A stretch of DNA of 64,000 bases from positions 1,941,501-2,005,500 of the forward strand of contig NZ_CP080545.1 of assembly GCF_019550795.1 (NCBI RefSeq), given 5' to 3'. Shown here one piece after another: positions 1 to 64,000 of the stretch. The position numbers were made by a program, and so were the translations under genes. The notes under the pieces were generated by a model. That model saw nothing but the letters and a program-made list of their open reading frames with translations, was not told where the DNA came from and did not search any database. The first letter of the stretch is position 1, and each line of letters begins with the position of its first letter. The DNA comes from Paenibacillus sp. sptzw28. Lineage in GTDB: Bacteria; Bacillota; Bacilli; Paenibacillales; Paenibacillaceae.

Positions 1-377
1 ATTAGCGCCTCCAGCGCGCGCGCCTTTTCGTGAGGATCGTCAACGATAACCGCATGGCCGTCCAGCCGTACGCATTTGAAGTATGCTGTTGCCGGGCAGG
101 CCATCAGCGGATCGGAAAAGTAGGACGGTACTATTGCATATTCCTTGGCAACCGCGAACGTAACCGCCCCGCTTGCGGATAAATTGCTCATCTTCTCGCC
201 GATCCGGCTTCCGTGGAAATAGATTGTTCCCTGGTGGTAGACATAGTTAAGGGGAGTGACGGATGGAAGCCCGTCCGCCCCGATGGTGCCAAGGAACCCA
301 AAGCTCATTTCTTCAAGAAACGTCTCCAATTCCACCTTGTTCTCCTCATCATCGATTGCAAATTCTTTTCTGCGCAT
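1..377 (-). CDS. Pyridoxamine 5'-phosphate oxidase-like flavin-binding protein (3' end outside window)
   Basis: The first 125 codons are present; the gene runs off the left edge. The protein opens MRRKEFAIDDEENKVELE and continues with FGFLGTIGADGLPSVTPLNY and IYFHGSRIGEKM. These are typical of the small split-barrel FMN-binding proteins (Pyridox_ox_2/Nim-like) related to pyridoxamine phosphate oxidase. The start at 377 is chosen because GGAGGAAG lies just upstream (382-390); an ATG at 392 would overlap that site. It is divergent from a MocR regulator, and in many bacteria a MocR protein controls exactly such a neighbour. The substrate cannot be told from sequence, and true PdxH activity is not implied. 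Confidence 0.75.
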   Translation of the reverse strand, partial: MRRKEFAIDDEENKVELETFLEEMSFGFLGTIGADGLPSVTPLNYVYHQGTIYFHGSRIGEKMSNLSASGAVTFAVAKEYAIVPSYFSDPLMACPATAYFKCVRLDGHAVIVDDPHEKARALEAL

Positions 378-445
378 AGCAGCTTCCTCCATTCATTTAC
401 TATTCCGGGCGCGCTTCGGTTGTAGCTATGAGCATACCGCCATTA

Positions 446-474
446 TTGACATTAAAAAAGATCCAATTTAGAGT
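446..474 (+). promoter_or_regulatory. Candidate sigma-A promoter for the MocR gene
   Basis: A perfect -35 TTGACA (446-451) is followed after 17 bases by TAGAGT (469-474), four of six matches to the -10 consensus. It sits in the intergenic region shared with the divergent oxidase-like gene, so a MocR operator would be expected nearby. None was identified with confidence. Confidence 0.45.
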
Positions 475-564
475 AAATTTATTAGACCAGTTTCTATGAT
501 GCCTGCAGATCTGAGAAGAGTCTGACTTCAGGTATTTAACTTGAGTCGGCGGGAGGTGTTCTTT

Positions 565-2031
565 GTGGAGTCCCGGATTGCTTTCGACCGCTATTACAGG
601 GAGCTTGGGAGAAAGTCGGAAGCGCTGTTTCAAGCCCTGCGCGAGGCGATTGTAGAGGGTGTGCTGACCGAAGGAATGCGATTGCCGTCGAGCCGCAAGC
701 TTGCGGAGCTGTATAATCTGTCCCGGGGCTCGGTTAATCAGGCGTATGAGATGCTGATTGCCGAAGGCTTCGTCCGGACGGAAGCAGGCAGCGGCACGTT
801 TGTGGCTTTTCGTGTTTCGGAGACGGCTGAGGCAAGGAGACGGGGAGAGATTAGCTCGGCGCCGATAGCGCTCTCCGGCTGGGCGCAACGCCTTGAAGCG
901 GCCCGCAGGCCTGATGATAGCGGGGGACAAGAGGCAGCAGGGCAGATTGATTTCAATATCGGTCAGGTTGATCCGGGGCTGTTCCCGGTGGAGGGATGGA
1001 AGACGTCCCTTTACGCGGAAATTCGTGAAATGATGGACCACTGGCCCATTCCGGCTGCACCGCTCGAAGGATATATGCCGCTGCGCGAGGCAATCGCACA
1101 TGAGCTGCGGAGGTCTCGCGGGATCGACGCCGAACCGTCCCATCTGTTCATTACGAACGGCTCCATGCAGGCAATAGCGCTGCTTTCGCTGCTGCTCGTT
1201 TCTCCGGGCAGCGCAGTTGTGCTGGAGAATCCCGGTTATCCCGGCACAAAATCAGCTGTCCAGGCAGCCGGAGGCAGCATTATCGCAGCTCCTGTCGACG
1301 ACTGCGGCATCGTGCCGGCGGATTGGGCCGCACAACTGCTGTTCGTCACGCCTACGCGCCATTTTCCAAGCGGAGCGGTTCTGACGGCCGGTAGAAGGAA
1401 GGAACTGCTGGAGTGGGCTGGAACGCGCGGCGCTGTCATTGTGGAGGACGATTACGACAGCGAGCTTCGCTGGGGCGGACGACCGGCAGAACCGCTGAAG
1501 GCGCTCGACCGGGAGGGGAGAGTCGTCTACCTCGGGACATTTTCCAAAACGATGTATTCCGATTTGCGTATTGGTTATGCGGTGCTGCCGGAATCGCTTG
1601 TAGAGCCGTTCCGCCGAGCCAAAGCGCTGCTGGAGCCGTTACCTTCAGGTATGGCTGAGCAGCGAGCTTTGGCCAATTTTATGGCGAGCGGCGGTTATGC
1701 GCGACACTTGAGACGGATGCGGCGCGTGTGCGGACGGAGGCTCATCCGTTTCCAGGAACAAATGAACGGCAGGCTTGAACGATGGTTTCGTTGGGTGGAG
1801 ACCGATGCCGGGCTGCACCTGTATGCTCAGTGGCGCGGCGAAGCGGAAGACTATGCCCGGTTTCAGGCGGCATGCGGCAATGCAGGCGTGAGGTGGTCCG
1901 ATGGCGGAAGGTTCTGGATAGGGAAGAGGGAGTACTGCTCGGCGTTATTCGGCTTCTCCCATCTAACTGAAGAGATGATCGAGCTTGGAGCCTCCCGGAT
2001 GGAAGAAGTGGCGAAATCCCTGTTTGAGTAA
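565..2031 (+). CDS. MocR/PdxR-type transcriptional regulator (GntR HTH plus aminotransferase domain)
   Basis: A protein of 488 residues. The first ~75 residues are a GntR winged helix (SRKLAELYNLSRGSVNQAYEML, then a wing ending GSGTFVAF). A fold-type I aminotransferase domain follows, with the GSMQAI region, the DDYDSELR motif and the PLP-lysine segment GTFSKTMYSDLRIGY. MocR proteins bind PLP and usually control pyridoxal, GABA or related metabolism. The start is taken as GTG 565 because GGGAGG lies at 551-556; an earlier in-frame TTG (541) has no such site. Divergence from the oxidase-like gene suggests that gene is the target. Length and motifs are normal for the family. Confidence 0.9.
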   Translation: MESRIAFDRYYRELGRKSEALFQALREAIVEGVLTEGMRLPSSRKLAELYNLSRGSVNQAYEMLIAEGFVRTEAGSGTFVAFRVSETAEARRRGEISSAPIALSGWAQRLEAARRPDDSGGQEAAGQIDFNIGQVDPGLFPVEGWKTSLYAEIREMMDHWPIPAAPLEGYMPLREAIAHELRRSRGIDAEPSHLFITNGSMQAIALLSLLLVSPGSAVVLENPGYPGTKSAVQAAGGSIIAAPVDDCGIVPADWAAQLLFVTPTRHFPSGAVLTAGRRKELLEWAGTRGAVIVEDDYDSELRWGGRPAEPLKALDREGRVVYLGTFSKTMYSDLRIGYAVLPESLVEPFRRAKALLEPLPSGMAEQRALANFMASGGYARHLRRMRRVCGRRLIRFQEQMNGRLERWFRWVETDAGLHLYAQWRGEAEDYARFQAACGNAGVRWSDGGRFWIGKREYCSALFGFSHLTEEMIELGASRMEEVAKSLFE

Positions 2032-2054
2032 TGCTTGTTCAGTCAGAAGTAATA

Positions 2055-2121
2055 CAAAAAAAGCGCTGCTAACGCTGCTTCATCCTTATGAAGATGGATG
2101 AAACGGCCGTTAGCGGCGCTT
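2055..2121 (-). terminator. Rho-independent terminator of psd
   Basis: A long hairpin with arms AAGCGCTGCTAACG (2061-2074) and CGTTAGCGGCGCTT (2108-2121) and further pairing inside. Read on the minus strand it is followed by a run of seven T (2055-2061). It lies directly after the psd stop and may also stop transcripts from the MocR gene. Confidence 0.85.
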
Positions 2122-2125
2122 GCAA

Positions 2126-2914
2126 TTAACGGGACACTATCGTTCCGATTCTTTCTCCCATCTTTACTTTCAAGCCTGTCTGCAAATCGCCGCGCGGGAA
2201 GAATGTACCCTCTTCCGTCAGAAGCACCACAGTCGAACCGAACTCGAAGTATGCCAGCTCCTCGCCTTTCGTCACTTTATCATGAAGAGGCTCGACATAT
2301 TTGATGCTGCTCACATTCATCGCGCCTACCTTGACGACGGCCGTCTCGGCATGAGCATGTCTGATATAGGTGATCAAGCGTTCGTTGCGGCTAAGCACTC
2401 TGCGCATGTGGCGCAGGCCGAACTCGTTTACCGGATATACCTTGCCGGCGATATGCTCGCGCTCTACGATCGTTCCGTCCACCGGAGTATGAATGCGGTG
2501 GTAATCGGTCGGGCTCAAGTAAAGCACGATAAAATAACCGTTCTTATAGTTCTCGGTGCGCGGAGAGCGATTAAGCAGCTCTTCTACTGTATAATCCTGT
2601 CCCTTCACATTCAAAATCGTACCCGATTTAATCTCACCGGCCCCGGTGATGAGGGCATCGACAGGACTCACCAGCGCTTCGGGATCATTATCTATAGCGC
2701 GCAGGCCGATCTTCAGTCTTCTCGTGAAAAAATCGTTGAGCGTGCTATATTCTTCAAGCCGTTTCTCGGCTTCTTCAACACGGATGCCGTACATGCGGGC
2801 GAATCTGGGGATAAAGCGCCGGCTTGCGGGCGACTGGGCGAATCGACCGGTTACTCGCGATATCCATTTGCGCGAGCTAAGCTCAGTCATCGATCGGAGC
2901 AGCCATTTTGTCAT
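2126..2914 (-). CDS. psd: Phosphatidylserine decarboxylase proenzyme
   Basis: A protein of 262 residues, normal for the short bacterial form. It catalyses the last step of phosphatidylethanolamine synthesis at the membrane. Visible family features are the N-terminal region with STLNDFFTRRLK, VSPVDALITGAGEI, the active-site histidine region LSPTDYHRIHTPVDG, and the self-cleavage site FGSTVV near the C-terminus. There the serine becomes the pyruvoyl group of the alpha chain. Bacillota often carry FGST rather than LGST. The gene stands alone with its own terminator and is divergent from the small membrane protein gene. The ribosome binding site is weak (GAGAGGA about 18 bases upstream), so the exact start is less certain. 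Confidence 0.93.
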   Translation of the reverse strand: MTKWLLRSMTELSSRKWISRVTGRFAQSPASRRFIPRFARMYGIRVEEAEKRLEEYSTLNDFFTRRLKIGLRAIDNDPEALVSPVDALITGAGEIKSGTILNVKGQDYTVEELLNRSPRTENYKNGYFIVLYLSPTDYHRIHTPVDGTIVEREHIAGKVYPVNEFGLRHMRRVLSRNERLITYIRHAHAETAVVKVGAMNVSSIKYVEPLHDKVTKGEELAYFEFGSTVVLLTEEGTFFPRGDLQTGLKVKMGERIGTIVSR

Positions 2915-3065
2915 GCCGGATGTTCACGTCCTCTCTTCAGTAAAGGTCAAGCTTATGGTCTCCGGCTTAGTTTGACATATTGCGTCTTATTAATCAATAG
3001 AGTCCGCTTTCCAGCGTGTTTAGCGGCATTGATTTTTGCGAATGCTGGGAGATGAGGTGATTGCA

Positions 3066-3350
3066 GTGTTGGTCTTGATTTTGGCGGGCGTGATTATCGG
3101 TGGCGGTTTATTATTTGGTCTGCGTCGATGGAAGCGCAGTCTCAAAGTGATTATTGATGCTCTGGCGTTGATCGCTTTCTCGCTATTCTTCGCTGAAGCT
3201 GCAGAGAGCGTGATGCGGACGCTGCTGGATGATACCGTGTTTATGACACAGGTGCATGAGGTTTTTCTCAGTCCCGTATTTCTGGCATGTGGAGCCTATT
3301 TGGGCATTTATGTGCTGTCTTTGCTCACAGAGCGGCTGCTGCCCGGGTAG
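3066..3350 (+). CDS. Small integral membrane protein, unknown function
   Basis: About 94 residues with three hydrophobic stretches: VLILAGVIIGGGLLFGL, LIALIAFSLFF-like, and VFLACGAYLGIYVLSLL. A short basic loop (RRWKRSLK) lies between the first two. The start is put at GTG 3066 because GAGGTGAT (3054-3061) sits just upstream; the frame is open from 3036. No conserved domain is recognised. It is divergent from psd and lies about 100 bases before a glycosyltransferase gene, with no clear functional link. Confidence 0.6.
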   Translation: MLVLILAGVIIGGGLLFGLRRWKRSLKVIIDALALIAFSLFFAEAAESVMRTLLDDTVFMTQVHEVFLSPVFLACGAYLGIYVLSLLTERLLPG

Positions 3351-3454
3351 GCCGGTTCATCGTTCGGATATCCGATTAGGACAATGCCGGGTTCAGCGGC
3401 AGTGCTTGCGGCGTATGCTAAGACAACAAGCGGAGAGAGGGGCTGGTTGCTCAG

Positions 3455-4615
3455 ATGGCGCGACCCAGAATCGCGTTTGTGACGCCGGGTGCTTTTCCAC
3501 TGCCTTCTCCGAACAGCAGCTCTGTCGAGCGTGTCGTGGAGAAGCTGGTGCCGCTGCTCGTACCGGCGATTCAAGCACGGATCTACGGAAGAACGGGTAG
3601 AACGCTTCCCCGCAAGGGAACGTTAAGCGGAGCGGATTGCGTACGGTTTCCCGCAGGGGATAAAATTCAGTATGTGAGTCGGGTGGGGCGTGCGATTCGT
3701 CGGTTTCAGCCGGATATTACGGAGGTTGAGAACCGTCCGGGTACTGTGCTGAGGCTGAAGCGGCTGCGGCCGCAAGGAAGGGTTTGGCTCCATCTGCACT
3801 CAGCTACGTTCATCGGAACGAAGGCGATTCGTCATTCCAGACTGGTTCGAAGCTTCCAGGCGGCGGAGAAAATAATCGTCAACAGCGAGTTTCTGCAGGA
3901 GGTTGTGGCGGCCCGCGTGCCGCAGTGCGCGCATAAGCTGAACGTGGTTTATCCGGGTGTCGATACGGAACGCTTCCGTTCGCAATTTACGCCTGATGGT
4001 GCAGCCCGCAGGGAACAATTACGCAATGCGCGGGGCTGGAACGGCCGCAGCGTTATTCTTTTTATGGGCAGGCTGATCCGGAAAAAGGGCGTCCATCATC
4101 TGCTGCGTCTGATGCCGGAGTTGGTCAAGCAGCATCCTGCTGCACTGCTCGTTGTTGTTGGCGGGGCATTCTACGGATCGGCAAGAACGACCGGTTACGT
4201 GCGTGAGCTGCACCGCCTTGGCCGGCGGCTGCGAGGGCATGTGCAGTTCGTACCCTACGTGCCGTACTCGGAAGTGCCGGATTGGTTTCTGGGAGCGGAT
4301 GTCGCAGTCGTTCCTTCCGGACGAAGCGAAGCGTTCGGTCTCGTCAATGTGGAAGCGATGGCGTGCGGCTTGCCGGTAGTGGCCACGAGGGCCGGCGGGA
4401 TGAAGGAAATCATCCAGGATGGGGTCACCGGTTATCTTGTTGATCCATGCGAGGTGGAGCTTCAGATGCGCGAATATTTGCTCATGCTTCTGAAGAACGA
4501 TCAGCTGCGGCATGAAATGGGTTGGAGGAGCAGAGAGCGGGTCGAGCAGCGCTTTACGTGGCGTCATTCGGCTGATCGTTGGCTGAAGCTCCTTGCAGAA
4601 AGCGGTATGCTGTGA
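3455..4615 (+). CDS. Glycosyltransferase family 4, CotSA-like
   Basis: A protein of 386 residues with the GT-B layout. The N-terminal half opens RIAFVTPGAFPLPSPNSSSVERVVEKL. The C-terminal half has the donor-binding region, with GRLIRKKGVHHLL and the E-x7-E motif EAFGLVNVE, then ACGLPVVATRAGGMKEII. This is the pattern of retaining GT4 enzymes. The serine-rich N-terminus and overall form recall CotSA/YtcC-type spore-coat glycosyltransferases, so a role in spore or envelope glycosylation is possible but inferred. AGAGAGGGG precedes the ATG. A strong terminator follows, so it appears to be a single-gene unit. Confidence 0.85.
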   Translation: MARPRIAFVTPGAFPLPSPNSSSVERVVEKLVPLLVPAIQARIYGRTGRTLPRKGTLSGADCVRFPAGDKIQYVSRVGRAIRRFQPDITEVENRPGTVLRLKRLRPQGRVWLHLHSATFIGTKAIRHSRLVRSFQAAEKIIVNSEFLQEVVAARVPQCAHKLNVVYPGVDTERFRSQFTPDGAARREQLRNARGWNGRSVILFMGRLIRKKGVHHLLRLMPELVKQHPAALLVVVGGAFYGSARTTGYVRELHRLGRRLRGHVQFVPYVPYSEVPDWFLGADVAVVPSGRSEAFGLVNVEAMACGLPVVATRAGGMKEIIQDGVTGYLVDPCEVELQMREYLLMLLKNDQLRHEMGWRSRERVEQRFTWRHSADRWLKLLAESGML

Positions 4616-4694
4616 ATTTATAGTTGAAAAATGTCGGATGAATGGGTAATATAGGAATTAATTGCATGTTCGGTGTGAGGTAGACATTAGCAGG

Positions 4695-4745
4695 AAGCAC
4701 CTGCTTGCAGGCTATTTATTTAGCTTGCAGGCAGGTGCTTTTTTC
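4695..4745 (+). terminator. Rho-independent terminator after the CotSA-like gene
   Basis: Arms AAGCACCTGCTTGCAGGCT and AGCTTGCAGGCAGGTGCTT form a 19-bp near-perfect stem, directly followed by TTTTTT. Confidence 0.9.
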
Positions 4746-4830
4746 GCGCGAAAGTCTCGTCGAATGATAGCGAATGGTGGTAGAATGTGGTAGAAAATAG
4801 GTTTAAATATGATATGAGGGGAAACAAACT

Positions 4831-5742
4831 ATGAAAAGACAAATCATTGCTTCGATCTTGGCCCTATCTATATTGTTGCCTGTAGGAACCGTGAATGCTA
4901 AGGAAGGAAATCCAAAGGTAAAGAGTATGCCGATTGAAGTGCTGTATAATGCACGGCAAGTTAAAATGGATGTAAAAGCGAAGATGGTTAATGATTCGGT
5001 GCTTGTACCGATCCGCTTTGTTTCGGATAAGCTCGGCGGAAAAATAACGCTTAATGGTAAAAATATTCAAATTGTCAAAGGGAATACCGTGTTGGAATTC
5101 GTAATCGGATCTTCATTGGCGAAGGTGAATGGAAAACCAATCAGACTTCCTGTTTCCATTATTGAAGAGTCGGGCCGGACGCTCGTGCCGCTGCGGGTCA
5201 TTAGTGAAGGGCTTGGTGCTCCAGTTGAGTGGGATGGGGCGAATCAATTTGTATGGATCGGAAATAAGAATATCCCGAAGCTTGAAGATATTGCCAAAGA
5301 AAAACTGGTGGATAGTAAGCCTTTCTTGCCATATTTTAAGGGTAGGGAATTTTATCTAAATAAAAATAAAAATAAAGTCGTGGTTTTGGATAAAAATGAC
5401 TTACCACTACAGGTAAATGGTAACAATCTTTATCGACTGGATCTTGCTTACTTGGATGAAAATGAATATATTCGTGCAAGTACTTCGGCTAAAAGTGTTA
5501 TGGATACAACCTTTTTTTTATTAATCAATAATACTTCTGATGTCTCATTAAGGATTAGAAATTCACTGTATAGGGAGCCTAAAGGAGATCTAAGAATAAA
5601 TTACTATCCTATCGTTTCGGGTTATGATCTGAGCAATTATGGGATAAAAAATTACAAATCTTTGAATTTGTCGGAAATTGGTTACATTGGATTGGTTGCC
5701 GGATATCCAAGTGCGGTATTAATAAAAAATACTGGAGAGTAA
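4831..5742 (+). CDS. Secreted stalk-domain (copper amine oxidase N-terminal-like) protein
   Basis: A protein of 303 residues with a signal peptide (MKRQIIASILALSILLPVG, cleavage near VNA-K). Residues ~35-150 hold two copies of the copper-amine-oxidase N-domain motif: VLVPIRFVSDKLGGKI and TLVPLRVISEGLGAPVEWDG. This stalk domain is common in exported Paenibacillus proteins and does not imply amine oxidase activity. The remaining ~150 residues are Asn/Lys/Tyr-rich and match nothing I recognise. AGGGGA precedes the ATG. The stop lies only 8 bases before the giant secreted protein gene, so the two form one unit. The second half is clearly more AT-rich than the surrounding genome, which suggests a different history. 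Confidence 0.8.
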   Translation: MKRQIIASILALSILLPVGTVNAKEGNPKVKSMPIEVLYNARQVKMDVKAKMVNDSVLVPIRFVSDKLGGKITLNGKNIQIVKGNTVLEFVIGSSLAKVNGKPIRLPVSIIEESGRTLVPLRVISEGLGAPVEWDGANQFVWIGNKNIPKLEDIAKEKLVDSKPFLPYFKGREFYLNKNKNKVVVLDKNDLPLQVNGNNLYRLDLAYLDENEYIRASTSAKSVMDTTFFLLINNTSDVSLRIRNSLYREPKGDLRINYYPIVSGYDLSNYGIKNYKSLNLSEIGYIGLVAGYPSAVLIKNTGE

Positions 5743-5750
5743 CTTCAATT

Positions 5751-8700
5751 ATGACGAGACGTTATAGAACTGTGAACAAGCTTTTGGGTTTTTCGTTAGT
5801 CATAATGCTTCTGTTCGAAATGTTTCCTGTACCTGCTTCGGCAGATACGGCACTTGGTGATAACAGAAACATTCAGCCAGTATCCGTTAATAACATTCGA
5901 TATGCGGTTGCCTTCATGTATTATGATATTTGGAAAGATTCCTCGGGTAATTGGACAACGAACAAACCAGGAGACTCTGTTTCAATACCCAAAACCTATA
6001 CTTTTTCTTTTCCCGATAGAGTTGTAAAAGATATCATATCAGTTAAACCTTACACCCCAAGTATCGATCCCAATGGTTTTTATTTTTCGTCTCGTATTGG
6101 TGATGATTATAATTTATATACTTCTTATCTTGGTCAAAACCAATTTACTTCATCAGCGTCAAATGTTGTGGGAAGAGACACTAGCACCATCAGTTTCGAC
6201 CTTAATGTAACAGGGAAGTTAGAGACAAATTCAGGCGATCACTACAGCACACGTTATAATCCTCCCTACGCTTGTAGTGAGTGCGCCCCTGCGGTAGACG
6301 GATGGCGATATTTCTTCCCCATATTGATTCAATTTGAATTGTACGGAAATCTTAAAGTTCACCACTATACAACGGATGGAACAAATATCGACGCCTCTTT
6401 TACTAATCAATCGAAGTCAATGCAGACTGGATCTCTATATCCGCCAGCACCTGGAACTAATTCGAATTATGTTTATGCCAATAAGTATAAAGAAACAAAA
6501 GATGGTAGTGACCCGGCTTTAAAAACTTCCTTTTTAACAGGAACGCCTTCATTCACTTATGACGGTTCGTTTGATAAATATATCGTCAACTATTACTATG
6601 ATAAAGTCGCGGACGGTACATCGTACATTCGGCATGTCACACGGGATGGGCAAAGTCTTTCCTCTGTGTTCCCGGACCGAACCGATGCACTGACGACGAA
6701 TCAGAATTACACACCAACTCATTCTTCAGCAGCAGGATATTCCTACGCGGGATATGTGAAAACGACAACCGGCACGCCACCGACTGATTTCAGCAATTCA
6801 ACACCTGGCGAGTACGGATTGTCCCCATATAATGGGGCATTTAAGACGTTGTATTTGTATTATGTTTACGACCTGCCCGGTCAAATCAACGTGAGAAATA
6901 TGGTGAGAACCAGCTCAACCGGAACGTACACAAAAGAAAGTGAAAGCACCATTGCCGTCACATCATTGCCGAACAGTCAAACCGTGTCAGCGGATAGTTC
7001 CAAAGGTACGATAATTGGCCGCAGTATGTCGTATACCGGCTATTTGGATACATCCAGTTCGGGTTCAAGCGTAACTGTAAATCTGACAGGCTCACAGCCG
7101 AAAGCCTATGTAACCTTTTTCTATGAAAAGGCAGGTACTTTCAGCGGCGATTTCGATGTATTGCCAGGCAGCGTTGCTTATGGGGATTCCTTTACGCTTC
7201 ATCCGAAAGATTTTCAGCTTCAAGCATGTACATACGTGTCTCATTCTTTCAAAATTGAACGAGGTGTAACGTGGATAGGTCCTGACGTAAACGGACAATC
7301 CAGTGATTCCACCTATACGCGAAGTACATACCCTTCGGTTATCGGTGTGGGTACACATAGCGTCTATATGAAAATTAAAACCAGCTGCGGCGAATCGAGC
7401 TGGATCGGTCCTAAAACACTTACCGTCAGTGGTCCGACAAATAATTATCCCCCACAATTTACGATTGCATGGGTACGCCCTAGCGAACCGACGAAACCGG
7501 TGTATGAAGTGACCAAAGGAACTGTGCTGAATTTAGTGGTTATTAATGATCCTTCTGTGCCAACGCCAACCGATCCGGACGGAGATAGCTTGTCTTTTGA
7601 TCAGTTCTTCTTTGCCGACAGCGATCCGTGGATGCAGTCCTTGCCAAGCAAGTATCCGGTAGTACCTTGGGGCATGTACAACATCACTATGGATGGCACC
7701 GGTTTCCACAATATTACCGCTCAGATCCGCGATCAATGGGGAACTACAGCCCAAGCTTCGACCTATATAAACGTCATTCCGGATAATCCTGTTCCCGTCA
7801 TTCAATGTCCGCCAAGCGTCATTGAGAATCATCCGGTTCCGGATTCCGCCTTTGATGCAACCAAAAGCTATAGTCCCCTTGGCAGAACGATCAATCACAA
7901 CAGGGATGAGTGGACAAACAAGCTCACCTCATATACGAACGGAACCAATCAAGACATCACCGTTCAAGTGTCATTGCACGTTTACGATTCAACCGGCCTG
8001 AAATCGTTAAATCCGGCTACTTGCAGTATTATTGTCAAACCGGACTTGCCACCGGTCGCCAAGCTCGATGTTCCGAAGCTTGGTATCCGTAACGAACCTT
8101 CCGTTATTTTGAATAAGTCCTACAGTCCGGACGGAGATCAGATTGTCGCAGCGGATTATAAGTATAAATACGATGCTAACAATAACGGATTTGCGGACGA
8201 CGCTTGGAAAACGATCATTGGCCAGATGGACAAGGTGACGATCAATCCGGATAAGGTTGGCAAATATTTGTTCTATGTCAAAGTGATCGAAGAGTATGGA
8301 AAGTCGGGAGACACTTCGGCTACTACCGAATCAGCATTAACATTGGACATTGTGAACAATGCGCCGGAAGTCTCGTTCGAAGTGGAAGGGAAGAATCCGC
8401 AGCCGGATCTGGATGCAAGCACGACGATCCGACCGGACGTAATGATTAATTGGCCTGTCTATATCACCAATACGAACGAGGAAGTCTACAATAAAAACAA
8501 CTTATGGACCGTTTCCGGCGGCAGCCTGATAAGCAGTGAAGGTAAAAACTTCGGAAACCAGTATACCAATATTGGTTTTGCTTCACAGGTGATGGATAAC
8601 GGGTACGGAACGAACCGATTATCGCCATGGAGAGCAGCGACGAGTTTTAACCCTTCATTGACCAATACCTTATTGGATCAGCAAGGGTATCCGGCGACGT

Positions 8701-11700
8701 TCGATGATCGTTTAACGAAGTTAAAATCGAATAAAAAGTTATTTTACTTCGATCAACGCAAGTTCGTGGGAGGGGGCAAGGTTAGTCTAACAATCTATGC
8801 TTTAGATCCCAAGAAGATATCTCCGCAGGTATCGGTTTATGATCCTAACTCATACTATTTAAAGTACCAGTATAGGGATGGCAATCCTTACGTGTTCATA
8901 AAAACTATACCTGATACGATTGCTCAATTTGTTTCTTGGGAGTTGGCCGACAAATACCTGTATGTTAAGACTTCTGACGGTACAAATGACACGATAACGG
9001 TATACGATGCTTATACCGGTGCGCAGCTCAATCAAAATTCATACGGGCCATACATGGGTAAAGGCGATTCGAACGGCCAAGGATGGTGGCCGATTGACCA
9101 TTCGAACGGAAGTAAAATTTTGCTTCGAAGTGATAACAACATTTATACAACGTCATCCATGCCATATAGTACACGGTGGCTCGAAATTTCGCCGGACCTT
9201 TCGATTAAAGATTTACCGAAATGGACAGTACCTCCGATTAGAAAACCTGAACTTCTCTCTAGTATGCAGGAGTATCGCGTTTCCAAACCGATATTCACGG
9301 ACCCAAAAGGAGCCATGTATACCTACGAAGGGTACGTTGCCCAAGATAATTTTTACGACATGAATATCGCCAAGTATAATCCCGACATGACGCTGGCTTG
9401 GAGGAAGTATCTCACTGCTCCGGATCGCTCGGGGTCTACAAGTCAGGGCCAGGGAGGCGGAGGCAGTATATCGCAGTACTTAAATGGAATTTTCATAAAC
9501 CCGTTTAAAAATGAATTGACGGTATATAACTATGAGGCGAATGACAGCAGCTATGGAGTGTTATATCCCGTTTATTATGTCCTGGATAGTAATACAGGAA
9601 CGGTTAAAACCAGGGCGGATACATATGTCGAAGATGGTTCGATATACTCTTGGGATCCGTCCTATACCAAATTTTATGTAGACTTGAATGGAAACAAAGT
9701 TCGAGAGAAAACGAGTTCGGTCACCGCTGACGGATATCGCACGTCTTGGCCTTTAACCGGAGGATGTTCAAGTGCGACGATTGATGTGTTTGATCCCTCG
9801 GGGAACAAAATACAACAGTCAGCTCCTTATTGCGGCTACTCAAGTCAGCAGCTCTATGGCGAGTACTTTGGGGATGGGTTTGTGATCACAGCATTTCCAT
9901 CTAACGGACCTAACGGTTCGACAGCTATGGGTTACTCGGTTGGTACGCCGACTACGAGTCCGCTGCTGCGTAGAGGGTATACCAACGGCCAGTTTGTCTC
10001 TAACCTCTCGCTAAACGATGCGGACATGAAATTCAGCTTCCGGATGGATAACATTGATTATGACCAAGATTCAGCCGGATTCTCGTTCCGAATGCAGAAT
10101 ACACGCAACCGGTACGCGGTGGAAACGGATGGCCATTCCTTTAATCTGATGAAGTATGTCAACGGTCAGCCGACCTTGCTGAAAGCCGGATCCTATGCCT
10201 TTGAGTCCAATAAAAGCTATGGCATCAGAATCAAAGCGGTAGGCAGCCAGATCGATGTGTTCTTGAACAGCATTCCGATTTTGACGGTAACGGATAGCAC
10301 ATTTGCCGAAGGGCGTTTCGGTTATTTCAGCGACAAATCGTTTGTGACGTTCAGTGCCTTTACGTATAAAGCGGTGCAGAACAAAATAGAATGGTCCGAC
10401 AGCTTTGCCATCTGGGATGAAGGCACGGCCAGCGCGGATGTTGCCTATAATAACATTCTGTTCCTCGATCCGGAAGGCGATCCGAAAGCCGGCTCCTACA
10501 GGTGGAGCATTCAGCACACGCCGCGCTTCATCAATAACCAGGGTCTTTCATCAAAGAATGGCCAAACCTATAATTCCGAGCAGCTGACCTTTGACAAAGT
10601 CGGCGATTATATCGTCACGCTGCAGGCGAAGGATGATCCGAATTCAAGCTACCGCTATCCGGGTATGACGTTCGACGGGTACCGGAAAAGTTCGAATTCG
10701 TTTAAGAAAAAGGTCACAGTACATCGGCGTCCGGCATCCAAATTTACGGTCACTCCCGGCGGCGATGGAAAGCTGATATGGACGGATAGCAGCTATGACC
10801 CGGACCGGTATGAAAGCTCTGCTAATTATTCAACCGAGGCTACAGGCATTGATTACAAAACGACCCGAGGCATTTTAGAGAAAAAGTTCTACTATATCAC
10901 GCCGTCGGGTGTCACCGTATACGAGAAGCTGGTAACACCTCAGGAGAAAGGTAATTACGAGATCGGCATGGCGGTGAAGGATGAGTACGGAGCCTGGTCC
11001 GATTATTTGATAGTGTCGCTCGATGTCACGACCATTCCGACACCGAACGCGCCGCCGGTGCCCGGTTTTACGACGAATTACGGGAACACGTTCAGAGGCG
11101 TTCCGATCACGATCAACTCCACGGCCTACGATGCGGAAGACGGCGGAAGGGAGAACTTGCCGCACGAGTACTATATCCGCAACATAACAACGGGCGGCGG
11201 CGAAACGCTGCAAAGTAAATCAAGAACAAATTGGACCAAAACGTTCAACAGCCTGGGGAATTTCAATATTCGTCAGATGGTTCAGGATTCGGCCGGTGTC
11301 GAAGCGCAGTTCAGCAGGCAAGTCAACATTTATAATCAAATACCGAATGCGCAAATCACAGTTCCGGCAAGTACAGACCAAAACAACCCGACGAAGCTGA
11401 CTGAATTCCGGCCGGCATTTATCTGGAGCTATTTCGATGCTGATGGCGATGTGCAGTCTCGTTACCAGCTCAAGATTTACAAGTATGGCGGCGTTCAGTT
11501 TCTCGATACCGACATCAAGCCGGGCAATGTGCTTTCCTGGCGGCCGAGCGTCGACCTGCCGGAGCATGTGAACATGTATGTTGTTGTTCGGGCTTACGAC
11601 GGATACGACTGGGGTAGCTGGAGCAATCCGAAATATTTCTACATCGAAACGAACCGGCCCCCGACTGCTGATTTCAATTGGACGCCAAGGCCTGTGTACG

Positions 11701-12353
11701 AAGGCGATACCGTTATGCTGACACATGCTGTAGACGACTTGGACAAGGATCCATTGAGCGTAAAATATATCGTCACGGCCCCTGACGGAGTGAATCAATC
11801 ATTCTCTTATACGCTCTATAATCCTTATCCTGCCGCCGGTCCGGGCTTTAAAGCAACGAAAGCCGGAACCTATCAGGTTGAGCTTACGGTCTCGGACGGT
11901 AAAGCACCCCCAGTTGTTGTCCGCAGAAGCATTCCGGTGCTGCCGCTCATGGTGGGCGGACAAGTGCGGCATACGGAGCTGTGGGATTTACGGCGCAAGG
12001 ACTACAACACAAACGAAACCGGCGACCCGAATACTCCGAGGGGGTACAGTGTTTTCTGGGCAGGGGAGAAGTTTGTGCTGTCGGCGCAAACAACGGCTAC
12101 CGGAACCGCCACCAAAGCGGACAAAGTCGAAGTTAAATTGAACGGTTTCAATGTCGTACTCGCAGCTGGGAACGTCGGCCGAACCGACTGGAACGGTGAA
12201 ATGTGGGATGCGAGCTTCGAAACGCTGGCTGACGGCCCGCTTACTTTTACTTTCACAGCGACATATAATAACGGCACGGTAAAATCCGATATAGTGACGG
12301 TAACGATTGCCGGAAATGTGCAGCAGACGGTCGGTGTGCACAGGAGACAATGA
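5751..12353 (+). CDS. Giant secreted multidomain protein with PKD/Ig-like, propeller-like and lectin-like regions
   Basis: A protein of 2,200 residues. A signal peptide ends at PASA-DT (~31). Residues ~1-560 are low in known motifs and Tyr/Ser/Thr-rich. Ig/PKD-like modules follow: PPQFTIAWVRPSEP near 567, PPVAKLDVPKLG with SYSPDGDQI near 768, PASKFTVTPGGDGK near 1660, PPVPGFTTNYGN near 1767 and PPTADFNWTPRPVYEG near 1970. Residues ~990-1400 show propeller-like repeats (YVLDSNTGTVKTR, YNPDMTLAW). Residues ~1425-1540 resemble a concanavalin-like lectin domain (AGFSFRMQNTRNRYAV, YGIRIKAVGSQIDVFLN). No LPXTG motif, SLH domain or dockerin is visible, so the anchoring mode is unknown; the adjacent stalk-domain protein may be its partner. 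The likely role is extracellular binding or a surface fibre, by inference only. Confidence 0.75.
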   Translation: MTRRYRTVNKLLGFSLVIMLLFEMFPVPASADTALGDNRNIQPVSVNNIRYAVAFMYYDIWKDSSGNWTTNKPGDSVSIPKTYTFSFPDRVVKDIISVKPYTPSIDPNGFYFSSRIGDDYNLYTSYLGQNQFTSSASNVVGRDTSTISFDLNVTGKLETNSGDHYSTRYNPPYACSECAPAVDGWRYFFPILIQFELYGNLKVHHYTTDGTNIDASFTNQSKSMQTGSLYPPAPGTNSNYVYANKYKETKDGSDPALKTSFLTGTPSFTYDGSFDKYIVNYYYDKVADGTSYIRHVTRDGQSLSSVFPDRTDALTTNQNYTPTHSSAAGYSYAGYVKTTTGTPPTDFSNSTPGEYGLSPYNGAFKTLYLYYVYDLPGQINVRNMVRTSSTGTYTKESESTIAVTSLPNSQTVSADSSKGTIIGRSMSYTGYLDTSSSGSSVTVNLTGSQPKAYVTFFYEKAGTFSGDFDVLPGSVAYGDSFTLHPKDFQLQACTYVSHSFKIERGVTWIGPDVNGQSSDSTYTRSTYPSVIGVGTHSVYMKIKTSCGESSWIGPKTLTVSGPTNNYPPQFTIAWVRPSEPTKPVYEVTKGTVLNLVVINDPSVPTPTDPDGDSLSFDQFFFADSDPWMQSLPSKYPVVPWGMYNITMDGTGFHNITAQIRDQWGTTAQASTYINVIPDNPVPVIQCPPSVIENHPVPDSAFDATKSYSPLGRTINHNRDEWTNKLTSYTNGTNQDITVQVSLHVYDSTGLKSLNPATCSIIVKPDLPPVAKLDVPKLGIRNEPSVILNKSYSPDGDQIVAADYKYKYDANNNGFADDAWKTIIGQMDKVTINPDKVGKYLFYVKVIEEYGKSGDTSATTESALTLDIVNNAPEVSFEVEGKNPQPDLDASTTIRPDVMINWPVYITNTNEEVYNKNNLWTVSGGSLISSEGKNFGNQYTNIGFASQVMDNGYGTNRLSPWRAATSFNPSLTNTLLDQQGYPATFDDRLTKLKSNKKLFYFDQRKFVGGGKVSLTIYALDPKKISPQVSVYDPNSYYLKYQYRDGNPYVFIKTIPDTIAQFVSWELADKYLYVKTSDGTNDTITVYDAYTGAQLNQNSYGPYMGKGDSNGQGWWPIDHSNGSKILLRSDNNIYTTSSMPYSTRWLEISPDLSIKDLPKWTVPPIRKPELLSSMQEYRVSKPIFTDPKGAMYTYEGYVAQDNFYDMNIAKYNPDMTLAWRKYLTAPDRSGSTSQGQGGGGSISQYLNGIFINPFKNELTVYNYEANDSSYGVLYPVYYVLDSNTGTVKTRADTYVEDGSIYSWDPSYTKFYVDLNGNKVREKTSSVTADGYRTSWPLTGGCSSATIDVFDPSGNKIQQSAPYCGYSSQQLYGEYFGDGFVITAFPSNGPNGSTAMGYSVGTPTTSPLLRRGYTNGQFVSNLSLNDADMKFSFRMDNIDYDQDSAGFSFRMQNTRNRYAVETDGHSFNLMKYVNGQPTLLKAGSYAFESNKSYGIRIKAVGSQIDVFLNSIPILTVTDSTFAEGRFGYFSDKSFVTFSAFTYKAVQNKIEWSDSFAIWDEGTASADVAYNNILFLDPEGDPKAGSYRWSIQHTPRFINNQGLSSKNGQTYNSEQLTFDKVGDYIVTLQAKDDPNSSYRYPGMTFDGYRKSSNSFKKKVTVHRRPASKFTVTPGGDGKLIWTDSSYDPDRYESSANYSTEATGIDYKTTRGILEKKFYYITPSGVTVYEKLVTPQEKGNYEIGMAVKDEYGAWSDYLIVSLDVTTIPTPNAPPVPGFTTNYGNTFRGVPITINSTAYDAEDGGRENLPHEYYIRNITTGGGETLQSKSRTNWTKTFNSLGNFNIRQMVQDSAGVEAQFSRQVNIYNQIPNAQITVPASTDQNNPTKLTEFRPAFIWSYFDADGDVQSRYQLKIYKYGGVQFLDTDIKPGNVLSWRPSVDLPEHVNMYVVVRAYDGYDWGSWSNPKYFYIETNRPPTADFNWTPRPVYEGDTVMLTHAVDDLDKDPLSVKYIVTAPDGVNQSFSYTLYNPYPAAGPGFKATKAGTYQVELTVSDGKAPPVVVRRSIPVLPLMVGGQVRHTELWDLRRKDYNTNETGDPNTPRGYSVFWAGEKFVLSAQTTATGTATKADKVEVKLNGFNVVLAAGNVGRTDWNGEMWDASFETLADGPLTFTFTATYNNGTVKSDIVTVTIAGNVQQTVGVHRRQ

Positions 12354-12429
12354 CCTATTATCAGCCTGAGCGGAGGAAGCGGAATCGGTTAGTTTAGACG
12401 GAATTCGCAGCACAGATGTTATAACAAGG

Positions 12430-12458
12430 TTGACAAAACATACCGGCAGCGGTATGCT
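12430..12458 (+). promoter_or_regulatory. Sigma-A promoter of the thiamine operon
   Basis: A perfect -35 TTGACA (12430-12435), a 17-base spacer and -10 TATGCT (12453-12458). Transcription would start about 10 bases later, immediately before the TPP aptamer. Confidence 0.85.
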
Positions 12459-12467
12459 CGAACCAGG

Positions 12468-12562
12468 AAATCCACTAGGGGCGCCGATTTTGGCTGAGAT
12501 AAAGCGATGATTGCTTTGGTCCCTTCGAACCTGATCTGGGTTATGCCAGCGTAGGAAAGTGG
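12468..12562 (+). ncRNA. TPP riboswitch (THI element)
   Basis: It carries the conserved TPP aptamer elements: ACTAGGGGCGCC at the 5' side, GGCTGAGAT, a variable hairpin, CCCTTCGAACCTGATCTGG, GTTATGCCAGCGTAGGAAAGT at the 3' side. It lies between a strong promoter and thiC and is followed by an intrinsic terminator. This fits transcription-level control, where TPP binding favours termination. Confidence 0.97.
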
Positions 12563-12680
12563 GCTTGTATGTGCGACAACGGGCTTCGTTATTGCAGCAG
12601 CTTATCGCTTCGATACGAATTGCCCGAGCCCCGGACCTGAAGCATTGTCTTCATGTTCGAGGCGGAAGACCGCGACATTC

Positions 12681-12714
12681 AAACCGCTCCTTCGCCGGAG
12701 CGGTTTATTTTTAT
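12681..12714 (+). terminator. Riboswitch-controlled terminator upstream of thiC
   Basis: Arms AAACCGCTCC and GGAGCGGTTT around TTCGCC, followed by ATTTTTATT. Its position, ~120 bases after the aptamer and ~160 before thiC, makes it the likely expression platform. The ~160 bases from here to thiC hold no gene. Confidence 0.85.
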
Positions 12715-12832
12715 TCGCTTCGGGGAGGGACGTGTCTGATACGGCGGGTGAGCGTGACGACGATCGGAATGACAATGACCGGGTCCGTCCATGCTAAGCT
12801 TCTTGTCCAACAATTGCCCATAACCTCATGAG

Positions 12833-16074
<3,242 letters not shown>

Positions 16075-16078
<4 letters not shown>

Positions 16079-16938
16079 GGTTGAACCGGAAATGGAATGA
16101 TTTTCGGCTGTACGCCATAACCGGCGAGAATTATCATCCCGGCCGCAGCATGCTGGAAGTCATGGAGCAGGCGCTGATCGGCGGGGCGGACATTGTGCAG
16201 CTGCGCGCGAAAGACCTGTCCAAGCAGGAAGTGCTTGCCCAGGGCTTTGCCCTTCGGGAGCTTACAAGACATTACGGGGTTCCGCTTATTATCAACGATC
16301 ATCTGGATGTCGCGCTCTATGTCGATGCAGACGGTGTTCATCTCGGCCAGGACGATCTGCAGCTTGCGGAAGCAAGACGCATACTCGGTCCGGAACGCAT
16401 TATCGGCATATCGACGCACAATATCGGGCAGGCGCTTGAAGCGGAGCGCGGCGGCGCCGATTATATCGGCGTCGGACCTGTTTTCCCGACAGGCACGAAG
16501 CCGGGGCGGATGGCGGTAACGACGGATTACGTACGGGAGGCTGCGCGGCAGGTTTCGATTCCCTTCGTAGCGATCGGCGGAATCACGCTGGAGAATGTGG
16601 ATCAGGTGCTTGATGCCGGCGCTGCGCGTATATGCGCTGTATCAGCCATCGTCGGCAGCAGCGATGTCGCAGGGAGCTGCCGCGCTTTCCTGAAGAAGAT
16701 AAAGCTTCGGGAAGCAGGCGATAAGCTGGGCGATTCACCGTTTACCGTTCTGCTGAACGGGAAGAGCGAGAAGACGACTGCTCGCACAGTAGGCGAGCTG
16801 GTCATACAATTAGGTCTTGTCGGCAAGCGCATCGTGGTCGAAATGAACGGCGCGATTATTTCTCGCGAGATATGGAATACAACACTGCTCGAAGACGGAG
16901 CATCGCTGGAGCTGGTGCATTTTGTCGGAGGAGGCTGA
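16075..16938 (+). CDS. ThiE-ThiS fusion: thiamine phosphate synthase joined to the sulfur carrier
   Basis: A protein of 287 residues. Residues ~8-205 are a complete ThiE TIM barrel (DIVQLRAKDLSKQE, VPLIINDHLDVAL, DGVHLGQDD, GISTHN, YIGVGPVFPTGTK, FVAIGGITLENV) that joins HMP-PP and thiazole phosphate. Residues ~218-287 are a ThiS ubiquitin-like carrier: FTVLLNGKSEK at the start, VVEMNGAIISREIW, and the terminal HFVGGG. The diglycine end is free for adenylation by ThiF. Both activities normally come from separate genes. ATG 16075 overlaps the thiF stop, but AAAGGAG (16065-16071) is only 3 bases away; TTG 16081 would be better spaced and removes two residues. Confidence 0.92.
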
Positions 16939-16944
16939 GTTATA

Positions 16945-17769
16945 GTGACGGAAATTGAGCAAAATGATCCGTTTATCATCGGCGGCAAGCGGCTGTCTTC
17001 ACGTTTTTTTCTCGGTACGGGAAGGTTTCCCAGTCCGGCCGTGCTGCAGCAGGCGCTTGAAGCGTCGGCGGCGGAGGTAGTAACATTCGCGGTACGCCGG
17101 GTGAACCTTGATTCAGTCGAGGACGATTCGATTCTGCAGCACATGGCGGGCAGGGAACTGACCTACCTGCCGAACACTTCGGGGGCGAACAATGCCGATG
17201 AAGCCGTGCGCATCGCAAGATTGGCGCGGGCTGCAGGTCTGGGCAGCTGGATCAAGGTCGAGATCAGCGCGAATCCGCGGTCTCTGCTTCCGGATCCGCT
17301 GGAAACGTTGAAAGCGACGGAGAGGCTTGTGCGAGAACAATTTGTCGTACTTCCCTATACATCAGACGATCCTATCCTGTGCAAACGTCTGGAGGAAGCC
17401 GGCGCAGCCGCCGTTATGCCTGGCGGTTCGCCGATCGGCTCGGGTCTTGGCATTCTTAATCCCTATAATATAGGACTCATCGTAGAGGAAGCTTCCGTTC
17501 CGATTATCGTAGACGCGGGCATAGGCTCCGCTCTCGATGTCGTACAGGCGATGGAGCTCGGCGCGGACGGCATTCTCGTCAATACTCCTGTGGCGAAGGC
17601 GAACGACCCGGTAGCGATGGCCAGAGCGATGAGGCTCGCCGCCCAAGCAGGCAGATTGGCCTACCAGGCCGGACGCATTCCGAAGCGCCGATACGCTTCG
17701 GCAAGCAGCGAGACCGAGGGGATCTCAGCCCCTGTACTAGTGAAAGCGGCTCCGGAAGGGAGCTTATAA
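16945..17769 (+). CDS. thiG: Thiazole synthase
   Basis: A protein of 274 residues, normal for ThiG. It forms the thiazole ring from deoxyxylulose phosphate, dehydroglycine and ThiS thiocarboxylate. Conserved segments are [38 protein letters not shown], the catalytic-lysine region [28 protein letters not shown] and [11 protein letters not shown]. The GTG start follows GGAGGAGG, which lies inside the last codons of the fused ThiS, so synthesis of carrier and synthase is tightly linked. One base separates it from thiO. Confidence 0.97.
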
Positions 17770-17770
17770 G

Positions 17771-18919
17771 ATGCCGGAGCGGGTCATTGTACTTGGCGGC
17801 GGCATCATCGGGCTTGCCTGCGCGTTCGAGGCGGCAAGCGGCGGCGCGCTCGTATCCGTAATAGAGCCGGGAGCATTCGGCGGCCAGGCGTCAGGCGCAG
17901 CGGCAGGTATGCTGGCACCTTATACGGAAAACCCCGAGCAGCCTGACCCGTTCTTTCATCTGTGTCAGGACAGCTTGCGCCGGTATCCGGCATGGGTGAA
18001 GAGGGTCGAATCGATTTCCGGCATGGATGCCGAGCTGCTGCATACCGGCAGCTTGACAGTGGCGATGCACGAGGCGGATGTGCTGCCGCTGCAGACCCGG
18101 ATCGCCTGGCAGCGCGCGCAAGGAGCCGAAGCGGAATTGGTCGGTCCGGAGATGCTGAGCCGGCTGGAGCCGGAGCTGTCGGCTCAAGCGGTTGCTGCCT
18201 TATACTGCCCGGGCGAGAGCCATATTAACGCGCCGAAGCTGGTTGCTGCGCTTGAGGCGGCATGCCGCAAGCTGGGTGTTGCGCTCCTGGCCCACGCGGG
18301 AGAGATCGACGCTCCAAGGATCGGCGGCGCATCCGGAAGCGGCATATCCGTATCGACAAGCGGGCACGGCATCGTGAAGGGAGACACGCTGATCGTTTGT
18401 ACCGGAGCCTGGGCGTGCTATTATGCGGAAACCTTCGGCTTCCCGATACCCATTCATCCGATAAGGGGCCAAATATGCTCATTTAACGCACCGCCTCCGG
18501 CCAGAGTCAATCATATGGTATTTTCCAGCCAAGCGTATTGGGTCGGAAAACAAAACGGATCGCTTGTATGCGGAGCCTCTGAAGACGTTGCAGGCTACGA
18601 TTCTTCGGTAACGGGCCGAGGAATCGACCGGCTTGTGCGTTGGGGGCCGAGGCTGTTTCCTTTCCTTCAAGGGCTTGAGCCGGCGAGCAAATGGGCCGGA
18701 CTGCGTCCCGCAACCCGGGACGGCCTGCCGTTGATCGGTCCTGTACCTGGAAGGCCGGACATTATTCTGGCGGCCGGTCATTACCGGAACGGCATTTTGC
18801 TCAGTCCTGTAACAGCTTCTATCGTTGCGGATCTGCTGAACGGGCGGACGCCCGGGACGCCGATTGCGCGGTTCGCTCCTGAACGCTTCGCACCTGCGAC
18901 GTCAAGGAGTGCGCGATGA
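17771..18919 (+). CDS. thiO: Glycine oxidase ThiO
   Basis: A protein of 382 residues of the FAD-dependent DAO family. It oxidises glycine to dehydroglycine (iminoacetate) for thiazole synthesis, as in aerobic Bacillota. The N-terminal dinucleotide-binding motif VIVLGGGIIGLACAFEAA is followed by GQASGAAAGMLAPYTE. Further matches are HPIRGQICSF, WAGLRPATRDGLPLIGP and the C-terminal GHYRNGILLSPVTA, all typical of ThiO. It lies one base after thiG and overlaps thiD by 4 bases (ATGA). Confidence 0.95.
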   Translation: MPERVIVLGGGIIGLACAFEAASGGALVSVIEPGAFGGQASGAAAGMLAPYTENPEQPDPFFHLCQDSLRRYPAWVKRVESISGMDAELLHTGSLTVAMHEADVLPLQTRIAWQRAQGAEAELVGPEMLSRLEPELSAQAVAALYCPGESHINAPKLVAALEAACRKLGVALLAHAGEIDAPRIGGASGSGISVSTSGHGIVKGDTLIVCTGAWACYYAETFGFPIPIHPIRGQICSFNAPPPARVNHMVFSSQAYWVGKQNGSLVCGASEDVAGYDSSVTGRGIDRLVRWGPRLFPFLQGLEPASKWAGLRPATRDGLPLIGPVPGRPDIILAAGHYRNGILLSPVTASIVADLLNGRTPGTPIARFAPERFAPATSRSAR

Positions 18920-19854
18920 GCGGGAGCTTTTACACGTCGGGCCGGCATCATCCGCGATTCCAGTCAAATGCCCGCGAAACAGAGCTGCCGCAAACGGCAG
19001 CTCCCGGAACGGACTTTCCGCCGCGGGTGCTTACCGTCGCGGGATCCGATTCGGGCGGGGGAGCCGGCATACAGGCCGACTTGAAAACGTGCCAGGAGCT
19101 GGGGGTATTCGGCATGAGCGCCATTACGGCGGTTACGGCCCAGAACAGCCTCGGCGTTCAATCAATCTATCCGATCCCGCCAGAGGTGGTGGAAGCGCAG
19201 ATTGATTCGGTACTTGGCGACATCGGCGCGCATGCCGTAAAAACCGGTATGCTGCTTGCCCCGGATATCGTCGAGCTCGTTGCCCGGGCGATCCGCCGTT
19301 ACGGCATTGGCCATGTTGTAATCGACCCGGTGCTGCATGCCAAGGACGGCTCGGCTCTGCTGCGCCGCGAGGCGCTTACGGCATTGAAGACGATGCTGAT
19401 TCCGCTCGCCGAAGTATTAACGCCCAACGTGCCGGAGGCATGCGAGCTTCTTGATGTGCCCCTCACCGATATCGTTACGGTCGACGATATGGTCGCGGCG
19501 GCGCGTAAACTGCTCGAGCTTGGTCCGCGAAATGTGCTGCTTAAAGGAGGACATTTGCCATATGATGATGGAAAAGGAGTCAGCGGAGAAGAGGCAATTG
19601 ATGTGTTCGTGGAGCAGGCCGGCAGCTCGAATGAGCCGCTCCTGCTGCGCGCCCGGAGGCTCCCGACCAGGCATACGCACGGGACCGGCTGCACGACGGC
19701 GTCGGCGCTAGCCGCTTTTTTGGCGCACGGCAGTCCGCCTCACGAGGCCGCATTACGAGCGAAGCAGTTCGTAACCGCTGCGATTTCTTCCTCTCTCCCG
19801 CTTGGCTGCGGGACCGGGTCTCTCTGGCACGCGGCATATCGGGATACCCATTAG
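18916..19854 (+). CDS. thiD: Hydroxymethylpyrimidine/phosphomethylpyrimidine kinase
   Basis: A protein of 312 residues. ThiD phosphorylates HMP twice to HMP-PP, the partner of thiazole phosphate in the ThiE reaction. Conserved motifs are VLTVAGSDSGGGAGIQADLKT, ITAVTAQNSLGV, AVKTGML, VIDPVLHAKDGS, LTPNVPEA, LLKGGHL and the nucleotide-binding THGTGCTTASALAA. The first ~35 residues extend beyond the usual start; an internal start is possible, but the ATGA overlap with thiO favours this one. It is the last gene of the operon, before a strong terminator. Confidence 0.95.
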   Translation: MSGSFYTSGRHHPRFQSNARETELPQTAAPGTDFPPRVLTVAGSDSGGGAGIQADLKTCQELGVFGMSAITAVTAQNSLGVQSIYPIPPEVVEAQIDSVLGDIGAHAVKTGMLLAPDIVELVARAIRRYGIGHVVIDPVLHAKDGSALLRREALTALKTMLIPLAEVLTPNVPEACELLDVPLTDIVTVDDMVAAARKLLELGPRNVLLKGGHLPYDDGKGVSGEEAIDVFVEQAGSSNEPLLLRARRLPTRHTHGTGCTTASALAAFLAHGSPPHEAALRAKQFVTAAISSSLPLGCGTGSLWHAAYRDTH

Positions 19855-19866
19855 TCAGCCATACAC

Positions 19867-19930
19867 AAACAAAACCAGTGTCGAATTTTAAGTTCATTGC
19901 GAACAAATTCGACATTGGTTTTGTTTTTTT
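19867..19930 (+). terminator. Terminator of the thiamine operon
   Basis: A long hairpin with arms AAACCAGTGTCGAATTT and AAATTCGACATTGGTTT (one mismatch) and extra A/T pairing outside. The right arm runs into GTTTTTTT. Confidence 0.92.
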
Positions 19931-19970
19931 AGCATCAATATTGTGATATAAGCCTAAAGGCGGTACCTCA

Positions 19971-19990
19971 ATTGTAAGAAATTGTTAAGA
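19971..19990 (+). promoter_or_regulatory. Head-to-tail 10-bp direct repeat upstream of the bacteriocin genes
   Basis: ATTGTAAGAA and ATTGTTAAGA lie in tandem, and ATTGTTAGAA recurs at 20169, overlapping the -35 element. One-turn spacing is typical of binding sites for dimeric response regulators. The surrounding ~290 bases between the thi terminator and the first bacteriocin gene are AT-rich and hold no gene. Confidence 0.3.
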
Positions 19991-20169
19991 TTAGTTAATA
20001 AATTCCTGATCCGCAATACCCGATGTTTACAAAAACGCAATTTCACAGCCTAAAAAAATAGGGAAAAAGAGTGGTAATTCAGTTCGTTTTACGTCAATCA
20101 TGTTGGAATCTGTTACACCATATAAATAAAAGAAACAATCCGTCCCGATAAATTAGGAAAATTTTACGA

Positions 20170-20199
20170 TTGTTAGAAGTTTTTGATAATTCATATAAT
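20170..20199 (+). promoter_or_regulatory. Sigma-A promoter of the bacteriocin cluster
   Basis: TTGTTA (20170-20175), an 18-base spacer and a perfect -10 TATAAT (20194-20199). The first structural gene starts 25 bases after the -10, with AAGGAGGTG between. Confidence 0.7.
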
Positions 20200-20223
20200 G
20201 AGTGCGGAAGGAGGTGAAAGAAA

Positions 20224-20433
20224 ATGGAATTGGATTTGGCTGTTACAATCGGACTGCCTGCACTTATCGCCCGCCGTGTCGTTAACCTGGTTCTGGCTGG
20301 GGCATCCTTCTGGTCGATTATGTCGCTTATCATCGCAGGCGGCGGAATCGTTGGTATCGGCATCGCGAGCTTGATCTATCTCGTGAAGCGCAAGCTGAAA
20401 GAGTGGACGGCAGACGCTGTAGTTGCATGGTAA
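20224..20433 (+). CDS. Circular bacteriocin precursor, peptide 1 (AS-48/uberolysin-like)
   Basis: A 69-residue peptide, hydrophobic and cationic. It starts MELD, then LAVTIGLPALIARR, a Gly/Ile-rich centre (IIAGGGIVGIGIASLIYL), KRKLKEW and the end VVAW. Class members such as AS-48 and amylocyclicin have a short leader, four or five short helices, Gly-rich hydrophobic segments, a Lys-rich stretch and a C-terminal Trp that is joined to the N-terminal residue of the mature peptide. Aligned to the second peptide without gaps, a mature form L5-W69 of 65 residues is suggested, with net charge about +4. The ribosome binding site AAGGAGGTG is very strong. The DUF95, ABC and MacAB-like genes downstream support the call. 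No Cys or Thr/Ser-rich core argues against a lanthipeptide. Confidence 0.85.
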   Translation: MELDLAVTIGLPALIARRVVNLVLAGASFWSIMSLIIAGGGIVGIGIASLIYLVKRKLKEWTADAVVAW

Positions 20434-20460
20434 TAACATCATATCGGAGGAGGTAAATAC

Positions 20461-20679
20461 GTGGAACAACTCGCTTTAGAGCTTGTAGCATCGCTTGGTT
20501 TAAGCGTTGAAACCGCATACGCCGTAATTCGCATGGTTATGGCCGGTACTTCCATCTGGTCCATTATCGGCATCATACTGGCTAGCGGCGGCATTATCGG
20601 TATCGGATACGCCACCCTGGTCTATCTGATTAAGCGCAAGTTGAAAGAGTGGTCCTTCAAAGCGGTTGCAGCTTGGTAA
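20461..20679 (+). CDS. Circular bacteriocin precursor, peptide 2
   Basis: A 72-residue peptide starting MEQLALE, then LVASLGLSVETAYAV, the centre IILASGGIIGIGYATLVYL, KRKLKEW and the end VAAW. Over 65 aligned residues, with no gap, 35 are identical to peptide 1 (54%). The segment KRKLKEW and the C-terminal A-W are invariant. The predicted mature ring is L8-W72, also about +4. The start is GTG after GGAGGAGGT. The gene lies 27 bases after peptide 1, so both are made from one transcript. They may act as a pair, or be two independent bacteriocins from a duplication. Confidence 0.85.
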   Translation: MEQLALELVASLGLSVETAYAVIRMVMAGTSIWSIIGIILASGGIIGIGYATLVYLIKRKLKEWSFKAVAAW

Positions 20680-20720
20680 TCGGATAAAGCAACCGCTTTG
20701 AAAGAAAAGGTTGTTACGGA

Positions 20721-20750
20721 AGAGCAGGGAGGCTGCAACCTGCCTGCTCT
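20721..20750 (+). terminator. Partial terminator or processing hairpin after the structural genes
   Basis: Perfect 8-bp arms AGAGCAGG and CCTGCTCT, followed by the weak U-tract CTTTAATC. Such a leaky element would give much more message for the two peptides than for the export genes downstream. From 20751 to 20875 there is no gene; a TATAAT at 20829 lacks a good -35. Confidence 0.5.
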
Positions 20751-20875
20751 CTTTAATCAATAGAAATATCCGCCAAAGGATACACGTTTCTTCCGGATCA
20801 CACCAGAGGCGGCTAAATATAGAAAAACTATAATTTTAACATTAAATTAACATGACAAAGGGTTGTGTGTAAAGC

Positions 20876-22519
20876 TTGAAAAAGTTTTTTTTCTTGCTGC
20901 AAATCCAGCATCTGCTCTACTTTCGCTGGTTCGTCACTCAATTTTTCAGCGCAGCCCGAATTCGGTCCGGTCATGTGGCATTGCTGTTTGCCGGATTGCC
21001 GGTTTTGACGGCAGGGATCAGCTATTTCGTCTTTCGTGCAATATTTCTGTTAACAAGGGCAGGGGGCTATGTGCCGGAAGCGGATCATCTGTCCGCCGCC
21101 TTCTCGGTTATCTATATGCTGCTTGGCCTAACGTTTATTACGGATGCATATAAAGAGGTGTATATTCGCGCATTTCACTCTAAAGATACTGAGTTCGTAC
21201 AGGTCCATTACGGAGCATCCGCCAATGTCCAGTTGATCAAGCTGATTGACGTGTATGCCTGGAAGATCGTATTTCCGTTCGTACCGCTCGTTATCGGGGG
21301 TTCAATCGCCTTTAACGCCATTTTCACTCAGCATATTCCGGCGGGCTGGTACACGACTTCGCTGCTGCTCCTTGCCGCAAGCTCCCTAGCCGTTCGGATT
21401 CTGGTAATGACGGTTTCTTTTCTAAGGCGGAACGGGAGAAAGCTTGGCAGCTCGGCTATAACATTTGTGATGAAATCGGCGCTCTTTGCCGCACTTGGAT
21501 ACTTCGCGATCAGGTGGGTGGGCAGCAGCTCTCTAAGCACCGTAATTGCGGATGAGGCAGGCCGGCTGGCTGCCATCTCCGATACGCTGGCCAGTCCTTA
21601 TATTCCTTCGAACTGGTTGCTCTCGGGGCATTCAGGGTGGTACGCAGCATGGACTGTTTTATTGCTTGCAGCGGCGGTGACGTTGGTTTACCGGCTGCAG
21701 GACAGGTTCATATCGCTTCGGCAGGAATTGCCGGAGACGGTGCTGAACGCCAAGCGGAAGGTCGATCTTATTGGCCGTTGGAATCGGCCGATGTGGAACC
21801 TGTTCGCCAAAGATTTAATGCTGCTCTCAAGGGACCACTATAATGTACTCCCATCCTTAAGAAATTTCGTGCTGATTCTCATGGTCCTGATCGGAATCGG
21901 AACCGGGATCCGCGAGATGGGGTGGCTTCAATCCCCGGCTGTCTCGTTCTCGGCTATGTTTGCCGCTCAGCTCATGCTGTCAAGCTTCGCCGGCTTCCTC
22001 GTATCGCGAGCCACAAGCGTGGACGCGGAAGGGATGATGATGCAGGTTCTGCTGACGCATCTACGGACGCCCAAGAGTATCTATAAAGCGAAAATCATGC
22101 TGCATTTTACGCTGACGACAGCGCTCGGTTTCATGGCAAGCCTCATATTATCCATCGTCCTTAATCTTACTCTCAGCTTGGCGGCATTCAGCCTGCTGTC
22201 GCTTGTGCTTATCAATCTCGTTTCAAGTCTGGCCTCCGTTACATCCTCTGCGATGTACCCCCGTTTCGATTGGGAGGATGAATCCCGGATCGGCACGTCG
22301 GAGAAAGCTTCATTGATCGAGTCGCTTATTTTGCGGGGATACGAATTGATGCACATCACCGTAATGGGCACGTCAGGAGCGATGCTTTACGGCAAAAGAA
22401 TTACCGAGGAGCTGTTTTTTGCCGTGTCGGCTGCGGGAATCGTATTGTCGAGTATGATATGGTGCGCAGTTTTGACGTGGCTGCTCACTAGACCGTGGTG
22501 GAAGGAATGGCGATTGTGA
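20876..22519 (+). CDS. Large polytopic membrane protein of the bacteriocin cluster (As-48B-like role)
   Basis: A protein of 547 residues with about ten or more hydrophobic segments and no soluble domain. The layout is that of a large ABC-2-type permease: VALLFAGLPVLTAGISYFVF near the N-terminus, clusters of segments around residues 70-240, and a second set from LILMVLIGIGTG to the C-terminus. In AS-48-type clusters a membrane protein of similar size follows the structural gene and is needed for maturation and export; I infer the same role here. The TTG start has only a weak site (AAAGGG). Its stop overlaps the start of the ATPase gene, which should supply its energy. No protease motif is visible. 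Confidence 0.7.
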   Translation: MKKFFFLLQIQHLLYFRWFVTQFFSAARIRSGHVALLFAGLPVLTAGISYFVFRAIFLLTRAGGYVPEADHLSAAFSVIYMLLGLTFITDAYKEVYIRAFHSKDTEFVQVHYGASANVQLIKLIDVYAWKIVFPFVPLVIGGSIAFNAIFTQHIPAGWYTTSLLLLAASSLAVRILVMTVSFLRRNGRKLGSSAITFVMKSALFAALGYFAIRWVGSSSLSTVIADEAGRLAAISDTLASPYIPSNWLLSGHSGWYAAWTVLLLAAAVTLVYRLQDRFISLRQELPETVLNAKRKVDLIGRWNRPMWNLFAKDLMLLSRDHYNVLPSLRNFVLILMVLIGIGTGIREMGWLQSPAVSFSAMFAAQLMLSSFAGFLVSRATSVDAEGMMMQVLLTHLRTPKSIYKAKIMLHFTLTTALGFMASLILSIVLNLTLSLAAFSLLSLVLINLVSSLASVTSSAMYPRFDWEDESRIGTSEKASLIESLILRGYELMHITVMGTSGAMLYGKRITEELFFAVSAAGIVLSSMIWCAVLTWLLTRPWWKEWRL

Positions 22520-23271
22520 TGGAAAAGCTTCGGGTGAATAATTTGTCCTATCGTTATAAAGGCACTGACCGGCCTGCTGTGGAACAAATCAGCTTTACAG
22601 TGGAGGAAGGCGAGGTTGTTGGTCTTCTTGGTCATAACGGCGCCGGCAAAACGACCATTCTCAAATGCATTGCCGGCCTGCTGAAGCCGGGAGAAGGCGA
22701 AGCCTCGCTCGGCGGCGCTCCCAGTAAGGAAGGCGGAGGTGCTGAGCCGTCACTCGGCTATGTTCCATCCGACATCTATTTGTACAATTTATTGACTGTT
22801 GAGGAGATGATCCGTTTTACGGCAGGTCTGCATGGGCTGCCCCGGACGGCCTGTGAGAAGCGGATGAACGAATTGCTGCACGTTTTCCAGCTGGACGATA
22901 AGCGGTCCGAATATGTGAAAACCTTGTCTCACGGCATGAAGCAGAAGGTGGCGATGATAACCGGCGTCATCCATCATCCGGGATTGCTTGTGCTCGATGA
23001 GCCGATGACCGGATACGATGCGCTCTCGACGAAGGAGACAAAGACGTTCCTGCTGTCGTATGCGAAGGAGCGCAAGGCCGGCGTTCTGCTATCGTCCCAC
23101 CGGCTTGACATTGTCGAGGACATCTGCCGCCGTGTTGTGGTCATTCATGCAGGAACGATGGTATACAGCGGGGGAATACAGGATTTGAAGAAACAGGCCC
23201 ATGCTTCCGGCACATTGGAGGAAGCGCTGCTGCGTATCTCCGGCGAAGAAGCCGGTCCGGTGAACGAATGA
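22519..23271 (+). CDS. ABC transporter ATP-binding protein of the bacteriocin cluster
   Basis: About 250 residues with all ABC ATPase motifs: Walker A GHNGAGKT, signature LSHGMKQK, Walker B LLVLDEP and switch SSH. The LSHGMKQK form is common in ABC-2-type exporters. It overlaps the preceding membrane protein gene (TGATG; GTG 22516 is another possible start, 9 bases after GAAGGA) and overlaps the SpoIIM-like gene by 4 bases. It therefore probably forms one complex with both. The counterpart in AS-48 clusters is the D gene, linked to export and immunity. Confidence 0.88.
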   Translation: MEKLRVNNLSYRYKGTDRPAVEQISFTVEEGEVVGLLGHNGAGKTTILKCIAGLLKPGEGEASLGGAPSKEGGGAEPSLGYVPSDIYLYNLLTVEEMIRFTAGLHGLPRTACEKRMNELLHVFQLDDKRSEYVKTLSHGMKQKVAMITGVIHHPGLLVLDEPMTGYDALSTKETKTFLLSYAKERKAGVLLSSHRLDIVEDICRRVVVIHAGTMVYSGGIQDLKKQAHASGTLEEALLRISGEEAGPVNE

Positions 23272-23834
23272 AACCGGTCATGCTCAGAGAAGCCCTTGCC
23301 TATGGCTGGACAGTGTTTCGTTCCCTTATTCTCGCCGCTTTCATTCTTTATGCTCTCGGAGCGGTCGCAGGCGCGATTGTGGGAGCCGGTACGCCGATTG
23401 AACAGCTGGAACGTTCGGACCCGGGGCTGTTGTCGAGAAACCCTGCGACCTACATTGTCCATAATACGCAAAGCATTGCTTATTTCATCGGCGGAATGGT
23501 TACGTTCGGACTATCAAGCCTGTTCGCACTGTTGTTCAACGGTTTTTTGATCGGGTACCTGCTTATCGGCCTGATGAAGCATATCCCCGTTATTCCGGCG
23601 CTGCTGCACGTGATACCTCACGGATTGTTCGAGGTGCCGGCGATGCTGCTTGCCGGGGCAGTCGGCCTGTATCCTCTGCGGGCCATTATCCGGTATACAA
23701 AAGCCAAAGAGAAATTCGTCTTCGACTGGAAACCGATACTTGGATGCACTGCGGCGTCCTTACTGCTGCTATGGGTCGCAGGCATGATCGAAGCATGGTT
23801 TACACCGATTGTCGTGATGGCATTAAGCTCATAA
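23268..23834 (+). CDS. SpoIIM/DUF95-family membrane protein (circular bacteriocin maturation or immunity)
   Basis: A protein of 188 residues with about five membrane segments. The family signature is clear: FNGFLIGYLLIGLMKH, then HVIPHGLFEVPAMLLAGAVGL, the H-G-x-F-E-x-P-A core of SpoIIM/DUF95 proteins. A DUF95 protein is a hallmark of circular bacteriocin clusters (AS-48 C, circularin, garvicin ML types), where it is needed for production and contributes to immunity. A sporulation SpoIIM is less likely given its length, position and overlap with a dedicated ATPase. It starts inside an ATGA overlap. Confidence 0.88.
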   Translation: MKPVMLREALAYGWTVFRSLILAAFILYALGAVAGAIVGAGTPIEQLERSDPGLLSRNPATYIVHNTQSIAYFIGGMVTFGLSSLFALLFNGFLIGYLLIGLMKHIPVIPALLHVIPHGLFEVPAMLLAGAVGLYPLRAIIRYTKAKEKFVFDWKPILGCTAASLLLLWVAGMIEAWFTPIVVMALSS

Positions 23835-23860
23835 TTTAGCGAAAGCCGGGAGGGTTAAGG

Positions 23861-24505
23861 ATGGTGCTTACAGATGTGGCGAAGGTGATTGTAAATCCGA
23901 AGCCGATCATGGAAAAATGGATGAAGCGGGAGCAGTTCTTCTCGCTCATTGCGATTATAAGCATTTTCTCGCTCGTGCTTGCGGTTGCGTCCATCTCCTT
24001 CTTCAGGGCGGAAGACATGAGCAAGGTACTCGGATACTCCATCGAATCCGATACCTACGAGGCCTATAAAATTTTTATGATGCTGGGCTCCGGCATCGTC
24101 GCTTTATTCACCCCGGTGGTATTCATATTATTAAACTCGATAGTGAACAAACTGCTTCTTCTGCTGTTCCGGGTCAACATTCCGTTTCGTCAGCTGTTCA
24201 TTCTAGGCAGCTTCGCCTACATCCCGCTGCTGATGGACACGCTCCTCCGTATAGGCATCCAATTGTTTACACTGAAGCCTCTAATGGAGTCGCCAGCCAA
24301 ACTATTCCCGTTTCTGTCCGCTGAGGATTCCCCTATCGCCGGCATGCTTTCGGCTTTGACCGTATTTGGCATTTGGAGCATGCTGCTCTATACGCTCGGT
24401 ATCTATTTGATGTCACCGGAGAATCGCCGTGTCAGAAGCGTGGCGCTGGTGATCGTCACTTGGCTTGCATCGTCGCTCATTTCGGGATATATCGGCGGTA
24501 TATAG
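23861..24505 (+). CDS. Yip1-like membrane protein
   Basis: A protein of 214 residues with about five hydrophobic segments. The opening VIVNPKPIMEKWMKREQFF and the segment FRQLFILGSFAYIPLLMDTLLRIGIQLF are typical of bacterial Yip1-domain proteins. It has its own GGGAGG site, lies 26 bases after the DUF95 gene, and is followed directly by the membrane fusion protein gene. Its position parallels the first gene of the second transport operon in AS-48 (E). A role in self-protection or exporter assembly is inferred. Confidence 0.7.
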   Translation: MVLTDVAKVIVNPKPIMEKWMKREQFFSLIAIISIFSLVLAVASISFFRAEDMSKVLGYSIESDTYEAYKIFMMLGSGIVALFTPVVFILLNSIVNKLLLLLFRVNIPFRQLFILGSFAYIPLLMDTLLRIGIQLFTLKPLMESPAKLFPFLSAEDSPIAGMLSALTVFGIWSMLLYTLGIYLMSPENRRVRSVALVIVTWLASSLISGYIGGI

Positions 24506-24506
24506 A

Positions 24507-25682
24507 GTGAAGAAGACATATATCTGGGCAGCCATTCTGACTGTAGCTGCGGTTGTGACTGTGAATATATGGGTGACCGCTGATCAGCCCTCCTCTTCAT
24601 CAACACCGGCAGTCGTTGCAACCGTTACCGTTCACAAGGAGCGGATGAGCGACTCGATCCTTGCTTCCGGCATCGTTCTGCCGACTGCTGAGGAGAAAAT
24701 TTATCGCGACGGAGAACTGGGTGAATATGATCTACTGGTCCATGAGGGACAGCGAGTGAAGCAGGGAACGCCGCTGCTTCGCTACCACGGGGAAGAACTG
24801 GAACGACAGCTTCGCGATGTGGTTCTTTCAAGAAAGAGGCTGGACCTTCAGCTCGCAGATAATCGGGGGAAAGTGACAGAGCTTCAGCAGCAGTTCAAAA
24901 ACCGGATCAGGACCTTAAGCGGCGATACGGACGGCAGCGACACCGATGCCGCGGTCAATCAAACCGCTGAGGAGCTGCGCGCCTTGCAGCAGCAAATCAA
25001 AGTATCGGAATTTGAGATAAAGGGGCTCGATGAGCAGCGAAAGACGCTTGAAGAGAGGCGCTTGAGTATGCTGGTCAAAAGCCGTATTTCCGGCGTTGTC
25101 CACCGGACGATCACCGAGGACGGGCTAAGCGGCAGCGAGTCAACGGCCCCGATACTTCATATTGTTTCCGAGCCGGAGTACCACATAGCAGGTACGATTA
25201 CGGAATTCGACGCCGTACTCGTTCAGCCGGGACAAACGGTCACCGTTAAGCCGAAGGTTCAACCGGACGTGAAATTGAAAGGCGTAATCCGGAAGATCGA
25301 CTATATTCCCGTAGAAAGCTCCACCGGCGCTGACACTGCCGCACAGAAGGATGCGGTCACGTCTTACCCCGTTGTTATCGATCTTGTTGAGCCCAGCGAT
25401 GCGCTGAAATACGGGTACCATGTATTTATTGAAATCAGCCTGCAGCTGAAAGGCGAGCGGCTGGTCGTCCCCTATCAGGCGGTGCGGAATGAAAACGGCC
25501 AGGAAAGCGTCCTGCTTGTAGAGGGGGGTATCGTGCGCACCCGGCATGTAGTGACAGGCGAATCCAACGACAGCTTCGTCGAAATCGTCGAGGGTCTGAG
25601 GGAAGGGGAACAAATCGTTGCGAACCCCAATACGGAGCTGAAGGACGGTACAGCCGTACAAGCTGAAGGAGCGCCATCGTAA
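24507..25682 (+). CDS. Membrane fusion (periplasmic adaptor-like) subunit of a MacAB-like exporter
   Basis: About 391 residues. An N-terminal anchor (TYIWAAILTVAAVVTVNIW) is followed by beta-barrel and lipoyl-like parts (LLVHEGQRVKQGTPLLRYHG). A long coiled-coil hairpin spans residues ~95-190 (ELERQLRDVVLSRKRLDLQL, EELRALQQQIKVSEFEIKGL). The second lipoyl half and the C-terminal barrel follow (ESVLLVEGGIVRTRHVVTGE). This is the HlyD/MacA family; in Gram-positive bacteria such proteins work with MacB-like permeases, including the F-G-H transporters of circular bacteriocins. GTG 24507 starts just after the Yip1 stop. One base separates it from the permease. Confidence 0.85.
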   Translation: MKKTYIWAAILTVAAVVTVNIWVTADQPSSSSTPAVVATVTVHKERMSDSILASGIVLPTAEEKIYRDGELGEYDLLVHEGQRVKQGTPLLRYHGEELERQLRDVVLSRKRLDLQLADNRGKVTELQQQFKNRIRTLSGDTDGSDTDAAVNQTAEELRALQQQIKVSEFEIKGLDEQRKTLEERRLSMLVKSRISGVVHRTITEDGLSGSESTAPILHIVSEPEYHIAGTITEFDAVLVQPGQTVTVKPKVQPDVKLKGVIRKIDYIPVESSTGADTAAQKDAVTSYPVVIDLVEPSDALKYGYHVFIEISLQLKGERLVVPYQAVRNENGQESVLLVEGGIVRTRHVVTGESNDSFVEIVEGLREGEQIVANPNTELKDGTAVQAEGAPS

Positions 25683-25683
25683 T

Positions 25684-26892
25684 ATGGTGGGTGAATATGT
25701 CAAAATCGCGATTTTCTCGATTGCCGCAAACCGACTCCGTTCATTTTTGACCATGGTGGGCATTATCGTCGGAGTTTCTTCTGTCATCACAATTGTCGCG
25801 ATCGGCCAGAGCGGCGAACAGATGCTTAAGCAGTTTTTCTCTACCGGTGGAAAGCATACGCTGGATATTGATTTCCGGTACTTTGAGGAAGAAGGGGCCG
25901 GAATGGGGGGACAGACGCTTTCGGAGCCGCTGTTCACGGAGCGGGATATCGAACTGATACGGAATATACCGGAAATTTCACAGGTTATCGCCGTCAATAC
26001 GAATACCGCGGAGGCGGGCTATCTGGACAGGAAGGCAAATGTTCAGCTTACAGGCATTTCGCACGGCTATGAAGACATTAACCCCATGAAAATCACCCAG
26101 GGGCGGTGGCTGGCGGCCGCCGATATCCGCCAGAGCAGAAAGTCAGCCGTAATTGGGGAACGGCTTGCCGACAAGCTGTTTAATGGAACATCAGCCCTCG
26201 GTGCGGTAGTGGAGGTGGAGGGGGTTCCTTTTAAAGTGGTGGGCATTGCGGAGGAAGACTCCGGTCCGCTTGCCGGTCTGGCAGGCTCCAGGATGTATGT
26301 TCCTCTTTCCGTTTGGCCGGTTATGTACGGGAAGGACGAGATTCAGGCGCTGACTATTCAGGCTGCGGACGAGAACAAGCTTCAGACCGCAGGCGAGAAG
26401 GCTGTCGAGCTGCTCAACCAAACGAAGAAGAGCAACCGGAAAACAGGCGAGTATACGATATTCAATCTGGAGGAGCTTCGCAAATCGCTCTCTACGATTT
26501 CCCGCATTATGACATCCATTATCGGAGGCATCGCCGGCATTTCCCTGTTCGTAGGAGGGATCGGGGTGATGAACATCATGCTCGTCTCCGTTACGGAGCG
26601 CACGAAGGAAATCGGCATCCGTAAAGCGCTTGGCGCGACGCGTGGTGAAATACTGACGCAGTTTCTGATCGAATCGGTCATATTAACGACAGCCGGCGGT
26701 ATCATCGGGGTTTCGCTCGGATGGGGATGTTCATACCTCGTAAGTATGATTACGCACTGGCCGCCGATGATTTCATGGCCGGTTGTGGCCGGCGGAGTGT
26801 TATTCTCTATGCTCATTGGTATCGGGTTCGGTATTCTGCCCGCAAGCCGGGCTTCCAAGCTGCTGCCGATCCAGGCGCTGCGTCATGAATGA
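25684..26892 (+). CDS. MacB/FtsX-type ABC permease
   Basis: A protein of 402 residues with the four-helix MacB layout. The first membrane segment is near residue 15 (RLRSFLTMVGIIVGVSSVITIVAIG). A large extracellular domain (~45-270) follows, then three C-terminal segments with the FtsX core ISLFVGGIGVMNIMLVSV, TERTKEIGIRKALGA and RGEILTQFLIESVILT. With the adaptor upstream and the ATPase downstream it forms a tripartite exporter. In circular bacteriocin clusters this module adds to immunity by exporting the peptide. Confidence 0.9.
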   Translation: MVGEYVKIAIFSIAANRLRSFLTMVGIIVGVSSVITIVAIGQSGEQMLKQFFSTGGKHTLDIDFRYFEEEGAGMGGQTLSEPLFTERDIELIRNIPEISQVIAVNTNTAEAGYLDRKANVQLTGISHGYEDINPMKITQGRWLAAADIRQSRKSAVIGERLADKLFNGTSALGAVVEVEGVPFKVVGIAEEDSGPLAGLAGSRMYVPLSVWPVMYGKDEIQALTIQAADENKLQTAGEKAVELLNQTKKSNRKTGEYTIFNLEELRKSLSTISRIMTSIIGGIAGISLFVGGIGVMNIMLVSVTERTKEIGIRKALGATRGEILTQFLIESVILTTAGGIIGVSLGWGCSYLVSMITHWPPMISWPVVAGGVLFSMLIGIGFGILPASRASKLLPIQALRHE

Positions 26893-26912
26893 CGGAGGGG
26901 TTGAAAGGTTTC

Positions 26913-27587
26913 ATGAATATCATAGAACTGCGGGGCGTTAATAAGCATTACAGGGGGGCGGAAGACCTTCATATTCTGAGAGATATCAATCTGAATGTGA
27001 CTAAAGGCGATTTTGCCGCTATCATCGGACCGAGCGGTTCGGGCAAATCGACCCTCATGAACGTAATTGGCTTGCTTGATGCGCCGACCTCCGGGGCGTA
27101 CATGCTGGAGCAGCTTGATGTCAGCTTGCTGTCCGATATGCAGGCAGCCAAGGTCCGCAGCCGAAAAATCGGTTTCGTATTCCAGCAATTTAATCTGCTG
27201 GCCCGCCTGAATGCCCTCGAGAATGTTGAGCTGCCGATGATTTATGCAGGCATGCCGAAGAAAGAACGAAGAGAACGGGCGCTCCACTTGTTGGAAATGC
27301 TCGGCTTGGACCATCGATTCCGGCACAGGCCGGCCGAGTTATCGGGCGGGCAGCAGCAGCGGGTCGCAATCGCCCGCGCATTGGCCAATGATCCTGTTCT
27401 GCTGCTGGCTGATGAGCCGACGGGAGCGCTTGATACGAAGACAGGCCACGAGGTGCTGGAACTGCTCCTTCGGCTCAACGAGCAGGGCAACACCATCCTG
27501 CTTATTACTCATGACCCTCAAATTGCCGGGTACACCAAGCGGACTGTCACGCTGCAGGACGGTTCGATCGTCAGGGACGCCATTTAA
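26913..27587 (+). CDS. MacB/LolD-type ABC transporter ATP-binding protein
   Basis: About 224 residues. Walker A is GPSGSGKST, the Q-loop FVFQQFNLL, the signature LSGGQQQR, Walker B VLLLADEPTGALD and the switch ITHD. This is the MacB/LolD class that pairs with FtsX-type permeases such as the one just upstream. ATG 26913 is preferred because the protein then opens MNIIELRGVNKHY, as relatives do, with GGAGGGG 12 bases upstream. ATG 26889, overlapping the permease stop, would add eight residues. Last gene of the bacteriocin cluster. Confidence 0.9.
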   Translation: MNIIELRGVNKHYRGAEDLHILRDINLNVTKGDFAAIIGPSGSGKSTLMNVIGLLDAPTSGAYMLEQLDVSLLSDMQAAKVRSRKIGFVFQQFNLLARLNALENVELPMIYAGMPKKERRERALHLLEMLGLDHRFRHRPAELSGGQQQRVAIARALANDPVLLLADEPTGALDTKTGHEVLELLLRLNEQGNTILLITHDPQIAGYTKRTVTLQDGSIVRDAI

Positions 27588-27633
27588 ACAACCGTGCCGC
27601 GTCTGCCGGTCCATAACTGCAAGTAATAAAAGA

Positions 27634-27679
27634 TAGCCTTCCGATAACAGCCGCCCCTCTGTTATGTGAAGGCTTCTTT
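27634..27679 (+). terminator. Terminator at the end of the bacteriocin cluster
   Basis: Outer arms AGCCTTC and GAAGGCT and inner arms ATAACAG and CTGTTAT around CCGCCCCT, followed by TCTTT. Confidence 0.75.
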
Positions 27680-27791
27680 GGCTGCCAAAAGTGCTGTTTA
27701 CTTTATTTTATGCCCTGTTTCATCAATTGATCGCACGTTAGAATGAAAGAAATACCTCTTATGCCCTGAGCTTCCATTGCTTCGCCGGGTC

Positions 27792-27819
27792 TTGTTATCT
27801 ACAATGAGGCTACTATGAT
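27792..27819 (+). promoter_or_regulatory. Candidate promoter of the two-component genes
   Basis: TTGTTA (27792-27797), a 16-base spacer and TATGAT (27814-27819), about 27 bases before the kinase start. Confidence 0.4.
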
Positions 27820-27845
27820 AATTTAGGGCGAGGTGCGAGTACGGA

Positions 27846-29600
27846 ATGCCCCGGTATAATCTGTTTAGAAAGATGGTTATTCTGCTCCTCATTATGCTGG
27901 TGCCGATTGTCGGGCTTTACTTATACTCTAATAAGACCAGTACCGGTGTTCTCGGCGAAGAGCTTAACCGCTCCAACACGAATCAATTGATTTTTTTTCA
28001 GAACCAGGTAAATACGAATATGGATCTGCTCACGCTGTGGCCCAATCTGTTGATCCAGGATCCGGACATCCTCACCCTTAAGGACATATTCAGCTACAGT
28101 AAGTATCTGGATCTGGAACCGATCACGTTGATCAAGCGGATCCAGACGAAGCTGAACATTCAGGAGAGCTCGTCTGATTGGAGAAGCAGCCTGTTTATCT
28201 ACTCACCCTTGCTGCAGCGAGTTATATCTGTCAATGATGTAAGGACTTATAACGATACGGAGCTGAGAAAAAGACTGAAGCCCGGCTGGCAGGTCGCCAG
28301 GAAAGCGGGACAAAACGGTTTCCTGTTCTCCTTAATTACCGTTTATCCTTATTCGGAGCTGCATGACCCGGCAAATGCCAATCTGATTATTGAGCTTCAG
28401 TTCGACAGCGTCAATATTCAGAATATGCTGGATAAATTCAAGAGCGACGGGCGAAGGGATCCCGTATTCTACAAGAAAGGAACCGGAGTCATTTACAACA
28501 GGACCGCCGATACGAAGCTTGCGGACAAGATTATTGCGAGCCTCCAGGACGAGAAGCTTCATGACATCGATTACCGGACGGTCAAGGTCGACGGCAGCTC
28601 GTACATGGTGAATGTTGTGAATTCGAAGACAACCGGCTGGTATTTGATAGACTACATGCCGCTCGCGGACATCTTCAAGCCGATTCAAAAATCCAATCTC
28701 CTCTTCTACATTTCCGTCGGCTGTCTGCTTCTGATGAGCTGTTTGGCGGCTTATTTATTGTACGCCCAGGTACAGGTTCCGCTGAAAAAACTGGTGCAGG
28801 GCTTTCAAAGGCTGAAGAACGGCGATTATTCGGTACGGATGGAGTCCAAAGGCAACAATGAATTCGGCTTTGTTTTTGCCAGGTTTAATTCGATGGTCGC
28901 GCAAATTCAGGACTTGTTCGAGAAAGTGTACATGGAGAAAATCCATGTTCGGGAAGCCCGCCTCAAACAGCTTCAGTCTCAGATCAATCCTCACTTCTTC
29001 TATAATTGCTTCTCATTCATATCCAGCATGGCGAAGCTGCAGAATCACCAGGCCGTCGTGGCAATGTCGCAAAATTTATCCAAGTATTATCGTTACACGA
29101 CGAGGCAGGAGCGGGATTTGGTGCCGTTATCGGAAGAACTGGAGTTTGTGACGAGCTATCTGGAAATTCAGAAGATGCGGATGAAACGGCTTGATTATGA
29201 TATTGAAATCCCGCTGCGCATGCGAAAGCTGGATATCCCTCCGCTTATCCTGCAGCCGCTGGTGGAGAATGCTGTGATACATGGCATCGAAAGCCGAAGC
29301 GACGCGGGATGGATCAGGATTTACGGACAATATGAAGGAGACCGGATGTGCATCATCGTGGAGGACGACGGCAAAGGAATGGAACCTGCAGAGCTTGCGG
29401 CGCTTGAGAGTAAGCTGTATAAGCCGATGGATGAGAAGATGGGCTGCGGGCTGTGGAACGTGCACCAGCGTATGCAGCTGCGCTTCGGAGATGCAGCCGG
29501 ATTGAACGTATCGGAATCTCCGCTTGGGGGATTGAAGGTCACGCTTAAGCTGGACCTTGGAGCAGACGGGCGGCAATCAAACGATGGAGGGCAGCTATGA
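27846..29600 (+). CDS. YesM-type sensor histidine kinase
   Basis: A protein of 584 residues. The first membrane segment spans residues ~10-27 (ILLLIMLVPIVGLYLY), an extracellular sensing domain ~30-285, and the second segment ~290-310. A HAMP linker follows (VPLKKLVQGFQRLKNGDYSVRM), then the His_kinase domain with the phospho-acceptor LQSQINPHFFYN, and an ATPase domain (ILQPLVENAVIHGIE, VEDDGKGM). It pairs with the YesN-type regulator encoded just downstream (4-base overlap). Kinases of this class sense extracellular sugars or oligosaccharides in Paenibacillus and Bacillus. The adjacent importer suggests the signal is its substrate. Confidence 0.92.
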   Translation: MPRYNLFRKMVILLLIMLVPIVGLYLYSNKTSTGVLGEELNRSNTNQLIFFQNQVNTNMDLLTLWPNLLIQDPDILTLKDIFSYSKYLDLEPITLIKRIQTKLNIQESSSDWRSSLFIYSPLLQRVISVNDVRTYNDTELRKRLKPGWQVARKAGQNGFLFSLITVYPYSELHDPANANLIIELQFDSVNIQNMLDKFKSDGRRDPVFYKKGTGVIYNRTADTKLADKIIASLQDEKLHDIDYRTVKVDGSSYMVNVVNSKTTGWYLIDYMPLADIFKPIQKSNLLFYISVGCLLLMSCLAAYLLYAQVQVPLKKLVQGFQRLKNGDYSVRMESKGNNEFGFVFARFNSMVAQIQDLFEKVYMEKIHVREARLKQLQSQINPHFFYNCFSFISSMAKLQNHQAVVAMSQNLSKYYRYTTRQERDLVPLSEELEFVTSYLEIQKMRMKRLDYDIEIPLRMRKLDIPPLILQPLVENAVIHGIESRSDAGWIRIYGQYEGDRMCIIVEDDGKGMEPAELAALESKLYKPMDEKMGCGLWNVHQRMQLRFGDAAGLNVSESPLGGLKVTLKLDLGADGRQSNDGGQL

Positions 29601-31237
29601 TTGAGATATTACTTGTTGACGATGAGTCATATGTTACGGAGAGCCTGGCTAAGACAATTCCGTGGCAGGAAATCGGCGTCACAAGCGTTTATCAGGCAAG
29701 TTCTGCGCAGGAAGCGCTGCAAATATTGGAGGAGCAGTCCGTCGATATAATGGTTACCGACATCAGGATGCCGGAAATGGACGGGCTGACGCTAATCGCG
29801 ACAGTCGCCGAGCGGTGGCCTCATATCCGCAGCATGCTGCTGACCGGACACTCTGATTTCGAATATGCGAAGAAAGCAATTCAGCTCCAGGCGTTCGACT
29901 ATATTTTAAAGCCGGTAAACGACGATGAATTTGTGCAAAGCGTAACGAATGCGATCGAATCGCTTAAGGACGAGTGGAGCCAGTCGGACAAGTACAATCA
30001 GCTGATGTATAACCGCAAATCAGATTTTGCCGTACTGAGGGCCAATTTAATGCACGACCTGCTGCTGGGCCGCAAGCTATCCCACAAAACCGTAGATGAT
30101 AAGCTGAAGCAGTACGAGCTTCCTTTCAAGATCGGAGAAGCGGCGGTTCTGATTCTCGTTCAGCTCAGCGATTCCTTTAACGGACTGGATCATCATTCGA
30201 TATCGCTTATGGAATATGCGGTCGGCAACATTGCCGAGGAAGTGTTCGCGGGCGAATTTCATACCTGGAATTGCAAAGCTCCGCATAACTGCGTGGCGGT
30301 GCTGGCAGCCCTCGACGAGGATTACATCCGCAGGATCGAACTTTCGAACGACTTCGAGAAACGTCGGCGGGACAGTCTGGAGGAGAGAGTGCGGCTTTTC
30401 CGGAACAATGTGAGCAATTATTTGAAGGGGGAGATTTCTGTCCTTCTGACGGAGTGGTTCGAATTTCCGGACGAAATTCCGGCAGCGTATCGTGCAGGTT
30501 TAAGCGCGATGCTGCCAAATCAAGCCGATGCAGCGGGCGGAATCATTTTTTTGGAGGACCGGCATGTGAGCGGCGATACCTCCGTCAAATCGATCGATCT
30601 GCTCTACAAGCCGCCTACGCTTATTCATCTGCTGGAATCAAACCAATGGGACACCGCAGAGCACAAAATTAACGAGGTGTTCGCCGATTTGGAGCAAAGG
30701 CGGTATACCAGGGAGCATCTATATGGCGTTTTATTATCCATAACGAATGCGTTCATGTATATGTCGCACAAGCAGGGCAAATATATGGCTGAGCTCGATC
30801 CATCGGGCTATAACCCTTTATTCGATCAAAGCCTCCTTCATTCGCCAGGCCGTGTCCGGGAGTGGTCGGTCGCTATTCTCGGCAAGCTAGAGGCGGAATT
30901 GTCCGTCAGCGCGCTGAATACCAAAAGCTTCATTATCCGGCAGGTCCACGAGATCGTATCGACGGATTTGGGGCAGGAAACGTCGGTCAAGATGATCGCA
31001 GACCGCGTGTTTCTCCATCCGGTGTATTTGTCCAAAATCTATAAGGCCGAGACTGGGGAAAGCCTCGGAGATTACATTATCCGCATGCGGATGGAGAAGG
31101 CTCATTACCTTCTGAAGAACAGCAATAAGAAGATTTATGAAATTACCTCCGAGCTCGGCTATCAGAACCCGCAGTATTTCAGCAAAATGTTCAAAAAGTA
31201 TTATGGCGTGACGCCGGGCGAATTTCGCGATCAATAA
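29597..31237 (+). CDS. YesN-type response regulator with AraC-type DNA-binding domain
   Basis: A protein of 546 residues. A receiver domain covers ~1-120 with acidic DDES, the phospho-acceptor in IMVTDIRMPEMDG, and KPVNDDEF. A long middle region (~130-435) is typical of YesN proteins. Two AraC helix-turn-helix motifs lie at the C-terminus (SVKMIADRVFLHPVYLSKIYK and ITSELGYQNPQYFSKMFKK, ending YYGVTPGEFR). It should switch on the importer operon that starts about 100 bases later. ATGA overlap with the kinase gene. Confidence 0.93.
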   Translation: MIEILLVDDESYVTESLAKTIPWQEIGVTSVYQASSAQEALQILEEQSVDIMVTDIRMPEMDGLTLIATVAERWPHIRSMLLTGHSDFEYAKKAIQLQAFDYILKPVNDDEFVQSVTNAIESLKDEWSQSDKYNQLMYNRKSDFAVLRANLMHDLLLGRKLSHKTVDDKLKQYELPFKIGEAAVLILVQLSDSFNGLDHHSISLMEYAVGNIAEEVFAGEFHTWNCKAPHNCVAVLAALDEDYIRRIELSNDFEKRRRDSLEERVRLFRNNVSNYLKGEISVLLTEWFEFPDEIPAAYRAGLSAMLPNQADAAGGIIFLEDRHVSGDTSVKSIDLLYKPPTLIHLLESNQWDTAEHKINEVFADLEQRRYTREHLYGVLLSITNAFMYMSHKQGKYMAELDPSGYNPLFDQSLLHSPGRVREWSVAILGKLEAELSVSALNTKSFIIRQVHEIVSTDLGQETSVKMIADRVFLHPVYLSKIYKAETGESLGDYIIRMRMEKAHYLLKNSNKKIYEITSELGYQNPQYFSKMFKKYYGVTPGEFRDQ

Positions 31238-31340
31238 ACAGGTTTGCAAAGGTGCAGAAATCTTCGTTTAATGACATAGGCCGGCGGACGACACCCCCCT
31301 ATAATTATAAATGTAGGAAGATGAATAGAGGGGGAACAAC

Positions 31341-33032
31341 ATGAGGTTGAAAAAGACATGGCTAACACTGCTTGCATTGACGCTGGTCATAACTCTGCTG
31401 GCAGGATGCTCCGGCAATAAGGCCAAGAATGAAAGCGCAAACACGAACTCCGGCACACCCGGGGATAAGGAACAAGCGGCAAACGTCTACAAGGAGAAAT
31501 ATGATCCACCGGTTACCATTTCGACGGTATGGGGTGTAGACCCGGCACTTACATTCAAGAATAACGAGACTATAGAGAATAACGTCGCCACCAAATGGGC
31601 CCGCGATACACTGGGCATCGATATCAAATCGCTTTGGTCGGTTACCGATACGAACGGTGCATTCGCCACCAAGCTCAGACTGGCCATGTCCTCCGGACAA
31701 GAGATGCCGGACATGGTTATGATCGGCGATGCGCAGCTCGCGCAGGATTTGATCGACTCAGGCATGTTCCGCGAGGTTGGACCGCTGTTCGATCAATATG
31801 CGTCGGACACATGGAAGAAAGCGATGGAGCTCGACAAGAACGTGTGGAATCCCTACGTCCGCGACGGACAGAAGATGGGGATACCGGTTCTCGATTACGC
31901 ATATAACCATGATTATATGCTGTGGATTCGTCAGGACTGGCTGGACAAGCTGGGCCTTCAAGCACCGAAGACGATCGATGAGCTGGAGAAAGTTATGGAT
32001 GCGTTCAAGAACAACAATCCGGACGGCCTCAAGCCGGATGACGTCGTTCCGCTCAGCATCGGCTTCAAGAATTCAATGAACACCTGGATGGGCGACCCTT
32101 CCTGGATATTCGGCGCCTACGGAACGATTCCGCAGCAGTGGAATCTGGGTACCGACGGTAATCTGGAGTACGGTTCGGCTAATGCAGGCATGAAGCAGGG
32201 TCTGCAGAAGCTGAATGAATGGTTTACCAAAAGATTTATCCCGAAAGAAGCGGCTCTATGGGATGAGAACAAGACGTCCGAGCCGGCAGTCGCGGGCAAA
32301 GCGGGCATCATCCCCGGCCCGTATTGGATGGGCGGATGGCCTTTATCGGATACAGTGAAGAATGTTAAAGGCGCGGTTTGGAAGCCGATCGCGATTCCGG
32401 CCGGTCCTGACGGTAAAGCCGGGCGCCACGGCACGAATTTCACGAACGGTGTCGTTCTGATCAATAAAAACATGAAAAACCCGGAAGCCTTCTTCACTTA
32501 CGAAAACTATTTATTTGACAATTTTGCAGATCCGCAGCCGGGCAGCAAGTTTGATTTCGGCTTGTTCAAAGGCTATGACTACGATCTCGATGCAGACGGC
32601 AAACCGCTTTTCATGGATAAAATTCCGGGCGGTTACGTGAACTCCATCCGTTACCTGCTCGTTCGTGACGGCGCCCGTATTCCGGATGCTCAAATGAAGG
32701 CGCTGCTGAATCTTGCGGACGGCAAGGAGCCGAAGACCAGGCTGGAGAAAGAAGTGAAAAACAACTACGGTGCCGAAACGCCTGCTGCGGCGAAGGTGCT
32801 GCTGGAACAGAAGGACATTTCTTTCAAGGACATGTTTACCGGACCGATTACCCCAACGATGAAGACCAAAATGGACTACCTGAACAAAATCGAAAGCGAA
32901 ACGTTCAACCAAATCATCTACGGCAAAAAACCGGCCGACGCTTTCGATGCTTTCGTGCAAACATGGAAATCCTCCGGCGGCGATGAAATCACTAAAGAGG
33001 TTAACGATTGGTATGCAGGATTGAGCAAATGA
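31341..33032 (+). CDS. Extracellular solute-binding lipoprotein, LplA-type
   Basis: A protein of 563 residues. The lipoprotein signal ends in the lipobox LLAGC (Cys ~23), followed by a Ser/Asn-rich linker. The mature part is a large family 1 sugar-binding protein of the LplA kind (YNHDYMLWIRQDWLDKLGL, IIPGPYWMGGWPL). It would hand an oligosaccharide to the two permeases downstream; the ATPase is not encoded here and is usually a shared MsmX-type protein. AGAGGGGG precedes the ATG. A terminator lies right after the gene, so the binding protein is probably made in excess over the permeases. Confidence 0.92.
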   Translation: MRLKKTWLTLLALTLVITLLAGCSGNKAKNESANTNSGTPGDKEQAANVYKEKYDPPVTISTVWGVDPALTFKNNETIENNVATKWARDTLGIDIKSLWSVTDTNGAFATKLRLAMSSGQEMPDMVMIGDAQLAQDLIDSGMFREVGPLFDQYASDTWKKAMELDKNVWNPYVRDGQKMGIPVLDYAYNHDYMLWIRQDWLDKLGLQAPKTIDELEKVMDAFKNNNPDGLKPDDVVPLSIGFKNSMNTWMGDPSWIFGAYGTIPQQWNLGTDGNLEYGSANAGMKQGLQKLNEWFTKRFIPKEAALWDENKTSEPAVAGKAGIIPGPYWMGGWPLSDTVKNVKGAVWKPIAIPAGPDGKAGRHGTNFTNGVVLINKNMKNPEAFFTYENYLFDNFADPQPGSKFDFGLFKGYDYDLDADGKPLFMDKIPGGYVNSIRYLLVRDGARIPDAQMKALLNLADGKEPKTRLEKEVKNNYGAETPAAAKVLLEQKDISFKDMFTGPITPTMKTKMDYLNKIESETFNQIIYGKKPADAFDAFVQTWKSSGGDEITKEVNDWYAGLSK

Positions 33033-33044
33033 GATTGGTGAGGA

Positions 33045-33072
33045 AAGCGGCCGGAAGCAGGCCGCTTTTTCT
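33045..33072 (+). terminator. Intra-operon terminator between binding protein and permeases
   Basis: Arms AAGCGGCC and GGCCGCTT around GGAAGCA, followed by TTTCTT. It likely lowers transcription of the permease genes relative to the binding protein. The ~155 bases that follow hold no gene. Confidence 0.85.
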
Positions 33073-33229
33073 TATTAACCCGTTTTTACACCATGAATTC
33101 CGGGGCTGCCGTTCCCGGTCCAAACTGGTTGTAATAGTGCCATTTATATTGGTTTTGCCTGCTTTTGAAGCTTTTTGAAGGTTGCTATAATCGCAATATA
33201 ACAGGGCAGGGAACAGGGGGACGCAAGAA

Positions 33230-34120
33230 ATGTTCAAGAAAACGTGGCCGTTTCATTTAATGATTTTACCGTCTTTATTGTTTTTGATCGTATTCAGCTA
33301 TATTCCGATGGCAGGCATCGTGATGGCCTTTCAAGATTTCAAGCCGTGGCTCGGATTCACCGGATCCGATTGGGTCGGACTCAATAATTTCCGGTATTTG
33401 TTCGAGCGGCAGGATAGTATGGAGGTCGTGTTCAACACCTTGATAATCGCTTCGTTGAAAATCCTCTTCAATCTGCTGGCGCCCTTTATATTCGCGCTGT
33501 TCCTCAATGAAATCCGTAAGCAGGTATTCAAGCGGTTTGTCCAGACGCTCGTATATTTGCCGCATTTCCTATCGTGGGTCATCCTTGGGGGCATCCTGAT
33601 CGACATTCTTTCGTCGGACGGGGGCTTTGTGAATCAGATCCTTCACTCCTGGTTTGGAATCGGACCGATCTTCTTCCTGGGAGATAATGACTGGTTCCGC
33701 GTAACCGTTATCGTCTCGGACGTGTGGAAGGAATTCGGCTTCGGCACGATCGTGTTTCTGGCCGCTCTGGCCAGTATCAATCCGTCCCTTTATGAGGCAG
33801 CCGAGGTGGACGGAGCCGGCAGGCTCAAGCAAACGATCCACATTACGATTCCTTCTCTGATCCCGATGGCGGTCGTCGTCGGCACGCTGGCTTTGGGCAA
33901 TATTTTAAATGCGGGCTTTGACCAGATCTTTAATCTGTACAACCCGCTCGTCTACCAGAAAGGCGACATTATCGATACGTTTGTGTACCGTACGGCTATT
34001 CTGAACGGCGAAATGGGCTTCGGAACGGCGATCGGCCTCTTCAAGTCCGTTATCGGTATGGTTCTTATTCTTCTTTCGTACAGGCTTGCCTACAAATGGG
34101 CTAATTATCGTATTTTCTAG
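33230..34120 (+). CDS. Sugar ABC transporter permease, LplB-type
   Basis: A protein of 296 residues with six membrane segments. The opening FHLMILPSLLFLIVFSYIPMAGIVMAF-like region (read in parts) and the EAA loop YEAAEVDGAGRLKQTIHITI are characteristic of carbohydrate permeases of the LplB class. FNLYNPLVYQKGDIIDTFVY is also typical of that subgroup. AGGGGG precedes the ATG. It is followed after 17 bases by the partner permease. Confidence 0.95.
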   Translation: MFKKTWPFHLMILPSLLFLIVFSYIPMAGIVMAFQDFKPWLGFTGSDWVGLNNFRYLFERQDSMEVVFNTLIIASLKILFNLLAPFIFALFLNEIRKQVFKRFVQTLVYLPHFLSWVILGGILIDILSSDGGFVNQILHSWFGIGPIFFLGDNDWFRVTVIVSDVWKEFGFGTIVFLAALASINPSLYEAAEVDGAGRLKQTIHITIPSLIPMAVVVGTLALGNILNAGFDQIFNLYNPLVYQKGDIIDTFVYRTAILNGEMGFGTAIGLFKSVIGMVLILLSYRLAYKWANYRIF

Positions 34121-34137
34121 AATGGAGGCAAACGAAC

Positions 34138-35016
34138 TTGTATCATAAAACGTTACCATACCGAATCTTCAATGTTGCCAATATCGCCCTGCTGCTGCTT
34201 TTGTCGATTATGTGCATCATTCCGCTGCTTCATGTGCTGGCGGTTTCGTTCAGCGCCAAATCGGCGGCGGACGCCAATATGGTCGGGCTATGGCCTGTTA
34301 ATTTTTCTCTCGAGGCATACAAAAAAACGATCGACAACCCGGTTTTTCTGCATTCCATCTGGGTATCCGTTAAACGAACGGTGATAGGCACCGCTCTAAC
34401 GCTGCTGCTCGCTTTCCTGGCCGCATATCCGCTTTCCAAGGAGAGCACCGTGTTTAAAGCACGGACCGCTTATTCGTGGATATTCGTATTCACGATGGTT
34501 TTCAGCGGCGGTTTGGTTCCTTTCTATATCGTTATACAGAAGCTCGGGCTGATGAATAACTTCTGGGTTCTGGTGCTGCCCGGAGCGGTCAATGTTTATT
34601 TAACGATATTGATGATGAATTTCTTCCGCGGCATACCGAAGGAGCTTGAGGAAGCTGCGCTGATCGACGGAGCCGGCCATTTCCGCACACTTTTCCGTAT
34701 TTATTTGCCGGTATCGCTGCCTGCGATCGCCACGCTTGCACTGTTCAGTATCGTCTTTCACTGGAATTCGTGGTTTGACGGTTTGCTCTATATCAACAAC
34801 AAGGAGGATTTCCCCCTTGCGAGCTTCCTGCAGACCGTTATTATACAGAAGGACCTCAGTTCAATGAGCATCGATCCGAAGGAGCAGGCGCTGCTGTCGC
34901 AGAAGACGGTAAGCGCTGCCCAGATCTTTATCGGGGCGCTTCCCGTTCTAATCATGTACCCGTTCCTGCAGAAGTATTTCGTTAAAGGTCTGGTTGTCGG
35001 ATCGGTTAAAGAGTAG
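34138..35016 (+). CDS. Sugar ABC transporter permease, LplC/YtcP-type
   Basis: A protein of 292 residues with six membrane segments and the EAA loop LEEAALIDGAGHFRTLFRIYL. LplC-class features include FSAKSAADANMVGLWPVNF near the N-terminus and the HWNSWFDGLLYI segment. The TTG start has GGAGG nine bases upstream. Downstream in the same direction lies a truncated galactanase gene, which hints at the original substrate. Confidence 0.95.
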   Translation: MYHKTLPYRIFNVANIALLLLLSIMCIIPLLHVLAVSFSAKSAADANMVGLWPVNFSLEAYKKTIDNPVFLHSIWVSVKRTVIGTALTLLLAFLAAYPLSKESTVFKARTAYSWIFVFTMVFSGGLVPFYIVIQKLGLMNNFWVLVLPGAVNVYLTILMMNFFRGIPKELEEAALIDGAGHFRTLFRIYLPVSLPAIATLALFSIVFHWNSWFDGLLYINNKEDFPLASFLQTVIIQKDLSSMSIDPKEQALLSQKTVSAAQIFIGALPVLIMYPFLQKYFVKGLVVGSVKE

Positions 35017-35038
35017 CTGAGGGTAGGGGTTTATCTGC

Positions 35039-35158
35039 ATGTCACAATCATTTTATATCGGTATGGACGTATCGTTTCTGGATGAAATCGAACAAGGCGG
35101 AGCAGGTATCTTCACTGACGAAGACGGGCAGCAGATGCATCATGAGAATTTTATATGA
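35039..35158 (+). pseudogene. Remnant of a GH53 endo-beta-1,4-galactanase gene (N-terminal 39 codons)
   Basis: It starts 22 bases after the permease stop and reads MSQSFYIGMDVSFLDEIEQ, then GGAGIFTDEDGQQMHHENFI and a stop. The G-M-D-V-S-x-L-x-E-x-E-x-x-G pattern followed by a D-E-D-G turn is the conserved start of family GH53 arabinogalactan endo-galactosidases, where the domain continues for over 300 residues. Here the frame ends and no further GH53 sequence follows; a gene on the other strand begins within 10 bases. I read it as a deletion that removed most of the enzyme. It suggests the importer and two-component system served galactan oligosaccharides. Confidence 0.7.
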
Positions 35159-35167
35159 AACTATAAG

Positions 35168-35632
35168 CTATCTTTGCAACCCCCGTCCAATAAAATTGGC
35201 CGATACCGGTTGAAAGCCGAGTTCCCTTACCCACACCGATAATTGCCCCATGTGGTGAATCTCATGAGCGATCACGTGCCGCAGGATTTCCCCTTTGCTG
35301 TAACGTCCATCACTCCACGGAACGCTCACAAGTTCTTGTTCAAGCTTCTCTGTCCATGTTTGAACGAACGACGCTGTCTCAGCTTTCCAGGAATCGGAAA
35401 GCTCCCGGACTTGCGGAATCGACTTATAGTCCTCAAATGAAACCTGGACATCCGGTTTACCTTGTATACCCCGAACCCAGCTGTACTCCACATCTGCAAT
35501 ATGAAATAGCGTATACAGAATACTGCCAGCTCCGCCGATACGTCGACGGAGCAATTCCTCGCCTGGAATTCGCTTGCACAATTCAAACCATTCATCTCTA
35601 ACCATCCAGTTATATTGAAATAAGTGTATCAA
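35168..35632 (-). CDS. DinB-family metal-binding protein
   Basis: About 154 residues. It starts LIHLFQYNWMVRDEWFELC and holds a four-helix DinB/YfiT-type fold with the metal-binding histidines in LFHIADVEYSWVRG and HVIAHEIHHMGQLSVWVRELG. Members act as thiol-dependent S-transferases or remain uncharacterised. The start is placed at TTG 35632, because CGGAGTG lies just upstream and the protein then begins as relatives do, although the frame is open to 35764. A perfect Fur box lies ~80 bases upstream. Confidence 0.85.
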   Translation of the reverse strand: MIHLFQYNWMVRDEWFELCKRIPGEELLRRRIGGAGSILYTLFHIADVEYSWVRGIQGKPDVQVSFEDYKSIPQVRELSDSWKAETASFVQTWTEKLEQELVSVPWSDGRYSKGEILRHVIAHEIHHMGQLSVWVRELGFQPVSANFIGRGLQR

Positions 35633-35711
35633 CGCGCACCACTCCGTTAACCATAGTTTAACCCCATCATAGTAATTCGAGGTCCGAATAAAATATCCTT
35701 GCTGTTGACAA

Positions 35712-35726
35712 TGATAATTATTATCA
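35712..35726. promoter_or_regulatory. Perfect Fur box
   Basis: TGATAATTATTATCA is an exact match to the 7-1-7 Fur consensus TGATAATNATTATCA. It is palindromic, so the regulated strand is not fixed. On the plus strand a TTGACA (35705-35710) directly precedes it, but there is no good -10. On the minus strand it would lie upstream of the DinB-family gene. The gene it originally served may have been lost in the rearrangement here. Confidence 0.75.
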
Positions 35727-35812
35727 ATTAAAGCAGTTTTGCCGCGACGCAGTCCGGACTTCATTACAGGTCCTCCGGTAAGTGGAAGCTATCCACTCAT
35801 GAAAACTCAATT

Positions 35813-36250
35813 GTGTACGACTTTTTATTCACCCCGCAGTTCTTGTATATCGGCCTAGATCGGGGCATCTCGATGTATGACAGAATCGCAGACCGCTGGG
35901 CCGTTTTCGAGCTTGGTCTTGGCGTTGCTTCACTTGCGGCATCGAGGCAGCATCTGTATGGAGCGAGCGATCGCGGCGATCTCGTGGTCAGTAACAGTCG
36001 AGGCGGCTTTAACACGAGCCGGTTTGACGGAATTCATATTTTTTCCGTTGTATCCAGGCAGCCGGATGCATATGCTTGCACTGACCACGGCCTATACCGC
36101 ATCACTCTGAGGAACGAACAAGTCACACTCTTTTCGGTCAAGCCAGGCGTGCCTGTCACCGACATCGATTGGTACGGTACAGAGCTTTATATGGCCACTC
36201 TGTCAAGAGGCGTACAAATGATCCAAACCGAGCCGTGGTGCCCTCACTAA
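35813..36250 (+). pseudogene. 5'-truncated gene, beta-propeller-like C-terminal fragment
   Basis: About 145 codons from a GTG with no ribosome binding site. The frame stays open another ~25 codons upstream with no start codon. The product shows short propeller-like repeats: FLYIGLDRGISMYDR, LYGASDRGDLVVSN, AYACTDHGLYRIT, LYMATLSRGVQMIQ. This pattern recalls WD40/YVTN-type blades, about four of them, too few for a propeller. Together with the galactanase remnant 650 bases away it suggests that a larger protein lost its 5' part. I do not recognise the parent family. It could instead be a short intact gene with an unusual start. Confidence 0.5.
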
Positions 36251-36317
36251 CCGACGGTTTTTTCTGCTGCAGCCGCCCGTTGAGTATTTTCCGCTGAAAT
36301 CGTCCGCCGCTCAAGTG

Positions 36318-36345
36318 ACCTGCCCATGGGTGAATGCATATGATA
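36318..36345 (+). promoter_or_regulatory. Putative sigma-K promoter of the giant repeat protein
   Basis: ACC (36318-36320), 16 bases, then CATATGATA (36337-36345), which fits the sigma-K -10 CATANNNTA and the -35 mACm except for its first base. Transcription would begin near 36352, just before AAGGAGAGGG and the ATG at 36380. It implies late mother-cell expression during sporulation. Confidence 0.65.
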
Positions 36346-36379
36346 CCTATGACATCTTAGCTTGAAGAAGGAGAGGGCT

Positions 36380-39300
36380 ATGGCGAAGAGCAGAAAAGGG
36401 AACAGCCCCAAAGGGCGAAAACCGTTATTTTACGTGGATAATCCGAATGCTTCGGAGTTGAAATGGCTCGACGAGTTGAAAAAAAAACCTGCAGCTCAGC
36501 GCGCGGGTGAGAAAAAAACGGTACAGGTGCATGCTTTTGCTCCGGTTCTGGAGCCTGAGATTCAGTCCCAGCCTCAGGCGGAGCCTCAACCGGAACCTCA
36601 GCAGCAGCAGCAGCCTCACTTTCAGCTTCAAACTCCGCCGCAGCAGCTGCGGGAGGAGGCGTTTTCGACCGTTTTTGAGGCGGTAGACATCTCCAAAACC
36701 TCCGACGCCGCTGAATCGGCAGCGGAGACAGACAAGGTTGAACAAATTGCCAAAGAGACCGAGCTGCCGGCCAGTAAGGAGGCTGAACTGCCGGAAGAGC
36801 TGCCGAAACTTGATTCGGCGAGCAAGGAAGAAATTGCCGAGGAGCGGCGTTTGCCGGATCAACCTCAGCCGTTTGTGTTCACCGACGATATCGCGGACAA
36901 TGCGATCACGACAGACAAAATTGCGCATGGTGCGGTCGATGCGTTTCGGCTGAAAGCCGGTTCTGTCGTCACGCAGACGATTGCCGATTTTGCGGTAGAA
37001 AGCATCAAAATCACGGACGGTGCGATCGTTTCGTCCAAAATAGCTTCAGAATCGATTACCAGCGATCATTTGGCCAAAAACGCTATTTCCGGGTCGAAAA
37101 TTCGCGACCGGTCGATTACGGGGGAGAAGCTGCGCGATAACAGCATCACCTCGGAGAAGCTCGCCGACCGGACGATCAGCGCCGATAAGCTTGCTGAAGG
37201 CTCCATCGAGGCGAAGCATCTGAAGCCGTTTACGATAACCACAGAGATGCTTGACGATCAATCAGTTACAACAAGCAAACTAAAGAGCGGCACGATTCGC
37301 ACTGAAAATATCGCCAACGATGCGATTCATACATCCAAAATAGCGGATGGCTCGGTGACGAGGTCTAAGCTGCGCGACCAATCGGTCACCAGCGAGAAAA
37401 TCGGCTTGGGCGCCATCGAATCCGTACACCTTAAACCCGGACTGCTGCTCGCCGAGCATGTTGCCGCAGGTGTGCTGCTGGGAAAGCATTTGGCCCCGGG
37501 CGAAATCACCGCAAACCATTTAGCCGAAGGAGCGGTCGGGTCAAGAGTGCTGGGGCAAGCAGCGGTCACCGGACCGGCAATCGCGGAGGGAGCCGTCGGA
37601 TCGGCGCATCTGCAGGAAAGGTCCGTAAAAGGAAATCACCTCGCATTAAATGAGCTCGGTGCTGAGCATTTGGCAGACTTAGCCGTTACATCGCCGAAGA
37701 TCGCCGATATGGCGGTTTCAACGATTAAGCTTGTCGACCATGCAGTCACCGCTTCCAAAATAGCCGATCAAAGCATTACAACCACGAAGCTTGCGGACGA
37801 TTCGGTGCAGGGGAAACATCTGGGCCGTGCGAGCGTAAGCTCGGATAAAATTGCTCCTAACAGCATCGAAGAGGGGCATATCACTCCCGGTTCGGTCGGA
37901 CCCAAACAGCTTGCCGCCGGAAGTGTGCAAACCGGTCATTTGGCCGACGGCCTGGTTACAGAACGTAAGCTAGCCGCGAAAGCCGTTCAGCAGGAGCATC
38001 TTGCCGACGGGTCGGTAGGCCGGGCGCAGCTGGCGAACGAATCGGTCAGTGAAAGTAAGCTCACTCCCGGCAGCGTAAGCGGCAAGAAAATAGCCGAAAA
38101 TGCGGTAGGTACGAAGCATTTGGCAGATGAAGCGATCACCTTTCATAAAATATCGCCGGGAGCGATTCGTTCTTATCATTTGTCACCTGGCGCGGTTACC
38201 GAGGAAACAGTATCCAGCGAGGCGATCAGTTCGCACCATTTGCAGCCGGGCCTGGTTAAATCCGCACACCTTGCGGATCTTGCGGTCGGCACCGAATCAT
38301 TGCAGGACGGAGCGGTAAAATCGCAAAAGCTTGCAAACGGAGCGGTTACGGAGAGACATCTGGCGGCAGGAGCTGTTTATTCTCATCACTTGGCAGATCA
38401 TGTCGTTAATTCGCTCAAGCTATCCCCCGATTGCGTTTCTACCGATAAGCTGACTGACTTGGCGGTGACCACAAGCAAGCTTGCCGACGGCAGTGTGACA
38501 TCCGCAAAGCTGGCAATAGGAGCGGTTACGGGCCAACAGCTTGCCCCGCAACTAGTCGGCAGCGAGCATCTGGCTCCGGGAGTTGTCAAAGCTGGCCATC
38601 TTGCGGAACAGACTGTTAATGCCCGTCATCTTGCCGCCGGCGCTGTTGGCAGCGATGCGATAGCAGACGGAGCGGTAACGGCAGTTAAGCTGGCCGCCGG
38701 TGCGATTGAAGGCAATCACCTTGCGGAAGAAGCCATTGACAGCCGGCATTTGTCGGAGCAATCGGTGCTTGGCGTTCATCTTGGCGTCGATAGCGTACGT
38801 GAGATGCATCTGAGCCGCGAGGCCGTTACTGAGGATAAATTGGCTGGCGGCAGTGTCGGCAGCCTTCATTTGCAAAAAGGCGCCATAGGTTCGCAATCCA
38901 TACAGGATAAGGCGATTCTTACCACACATGTCTCACCGGGTGCAATTGGCACAGAGCAGCTGGCCGATTCGTCCGTAGGCAGCTTGCAGCTGAAGAACGA
39001 AAGCGTCCTTCTCCAACATTTAAGCGAGAACGCCGTCGGCACCGATCAGCTTGCGGACGGCGCAGTAACAGGCTCCAAGCTGGCTCCGGTGACAGTTAGC
39101 GGCGAGCATATTCTGCTCGAGACGATTGCGGGAAAACATTTGCGGGCTGAATCCATTCAAGGCTACCATATCCGTAAAGGATCGATCACGCATGTGCATC
39201 TGGCCGGAGAATTGATGGCGTTTGATAAATTCCCGGATGGCGTCATTCACGGCAGCAAAATTAAACCGGGGACAATCGGAGCCGGGCACATTATCCAAGG

Positions 39301-42300
39301 CAGCATAGACGTTGATCACTTGGCGCCCGGTTCCGTAAGCACGGGGCACCTGCAGGAAGGCTCGGTGACCCTGGACAAAATCGCGGAGCGATCGATCACG
39401 ACGGCACATATTATTCCCGGATCCGTCGACAGCTTAGCACTCGCGGACAGCGCTGTTACGAGCGCTAAGCTGGCTTCAGGCGCGGTAGTTGCAGAGTCGC
39501 TGCAGGATGGCGCGGTGACGGAAGCGAAGCTTGCCGCAGGTGCGGTAGGAGTGGATTCGCTTCAGGACAGCGCTGTTACGAGCGCAAAGCTGGCTTCAGA
39601 TTCGGTAGGAGCAGAGTCGCTGCAGGATGGCGCGGTAACGGAAGCGAAGCTGGCCGCAGGCGCGGTAGGAACGGAGTCGCTGAAGGACGGCGCGGTGACG
39701 GGAGCGAAGCTGGCCGTAGGCGCGGTTAAAGCGGAGTCGCTGCGAGACGGCGCGGTGACAGGAGCGAAGCTGGCCGCAGGCGCGGTAGGAGTGGAGTCAC
39801 TGCAGGACGGCGCGGTGACGGGAGCGAAACTGGCCGCAGGCGCGGTTAAAGCAGAGTCGCTGCGGGACGGTGCAGTGACGGTAACGAAGCTGGCCGCAGG
39901 TGCGGTAGGAGCGAAGACGCTGCAGGACGGCGCAGTGACGGAAGCGAAGCTGGCGGCTGGCGCAGTGAGCACGGAGTCGCTGCAGGATGGTGCGGTGACG
40001 GAAGCGAAGCTGGCGGCAGGCGCGGTGAGCACGGAGACGCTGCAGGACGGCGCAGTGACGGAAGCGAAGCTGGCGGCAGGCGCGGTGAGCACGGAGTCGC
40101 TGCAGGATTGTGCGGTGACGGAAGCGAAGCTGGCGTCAGGCGCAGTGAGCACGGAGTCGCTGCAGGATGGTGCGGTGACGGAAGCGAAGCTGGCGTCAGG
40201 CGTGGTGAGCGCGGAGACGCTGCAGGACGGCGCAGTGACGGAAGCGAAGCTGGCGGCAGGCGCGGTGAGCACGGAGTCGCTGCAGGACGGCGCAGTGACG
40301 GAAGCGAAGCTGGCAGCAGGCGCGGTGAGCACGGAGACGCTGCAGGACGGCGCAGTGACGGAAGCGAAGCTGGCGGCAGGCGCTGTAGGAGCGGATTCGC
40401 TGCAGGAGGGCGCAGTCTCCCAAAATAAAATCGCGATACGGTCAATAACGGCTGCACACTTTATTCCCGGATCCGTCGAGAGCGAAGCGCTTGCGGACCG
40501 AGCTGTTACGAGTGCGAAACTGTCGGCGGGAGCGGTGAGCACGGAATCGCTGCAGGACGGCGTTGTTACGAGTACGAAGCTGGCGGCCGGTGCGGTTAGC
40601 GCGGAATCGCTTCAAGATGGCATTGTAACGGGCACGAAGCTGGCGGCAGGCGCGGTGAGCAGGGAATCGCTGCAGGACGGCGTTGTTTCAAGTGCGAAGC
40701 TGGCGGCAGGTGCAGTGAGCGTGGAATCGCTGCAGGATGGCATTGTAACGAGCGCGAAGCTGGCGGCAGGCGCGGTGAGCACGGAGTCGCTGCAGGACGG
40801 CGCGGTGACGGAAGCGAAGCTGGCGGCAGGCGCGGTTAGCGCAGAGACGCTGCAGGATGGCGCGGTGACGGAAGCGAAGCTGGCGGCAGGCGCGGTGAGC
40901 ACGGAGTCGCTGCAGGACGGCGCGGTGACGGAAGCGAAGCTGGCGGCAGGCGCGGTTAGCGCAGAGACGCTGCAGGATGGCGCGGTGACGGAAGCGAAGC
41001 TGGCGGCAGGCGCGGTAGGAGCGGATTCGCTGCAGGAAGGCGCGGTCTCCCAAAATAAAATCGCGATACGGTCAATAACGGCTGCGCACTTTATTCCCGG
41101 ATCCGTCGAGAGCGAAGCGCTTGCGGACCGAGCTGTTACGAGTGCGAAACTGTCGGCGGGAGCGGTTAACGCGGAATCGCTGCAGGACGGCGTTGTTTCA
41201 AGCGCGAAGCTGGCGGCCGGTGCAGTGAGCGTGGAATCGCTGCAGGACGGCGTTGTTACGAGTGCGAAGCTGGCCGCAGGCGCAGTGAGCGTGGAATCGC
41301 TGCAGGAAGGCGCAGTGACGGAAACGAAGCTGGCCGCAGGCGCGGTGAGCGTGGAATCGCTGCAGGATGGCGCAGTGACGGAAACGAAGCTGGCCGCAGG
41401 CGCGGTTAGCGCGGTGACGCTGCAGGATGGTGCGGTTACGGAAACGAAGCTGGCCCCAGGCGCGGTACGCGCGGACTCACTGCAGGATGGCGCGGTAACG
41501 AAAGCGAAGCTCGCAGTGGGAGCAGTTAGCACCGAGACGCTGCAGGATGGCGCGGTGACAGGAACGAAGCTAGCTCTAGGCGCGGTTAGTGGAGAGACGC
41601 TGCAGGATGGCACGGTAACGGAAGCGAAGCTCGCGGTGGGAGCAGTTAGCACCGAGTCGCTGCAGGACGGGGCGGTAACTCTCGGTAAGATTGCGGTACG
41701 CTCGGTAACGACTGCACATTTGATTCCCGGTTCGATCGAGAGCGATTCTTTGCAGGATGGCGCAGTAACCATTGATAAACTCGCCGCTGGCGCAGTCGGT
41801 ACGGAAGCGCTGCAGGACGGTGCGGTAACGGCGGAAAAATTAGCGCCCGGACTGCTCCAGCAGTCTCTCTTATCCGATTCATTGCTCGCAGAAGGCGCGG
41901 TGTCGAACGAGAATTTGGCAGATGCCGCGGTCACAGTCGATAAAATAGCGCAGGAAGCGGTCTCAGCCGATAAAATAGCGCAGGGAGCGGTCACAGCCGA
42001 AAAAATAGCACAGGGAGCGGTCACAGCTGATAAACTAGCGCATGGATCGATAACTGTGGACCATTTAGCGCCGGACGTCATTCCCTCATTAATACCGGTT
42101 GAAATCAGCGGCGCAGAGCTCGAGGATGGAACCATAAGCGTCGAAAAGCTTGATTTTACGCCAATTACAACAATCAAGCAGACGGCTGCCGTTTTCCAGC
42201 AATTCGGTCTGACACCGTACAATTTGTCCGGTCAAGCCGAGCAGTTGGATGTAACGCTCATTTTCGACGAACCTTTCGTAAACGATTCATATGTTTTCGT

Positions 42301-42439
42301 TGCTACTACAGATCAACCATCCTGCTTTGCCGTCATCAAAACAAAAACGCCTTCCGCCATCCAGCTTACGGTTGTGCGGACGCGGATCAGCCCCGAACCT
42401 AAAGGGTTCATTAACTGGATTGCGATAGGTCTCAAATAA
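36380..42439 (+). CDS. Giant decapeptide-repeat protein, probable spore-surface structural glycoprotein
   Basis: About 2,019 residues, no signal peptide. Residues 1-60 are basic (MAKSRKGNSPKGRKPLFYVD). Residues ~60-165 are Pro/Gln/Glu-rich. Residues ~170-1930 are about 175 ten-residue units of the form G-A-V-x-x-x-x-L-x-x, for example GAVTEAKLAA alternating with GAVSTESLQD. The last ~90 residues form a distinct domain (TLIFDEPFVNDSYVFV) ending FINWIAIGLK. Such decapeptides occur in phage tail-fibre and surface-fibre proteins and probably stack as a beta-solenoid. Abundant Thr/Ser suggests glycosylation by the enzymes encoded next to it. The ATG follows AAGGAGAGGG. A sigma-K-like promoter and absent export signal fit mother-cell deposition on the spore. 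A role as tail-fibre-like or adhesive fibre elsewhere is possible. Confidence 0.75.
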   Translation: MAKSRKGNSPKGRKPLFYVDNPNASELKWLDELKKKPAAQRAGEKKTVQVHAFAPVLEPEIQSQPQAEPQPEPQQQQQPHFQLQTPPQQLREEAFSTVFEAVDISKTSDAAESAAETDKVEQIAKETELPASKEAELPEELPKLDSASKEEIAEERRLPDQPQPFVFTDDIADNAITTDKIAHGAVDAFRLKAGSVVTQTIADFAVESIKITDGAIVSSKIASESITSDHLAKNAISGSKIRDRSITGEKLRDNSITSEKLADRTISADKLAEGSIEAKHLKPFTITTEMLDDQSVTTSKLKSGTIRTENIANDAIHTSKIADGSVTRSKLRDQSVTSEKIGLGAIESVHLKPGLLLAEHVAAGVLLGKHLAPGEITANHLAEGAVGSRVLGQAAVTGPAIAEGAVGSAHLQERSVKGNHLALNELGAEHLADLAVTSPKIADMAVSTIKLVDHAVTASKIADQSITTTKLADDSVQGKHLGRASVSSDKIAPNSIEEGHITPGSVGPKQLAAGSVQTGHLADGLVTERKLAAKAVQQEHLADGSVGRAQLANESVSESKLTPGSVSGKKIAENAVGTKHLADEAITFHKISPGAIRSYHLSPGAVTEETVSSEAISSHHLQPGLVKSAHLADLAVGTESLQDGAVKSQKLANGAVTERHLAAGAVYSHHLADHVVNSLKLSPDCVSTDKLTDLAVTTSKLADGSVTSAKLAIGAVTGQQLAPQLVGSEHLAPGVVKAGHLAEQTVNARHLAAGAVGSDAIADGAVTAVKLAAGAIEGNHLAEEAIDSRHLSEQSVLGVHLGVDSVREMHLSREAVTEDKLAGGSVGSLHLQKGAIGSQSIQDKAILTTHVSPGAIGTEQLADSSVGSLQLKNESVLLQHLSENAVGTDQLADGAVTGSKLAPVTVSGEHILLETIAGKHLRAESIQGYHIRKGSITHVHLAGELMAFDKFPDGVIHGSKIKPGTIGAGHIIQGSIDVDHLAPGSVSTGHLQEGSVTLDKIAERSITTAHIIPGSVDSLALADSAVTSAKLASGAVVAESLQDGAVTEAKLAAGAVGVDSLQDSAVTSAKLASDSVGAESLQDGAVTEAKLAAGAVGTESLKDGAVTGAKLAVGAVKAESLRDGAVTGAKLAAGAVGVESLQDGAVTGAKLAAGAVKAESLRDGAVTVTKLAAGAVGAKTLQDGAVTEAKLAAGAVSTESLQDGAVTEAKLAAGAVSTETLQDGAVTEAKLAAGAVSTESLQDCAVTEAKLASGAVSTESLQDGAVTEAKLASGVVSAETLQDGAVTEAKLAAGAVSTESLQDGAVTEAKLAAGAVSTETLQDGAVTEAKLAAGAVGADSLQEGAVSQNKIAIRSITAAHFIPGSVESEALADRAVTSAKLSAGAVSTESLQDGVVTSTKLAAGAVSAESLQDGIVTGTKLAAGAVSRESLQDGVVSSAKLAAGAVSVESLQDGIVTSAKLAAGAVSTESLQDGAVTEAKLAAGAVSAETLQDGAVTEAKLAAGAVSTESLQDGAVTEAKLAAGAVSAETLQDGAVTEAKLAAGAVGADSLQEGAVSQNKIAIRSITAAHFIPGSVESEALADRAVTSAKLSAGAVNAESLQDGVVSSAKLAAGAVSVESLQDGVVTSAKLAAGAVSVESLQEGAVTETKLAAGAVSVESLQDGAVTETKLAAGAVSAVTLQDGAVTETKLAPGAVRADSLQDGAVTKAKLAVGAVSTETLQDGAVTGTKLALGAVSGETLQDGTVTEAKLAVGAVSTESLQDGAVTLGKIAVRSVTTAHLIPGSIESDSLQDGAVTIDKLAAGAVGTEALQDGAVTAEKLAPGLLQQSLLSDSLLAEGAVSNENLADAAVTVDKIAQEAVSADKIAQGAVTAEKIAQGAVTADKLAHGSITVDHLAPDVIPSLIPVEISGAELEDGTISVEKLDFTPITTIKQTAAVFQQFGLTPYNLSGQAEQLDVTLIFDEPFVNDSYVFVATTDQPSCFAVIKTKTPSAIQLTVVRTRISPEPKGFINWIAIGLK
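36886..42165 (+). repeat. Array of ~175 in-frame 30-bp units, homogenised into 60-bp repeats in its second half
   Basis: Every unit is 30 bp (ten codons). From ~39480 to ~41670 two alternating units make a near-identical 60-bp repeat. A boundary element encoding KIAxRSxTxAHxIPGS recurs with its Lys codon at 39377, 40427, 41057 and 41687. Spacings are 1050, 630 and 630 bp, all whole numbers of units. The first half is far more diverged. This points to recent expansion and gene conversion in the second half. Confidence 0.9.
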
Positions 42440-42453
42440 CCAATAACACAATC

Positions 42454-42506
42454 GATAACCTCTGCGGATCACCCTTTCAATGGGTGCCGCAGAGGTTATT
42501 TTGTTT
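42454..42506 (+). terminator. Strong terminator after the repeat protein
   Basis: Arms ATAACCTCTGCGG and CCGCAGAGGTTAT with further pairing CCC/GGG inside, followed by TTTTGTTT. It makes the repeat gene a single-gene transcript. The ~185 bases to the next gene hold only a sigma-K/E-like -10. Confidence 0.93.
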
Positions 42507-42620
42507 ATGTTTGGCCAATCAAGCTTTAATCAGGCTCCATCCACCCATAGCGAGAGCCCCAGTAATGCGCGAGGCTGTAGCCTTGACGTACAAATGCCGT
42601 TCCTCATGCGCTTACGTGTC

Positions 42621-42629
42621 CATACAATA
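42621..42629 (+). promoter_or_regulatory. Sporulation-type -10 element upstream of the glycosyltransferase run
   Basis: CATACAATA fits both the sigma-K -10 (CATANNNTA) and the sigma-E -10 (CATACANT). No convincing -35 was seen at the right distance. It lies about 65 bases before the first gene of the run. Confidence 0.4.
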
Positions 42630-42694
42630 AATTGTAGAAGGACTGTCTACTTTGCGGTTTGCCGTAATGATCCGTATTTGACGAAAGGGTGAAT

Positions 42695-43960
42695 ATGTTG
42701 AGGTATCCCTTAGGCTTCAGGCGAACGGCTTCATACCTCACTTCAACCTCGCGGGCGGGTGTGGTAATCGGACGGAGGAGCAAAGGAAGAGCAAAGTTAT
42801 CAGGAAACAAAAGACTGATTCCCTCGTCACTGGCCGCCTCCAAGCCTTTGCCGACAGCCTTCATAAGCGCTGCATCAAATCGATTAGCCGGTCGGGGAGC
42901 CTCCCGCGGCTTGGCTAAAGCAGCATTTTCGGGCGGTAAGCGGGCAGCTGCTGTACGCCATACGAGCAGGAAATCTCCGCCGCCCCGGCTTGCGGGCGGA
43001 AGATCCGGCGGACACGCAGCAGCATCAGGCGGTGCTAAGCGGTCGAAGCTGCGTTCGCGGCAAGCCGTTTCGGCGCACCGGAACACCGCCTGGAAGCAGC
43101 GGAAAGGACGTATTCCCGGCACTAAGCCACGTGGCATAAAGCATGACGAATATAAAAGCCCGGCCTTTAGTCCGGCTCATGGGTCTGTTATTGTTCAAGG
43201 TCAGGCCGGAAGAGCCGACGGAAAAGAGGGAACAGCCGTTTCAGTTATTGTTCCGGTAATGAATGAGAGGCGAACGATCGGCCGTGTTATCCGCGAAGCT
43301 CAGCGTATTCATGAAAGCACGGAGGTTATCGTAGTCGTTAACGGCTCGACCGACGGTTCTGCTGCTATCGCCAGACGAAGCGGCGCGCGCGTCATCGAAT
43401 ACGCGGAGCCGCTTGGTCATGATGTCGGACGCAGCATCGGGGCTTCTTCGGCGAACGGCCGGGTGCTTCTCTTTATCGATGGCGATATGATTATTCCCGC
43501 GGGGGCGCTCAAGCCTTTCGTTCAAGCCGTTCTGTCGGGAGAAACTGACGTTGCGCTGAACAATTATTCCGGGCCGACGAATAAACCGGTCGTTCACAGC
43601 GTCGTCCTTGCAAAGCACGCGCTTAACGCGCTTCTTAACCGGCCGGATTTGAACGGCACATCGATGACGGCGGTGCCGCATGCGATAAGCCGAAAGGCAC
43701 TTGAAACGATTGGGGTAGATGCGCTTTCCGTACCGCCTCTCGCGCATGCCAAAGCGGTACAGCTCGGACTTCGCGTTGCACCTGTCCGCCGCATTAATGT
43801 CGGCAAGCTGAATCTGCCGCGTGTCGGGCGGGAGCGGACGAATCCACTCGAGCTGCTCATTGTCGGCGATCATTTGGAAGCAATTGATTGGATGATAAGT
43901 CAAAACAGCGGATCTGAAGGCTCCGCGGATTGGCCGCGAAAACAGGACATGACGAGGTGA
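42695..43960 (+). CDS. GT2 glycosyltransferase with a ~175-residue basic N-terminal region
   Basis: About 421 residues. Residues 1-175 are rich in Arg, Lys, Ser, Gly and Ala and look disordered ([26 protein letters not shown]). A GT-A domain begins near 180: [32 protein letters not shown], then [10 protein letters not shown] with the DxD metal site. It would add a sugar from a nucleotide donor in the cytoplasm of the mother cell or vegetative cell. ATG 42695 is preferred over GTG 42689, since AAAGGG is 5 bases upstream. First gene of a ten-gene run; its close relative is the next gene. Confidence 0.8.
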
Positions 43961-43964
43961 GCGC

Positions 43965-45044
43965 ATGCGAAAATCGAAGCCGGCCAGATCAAGTAAAAGA
44001 CATAATCAAGCGTTTAGAATCTCGCGTTCAAAGCCTAACGGCCAAAGCAAACATAAACGGCGGAGGATTCGAACCGCTCCAAGATTATCCAGCGGCAGCT
44101 TAAGGCCGGCTTACGAGGCCGGATCCCAAGATGCGGCTTCTTTGCAAGGTGGAAGCAGCGCCATTCAGGATCCGGATTGGCTGAAGCGCCGGATTAATGA
44201 TAGCTGGACTGGGCGCTGCGGGAGCCGGGACGGCGGCCAAATCACCGATTTATTGCTTAGACAGGGAAAAGCATATGCGGATGGTTTTACCGATGCCCTG
44301 CGTTGGCCAAGACAATCCTGGCTGCCTGTGCCTCTGGACAGAACAGCGGCAGCCGTCGTCCTAACCGGCGGAAAAGCTATCGACCGGGGTTCACTGGAGG
44401 AGCTGCTTCGCTTGCCGCTGCAGGAAATTATCGTGATTCTTAGGGATGCGGAGGGCCGTGAGTTTAGCCAAATCCGCAATGTACCGGGCATCACGATCGT
44501 CTATCCGGGAGAACCCTTCGGCGGCATTCGGTCCGTAGGCGCCAAGATTTCCAACGTGGACACCGTATTATTCGCGGATGGGAGCAAGCGTATCCCGGCC
44601 GAACGACTGGCCATCCTCCTTAAAACGGTGGATAGCGGGGCGGACGTGGCAATCAGTGATACCACGGCTTCTCTTGGCGTTTTCCGGAATTGGGATGATC
44701 TGTCGCGAGTGAGAGCTTTCATCAACTGGTCGCTCAGACGTCCTGAATTAGGGGCAAACTCAGCCGAGACGCTCCCCAACGCCTGGTCGAGAAGAGCGAT
44801 CGAAACGATTGGAATAACCGCGCTTGCGATTCCGCCAATTGCCCATCAGGCGGCAATCGGCCATGACCTGAATATCGCTGTTTGCCCGAATATTCGGGAG
44901 CCGAAGGAAAAAGACGGTTCAACAAAGCTTTCTCTCGATGAGCATATTGAGGCGCTGAAAGCGGCGATGGAATTAAAGGGGAGCAGACTGACCCTTTACG
45001 ACCGTGTCAGGCGCCGCAGCCATGCTGGAGGTGGACGTCAATGA
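43965..45044 (+). CDS. Degenerate GT2-like protein with basic N-terminus and Gly-Tyr motif
   Basis: A protein of 359 residues and a paralogue of the preceding gene. Matching segments are VLFADGSKRIP here against [11 protein letters not shown] there, IETIGITALAIPPIAHQAAIG against [21 protein letters not shown], and RAFINWSLRRPELGANS against [17 protein letters not shown]. The DxD aspartate is replaced (DGS), so metal-dependent catalysis is doubtful. Residues 1-45 are very basic (SKHKRRRIR). Near residue 98 lies LRQGKAYADGFTDAL, an example of the Gly-Tyr motif shared in this locus. GAGGTGA precedes the ATG. It may be a non-catalytic partner of the first enzyme. Confidence 0.7.
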   Translation: MRKSKPARSSKRHNQAFRISRSKPNGQSKHKRRRIRTAPRLSSGSLRPAYEAGSQDAASLQGGSSAIQDPDWLKRRINDSWTGRCGSRDGGQITDLLLRQGKAYADGFTDALRWPRQSWLPVPLDRTAAAVVLTGGKAIDRGSLEELLRLPLQEIIVILRDAEGREFSQIRNVPGITIVYPGEPFGGIRSVGAKISNVDTVLFADGSKRIPAERLAILLKTVDSGADVAISDTTASLGVFRNWDDLSRVRAFINWSLRRPELGANSAETLPNAWSRRAIETIGITALAIPPIAHQAAIGHDLNIAVCPNIREPKEKDGSTKLSLDEHIEALKAAMELKGSRLTLYDRVRRRSHAGGGRQ

Positions 45045-45787
45045 AACGAACGAGCATTATCATTCCAACGCACAATGGTCTTGGTCTCGTCCAGCAAACA
45101 GTCGACTCGATCCGTCGGTTCACCGACGAGCAGAAAACGCCGTATGAGCTGATCATCGTCGATAACCGTTCGACGGACGGAACCTGTGAATGGTGCATCC
45201 GGGAGAGAATTCCGTTCATTTCACTGCCGTACAACACCGGTTTTCCAGCAGCGTGCAATAAAGGGCTGCGCATGGCATCAGGAGATAATCTGCTTCTCCT
45301 TAATAACGATGTCATCGTTTCGCATGGATGGCTGGACGGTCTTCTGCAATCGCTCTACAGCAGCGATGAGGTTGGAATGGTAGGTCCGGTAACGAACTAC
45401 GCAAGCGGGAGACAGCAAGTGCAGTATCCCTTCGATTCTATGGATGAATTTCACCGGGTGGCGAAAGAGCTGAGAAATCAGCCGGAATTGCTTGCCGAGC
45501 CGATTCTTCGGCTCGTCGGTTTCTGTATGCTGTTTAAACGGGATTTGTATGAGCGGATCGGCGAGCTCGATGAGGGTTTCTCACCAGGCCATTACGAGGA
45601 TGACGACTACTGCCTGCGTGCGCGAATGAACGGCTTTATTCTGTTGATGTGCCGAAGCGTGTTCGTGCACCACCTGGGAAGCGCAAGCTTCAATCGGAGC
45701 GACCCAAGCGCGCTGCAGCAGCTTGTCGAATGCAACCGGCAGCGATTTATGGGGAAGTGGCAGATCGATCCTGCTGTTTTTATATGA
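45041..45787 (+). CDS. GT2 glycosyltransferase (rhamnosyltransferase-like)
   Basis: A protein of 248 residues with a plain GT-A domain and no tail. SIIIPTHNGLGLVQQTVDSI is followed by LIIVDNRSTDGT, YNTGFPAACNKGL, the LLLLNNDVIVSHGWLDGLL metal-site segment, MVGPVTNY and the acidic HYEDDDYCLRARMNG. This matches WcaA/rhamnosyltransferase-type inverting enzymes. It overlaps the preceding gene by 4 bases. The 47733-49109 gene encodes a clear paralogue (same NND and EDDDY segments) with extra modules. Confidence 0.9.
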   Translation: MKRTSIIIPTHNGLGLVQQTVDSIRRFTDEQKTPYELIIVDNRSTDGTCEWCIRERIPFISLPYNTGFPAACNKGLRMASGDNLLLLNNDVIVSHGWLDGLLQSLYSSDEVGMVGPVTNYASGRQQVQYPFDSMDEFHRVAKELRNQPELLAEPILRLVGFCMLFKRDLYERIGELDEGFSPGHYEDDDYCLRARMNGFILLMCRSVFVHHLGSASFNRSDPSALQQLVECNRQRFMGKWQIDPAVFI

Positions 45788-45810
45788 ATTCGTAAGAGGA
45801 GGTCTTCCAT

Positions 45811-46533
45811 TTGAAAGCTGTCATCTTGGCCGGCGGAACCGGGACGCGGTTACTGCCGCTTACAAGACTGATGAACAAACATTTACTGCCCGTCGGGAAG
45901 CTTCCAATGATTTGTTACAGTATTGAGAAGCTCAAAGAAGCAGGCATAACCGACATTCTGATCGTTACGGGGCGGGACGCAGCGGGATCGTTCACATCGT
46001 TTCTGGGAAGCGGCCGCGATTACGAAGTTTCGCTGACCTACCGGGTTCAGGAGGAAGCAGGGGGAATCGCCCAGGCGCTGGAATTGGCGCGGCCGTTCGT
46101 CGCCGGTGACCGGAAATTCCTTGTACTGCTCGGAGATAATTTATTCGAGGAGCCGTTAAAGCCGCACCTTGAAGCATTTGAACGTCAGCCGGAGGGGGCG
46201 ATGGTGCTGCTCAAAAAGGTACCGGACCCGGAGCGCTACGGTGTCCCGGTATTCGGCGAGAACGGCGCCATTCTCCGAATCGATGAGAAACCGTCCCTTC
46301 CTCAGACGGACAGCTGCGTAACCGGTATTTATCTGTTCGACAACTCGGTGTTTACGTTTATTGCCGGGCAAACGCCTTCGCAGCGAGGAGAACTGGAAAT
46401 TACCGATGTGAATAACGCATATGCAGCAAAAGGGCTGCTGAAGCATTCCCTGTTAAGCGGTTGGTGGACGGATGCCGGGACTTTCGAATCCCTGTATGAA
46501 GCTTCCGCGAAGCTTATGGGGACCGCGCCATGA
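45811..46533 (+). CDS. Sugar-1-phosphate nucleotidyltransferase (RmlA/SpsI-like)
   Basis: A protein of 240 residues. The N-terminal signature MKAVILAGGTGTRLLPLTRLMNKHLLPVG and LLGDNLFEEPL, RYGVPVF, IDEKP and WWTDAGTFESL are typical of glucose-1-phosphate thymidylyltransferases. It is the short form (about 240 rather than 290 residues), like SpsI of the Bacillus subtilis spore polysaccharide operon. It makes a dTDP- (or related) sugar donor for the neighbouring transferases. The TTG start follows GGAGG. It overlaps the next gene by 4 bases. Confidence 0.92.
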   Translation: MKAVILAGGTGTRLLPLTRLMNKHLLPVGKLPMICYSIEKLKEAGITDILIVTGRDAAGSFTSFLGSGRDYEVSLTYRVQEEAGGIAQALELARPFVAGDRKFLVLLGDNLFEEPLKPHLEAFERQPEGAMVLLKKVPDPERYGVPVFGENGAILRIDEKPSLPQTDSCVTGIYLFDNSVFTFIAGQTPSQRGELEITDVNNAYAAKGLLKHSLLSGWWTDAGTFESLYEASAKLMGTAP

Positions 46534-47687
46534 GCGGCCGAAATAAAATATTTCATAACCGGTCGATTATGCCGGTTGTGGTTACTCATGCCGTGATGAA
46601 CGGTCCTAAGCCTGAACAACCGGCATCGCCCAAGAGGGTAAGGAATCTGCAGCCCCGGACATCTCCCAAGCGGAAGGCAGCCGGCGCACCGGCCGGGCAA
46701 ACCCGAAGCCGCATTGCGGGAGATAAACGGACTTATTCATCCAAGAAACGGACAAGATTGGGGGTTCGCCCTGTTTCCAAAGGCCAGCACCGTCGTCTGC
46801 GGAAGCAGTCGAACGGTAAGCTCAGGCAGGAGACGTACGTAGAAACGGAAGCGCATGATCACCGCGAGTCCGCTTTTACCGCAGGCTACGAGCTTGGTAA
46901 ATACGAAGGCGGCGAACAATGGCTGGAGCAATTGGTGCCGGCGAATGTGCTGCTTCCCGAGGTGACCCTTCAGGAGGTTATTGCCGCCGGCGTTGAACGG
47001 CTGCGGCCGATGCTTTATCCGCTAATTGATGTCCAGGATGTATATGCGGAGATGGAGCAAGCCATTGTGTCGGATCGGCCGTGCGCAGTAGTCAGATTAG
47101 GCGACGGGGAGCTTCTCGCGCTTTCGCAGGGAGGCGTTTATGATGTCGAAACGGTGAAGAGGGAAGGCCGGTTTCTACCCTATGCAGGGGTAGATCCCCC
47201 GGATTTCGCCGCACGCGACCAGCTCGCACTGGCTGTACGTCATGCACAGATCGTGGGAGTACCGCAATCGAGACGGAAACATTTCCAACCGTTGCTGCAT
47301 CCGGTTCTGCGAAGCCACGATATTGACGCCGGATCGCTGCGAATGACGAATTCCACGATTAATTACGGCTTATATCAAGCGGGACTGCTTACCCAACTGC
47401 TTACAGGCCGCAAGCTTCTTGTTATCGGTAATGCGGCGTCTGAACTGGCACGTGTGTTGACGGGACGCGGATATACGGTGTCCGGAGTCATCAGTCCGGT
47501 TAAAGGTTTTCCCGATATTGAGCGGGTCATGGCGGAGTTGCGGGACTCTGACTTCGATCTGGCGCTCGTTTCCGCAGGAATTCCGGCGGTTATCCTCTGC
47601 TGGAGGATCGCGGCGGAACGGGGGAAGGTGGCACTCGATTTCGGCCATATGGCCGATATGATCGTCAATGGGAACTATACGCTCTAA
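46530..47687 (+). CDS. GT-D-fold glycosyltransferase with basic N-terminus and Gly-Tyr motif
   Basis: A protein of 385 residues. Residues 1-105 are Arg/Lys/Pro-rich and basic. Residues ~113-128 carry AFTAGYELGKYEGGEQW. The catalytic part (~140-385) resembles the GT-D fold first described for DUF1792 proteins: VVRLGDGELLALSQG with the D-x-E motif near the start, and KVALDFGHMADMIV at the end. Such enzymes extend glycans on Ser-rich repeat adhesins in streptococci. That makes a role on the Ser/Thr-rich repeat protein of this locus attractive, though inferred. ATGA overlap with the nucleotidyltransferase gene. Confidence 0.78.
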   Translation: MSGRNKIFHNRSIMPVVVTHAVMNGPKPEQPASPKRVRNLQPRTSPKRKAAGAPAGQTRSRIAGDKRTYSSKKRTRLGVRPVSKGQHRRLRKQSNGKLRQETYVETEAHDHRESAFTAGYELGKYEGGEQWLEQLVPANVLLPEVTLQEVIAAGVERLRPMLYPLIDVQDVYAEMEQAIVSDRPCAVVRLGDGELLALSQGGVYDVETVKREGRFLPYAGVDPPDFAARDQLALAVRHAQIVGVPQSRRKHFQPLLHPVLRSHDIDAGSLRMTNSTINYGLYQAGLLTQLLTGRKLLVIGNAASELARVLTGRGYTVSGVISPVKGFPDIERVMAELRDSDFDLALVSAGIPAVILCWRIAAERGKVALDFGHMADMIVNGNYTL

Positions 47688-47732
47688 TCGATGACCGGTT
47701 TGAAGGATAAGCGAAAATAGGGGTGGAAACCG

Positions 47733-49109
47733 ATGATACGGAAGAGACGGAAGAGACGGAAAGTACGTTCGCCTAAAAGGCGCCGGCCCGCTCGTTCCGC
47801 CGTCCGCGTCCCTCAAGGTTATCCGGTAGGCCATGAGGCCGGATATCAGCAAGGGATGCGCGCGGGCTACGATAGCTTCGGCACGTTTTTCGAAGGAACG
47901 AGCATAATTATTCCCAGCTTCAACCAGGTCGACTATTTGAAGCAATGTATAGAGAGCATAGGGGAGCACACCGATCTTTCCTATGAAATCATTGTTGTCG
48001 ACAACGCCTCGAAGGACGGAACTAGTAAATATTTGCGGAGTACCGGCAATCTTGTGCGATACCGCATTCTGGAAACGAACCGGGGATTTGCCGGCGCTAC
48101 CAATATTGGTATGATGATGGCCAAAGGTAAAACGATGCTGCTGCTGAATAATGATACCATCGTTACCGAGCGCTGGCTGGCTAACATGCTGCAGTGCCTC
48201 AATAGTGATCCGAAGATCGGCATGGTGGGACCGGTGACCAATTTTATCAGCGGGGATCAGCGCATCAGTGTGCCCTATACCCGGATAGAAGATATGCACG
48301 GTTTTGCCGAGAGCTTCAATGTGCCCGATCCGGCCAAATGGCAGCGAACCGATCGATTGACCGGCTTTTGCCTGCTGTTCCGCCGGGAATTGTGGGAGCG
48401 AACCGGTTTTCTTGACGAGGGCTATGCGGTGGGGAATTTCGAGGATGACGATTACAATATCCGCGTTCGCCTGCAGGGATATTCGCTTGTCATCGCCCGC
48501 GATACGTTCATACATCACTATGGCAGCGTGAGTATGAATGCCCTCGGGGAACAGCTCACCGAGGTGAATGACCGTAATATGCAGTTTTATATGGACAAAT
48601 GGGGCAATCCCCATGAGCTGGTGCACCGGGTTAAAGAAATGGTACGTGTGCGGGCAGGCGGAGGGGAACCTGAGCTGCAGCAAATGGGCGAAACGGCGTT
48701 TTTCCCGCAAGGAATCGCTGCGCGCGGAGTCGGCGAGACACTATTTTGGATCGAAGGCGGTCTGCGCCGTCCGATCATGGGCATGCTCTCGCTGCCGGTT
48801 GCGAGGTTGTCGCTGGTTGATCTTAGGCGGTGGCCGCTTGGAGAAGCGATTTCGGCGGAAGAAGCCGAAGCTCGTTGGCACGGACGAGGCGATCAGCCGG
48901 CGTCGGTAAGCGGACTGATCGCACCGGGACCTGACGGATTCGTCTATGTGCTGGAGAACGGAATGCGGCGCAGAGTGGCGAGCCAAACCGCTATGCAGGC
49001 GTGGGGCTTGCACAGTAAGCCGCTTGCCGCATTGTCCGCCGAGCAAATCGCTGCGATGGCGGAAGGTCTGCCCATCATCGCTCCGGTGCGGGTTGCGGCG
49101 CATTTGTAA
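47733..49109 (+). CDS. GT2 glycosyltransferase with basic/Gly-Tyr N-terminus and two C-terminal repeat modules
   Basis: A protein of 458 residues. Residues 1-28 are almost all basic (RKRRKRRKVRSPKRRRP). Residues 29-48 are GYPVGHEAGYQQGMRAGYDS, the clearest Gly-Tyr motif here. The GT-A domain spans ~52-300: SIIIPSFNQVDYLKQCI, IVVDNASKDGT, LLLNNDTIV, FEDDDYNIRVRLQG. Two C-terminal modules follow: FWIEGGLRRPIMGM with an L-rich tail, and VYVLENGMRRRVASQ with EQIAAMAEGLPI. The same module ends the GT4 protein at 55839-57377. It is a paralogue of the 45041-45787 product. GGGGTGG precedes the ATG. Confidence 0.85.
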   Translation: MIRKRRKRRKVRSPKRRRPARSAVRVPQGYPVGHEAGYQQGMRAGYDSFGTFFEGTSIIIPSFNQVDYLKQCIESIGEHTDLSYEIIVVDNASKDGTSKYLRSTGNLVRYRILETNRGFAGATNIGMMMAKGKTMLLLNNDTIVTERWLANMLQCLNSDPKIGMVGPVTNFISGDQRISVPYTRIEDMHGFAESFNVPDPAKWQRTDRLTGFCLLFRRELWERTGFLDEGYAVGNFEDDDYNIRVRLQGYSLVIARDTFIHHYGSVSMNALGEQLTEVNDRNMQFYMDKWGNPHELVHRVKEMVRVRAGGGEPELQQMGETAFFPQGIAARGVGETLFWIEGGLRRPIMGMLSLPVARLSLVDLRRWPLGEAISAEEAEARWHGRGDQPASVSGLIAPGPDGFVYVLENGMRRRVASQTAMQAWGLHSKPLAALSAEQIAAMAEGLPIIAPVRVAAHL

Positions 49110-49193
49110 GCTGTCAAAGCGGCGCCGGCTCTTTAACAGTGTCATGCGCGTTCCGCGTGCATATGCTGATAGTGAACAGGGAGGGTCAGTGAC

Positions 49194-49481
49194 ATGCATC
49201 ATATTGTAACGGAACTGGTCGAGCATATGTCGCATTCTCACGAGCAAATGGTGCGTGTCCTTGAGGCGGAGCGCCACGTTGCGGTACGAATGGCTCAATT
49301 GGTGCATGCTTTGCCGGATCAGCATCCGAATTTCGGCGGGGTAAGCGAATTGATGGACCAATCGAAGGAGCTGACCAAGAGTGTTATCGCTTATTTGAAC
49401 GGTATAGCCGAGCTGCAGGAGACGATAGCTCTGACTATTTCTTCCGTAATGAAAGAGCTTGGCGGCGAGGAAGAAGAATAA
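49194..49481 (+). CDS. Small helical protein A of a three-paralogue set
   Basis: A protein of 95 residues, predicted all-helical, acidic at the C-terminus (GGEEEE), without membrane segment or known domain. One helix reads EQMVRVLEAERHVAVRMAQLV and a second ELTKSVIAYLNGIAELQET. The two products that follow show the same two-helix plan (bulky residues, then V-x-x-I/V-L-E, then a second helix). It lies 84 bases after a glycosyltransferase gene and before two relatives. A structural or adaptor role at the spore or cell surface is a guess from context. Confidence 0.65.
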   Translation: MHHIVTELVEHMSHSHEQMVRVLEAERHVAVRMAQLVHALPDQHPNFGGVSELMDQSKELTKSVIAYLNGIAELQETIALTISSVMKELGGEEEE

Positions 49482-49508
49482 GGCGGGGTAAAAGGAGAGT
49501 GCTGAGCT

Positions 49509-49820
49509 ATGGGTCGGGAAACGGCATATGCGCGAATGCTGGATGCCTCCGCCAAACTTCAGTGGAACGTGGCGATGATCCTGGAAGCCAAAGCGGTCGA
49601 GGCCGAGAAGGTCCGCAGCTGGCTGTGTAATCATGTCACGCCGGATGCGTTTTCGGATCACGAGGAGCATTTGAAGGAGACTTTGAATGTCCATGATAAA
49701 GTAGTTGATGTAATAGAGAGCCTTACCAAGGTGAACCAAGGCATGGTGAACGTCCTGAAGGCTGCGCTCCGTCAAGAACAGGAGGGCTTTGGCTTCGATA
49801 TGGGAGATAAGGACTTATGA
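49509..49820 (+). CDS. Small helical protein B of a three-paralogue set
   Basis: A protein of 103 residues. The first helix SAKLQWNVAMILEAKAVEAE aligns with VRVLEAERHVA of protein A and ARSQQAVARILESIAD of protein C. The second helix VVDVIESLTKVNQGMVNVLKAAL corresponds to VIAYLNGIAELQETIAL of A. It is acidic overall and has one cysteine. AAAGGAGAG precedes the ATG; it overlaps protein C by 4 bases. No known family recognised. Confidence 0.65.
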   Translation: MGRETAYARMLDASAKLQWNVAMILEAKAVEAEKVRSWLCNHVTPDAFSDHEEHLKETLNVHDKVVDVIESLTKVNQGMVNVLKAALRQEQEGFGFDMGDKDL

Positions 49821-50137
49821 ATATAGTTCGAAATGAGGGAGAGGCGCGGATCGAACTGGTCCGTTCAATTGCCCGCAGCCAGCAGGCCGTCGCCCGCATT
49901 TTGGAGAGTATAGCGGATATATCGGAGCACTCGCCGGGACTGTCCAAATCGATTCGCGAGAACGTAAGGTCGCTTACCGCGCTGCAGCTTACAATGGCAG
50001 AGGCGGTTTCGTGTGTTCGAATGAGGCGGTTGAAGCAGGGGATACCTGCAAAACCATGGCTCCAAGCGGGTGCAATCTCCTTTGATGCGGCTCCGTCCGA
50101 GGGCAGGTCAGAGACCAACGGGAGGAAACTGTTGTGA
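49817..50137 (+). CDS. Small helical protein C of a three-paralogue set
   Basis: A protein of 106 residues. The helix ELVRSIARSQQAVARILESI is followed by ISEHSPGLSKSIRENVRSL and a third stretch LQLTMAEAVSCVRMRRL. A ~35-residue tail with no structure ends in a basic patch (ETNGRKLL). It shares the Q-x-x-V-A-x-I-L-E core with protein B. It overlaps both neighbours by 4 bases, so the three small proteins and the basic Gly-Tyr peptide are probably made in fixed proportion. Confidence 0.65.
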   Translation: MNIVRNEGEARIELVRSIARSQQAVARILESIADISEHSPGLSKSIRENVRSLTALQLTMAEAVSCVRMRRLKQGIPAKPWLQAGAISFDAAPSEGRSETNGRKLL

Positions 50138-50424
50138 AAGCACGAGCGAGAAAAGCGGGTCGACGCCGGCGTCCGGCTGCGGCAGCGAGAACAAAACGGC
50201 GGATTCAGCGGTCTGCTGCTGCAAAACCAAGGAAATCGAGCCGGTCCGCCGGCATGCGCAAAGGCAAACCGGTAAAGCGGAGGCGTCAACAGGCCAGAAA
50301 AGCAAACAATGCCGCGAGCGCCTATAATCAGTCGTTTGATCAGGCCTATAATGAGGGATATAACGCAGGCTTTGCGAAAGGCTTTGAAGACGGGCATCAA
50401 CTGGCATATGAGCAGCAGCCGTAA
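50134..50424 (+). CDS. Small basic protein with Gly-Tyr motif and no catalytic domain
   Basis: A protein of 96 residues. Residues 1-60 are over one-third Arg/Lys (RKAGRRRRPAAAARTKRR). Residues ~63-90 are AYNQSFDQAYNEGYNAGFAK then GFEDGHQLAY, five aromatic/Gly steps at a four-residue period. It is in effect the N-terminal module of the neighbouring glycosyltransferases as a stand-alone protein, which supports the idea that the module has a function of its own. It is the last gene of the run, followed by a hairpin. Confidence 0.7.
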   Translation: MKARARKAGRRRRPAAAARTKRRIQRSAAAKPRKSSRSAGMRKGKPVKRRRQQARKANNAASAYNQSFDQAYNEGYNAGFAKGFEDGHQLAYEQQP

Positions 50425-50426
50425 CA

Positions 50427-50452
50427 AAGCGACCGCAGAAAAGCGGTCGCTT
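50427..50452. terminator. Hairpin between convergent genes
   Basis: Perfect arms AAGCGACCGC and GCGGTCGCTT around AGAAAA. There is no long T-run on either side, but the position between two convergent stops supports a bidirectional terminator. Confidence 0.6.
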
Positions 50453-50464
50453 AACGGCTTTAAG

Positions 50465-51742
50465 CTACCTTACAATGAGCTGTTCCCGGTCAGGTCCGAC
50501 CGATATGAAGCGGACGGGCACTTCGATGAGATTCTCAATTTGGAGTACATAATTCTGTGCATGCGGGGGAAGCTCATCAAACTTGCGAATATGGGATATG
50601 TCTGCCTTCCAGCCCGGAAGCTCGTCAAGAACCGGCTTCGCTGAGCCGATTATGGCCGAAACGGGAAATTGCGTCGTTGATGAGCCGTTGATTCCATACG
50701 CGGTGCAAACAGGTATTTTATCCAGGTAACCGAGGACATCGAGATTGGTCAGAGCCGCTTCCGTAGCACCCTGCAGCATGCAGCCGTACCGGGTCGCCAC
50801 CGCATCGAACCAGCCGATTCGTCTCGGACGTCCTGTGTTAACGCCGTATTCTCCGGAATCGCCTCCGCGCCTCCGAAGCTCTTCTGCCGCCGGTCCCACG
50901 ATTTCCGAGACAAGTGGGCCTTCTCCGACCGAGCTGGAATAAGCCTTGGTTACCGCCACGATACGGGTAATCGCATGCGGGGGTAACCCGGCTCCGACGG
51001 CGGCATAACCGGCCAGAGTTGAAGAAGAGGTCGAGAAAGGATAAATTCCATGGTCCGGATCGCGCAGAGCGCCAAGCTGTCCTTCAACCAGTATCGGGCG
51101 GCCGCTCCGTACAGCCTGAAGCAGCAGTTCGGAGGTGTTGCATACATACGGCCGGAGCCTTTCCGCTTGCTTTCCGAGTTCGGCGGCAATGAGCTGCGCA
51201 TTCACGCGGGGCTTATGATACAGATGCTCAAGAAGAATATTTTTCGCCGTAAGAGCGGCTTCCAGGCGTTCCAGTAAACGCTTCTGATCATATAAGTCCG
51301 CCACTTGAATGCCGAGCTTTGCCGCTTTATCGGCATAGAACGGTGCTATGCCGGATTTGGTTGAACCAAACCTGCGGTCCCCTAACCGTTCCTCCTCCAG
51401 CTCATCAAATTGTTTATGAATCGGAAGCACGATTTGCGCGCGGTCTGAGACCTTTAAACGGGGCTCGGAAATTCCCCTGGCGGTCAACGCATCGAGCTCT
51501 TGAAACAGATCGGTGAGATTAAGCGCCACACCGGGACCGATAACGTTCGTCACCCCCGGATAAAAGACACCCGAGGGAAGAATGCGGAGCGCAAACTTCC
51601 CAAGCGAGTTGATGATCGTATGCCCCGCATTGCTGCCGCCCTGAAATCGGACCACGAAACTTGCATCGGCCGCAAGAGCATCGGTCATTTTACCCTTTCC
51701 TTCATCGCCCCAGTTCGCACCTGCAACAGCCGTTACGCTCAA
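50465..51742 (-). CDS. Adenylosuccinate synthetase-like protein (diverged PurA)
   Basis: A protein of 425 residues. PurA makes adenylosuccinate from IMP, Asp and GTP. The N-terminal NWGDEGKGKMTD and RFQGGSNAGHTI keep the catalytic Asp and His. NTGRPRRIGWFDAVA and the C-terminal DELPPHAQNYVLQIENL...ISVGPDREQ are close to normal PurA. The middle departs from the family: EGQLGALRDPDHGIYPFSTSSS replaces the usual EGAQGxxLDxDHGTYPFVTSSN. It stands divergent from a LysR gene, inside a glycosylation locus, not in a purine operon. It may be a second PurA with special regulation or altered substrate; the main purA should lie elsewhere. Confidence 0.85.
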   Translation of the reverse strand: MSVTAVAGANWGDEGKGKMTDALAADASFVVRFQGGSNAGHTIINSLGKFALRILPSGVFYPGVTNVIGPGVALNLTDLFQELDALTARGISEPRLKVSDRAQIVLPIHKQFDELEEERLGDRRFGSTKSGIAPFYADKAAKLGIQVADLYDQKRLLERLEAALTAKNILLEHLYHKPRVNAQLIAAELGKQAERLRPYVCNTSELLLQAVRSGRPILVEGQLGALRDPDHGIYPFSTSSSTLAGYAAVGAGLPPHAITRIVAVTKAYSSSVGEGPLVSEIVGPAAEELRRRGGDSGEYGVNTGRPRRIGWFDAVATRYGCMLQGATEAALTNLDVLGYLDKIPVCTAYGINGSSTTQFPVSAIIGSAKPVLDELPGWKADISHIRKFDELPPHAQNYVLQIENLIEVPVRFISVGPDREQLIVR

Positions 51743-51860
51743 GTGGACTCACTCCTTTAAAGGTGATTGTAATGCCTCTTGGCTTAATGATGGTTTTTCG
51801 CCACCACCAGAGGTTGTGCTTGTAACTTGTTCCCGGTCTCTATTATAATTTCAATAGAAA

Positions 51861-51877
51861 TATTAATAAAATTAATA
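51861..51877. promoter_or_regulatory. Palindromic LysR-type operator candidate
   Basis: TATTAATAAAATTAATA has 7-bp perfect arms around AAA and contains the T-N11-A pattern of LysR sites. It lies in the purA-like/lysR divergent region, 34 bases before the regulator start. Confidence 0.45.
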
Positions 51878-51910
51878 TTAGTTATGTCCGATATAAAGGT
51901 GGTTAATGAT

Positions 51911-52813
51911 ATGGTTGAGAATATGGAATGGTACCGGGTGTTTTATTTCACTGCCAAGACAGGAAGCTTGTCCAAGGCTGCAGCCGAGCTGTTCATCACA
52001 CAGCCCGCCGTTACCCATACGATCAAGCAGCTGGAGGCGAAGCTTGGCGGCAGGCTTTTCTTCCGCACCTCCAAAGGTGTGAAACTGACCTCCGAGGGTG
52101 AAACGCTCTATCAATATATTGAACAAGCTTATCACTTTATCGAAAATGGAGAACGAATGATAGCCGAGATGCACCAGCTTAACGATGGGGAAATCAAGAT
52201 AGGTGCCGGCGATACGCTGTGCAAGCATTTTCTGCTGCCGCACCTGAGAACCTTTCACGAGACCTACCCTGCCGTCAAAATACAGGTGACCAACCGGACT
52301 ACGCCTGAGACGGTCGAGCTGCTGAAGCAAGGGAGAATCGATTTGGGCATCGTCAATCTTCCCATTGCCGATAAAGCTTTGGAAATCCGTGAGACGATGC
52401 GGACCCAGGATTGTCTTATCGCCGGCGAAGCTTTCAAGCAGCTTTCGGAGAGGAAGCGTTCATGGGAGGAATTATCGGAATATCCGGTCTTGCTTCTTGA
52501 GAAGGGGAGCGTGACAAGGGCATTCTTTGACCGTTATGCGGAGCGGCAGGGGGTCATCATCAAACCGGAAATTGAACTTGGAAGTGTTGATCTGTTAGTC
52601 GAATTTGCCAGGACAGGCCTCGGAATCGCATGTGTGGTCAGAAATTTCATTGCGGATGAACTGAAGGCCGGAGAGGTTTATGAAATTCAATTGAAAAAAC
52701 CGATCCCTGCCAGAGGAATCGGCATTGTCACCTTAAAGGATGTCCCGCTAAGCGCGGCTGCAGACAGATTTATCCAAGAGGTCTTGTCAGCACATACAAA
52801 TTCGGCGCAGTAA
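51911..52813 (+). CDS. LysR-family transcriptional regulator
   Basis: About 300 residues. The N-terminal helix-turn-helix (TGSLSKAAAELFITQPAVTHTIKQLEAKLG) is followed by LFFRTSKGVKLTSEGE. A substrate-binding domain spans ~95-295 (IKIGAGDTLCKHFLLPHL, RIDLGIVNLP, GIACVVRNFI). The start at ATG 51911 is chosen because AAAGGTGG lies 8 bases upstream; the frame is open from 51827. It is divergent from the purA-like gene, the classical arrangement for LysR control of a neighbour, so purine or aspartate-related effectors are possible. Confidence 0.92.
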   Translation: MVENMEWYRVFYFTAKTGSLSKAAAELFITQPAVTHTIKQLEAKLGGRLFFRTSKGVKLTSEGETLYQYIEQAYHFIENGERMIAEMHQLNDGEIKIGAGDTLCKHFLLPHLRTFHETYPAVKIQVTNRTTPETVELLKQGRIDLGIVNLPIADKALEIRETMRTQDCLIAGEAFKQLSERKRSWEELSEYPVLLLEKGSVTRAFFDRYAERQGVIIKPEIELGSVDLLVEFARTGLGIACVVRNFIADELKAGEVYEIQLKKPIPARGIGIVTLKDVPLSAAADRFIQEVLSAHTNSAQ

Positions 52814-52891
52814 GCCATGATGTACAGTTGATGCTCTCACATCGGGGGCACAGCGATGTCTTTATCCGTTATAGCGTGCACACTGCCGTTA

Positions 52892-53101
52892 TTATGCTTG
52901 AAAACTTTTTTTTGTGCCGTTTGTCAATATCGGGAGCAATTTCGTATCGCTTATCATGGTTGAATTACATATGGGGCAGGCCGGCAGTTCGACGAAGGAG
53001 AAATTGTCTCTCATCCAGCATGAACACCCTTCATTACTGCATGTCCAAATCGTCGTTTCCTCTTCAGGAATAGGCTCCACTTGTTTTTTAGAGAAATGAA
53101 T
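52892..53101 (-). CDS. YdjO-like small cysteine protein (cold-inducible family), possible ATT start
   Basis: About 69 residues with four cysteines in two pairs (WTCSNEGCSCW and ACPICNSTM) and the family core WMRDNFSF. The family is known in Bacillus as cold-induced YdjO; its function is unknown, and the pairs suggest zinc binding. Relatives begin with a short xxFSKK-type stretch before EPIPEE. Here that stretch (HFSKKQV) is encoded, but the codon at the expected start (53101-53099) is ATT, about 7 bases after GAGGAGGG. GTG 53080 is the first standard start, but has no ribosome binding site. Translation from ATT, as in infC, is the likely reading. Confidence 0.7.
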   Translation of the reverse strand: MHFSKKQVEPIPEEETTIWTCSNEGCSCWMRDNFSFVELPACPICNSTMISDTKLLPILTNGTKKSFQA

Positions 53102-53117
53102 AACAAACCCTCCTCAG

Positions 53118-53141
53118 AGTTTTTAGCGTTAGCTAAAAACT
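53118..53141. repeat. Perfect 10-bp palindrome upstream of the ydjO-like gene
   Basis: AGTTTTTAGC, loop GTTA, GCTAAAAACT. A third copy of AGTTTTTAGC lies at 53162-53171. It sits directly before the ribosome binding site of the ydjO-like gene (minus strand), so it is either an operator or a hairpin in the message leader. The ~260 bases onward to the next plus-strand gene hold no recognisable feature. Confidence 0.6.
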
Positions 53142-53430
53142 AGCATCGTAAGCATAAGCTGAGTTTTTAGCGACCTCTTATAATATGTGATTTGGCTTCC
53201 AAATTTATACTATGTATTATTGTACAGGTAATGAACGGTATATGTTACGGTCATAACGTCCTTTTTTCAACCAAAGCCGTCGGTGCGCATGTGAACGGCT
53301 TTTTTCCTGTGTCCTCAGGTGGCGGGACAAACGCCAATTTTAGAGCCCCGGCGGACAAGTGACCAAGAGCCTTGCGTGTCACTCGCATATATATGGAGAC
53401 AGAACGTAGAACAAGGCGGGAGTGTACGTT

Positions 53431-54522
53431 ATGCGGCCGATGAAACAAGCTTACTCCGCTGCGGCGGAGAAGGGATATACTTCCGGTTATCAGAGAGGTC
53501 TGAGAGATGGTGCCTGCGAATCGCTGCTGCGCCTTATCAAACCGGCAACGCCTGTCAAGCATGATGTTCGCGTGCTTTATATTCCGCAAGGCTTCGAAGC
53601 GATCGATCAAGGGATAATTGAGGCTTTGAGGTTATCGGTACGGGAGCTGTACGTTGCGGATGCGAAGCAAATGGCAGAGCAAGCCTCTTTGCTGAGGCCG
53701 GATTGGATGGTTGTTCTGAACGGACTGCATGTGTTCCCTGAGGATCATTTGGAGCAGGTCGACGCCGTTCGCGCGCTTGGTGTTCGAACGGCTGTTTGGT
53801 TTGCTGATGATCCGTATGCGACCGAGGATACGGTGCGCATCGTGCCCCGGTATGATGTCGTGCTTACTCATGAACTGAGTACGATCGCGTTGTACCGTAA
53901 TCTTGGCTGCCCGAATGTCCATTACATGCCGCTTGCAGTCCATCAAGGTTGGTTCAAGCCGATGCGAGTCGAGCAGAAATATTGCAGCGATATATGTTTC
54001 ATTGGGCAAGCTTTCTGGAATCGGGTGGAAATGTTAGACGCAATCGCGCCATATCTGGCCGGCCGGCGGATTTTCATTGCAGGGGGATTATGGGACCGGA
54101 TGCAAAACTTTTCCCGGCTCAAATCTTCCATTCACATGGGATGGCTTCCCGTGGAAGAATCGATACGGTATTACAACGGCGCCAAGATTGTGATCAACCT
54201 CCACCGCATGACGGCCGCCGGGGCGGATAACAAAAACACGCTTAATTTGCCTGGCAGATCCATCAATCCCCGCACGTACGAAATCGCAGCATGCGGAACG
54301 CTGCAGCTGACCGACCTTCGTGAGGATTTGCCATTATATTACACGCCAGGCAGTGAGATTGAGACCTTTACAAATGCTGCGGAGCTGCAGTCAAAGCTGG
54401 ATTACTATTTGAACCACGAGGATGACAGGCGTGCCGTCGCGCTTCGGGGATTGCGCAGGACGATGAAAGATCACACGTTCCAGGCGCGCGTGCAGCAGCT
54501 TGCCGAAGCGCTTAATTGGTAA
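53431..54522 (+). CDS. CgeB-family glycosyltransferase 1 with Gly-Tyr motif
   Basis: About 363 residues. Residues 7-27 are AYSAAAEKGYTSGYQRGLRD, the locus-specific Gly-Tyr motif. The rest is a CgeB/DUF3880-type GT-B protein: WMVVLNGLHVFPEDH, RTAVWFADDPYATEDT, VLTHELSTIALYRNLGC, DICFIGQAFWNRVEM, YYNGAKIVINLHR and INPRTYEIAACGTLQLTD. CgeB of B. subtilis is a sigma-K-dependent spore surface protein. ATG 53431 is chosen because GGGAG lies 8 bases upstream. It is close to the next gene product over its whole length. First gene of the second glycosylation run. Confidence 0.87.
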   Translation: MRPMKQAYSAAAEKGYTSGYQRGLRDGACESLLRLIKPATPVKHDVRVLYIPQGFEAIDQGIIEALRLSVRELYVADAKQMAEQASLLRPDWMVVLNGLHVFPEDHLEQVDAVRALGVRTAVWFADDPYATEDTVRIVPRYDVVLTHELSTIALYRNLGCPNVHYMPLAVHQGWFKPMRVEQKYCSDICFIGQAFWNRVEMLDAIAPYLAGRRIFIAGGLWDRMQNFSRLKSSIHMGWLPVEESIRYYNGAKIVINLHRMTAAGADNKNTLNLPGRSINPRTYEIAACGTLQLTDLREDLPLYYTPGSEIETFTNAAELQSKLDYYLNHEDDRRAVALRGLRRTMKDHTFQARVQQLAEALNW

Positions 54523-54563
54523 CACCACAACCGCGTTACAGCTTGAGGAGAGGAGTGAACCGG

Positions 54564-55688
54564 GTGGCGGCTTCCAAGCGCAGAGGACGAGGCGATTTGA
54601 CTTTGAGGCAAAGTACGTTGGGACGGGAGAACGGTTACCAGCTCGGATGGGAGCACGGTTATTGGTATGGACAATGCGAATCGGTAATGAAAAAGGCTGA
54701 ACGAGCAGTAGTAGCCCGGCCGATCCATGTTCTATTCGTCGCAACAGGCAAAGGCTTTCCGTATTCGCCCCTGGACGAGGCAATCTCGACCACATTGAGG
54801 GGGCTTGTCAGACAGCTGACGGTTACGGATGCAACTCAGCCTGTAGCCGCTATTGCAGCCAGAGTCCGGCCTGATATTGTCATTGTACTGGATGGCTTGC
54901 ATTTCAATTTGGCTCATGTTGATGAAATGCGCCAGAATGGAATCCGTACGGCGATTTGGTTCACCGACGACCCTTACTACACCGATATTACGGGTGCGAT
55001 TGCCGGTCATTACGATGAGGTCTTTACGCTCGAGCTCAACTGTGTCGACTTCTATCGGCGGTTGGGCTGCAGAAGCGTGCATTATTTGCCTCTTGGAGCT
55101 TTTCCAACCGAATTCAGGCCGCGCAACCCGAAACGGACGCAGCGCCACGATATTTGTTTTATCGGCTCCGCCTATTGGAAGCGGGTTGCTTTCTTCGATC
55201 AGGTAACCGGCTACTTAGCCTCCAAAGATACCCACATTTCGGGAATTTGGTGGGAGCGGCTGAAGGATTTTTCAACATTTTCGAACAAAATCGGCCTTGG
55301 ACGATGGATGGGACCTCGTGAGACGGCGGATATGTATAACGGCGCAAAAATCGTTATCAACATGCATAGGGCGCATGACGACGAAACCTTTAACAACAAC
55401 CAGACCGGAATTACGGCTGTGTCCCCGAATCCGCGTACATTTGAGATTTCGGCCTGCGCCACTCTGCAGCTGACGGATATAAGGGATGATCTCGTTTCCT
55501 TTTATACGCCTGGCGTAGATATTGTAACTTATTCGTCGCCACAGGAGATGGTGGAGAGAATTGAATATTATTTGACTCACGAGCAGGAAAGGCGTGATAT
55601 CGCCATGCGCGGCATGCTGAGGACGATGCGCGATCACACTTACCAGAACCGCCTTGAGACAATGCTGGCGATTTTGTTTCCTGTTTAG
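54564..55688 (+). CDS. CgeB-family glycosyltransferase 2 with basic/Gly-Tyr N-terminus
   Basis: About 374 residues. Residues 1-16 are basic (ASKRRGRGDL), and ~20-40 are GRENGYQLGWEHGYWYGQC. The catalytic part is parallel to the preceding protein: IVIVLDGLHFNLAHVDEM, RTAIWFTDDPYYTDI, FTLELNCVDFYRRLGC, DICFIGSAYWKRVAFF, YNGAKIVINMHR, SPNPRTFEISACATLQLTD. The start at GTG 54564 is chosen because GGAG ends 8 bases upstream (54552-54555). The frame is open from 54516. The pair is a tandem duplication that has diverged, presumably for different acceptor or donor sugars. Confidence 0.87.
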   Translation: MAASKRRGRGDLTLRQSTLGRENGYQLGWEHGYWYGQCESVMKKAERAVVARPIHVLFVATGKGFPYSPLDEAISTTLRGLVRQLTVTDATQPVAAIAARVRPDIVIVLDGLHFNLAHVDEMRQNGIRTAIWFTDDPYYTDITGAIAGHYDEVFTLELNCVDFYRRLGCRSVHYLPLGAFPTEFRPRNPKRTQRHDICFIGSAYWKRVAFFDQVTGYLASKDTHISGIWWERLKDFSTFSNKIGLGRWMGPRETADMYNGAKIVINMHRAHDDETFNNNQTGITAVSPNPRTFEISACATLQLTDIRDDLVSFYTPGVDIVTYSSPQEMVERIEYYLTHEQERRDIAMRGMLRTMRDHTYQNRLETMLAILFPV

Positions 55689-55838
55689 GGCGAATCGATT
55701 ACCAAGATAATGGCCGAGGCGGTTCAAGCCATATTTGTGCTCTTGTAAAGGGTTCAAGTGTCGTGCCGATTGAACTGCCCTTTCAATATATTGTATTACC
55801 GAGGAAAATGCAGTCATAGAAGGAGGTGGGAGGGCGGC

Positions 55839-57377
55839 TTGAGGCATTCAAAACCGAAAATGCTTATCTTCTCGCACATATGCACTCCGCAGTATATTAC
55901 CGGTGCGGAGAAGCTTCTGTTGTTCATGGTTCGTGAGCTGCTGCCGACCTTCGATTGCACGCTCGTCGTACCGAATGACGGTGTTATTGCGGAACATGCG
56001 AGACGGCTTGATATCCCCGTTATAATCCAGGATGTTCCGCTCATTAATTCACTGTATTCCGCTGAATCCCATATGAATGATGAAATCGCAGAGAAGCAGC
56101 AAAGCGTGCAATGGCGCGAGCTGATACATCTCTTAAACAGTGAGCGCCCGGATATAGTGCTGACCAATACGTGCGTACATCCGCTGCCTGCCATTGCCGG
56201 CAAGTCACTGGGCATTCCCGTCGTCTGGACCGTAATGGAGGCCATTCGCCGGACACCTTATACGTCGGCCGCGGCAGCTGTCATAGAGCGTTATTCCGAT
56301 TACTTACTCGGGATTTCCGAAGCAGCGCTTGCCCCTCTGAGAACTCCGGGTTTGCTTCCGAAAACCTCTCTCATCCTGCCTTCCTGGCATCATGGCGAAT
56401 TGGCGCCCGAAACATGGCGCGAGCAACGGCAAAACCGGCGGAACCAGCTCGGTATAACGGACGGGCACAAGCTGATCGGATATATTTCATCGTCGATTTA
56501 CGAGGCTAAAGGCCTCGAACATTTCATGCAAATGGCGGTCGACGTGTCCGAGCGGTTTCCGCAAGCGGTGTTTCTGATCGTGGGTAATCCGATTGACCCC
56601 GCCTATTTTGAAAAATGTCTCGATTATGCGCGCAGCCGGAATATCATCGGCCGTTTCAGGTGGATTCGTTTCGAGGAACAGGTGCAGACGGTATACCCTG
56701 CGATGGATATCCTCGTTGTTCCGAGCCTATCGGTCGAAGGATTCGGAATGACCGCTCTCGAAGGCATGGTGTTCGGAAAGCCTGTCATTGTCTACGGCTC
56801 CGGAGGGCTGGCTGAGATCGGCGAGTCGACCGGCAATGGAGGCTTCGTCGTGCCGACCGGACATGTGGAAGGATTATTCAACCGGGTAAGCCGCTTGTTG
56901 GGGGATGAAGCGCTGCTGCAGGCTGTCGGAGCGCGTAATCTGGAAGCGGCGATAGGCGCGTTCGGCATTGACGCATACCGGGACCGGCTTCGCAAATTCG
57001 TCGATGCGCTTATCGTGCGCGGGTATATACCGCTGTGGCTGGTAAGGGGCAGCGGGCCGACCGTATATCTGTTCGAGGACGGAGTACTGAGGCCTTTTGG
57101 CTCGGAGGAAGCTTTTCTTGGGGGAGGATACCTGTTTGAAGATGTCCGGACCGTTCCGGACAGTATGATAGCTTCTCTTCCACAAGGCGAGCCGATCGGC
57201 GGCCATACACCGCAGCGTGGGGGCAAACGACGGAGAAGGACGGCGGGACGCCGGAGAGGCGGGCCGGCCCGCCGTCGTCAGGCTCTCCCGAGGAAGGCCG
57301 GCAGCCGCCGATCTCGAAGAAGCGGAAAAGGCTCCCGGCGGGGTTCCGCCTCAGGAGGACCGCGCAAACGGCGCTGA
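55839..57377 (+). CDS. GT4 glycosyltransferase with repeat module and extreme basic C-terminal tail
   Basis: About 512 residues. A GT-B enzyme fills ~5-410: ICTPQYITGAEKLLLFMV, GYISSSIYEAKGLEHF, VPSLSVEGFGMTALEGMVFGK with the E-x7-E motif, and VYGSGGLAEIGE. At ~420-470 is the module VYLFEDGVLRPFGSEEAF...SLPQGEPIGG, also present twice in the 47733-49109 product. The last ~50 residues are almost entirely Arg, Lys, Gly and Ser (GGKRRRRTAGRRRGG and on to GGPRKRR). TTG 55839 follows AAGGAGGTGGGAGGG. The basic tail is at the opposite end from its neighbours', perhaps serving the same anchoring purpose. Confidence 0.87.
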   Translation: MRHSKPKMLIFSHICTPQYITGAEKLLLFMVRELLPTFDCTLVVPNDGVIAEHARRLDIPVIIQDVPLINSLYSAESHMNDEIAEKQQSVQWRELIHLLNSERPDIVLTNTCVHPLPAIAGKSLGIPVVWTVMEAIRRTPYTSAAAAVIERYSDYLLGISEAALAPLRTPGLLPKTSLILPSWHHGELAPETWREQRQNRRNQLGITDGHKLIGYISSSIYEAKGLEHFMQMAVDVSERFPQAVFLIVGNPIDPAYFEKCLDYARSRNIIGRFRWIRFEEQVQTVYPAMDILVVPSLSVEGFGMTALEGMVFGKPVIVYGSGGLAEIGESTGNGGFVVPTGHVEGLFNRVSRLLGDEALLQAVGARNLEAAIGAFGIDAYRDRLRKFVDALIVRGYIPLWLVRGSGPTVYLFEDGVLRPFGSEEAFLGGGYLFEDVRTVPDSMIASLPQGEPIGGHTPQRGGKRRRRTAGRRRGGPARRRQALPRKAGSRRSRRSGKGSRRGSASGGPRKRR

Positions 57378-57429
57378 CTGCGAAGATGCGTCCTGCTTCT
57401 AGTTTTCTCACTGAAAGGGGAATTGGATA

Positions 57430-58527
57430 ATGCGCGTGGTAACGATCTTAGGCACACGCCCGGAAATCATACGACTTAGTCTAATCATCCAGAAACTGGA
57501 TGCGCTGGCCGAGAAGCATGTCCTCGTGCATACCGGACAAAATTTCTCTCCATCGCTCAGCGACATCTTCTTCCAGGATCTCGGCTTGCGGCAGCCCGAC
57601 TATATGCTCGGTGAAGGCATGCAAACACTTGGCGGGCAGCTGTCGCTCATGTTCGGTGAGGTTGAACGGGTGCTTACGGCAAACAAGCCGGACGTCGTTC
57701 TTCTGCTGGGTGATACGAACAGCGCGCTTTGCGCCATAATCGCCGAACGAATGGGAATTCCCGTCGTTCACATGGAAGCGGGCAACAGGTGCTACGATCT
57801 GCGTGTACCCGAGGAGAAGAACAGGCGGATTATCGACGCGGTGTCGACGATCAACATGCCGTACACCGCTTACAGCAAAAGCAATCTGCTGCGGGAAGGA
57901 TTTCCGGCGGAACGAATCGTTCTGACAGGCAATCCGATCCATGAAGTAATCTCCCATTACATGCCGCGCATTGAAGTGAGCGATGTTCTGGAGCGGCTGG
58001 GCCTTGAAGCGGGGGGCTATATGCTCGTAACCGCGCACCGCGCGGAGAACGTCGACAGGCCGGAGATGCTCGCCGGCATTCTCGAAGGGTTGAACCGGGT
58101 TGCAAGGCGGTTCGACAAGCGGCTCATCTGCAGCGTTCACCCGCGCACCCGTTCCCGGATTGACAACGGGAGCGTCCGGCTCGAGATGGATAAGCGGGTA
58201 GAATTTTATGAGCCGTTCGGATTCTTCGACTTTGTCCGGCTCGAACGGCATGCCGCTTGCGCAATAACGGACAGCGGGACCGTTCAGGAGGAATGCTGCC
58301 TGATGGGCGTTCCAACAGTGACGATCCGCCAGACGACCGAGCGTCCTGAGACGGTCGACTGCGGTAGCAATGTCGTCTGCGGGCTTAACTCCCGGCGGAT
58401 CGAGGAAGCGGCGGCGGTCATGACCGCGCTGCCGGCCAAGTGGCAGTGTCCGGAAGGTTATTTGGCGAACGATGTGTCGGATAAAGTGGTCAAATTTGTG
58501 CTTGGAGGGAAATGGGATGTTTACTAA
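57430..58527 (+). CDS. UDP-N-acetylglucosamine 2-epimerase-type enzyme (WecB/CapG/WbvD family)
   Basis: A protein of 365 residues. Signatures are ILGTRPEIIRLSLII, LVHTGQNF, LLGDTNSALCA, VHMEAGNRCYDLRVPEE, GNPIHEVI, LVTAHRAENVD and ITDSGTVQEECCLMGVP. The family epimerises C2 of UDP-HexNAc sugars. Next to a CapE-type dehydratase and an RmlD-type reductase it most resembles the C2-epimerase step that yields UDP-L-FucNAc or UDP-L-QuiNAc. Simple UDP-ManNAc production cannot be excluded. It overlaps the next gene by 11 bases. Confidence 0.92.
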   Translation: MRVVTILGTRPEIIRLSLIIQKLDALAEKHVLVHTGQNFSPSLSDIFFQDLGLRQPDYMLGEGMQTLGGQLSLMFGEVERVLTANKPDVVLLLGDTNSALCAIIAERMGIPVVHMEAGNRCYDLRVPEEKNRRIIDAVSTINMPYTAYSKSNLLREGFPAERIVLTGNPIHEVISHYMPRIEVSDVLERLGLEAGGYMLVTAHRAENVDRPEMLAGILEGLNRVARRFDKRLICSVHPRTRSRIDNGSVRLEMDKRVEFYEPFGFFDFVRLERHAACAITDSGTVQEECCLMGVPTVTIRQTTERPETVDCGSNVVCGLNSRRIEEAAAVMTALPAKWQCPEGYLANDVSDKVVKFVLGGKWDVY

Positions 58528-59500
58528 TCAGCGTATCCTGGTGACCGGGGGGACCGGATCCTGGGGGTATGAACTGATCCGTCAGCTTCTTCCGCAGCAG
58601 CCGAAGGAAATTATTGTCTTTTCCCGAAATGAATCGAGTCAGGTCGCGATGAGCCGTTCGTTTGAAGACCCCCGTTTAAGCTTCTGTATCGGCGATATCC
58701 GTGACAAGGAGGCGCTGATGCGGGCATGCGAAGAGGTGGATTATGTCTTTCATCTGGCAGCGCTGAAGCATGTTCCGGTTTGTGAGGATCAGCCTTACGA
58801 AGCGCTCAAAACGAACGTCATCGGCACTCAAAATGTCATCGAAGCGGCTATTGCGAATCAGGTTAAACGTGTCATATATATATCCACCGACAAAGCCGCG
58901 AATCCGTCGAATTTCTACGGAATGACGAAAGCGATCGGCGAGAAGCTGATCGTTTATGCAAATCTGCTCCGGTCGGACACGACATTTGTATGCGTGCGCG
59001 GCGGCAATGTGCTGGGTACGAATGGAAGCGTAGTCCATCTGTTTATGAATCAAATCCGGACGAAGCAGCAGGTTCGCATTACCGATATGAAAATGACCCG
59101 CTTTTTCCTGACGCTGCAGGATGCGATACAATTGCTGTTTAAAGCTTCTGAGGAAAGCCTTGGCGGCGAAATCTTCGTCATGACTATGCCGACATGCAGG
59201 ATCGTCGACCTTGCGCAAGTATTGATGGATGCAATGGGGATTGAGGCGAAGATGATTGAAACAGGAGTTCGGCCCGGTGAAAAGATTCACGAAATCTTGC
59301 TGACTGACCACGAGAGCACCACTACGATCGTCTATGACAGCGAATATCTCGTTATTCTGCCGACGCTTGATATCCCCGGACTTCGTCAACACTACAGCCA
59401 ATATAAGGCCGTTGATTTCGAAAGCTTCAGCTCCGGCAATTCGCTTATGAATAAGGAAGAAATCCGTTCGATGCTCGTACGCGGGGGGTTCCTCCCATGA
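58517..59500 (+). CDS. CapE-type UDP-GlcNAc 4,6-dehydratase (inverting)
   Basis: A protein of 327 residues of the extended SDR family. Signatures are ILVTGGTGSWGYELIRQLL, VFSRNESSQVAMSR, GDIRDKEALMRA, FHLAALKHVPVCEDQP, ISTDKAANPSNFYGMTKAIGEKL and TRFFLTLQDAIQLL. The MTK form in the active site (Met in place of the usual Tyr) is typical of CapE/FlaA1-type enzymes. It converts UDP-GlcNAc to a 4-keto-6-deoxy L-sugar in the capsular FucNAc and QuiNAc pathways. ATG 58517 has TTGGAGGGA upstream. Confidence 0.92.
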   Translation: MFTNQRILVTGGTGSWGYELIRQLLPQQPKEIIVFSRNESSQVAMSRSFEDPRLSFCIGDIRDKEALMRACEEVDYVFHLAALKHVPVCEDQPYEALKTNVIGTQNVIEAAIANQVKRVIYISTDKAANPSNFYGMTKAIGEKLIVYANLLRSDTTFVCVRGGNVLGTNGSVVHLFMNQIRTKQQVRITDMKMTRFFLTLQDAIQLLFKASEESLGGEIFVMTMPTCRIVDLAQVLMDAMGIEAKMIETGVRPGEKIHEILLTDHESTTTIVYDSEYLVILPTLDIPGLRQHYSQYKAVDFESFSSGNSLMNKEEIRSMLVRGGFLP

Positions 59501-60327
59501 AGCTGCTTATCATCGGAGGGCGCGGGATGGCGGGTCATATGCTGGTTCGCTATTTCCGGTCGGAGCCAGGCTGCGAGGTCGTTTATACGACAAGGTCCAG
59601 AGAGGACCGCGAAGGATATTTGCTCGACGTTACGGATGGGGCAGCGGTCGCTTCCCTCATCCATGAGCTGCGCCCGCATGTCATCGTCAATGCCGTCGGC
59701 GTACTTAATCAGGATGCCGAAGATCATCCGCTTGAGGCCTATGGGGTTAACGGGCTGCTCCCGCATTGGCTCGGGCATCTCGCGGATGAGGTCGATGCAC
59801 GCCTGATCCACATTAGCTCCGATTGCGTATTTAGCGGTTCACGAGGGAAATACCGCGAGGATGACCTGCCGGACGGAGCGACTGTGTACGCCAAGACGAA
59901 GACGCTAGGCGAAATGCGGGATTCACGGCACCTGACGATTCGGACCTCGATCATAGGGCCGGAGATCCGGGAGAACGGGATCGGACTGCTGCAATGGTTT
60001 CTGCGGCAGGAAGAATCGGTTTACGGCTATGGCCGTGTCATGTGGAACGGAGTGACTACCCTTGAGCTGACGAAGGCGATCGCTTATGCAATAGCGAGGC
60101 CGAATCTGGGCGGCCTCGTTCACTTGACCGCCGCAGAAACGGTCAGCAAACTGGAGCTGCTGATGCTGTTTAGACATTATTTCCATAAACCGTATTTGAC
60201 GATTATTCCCGACTACCGGATTGCGATCGACAGAACGCTGGTCTCCACCCGGGCGGATTGGTGTTATGAAGCGCCTGGTTATGCGGTTATGCTTGAAGAG
60301 CTGGCGCAATGGATGAGAGAAGCATGA
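59497..60327 (+). CDS. RmlD-like SDR reductase (4-keto sugar reductase)
   Basis: A protein of 276 residues. LLIIGGRGMAGHMLVRYF is the nucleotide-binding motif; HISSDCVFSGSRGKYREDD, TVYAKTKTLGEM (YxxxK) and TIRTSIIGPEI are as in RmlD-type reductases. CapF of the FucNAc pathway carries an extra C-terminal cupin domain of about 110 residues; it is absent here. That makes a WbvR-like enzyme of the UDP-L-rhamnosamine/UDP-L-QuiNAc route the better match. It overlaps both neighbours by 4 bases, so the three enzymes are co-translated. Confidence 0.85.
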   Translation: MKLLIIGGRGMAGHMLVRYFRSEPGCEVVYTTRSREDREGYLLDVTDGAAVASLIHELRPHVIVNAVGVLNQDAEDHPLEAYGVNGLLPHWLGHLADEVDARLIHISSDCVFSGSRGKYREDDLPDGATVYAKTKTLGEMRDSRHLTIRTSIIGPEIRENGIGLLQWFLRQEESVYGYGRVMWNGVTTLELTKAIAYAIARPNLGGLVHLTAAETVSKLELLMLFRHYFHKPYLTIIPDYRIAIDRTLVSTRADWCYEAPGYAVMLEELAQWMREA

Positions 60328-61286
60328 GCCGCCCACGCCTGCTGATTACAGGCGCCGGCGGCTTTTGCGGCGAGCATGCCTGCCGTTACTTCGCGGATGC
60401 GGGCTGGGATGTGACGGCACTCGTCCATCGCTTGCCGCAGCAAGGTGAAGCGGAATGGCTGAGATGCGCTCAATCCGTAATTCGCTGCGACTTGATTGAC
60501 TTGAACGAGACCAAAGAAGCGTTGGTACGGGTGCAGCCCGGTTACGTGCTGCATTTGGCCGGTATGAACGCAGTCCCTCCATCCTGGAGCGATCCGGCGG
60601 ATGTGCTTCACAGCAACGTAATGGGAACGGTGCACCTGCTTGAAGCGGTTCGGCGGCTTGGCGGCGGAGACGGCAGCGGCAAAGATGGCATTGTGAAATG
60701 CCGCGTCGTCGTGGCCGGTTCGATGCTGCGCTTTCCTCTGCCGCCTGCCGGCGAGTTGCCTTCGCCGCCGCATCCTTACAGCTTGAGCAAAACGATGCAG
60801 GTGCTGGCGGCGCAAAGCTGGGCCGCGCTCTACGGAATGGACGTCGTCGTTGCGGAGCCGTCCAATTTGATCGGGCCGGGCCGCTCAAGCGGCATATGCG
60901 CCTTGATTGCCCGTTACGCTGCCGCAGCGGAGCGTGCCGCAGCTGCCGGCACGACTCCGCCGGCGCCGTTCCGGCTGTCATCGCGGACGGAGAATCGCGA
61001 TGTGCTCGATGTGCGCGACGCGGTGCGCGCATATGATCTGCTGCTTCGCCAGGGCGAGCGAGGACGTATCTACCCGGTTGCGTCAGGAACGATGCGAACG
61101 CTGGGCGAGCTTGCGGATACATTCGATTCGCTCGCATCCTGCCCGCTGCAGTGGTCCGTCGGCGAGTCGGATTCGCCTTCACCTGCTCCTGTCGATTGTC
61201 ATGCAGTCCGGGCGCTGGGCTGGTCGCCGCGTATTCCGCTCATGCAGTCGCTGCAGGATGCGCTCGAGACGGCACGGAAGCCGTAA
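60324..61286 (+). CDS. NAD-dependent epimerase/dehydratase family protein
   Basis: A protein of 320 residues, extended SDR. The cofactor motif is LLITGAGGFCGEHACRYF, the active site YSLSK, with NVMGTVHLLEAV, EPSNLIGPGRSSGI and a C-terminal substrate-binding region ending in RALGWSPRIPLMQSLQDAL. This is close to GDP-4-keto-6-deoxymannose reductase (Rmd) and related sugar nucleotide reductases, but the substrate cannot be set from sequence. ATG 60324 overlaps the preceding stop by 4 bases. It probably modifies another sugar donor of this locus. Confidence 0.82.
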   Translation: MSRPRLLITGAGGFCGEHACRYFADAGWDVTALVHRLPQQGEAEWLRCAQSVIRCDLIDLNETKEALVRVQPGYVLHLAGMNAVPPSWSDPADVLHSNVMGTVHLLEAVRRLGGGDGSGKDGIVKCRVVVAGSMLRFPLPPAGELPSPPHPYSLSKTMQVLAAQSWAALYGMDVVVAEPSNLIGPGRSSGICALIARYAAAAERAAAAGTTPPAPFRLSSRTENRDVLDVRDAVRAYDLLLRQGERGRIYPVASGTMRTLGELADTFDSLASCPLQWSVGESDSPSPAPVDCHAVRALGWSPRIPLMQSLQDALETARKP

Positions 61287-61312
61287 AGCTTGAACTGGGA
61301 GGGGAAAAGTGA

Positions 61313-62083
61313 ATGGGGACAAGTGGGCCGAAAGTTACGATCGTGATCCCTTTTTACAACGATCCGTATGTAACGGAGGCGGTAGACAGCGCACTTGCGC
61401 AGACTTACGGCAATTTGGAAATTATAGTTGTCGATGACGGCTCGACCATGCATGCCGATAAGCTGAAACAATACCGGGGCCGGATCTATTACCTTGGCAA
61501 GGCAAACGGCGGAACAGCCAGCGCGTTAAATCATGGATTCCGATATGCAAGCGGCAAATATATAGCCTGGCTCAGCTCCGACGACCGGCTTTACCCGCTG
61601 AAGGTGGAGCGGCAGGTGAAAGAGATGGAGCGGCGGGGCGCGTTAATCAGCCACACCGGTTTTGATACGATTGATGGCGGAGGTAAGCTGACGGAGCTTG
61701 AGATCATTCCGCCTAGCAGCGAGTCGGGGGATTTCTACCGCGCTCTGCAAAGCAGCAACCCCGTCAATGGCTGCACGGTCATGATGCGCAAATCGCTGTT
61801 CGACACAATCGGTAATTTCGACGAGCAGCATCCGTTCACACATGATCTCGATTACTGGTACCGGGTTCTGCTTGCCGGTATTCCGTTCCATCTGCTGGCA
61901 GAGCCGCTGAGCGCTTACCGGTGGCACGACAATATGGGCACGATGCGCAACCGCGAGGCGATCGAACGTGAAACCGCTATGACATTCGCCAAATATGAGA
62001 AGCGTTGGCAGGCTTATATCGCCCGTCTCGGCTTTATGCCGCCAACCAGAGCCAATGACCGCAAAATTACAAGCCGGATGTAG
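61313..62083 (+). CDS. GT2 glycosyltransferase
   Basis: A protein of 256 residues. KVTIVIPFYNDPYVTEAVDS, IIVVDDGSTMHADKL, KANGGTASALNHGF, IAWLSSDDRLYPLKVE (DD metal site), NGCTVMMRKSLF and HDLDYWYRVLLAG define a GT-A enzyme. It is a close paralogue of the product encoded on the other strand at 62695-63411. It carries no basic tail or Gly-Tyr motif. It closes the second glycosylation run; GGGAGGGG precedes the ATG. Confidence 0.9.
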   Translation: MGTSGPKVTIVIPFYNDPYVTEAVDSALAQTYGNLEIIVVDDGSTMHADKLKQYRGRIYYLGKANGGTASALNHGFRYASGKYIAWLSSDDRLYPLKVERQVKEMERRGALISHTGFDTIDGGGKLTELEIIPPSSESGDFYRALQSSNPVNGCTVMMRKSLFDTIGNFDEQHPFTHDLDYWYRVLLAGIPFHLLAEPLSAYRWHDNMGTMRNREAIERETAMTFAKYEKRWQAYIARLGFMPPTRANDRKITSRM

Positions 62084-62239
62084 CGGGAACAAACTCGGTG
62101 CCAGCATGCTGACGCAGCGATTCAGAAACTGCCGGGGAGAAACAGCTCTTGCAGTTCCATTTTGGATTGGACTTGTACTCCCGGCAATCGTCACGGTTGA
62201 TCAGGAGTACTTCGTTCCGGATCGAAATTGAACTGCCAT

Positions 62240-62499
62240 TCACTCTTCAAGTCTTTCGGGTATGGGTTTCAAAGGATACACCTTCCAAAAGAAATCATCC
62301 ACCTGGTGCTGATCGGCAATATAATTATAAGCTTCCACAATTTTTCCGTTTTCGATTTTAACAGTAATGATCCAGTTCAAATCGATTTTATGTCCGTCAT
62401 ACTCGCCCCAACCACGGTGCAAATCGACTACGTAAGTATCATTTGCTTCCATGAATAATGGTTCCGCCTTGAAATTGGCGCGGCTTTACCGACCAAAGC
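62240..62499 (-). pseudogene. 5'-truncated SnoaL/NTF2-like gene remnant
   Basis: The C-terminal part of a SnoaL-like (ketosteroid isomerase-fold) protein: ANFKAEPLFMEANDTYVVDL, HRGWGEYDGHKIDLNW, KIENGKIVEAYNYIADQHQ. The frame is open back to a stop near 62500, and family-like sequence continues upstream of the only ATG (62452), so the 5' half is missing. The rest of the 62084-62694 stretch holds no intact gene. A short plus-strand scrap ending ELRSIVENEY at 62634 also looks like a gene end without its body. This is a decayed junction between two glycosyltransferase genes. Confidence 0.5.
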
Positions 62500-62637
62500 C
62501 ACTTGTACCGCCATTTTCAAACGCATTATGGGATGTACTCCACGTAAGATATTGGACAAATGAAATTCGCGTAAGAAGAGTGGCAAAAAGAAGTTGCCGC
62601 AGAACTGCGCAGTATCGTTGAAAACGAATATTAAGTC

Positions 62638-62680
62638 AACAACAAAGAAACCGCCTGCTCCGGCGGTTTCTTTGTTGTTT
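62638..62680. terminator. Bidirectional terminator
   Basis: Perfect 18-bp arms, AACAACAAAGAAACCGCC and its complement, around TGCTCC. The right arm ends in TTGTTGTTT on the plus strand; the left arm gives a T-rich tail on the minus strand, just past the stop of the minus-strand GT2. Confidence 0.88.
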
Positions 62681-62694
62681 CGACTTTGGGCGCA

Positions 62695-63411
62695 TTACCC
62701 GGGCAGCTCCATCAGCAGCTTATCGAGCCTTCCCGCATAGAGATTGATAATAGCCTGCGCTTCTTTCAGTACCGAGTCAAAATGCTTGACGGTCCCCATC
62801 TGGGAATGCCGCCGGTAAACCGTTAACGGCTCGTTAATATAATGGAAATCGACCCGCTCCAGTATAATCCGGATCCACAAATCGTAATCGTGCGTATACG
62901 GCAGCCCTTCGTTGAACCAACCGATGGATTGGAGAAGCTGCTTCGTCATCATAATTGTGCAGCCGTTAATCGCACAACCGTGACGAAGCGACGAAATAAA
63001 CGCCTTCGCAGAAGGGAATTTGACGGCTTGAGCCAGAGAGGTAACCGTCCCGTGCTCGTTCATTACATCGTAATCAGTGTGGCTGATTTCTGCGCCGGTC
63101 TTCTCCATATAGGCTACCTGCTTGGCGATCTTATCCGGCATAAACCGGTCGTCGGAGCTCAGCCATGCCACATATTTGCCGGAGGCAAGCTTCATGCCGT
63201 AATTAAGGGCGCTGGCCGTACCCCCGTTGGCTTTGCCCAAATAATGAATACGGGACAAGTAAGGCTTCAGACGTTCCTGATAGCGCGTAGAACCGTCATC
63301 GACGACGATAACCTCAACGTTCGGATATGTCTGATAAAGCGCGCTGATGACCGCCTGATCGACATACGGATCGTTATAAAACGGTATAATGATCGACACT
63401 TTCGGTGTCAT
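62695..63411 (-). CDS. GT2 glycosyltransferase, inverted paralogue
   Basis: A protein of 238 residues. KVSIIIPFYNDPYVDQAVIS, VIVVDDGSTRYQERL, YLGKANGGTASALNYGM, VAWLSSDDRFMPDKI, INGCTIMMTKQLL and HDYDLWIRIILE align throughout with the plus-strand GT2 about 600 bases away. The two genes are tail to tail around a decayed region, which suggests a duplication with inversion. A sigma-K-like -10 lies upstream on its strand. Confidence 0.9.
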   Translation of the reverse strand: MTPKVSIIIPFYNDPYVDQAVISALYQTYPNVEVIVVDDGSTRYQERLKPYLSRIHYLGKANGGTASALNYGMKLASGKYVAWLSSDDRFMPDKIAKQVAYMEKTGAEISHTDYDVMNEHGTVTSLAQAVKFPSAKAFISSLRHGCAINGCTIMMTKQLLQSIGWFNEGLPYTHDYDLWIRIILERVDFHYINEPLTVYRRHSQMGTVKHFDSVLKEAQAIINLYAGRLDKLLMELPG

Positions 63412-63445
63412 ATCCTTTTCACCTCACTGTTTTACTTTTTCTACT

Positions 63446-63454
63446 TACTATATG
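63446..63454 (-). promoter_or_regulatory. Sigma-K-like -10 element upstream of the minus-strand GT2
   Basis: Read on the minus strand, CATATAGTA fits CATANNNTA and lies about 35 bases before the start codon. A matching -35 AC was not found at the usual distance. Confidence 0.35.
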
Positions 63455-63540
63455 GAAACAGGGCGTATGCAGACACGACAGTTGTTCTCAAGCATTCGAC
63501 CATTTTCATGCGAAAATCTCATATTTGCCGGAGTTGTCCA

Positions 63541-63570
63541 CACCTTTTGATAAACCGCTTTCATAGAATA
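63541..63570 (+). promoter_or_regulatory. Putative sigma-K promoter of the terminal epimerase gene
   Basis: CACC (63541-63544), 17 bases, then CATAGAATA (63562-63570). Both halves fit the sigma-K consensus (mACm and CATANNNTA). The start codon is 36 bases downstream. Confidence 0.6.
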
Positions 63571-63605
63571 GAGAAAATGCGTTTTACTCTCGGGAGGGAT
63601 GGATT

Positions 63606-64000
63606 ATGAAAACAGTCGTAACGGGTGGTACTGGATTTATCGGTTCACGGTTGACGGCCGCTTTGATCAGCGCCGGCAACGAAGTGCTTGTTCTCGACGA
63701 CCTCTCATCCGGCAGTGCGGAGGATATACCTCAAGGGGCGAAATTTATGCAGATGAGCGTGTGCGACCCGGAATTGCCGAGTCTGCTTGGAGCCGAACGG
63801 CCCGAGGTCGTTTATCATATGGCTGCGCAGGATGTCTCCAGCCTTACTTTTACCGATGTGCCGGCGGATTTGACGACCAATGTCATCGGTACTTTAAATG
63901 TGCTTGAAGGCTGCAGACAATCACCAGGCTGCAAAATTGTATTGGCCTCGACTGCCGCGGTTTTCGGTGACTTAAATATTTTCAAGCCCAGTGAAGAACT
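63606..64000 (+). CDS. NAD-dependent epimerase/dehydratase (3' end outside window)
   Basis: The first 131 codons: MKTVVTGGTGFIGSRLTAAL (cofactor motif), VLVLDDLSSGSAEDI, VYHMAAQDVSSLTF, TNVIGTLNVLEGC and IVLASTAAVFGD. This is the N-terminal half of a GalE-like extended SDR, probably a UDP-glucose or UDP-GlcNAc 4-epimerase. GGGAGGG precedes the ATG. Its sigma-K-like promoter places it with the sporulation-linked sugar genes to the left. Confidence 0.88.
   Translation, partial: MKTVVTGGTGFIGSRLTAALISAGNEVLVLDDLSSGSAEDIPQGAKFMQMSVCDPELPSLLGAERPEVVYHMAAQDVSSLTFTDVPADLTTNVIGTLNVLEGCRQSPGCKIVLASTAAVFGDLNIFKPSEE

What the first reader, a model, noticed from the sequence alone, without database searches (positions are those of the whole stretch)
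20170..27679. A two-peptide circular bacteriocin cluster of the AS-48 type
Seen: two adjacent ~70-residue hydrophobic cationic peptides ending in Ala-Trp, a large membrane protein, an ABC ATPase, a DUF95 protein with HGLFEVPA, a Yip1-like protein, then adaptor, FtsX permease and ATPase. All are on one strand between one promoter and one terminator. Known: DUF95 protein, ATPase and a second MacAB-like exporter are the hallmark set of circular bacteriocins. Inference: the cluster makes one or two new head-to-tail cyclised bacteriocins in a Paenibacillus-like host. The peptides match none of the named family members I can recall.
Basis: partly seen in the sequence, partly recalled or inferred. 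Interest (0 to 1): 0.95.

Follow-up and report, generated by a model that had tools for sequence, protein, structure and literature searches.

The report
Two-ring circular bacteriocin gene cluster
This gene cluster from a relative of Paenibacillus encodes two quite different precursor peptides of the circular-bacteriocin family side by side, likely cut and closed into two ring-shaped antibacterial peptides by one shared set of genes, and because the same kind of unlike pair recurs in a related species the two rings may act together, which has not been tested.

Summary
Window 20170-27679 is a one-strand, nine-gene cluster: two adjacent precursors (69 and 72 aa), a large membrane protein (B), an ATPase, a SpoIIM/DUF95 protein, and a YknW-like (Yip1) protein with adaptor, FtsX permease and ATPase. 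Both precursors pass the curated cut-offs of PF09221 and TIGR03651. Predicted short leaders ending in Asp/Glu leave two 65-residue cores running from Leu to Trp. "AS-48 type" is only loosely right: leader, gene order and B differ, and no immunity-like small gene was found. What is new is the pair: 55% identical, where published multi-copy clusters have about 82-100%. P. arenilitoris has the same gene order with two precursors; P. thailandensis and a metagenome contig also seem to encode a pair, inferred from equal contig lengths. Same-slot peptides agree better across clusters than swapped ones (45 v 34%; 0 of 10000 bootstraps reverse it), but tree tests do not exclude independent duplications. 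Best reading: two rings made by one machinery, a new variant of a known kind; a cooperating two-peptide ring system is possible and unproven.

The parts
20170..20199 (+). promoter-like site TTGTTA-18-TATAAT
   Evidence: 10 of 12 matches; not significant on its own
20224..20433 (+). precursor A1 (69 aa): predicted leader MELD (20224-20235), predicted 65-residue core starting LAVTIG and ending VVAW; GGAGG ribosome-binding site, ATG start
   Evidence: cleavage point inferred
20461..20679 (+). precursor A2 (72 aa): predicted leader MEQLALE (20461-20481), predicted 65-residue core starting LVASLG and ending VAAW; GGAGGAGG ribosome-binding site, GTG start
   Evidence: cleavage point inferred
20722..20749 (+). 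hairpin between A2 and B, followed by TCTTT; likely partial terminator or mRNA processing/stability element
   Evidence: z -3.97 for 20680-20775; z -2.30 and -4.94 for stretches at the same place in L034 and L038
20876..22519 (+). large membrane protein B (547 aa, TTG start), no Pfam or NCBIfam family at E <= 1
   Evidence: about 50% to P. arenilitoris and P. thailandensis, 30% to L038
22495..23271 (+). ABC ATPase 1 (CirD/As-48D role), overlaps the end of B
   Evidence: 28% to the ATPase of the pPD1 locus
23268..23834 (+). SpoIIM/DUF95 membrane protein, overlaps the end of ATPase 1
23861..24505 (+). YknW-like (Yip1) membrane protein
   Evidence: NF052650, 1.2e-17, under cut-off
24465..25682 (+). 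HlyD/MacA-like adaptor (start uncertain: the first TTG overlaps the YknW-like gene)
25684..26892 (+). MacB/FtsX-like permease (YknZ role)
26889..27587 (+). MacB/LolD-type ATPase 2 (YknY role)
27629..27679 (+). 3'-end hairpin, likely terminator of the operon
   Evidence: z -2.76 for 27588-27690; not flagged

Best explanation
The cluster encodes two different precursors of the circularin A/uberolysin family in tandem and one set of maturation and export genes, and it is predicted to make two different 65-residue head-to-tail rings that would insert into and leak the membranes of competing Gram-positive bacteria. Shown here: the family membership of both precursors, the gene set, and the recurrence of the two-precursor arrangement with the same gene order in P. 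arenilitoris. Inferred: the short leaders (MELD, MEQLALE) are removed, the first Leu is joined to the last Trp of each chain, and B, ATPase 1 and SpoIIM do this and secrete the rings. Inferred: the four-gene YknW-like exporter, with SpoIIM, gives the producer its immunity in place of a small dedicated immunity protein. Inferred: the hairpin after the second precursor keeps the precursor mRNA abundant over that of the machinery, as mRNA processing does for as-48A/BC. Because the two precursors stay unlike in related clusters, they likely do different jobs (complementary action or different targets) and are not just extra dose.
For: Both precursors over the PF09221 and TIGR03651 cut-offs; 17 of 17 rows of alignment A4, the two window precursors included, match both families at E <= 0.01. 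A profile of the group matches the solved circular bacteriocins NKR-5-3B (1.4e-6) and AS-48 (1.9e-5). AlphaFold2 models of both give five helices (mean pLDDT 65.4 and 78.6). SpoIIM, ATPase, B and exporter in one run of genes. B-profile relatives stand beside a circular-bacteriocin precursor in G583 and G669 and within 4 kb of one in G600. P. arenilitoris (L034) has A1-A2-B-ATPase-SpoIIM-YknW-adaptor-FtsX-ATPase in the same order. All 8 precursors of the four paired clusters can be cut after Asp/Glu to leave 65 or 66 residues; of the nine known short leaders listed in PMC10028692 (passages) five end in Asp/Glu. Exporter role: as-48EFGH raises production and immunity (PMC6131525, passage); YknWXYZ expels the SDP toxin (PMC4887032, passages).
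Against: Nothing was expressed; ring closure and activity are untested. No PDB match at E <= 0.001 by Foldseek for either model. No immunity-like small ORF was found, although a review counts one among the basic features; another paper reports clusters without it. In circularin A hydrophobic leader residues were favoured over charged ones (PMC10028692, passage), unlike the leaders predicted here. Tree tests do not reject independent duplications of the precursor.
Confidence: 0.86

Rival explanations
1. Two independent single-peptide circular bacteriocins share one machinery: each ring is fully active alone and the second widens the target range, with no cooperation.
For: Pumilarin and altitudin A, made by one strain from separate clusters, are each active alone (PMC10888436, passages). 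Published multi-gene clusters are read as variants with different spectra (PMC7132975, passages). Both cores here have net charge +4 and similar hydropathy, so neither looks like a helper. The P. larvae-like L038 has a related B with a single precursor.
Confidence: 0.5
2. Gene-dosage duplication: two near-equivalent copies that only raise the amount of one antibiotic.
For: Tandem copies exist elsewhere: in G187 the two precursors are identical at 59 of the 61 residues compared; copies of about 82-100% identity are in print.
Against: Here only 55% identity over the precursors, 35 of 65 core residues, and a difference of this size is present in all four paired clusters compared.
Confidence: 0.06
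3. Immunity, signalling or decoy role: the second peptide is not an antibiotic but protects the producer or acts as an inducer.
For: No dedicated immunity gene was found.
Against: Both peptides match the bacteriocin families over nearly their full length and share the cationic KRKLKEW stretch, the Ala-Trp end and the leader type; known immunity proteins have two to three transmembrane segments and large hydrophilic regions between them (PMC7132975, passage).
Confidence: 0.06
4. Decayed or silent cluster.
For: No TIGR03651 match in the 21 other genus members listed, so recently gained or often lost.
Against: All nine reading frames are open, and the seven machinery proteins keep 41-68% identity to the P. 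arenilitoris set.
Confidence: 0.07

Closest known systems
Circularin A / uberolysin / carnocyclin A group (short-leader, subgroup i circular bacteriocins)
   Same: Family profiles, short leader, about 60-70 residue hydrophobic cationic core, DUF95 plus ATPase plus large membrane protein, accessory exporter
   Different: Two unlike precursors in one run of genes; no dedicated immunity gene found; B without a named family
Enterocin AS-48 (locus on plasmid pPD1, L053; its mature chain matches PDB 1e68 over 70 of 70 residues)
   Same: Precursor, large membrane protein, SpoIIM, ATPase, small membrane protein, adaptor, ATPase, permease; adaptor, permease and the two ATPases 24-44% identical
   Different: Gene order A-B-C-D-D1-E-F-G-H (letters assigned by me) against A1-A2-B-D-C-E-F-H-G; B and E without detectable similarity; long leader; D1 without a counterpart here
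Multi-structural-gene circular clusters (B. cereus BCE-01, B. thuringiensis AFS079576, B. weihenstephanensis SDA_NFFE664; PMC7132975) and two- or three-copy clusters of groups 1, 2 and 5 (PMC8659200)
   Same: More than one precursor gene beside one machinery
   Different: The PMC7132975 copies are about 82-100% identical with independent putative promoters; here 55% identical, 27 bases apart, in one run of genes, and an unlike pair recurs in another species. Identities of the PMC8659200 copies were not in the text I saw
Two-peptide leaderless enterocins L50A/B and MR10A/B
   Same: Pair of cationic peptides with a saposin-like fold; MR10A/B shares a homologous EFGH exporter with AS-48 (PMC10598978, passages)
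   Different: Those are linear, leaderless and about 44 residues (length recalled)
YknWXYZ of Bacillus (SDP efflux)
   Same: Four components: Yip1-type protein, adaptor, ATPase, FtsX/MacB permease
   Different: Sequence; the YknW model is matched under its cut-off; here inside a bacteriocin cluster

Membership tests
Circular bacteriocin (circularin A/uberolysin family) | precursor matches TIGR03651 / PF09221 over cut-off | tested here: met
   both precursors
Circular bacteriocin (circularin A/uberolysin family) | DUF95/SpoIIM protein in the cluster | tested here: met
   PF01944 7.4e-23
Circular bacteriocin (circularin A/uberolysin family) | ATP-binding transporter protein in the cluster | tested here: met
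Circular bacteriocin (circularin A/uberolysin family) | large membrane protein (CirB role) | tested here: met
   position and size; remote profile matches (E 1e-10 to 1e-15) in G583, G669 and G600 near a circular precursor; role not shown
Circular bacteriocin (circularin A/uberolysin family) | small dedicated immunity gene (usual, not universal: also missing in the pumilarin cluster, PMC10888436) | tested here: not met
   gaps examined by eye; of 20 further + strand ORFs of 35-130 aa none has a 19-residue mean hydropathy over 1.37, so none has a clear transmembrane segment
Circular bacteriocin (circularin A/uberolysin family) | head-to-tail peptide bond in the product | not testable with these tools
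   needs mass spectrometry
Circular bacteriocin (circularin A/uberolysin family) | antibacterial activity | not testable with these tools
   needs an assay
AS-48 subtype | B homologous to the AS-48 large membrane protein | tested here: not met
   no blastp match at E <= 1, profile score -34 bits
AS-48 subtype | gene order ABC-(C1)-D-D1-EFGH | tested here: not met
AS-48 subtype | long leader | tested here: not met
   predicted leaders of 4 and 7 residues against 46 residues ahead of the mature chain in the pPD1 record
Two-peptide bacteriocin | both peptides needed for full activity | not testable with these tools
   needs single deletions and mixing of purified rings
Two-peptide bacteriocin | two unlike genes kept side by side across lineages | tested here: met
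   DNA seen for the window and P. arenilitoris; P. thailandensis and a JGI contig only by equal contig length
Two-peptide bacteriocin | one ancient duplication (A1s and A2s each one clade) | tested here: inconclusive
   best trees partly show it; independent duplication not rejected, p-AU 0.17-0.37

The most novel reading that the evidence does not exclude
This is the first true two-peptide circular bacteriocin: two unlike 65-residue rings, made by one machinery from an old, conserved gene pair, that must combine (as a mixed pore or a sequential pair) for full killing, a circular counterpart of enterocin L50A/B, with self-protection by a four-part YknW-type exporter.
Probability: 0.28. Interest if true: 0.75.

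Novelty: new variant of a known kind. Interest (0 to 1): 0.5.

Why it matters
Circular bacteriocins are very stable antibacterial peptides, and how the ring is closed is still not understood (PMC8659200, section 2.5: no enzyme identified). A cluster whose one machinery likely closes two unlike cores, with paired variants in related bacteria, shows which residues the machinery tolerates (the Asp/Glu-Leu/Ile cut, the Trp/Tyr end, the Ala-Gly-x-Ser-x-Trp stretch). If the two rings cooperate, it would be a mode of action for ring peptides that did not appear in the listings.

Tried and rejected
AS-48 subtype: compared gene by gene with the pPD1 locus; rejected for B, gene order, leader and D1. The AS-48 gene letters on pPD1 were assigned by me from order and product.

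Fold search: no useful result; the best PDB match of the A1 model was an AS-48 mutant at E 1.9 (TM 0.54), and the A2 model's matches held no bacteriocin. Models are of moderate confidence (mean pLDDT 65.4 and 78.6).

Plasmid collection: no match to A2 or to B. Genome-contig scan with the two-peptide alignment: one locus, P. arenilitoris. First protein search with A2: 2 proteins, the window's own and P0002. The B search scored only the 7995 candidates sharing most words and gave 2, the own one included.

Single ancient duplication against independent duplications: not decided. Within-cluster identity (43.4%) is about as high as same-slot identity across clusters (45.0%), P 0.37, so partial homogenisation or independent duplication with parallel change remains possible. 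Pairwise BLAST is mixed: A2 of the window prefers A2 of P. arenilitoris in both settings, while A1 prefers A1 without composition adjustment (61.6 against 42.4 bits) and A2 with it (34.3 against 30.4 bits); seen from P. arenilitoris A1, the better score is the window's A1 without the adjustment (61.6 against 59.3) and A2 with it (32.3 against 30.4).

Clean empty site: in G021 both flanking blocks exist without the cluster, but about 0.66 Mb apart, so no simple insertion can be shown.

Gene-dosage reading: rejected for 55% identity; the G187 pair (59 of 61) served as the example of a recent copy.
Full report
Observation. The cluster is real. Nine genes on the + strand fill 20224-27587: two precursors, a 547-aa membrane protein (B), an ATPase, a SpoIIM/DUF95 protein, a YknW-like protein, a HlyD/MacA-like adaptor, a MacB/FtsX permease and a MacB/LolD-like ATPase. 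B and ATPase 1, ATPase 1 and SpoIIM, and permease and ATPase 2 overlap, which suggests coupled translation. Upstream lie thiG-, thiO- and thiD-like genes (my names from the sequences; no family call was made on them); downstream a histidine kinase, a response regulator and sugar-transport-like genes (named by sight).

Precursors. A1 (20224-20433, 69 aa) and A2 (20461-20679, 72 aa) both exceed the curated cut-offs of PF09221 (34.2 and 31.8 bits; cut-off 23.6) and TIGR03651 (40.7 and 34.5 bits; cut-off 30.7). They are the only matches to TIGR03651 in the 6.1-Mb genome at E <= 1. They are 55% identical (52% by the count), and 35 of 65 residues agree over the predicted cores. A profile of the group finds NKR-5-3B (1.4e-6) and AS-48 (1.9e-5) among solved chains, and also a designed protein, dTor_6x35L, at 3.3e-5, which I take as chance. 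AlphaFold2 gives five helices for each, as AS-48 has (PMC4284732, start of the abstract in the listing). Foldseek found no PDB match at E <= 0.001 for either model, so the structure gives only weak support.

Predicted processing. Aligned on the family, the leaders are MELD and MEQLALE and the cores 65 residues each, from Leu to Trp, net charge +4, ring masses 6799.2 and 6924.3 Da. In all 8 precursors of the four paired clusters a cut after Asp or Glu leaves 65 or 66 residues. PMC10028692 (passages) lists nine short leaders of known circular bacteriocins; five of them (MDILLE, MFD, MLYE, MLFE, MLLE) end in Asp or Glu. The same paper found hydrophobic leader residues favoured over charged ones in circularin A. 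The cut is inferred, not measured.

Relatives. In 394 genomes of the family, TIGR03651 finds a match at E <= 0.001 in 8, the window's own included (at most 14 candidates scored per genome), and none in the 21 other genus members, each listed with 0 matches. Gene B finds 3 of 394: the window's own, G425 (50%) and one weak partial match. Its locus L034 has two precursors and then B, ATPase, SpoIIM, YknW-like, adaptor, permease and ATPase in the window's order, with 41-68% identity for the seven machinery proteins. The first precursor starts with ATG and the second with GTG in both. TIGR03651 at E <= 0.001 found only the first of these two precursors in G425, and below the cut-off (26.2 bits, G425:C1:143837-144034), so model-based annotation can miss such pairs.

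More pairs. The last protein search, with a six-row alignment, gave 24 proteins, the window's two included. Three further pairs are inferred because both partners have the same longest-contig length: P0017 and P0002 (JGI, 5254 bases), P0011 and P0018 (P. thailandensis, 141294 bases, the same length as for its B protein P0004), and P0006 and P0009 (2282 bases), which are 97 and 99% identical to the P. arenilitoris pair. So there are likely four distinct paired clusters, one of them seen twice. I read DNA only for the window and P. arenilitoris. Single precursors of the same branch occur in P. larvae (P0010 and others); locus L038 of the unnamed G168 is similar, with a B at 30% and no adaptor, permease or second ATPase match in 19.9 kb.

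Is the pair old? Within-cluster identity is 52% (window) and 35% (P. arenilitoris); between the window and the JGI contig A1s agree at 72% and A2s at 78%. Across the two sub-branches, same-slot peptides agree at 45.0%, swapped ones at 34.2% (0 of 10000 column bootstraps reverse this); for the window against P. arenilitoris alone 46.5 against 31.9% (P 0.0001). The JGI and P. thailandensis peptides were put into slots by similarity, as no DNA order was seen. Against this: the within-cluster value, 43.4%, is about as high as the same-slot value (P 0.37), and pairwise BLAST pairs the A1s only without composition adjustment. Best trees put the A1s together and the A2s together, without strong support, and the AU test does not reject one duplication per sub-branch (p 0.17-0.37). 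I conclude that slot identity is largely kept, that both genes were already unlike before the window and JGI lineages split, and that a single older duplication is favoured but not shown. As a contrast, the tandem pair of G187 agrees at 59 of 61 residues.

Comparison with print. PMC7132975 (passages) describes multi-structural-gene clusters with copies of 81.58-100% identity and independent putative promoters, read as duplications. PMC8659200 (sections 2.2 and 2.5 read; passages) mentions two or three precursor copies in groups 1, 2 and 5 and Yip1 proteins in several groups; copy identities were not in the text I read. In one search none of the 12 papers listed (of 14) holds 'two-peptide circular bacteriocin' or 'two-component circular bacteriocin'; the titles and abstract starts listed (20 of 81; 20 of 88) show no such report. 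None of the 15 papers listed (of 94) holds the names P. arenilitoris or P. thailandensis. The library lacks most subscription journals.

AS-48 type? The pPD1 locus (L053) encodes AS-48 itself: its last 70 residues match the solved AS-48 chain over 70 of 70 positions (7.2e-39). Its order is A-B-C-D-D1-E-F-G-H. The window's ATPase 2, permease, adaptor and ATPase 1 are 44, 34, 24 and 28% identical to their counterparts; SpoIIM is weakly similar (E 0.019; profile 1.1e-4); B and the YknW-like protein show no similarity to B and E there; D1 has no counterpart. With a predicted 4-7 residue leader the cluster belongs with the short-leader group. A profile of B finds relatives in 5 other genomes of 299 in the class; 4 of those 5 carry a circular-bacteriocin precursor, beside B in G583 and G669, 3.8 kb away in G600, and on another contig in G619; G741 has none. 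So B is likely a distant branch of the usual large membrane protein.

Mechanism. Likely steps: translation of many A1 and A2 chains from one message; removal of the short leader; joining of Leu1 to Trp65; export by B, ATPase 1 and SpoIIM. In circularin A, cirBCD do maturation and secretion (PMC10028692, passage); loss of the DUF95 protein of leucocyclicin Q traps the ring in the cell (PMC7132975, passage). Immunity: no immunity-like small gene was found, neither in the five gaps (by eye) nor among 20 further + strand ORFs of 35-130 aa, whose highest 19-residue hydropathy mean is 1.37. The YknW-like, adaptor, permease and ATPase set resembles as-48EFGH, which raises production and immunity (PMC6131525, passage), and YknWXYZ, which expels SDP (PMC4887032, passages). 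I infer that it protects the producer, with SpoIIM. Regulation: a hairpin follows the last precursor in the window (20722-20749), in L034 and in L038 (z -3.97, -2.30, -4.94 for stretches that I chose by eye). In AS-48 the as-48ABC message is cut into parts of different half-life to set the stoichiometry (PMC3942455, passages); a similar role here is inferred.

Origin. GC is 57-64% in the thi block, 44% in the first kilobase of the cluster, 52-54% in the rest and 48-52% after it. In G021, the genus member with the closest kinase (75%) and thiD (68%), both flanks are present without the cluster but about 0.66 Mb apart. Gain by transfer is likely; a clean insertion site could not be shown.

Verdict. 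A new variant of a known kind: a circular bacteriocin cluster with a conserved unlike pair of precursors. The identification is firm; ring closure, activity and cooperation are untested.

Noticed in passing
PMC7132975 (passage) reports two clusters per strain for P. larvae.
   Followed up: partly
L035 (G187), matches G187:C44:34720-35145: Another tandem precursor pair, identical at 59 of 61 residues, with a different machinery order (adaptor-ATPase-permease): a recent duplicate.
   Followed up: partly
window 36362-42439: A 2025-aa reading frame made of many short repeats of the type 'LQDGAVTEAKLAAGAVSTES'; looks like a repetitive surface or filament protein.
   Followed up: no
L038:12614-12946: The SpoIIM reading frame of the single-precursor, P. 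larvae-like cluster is short (110 aa) and no second exporter was matched nearby; the cluster may be reduced.
   Followed up: no
P0020, P0021, P0022, P0025 (Clostridium perfringens and unnamed): A related branch of 69-aa precursors with very short leaders and the same GASIWAI stretch.
   Followed up: no
window 19873-19931: Long near-perfect inverted repeat followed by a run of T after thiD, a likely terminator that separates the thi genes from the bacteriocin cluster.
   Followed up: no
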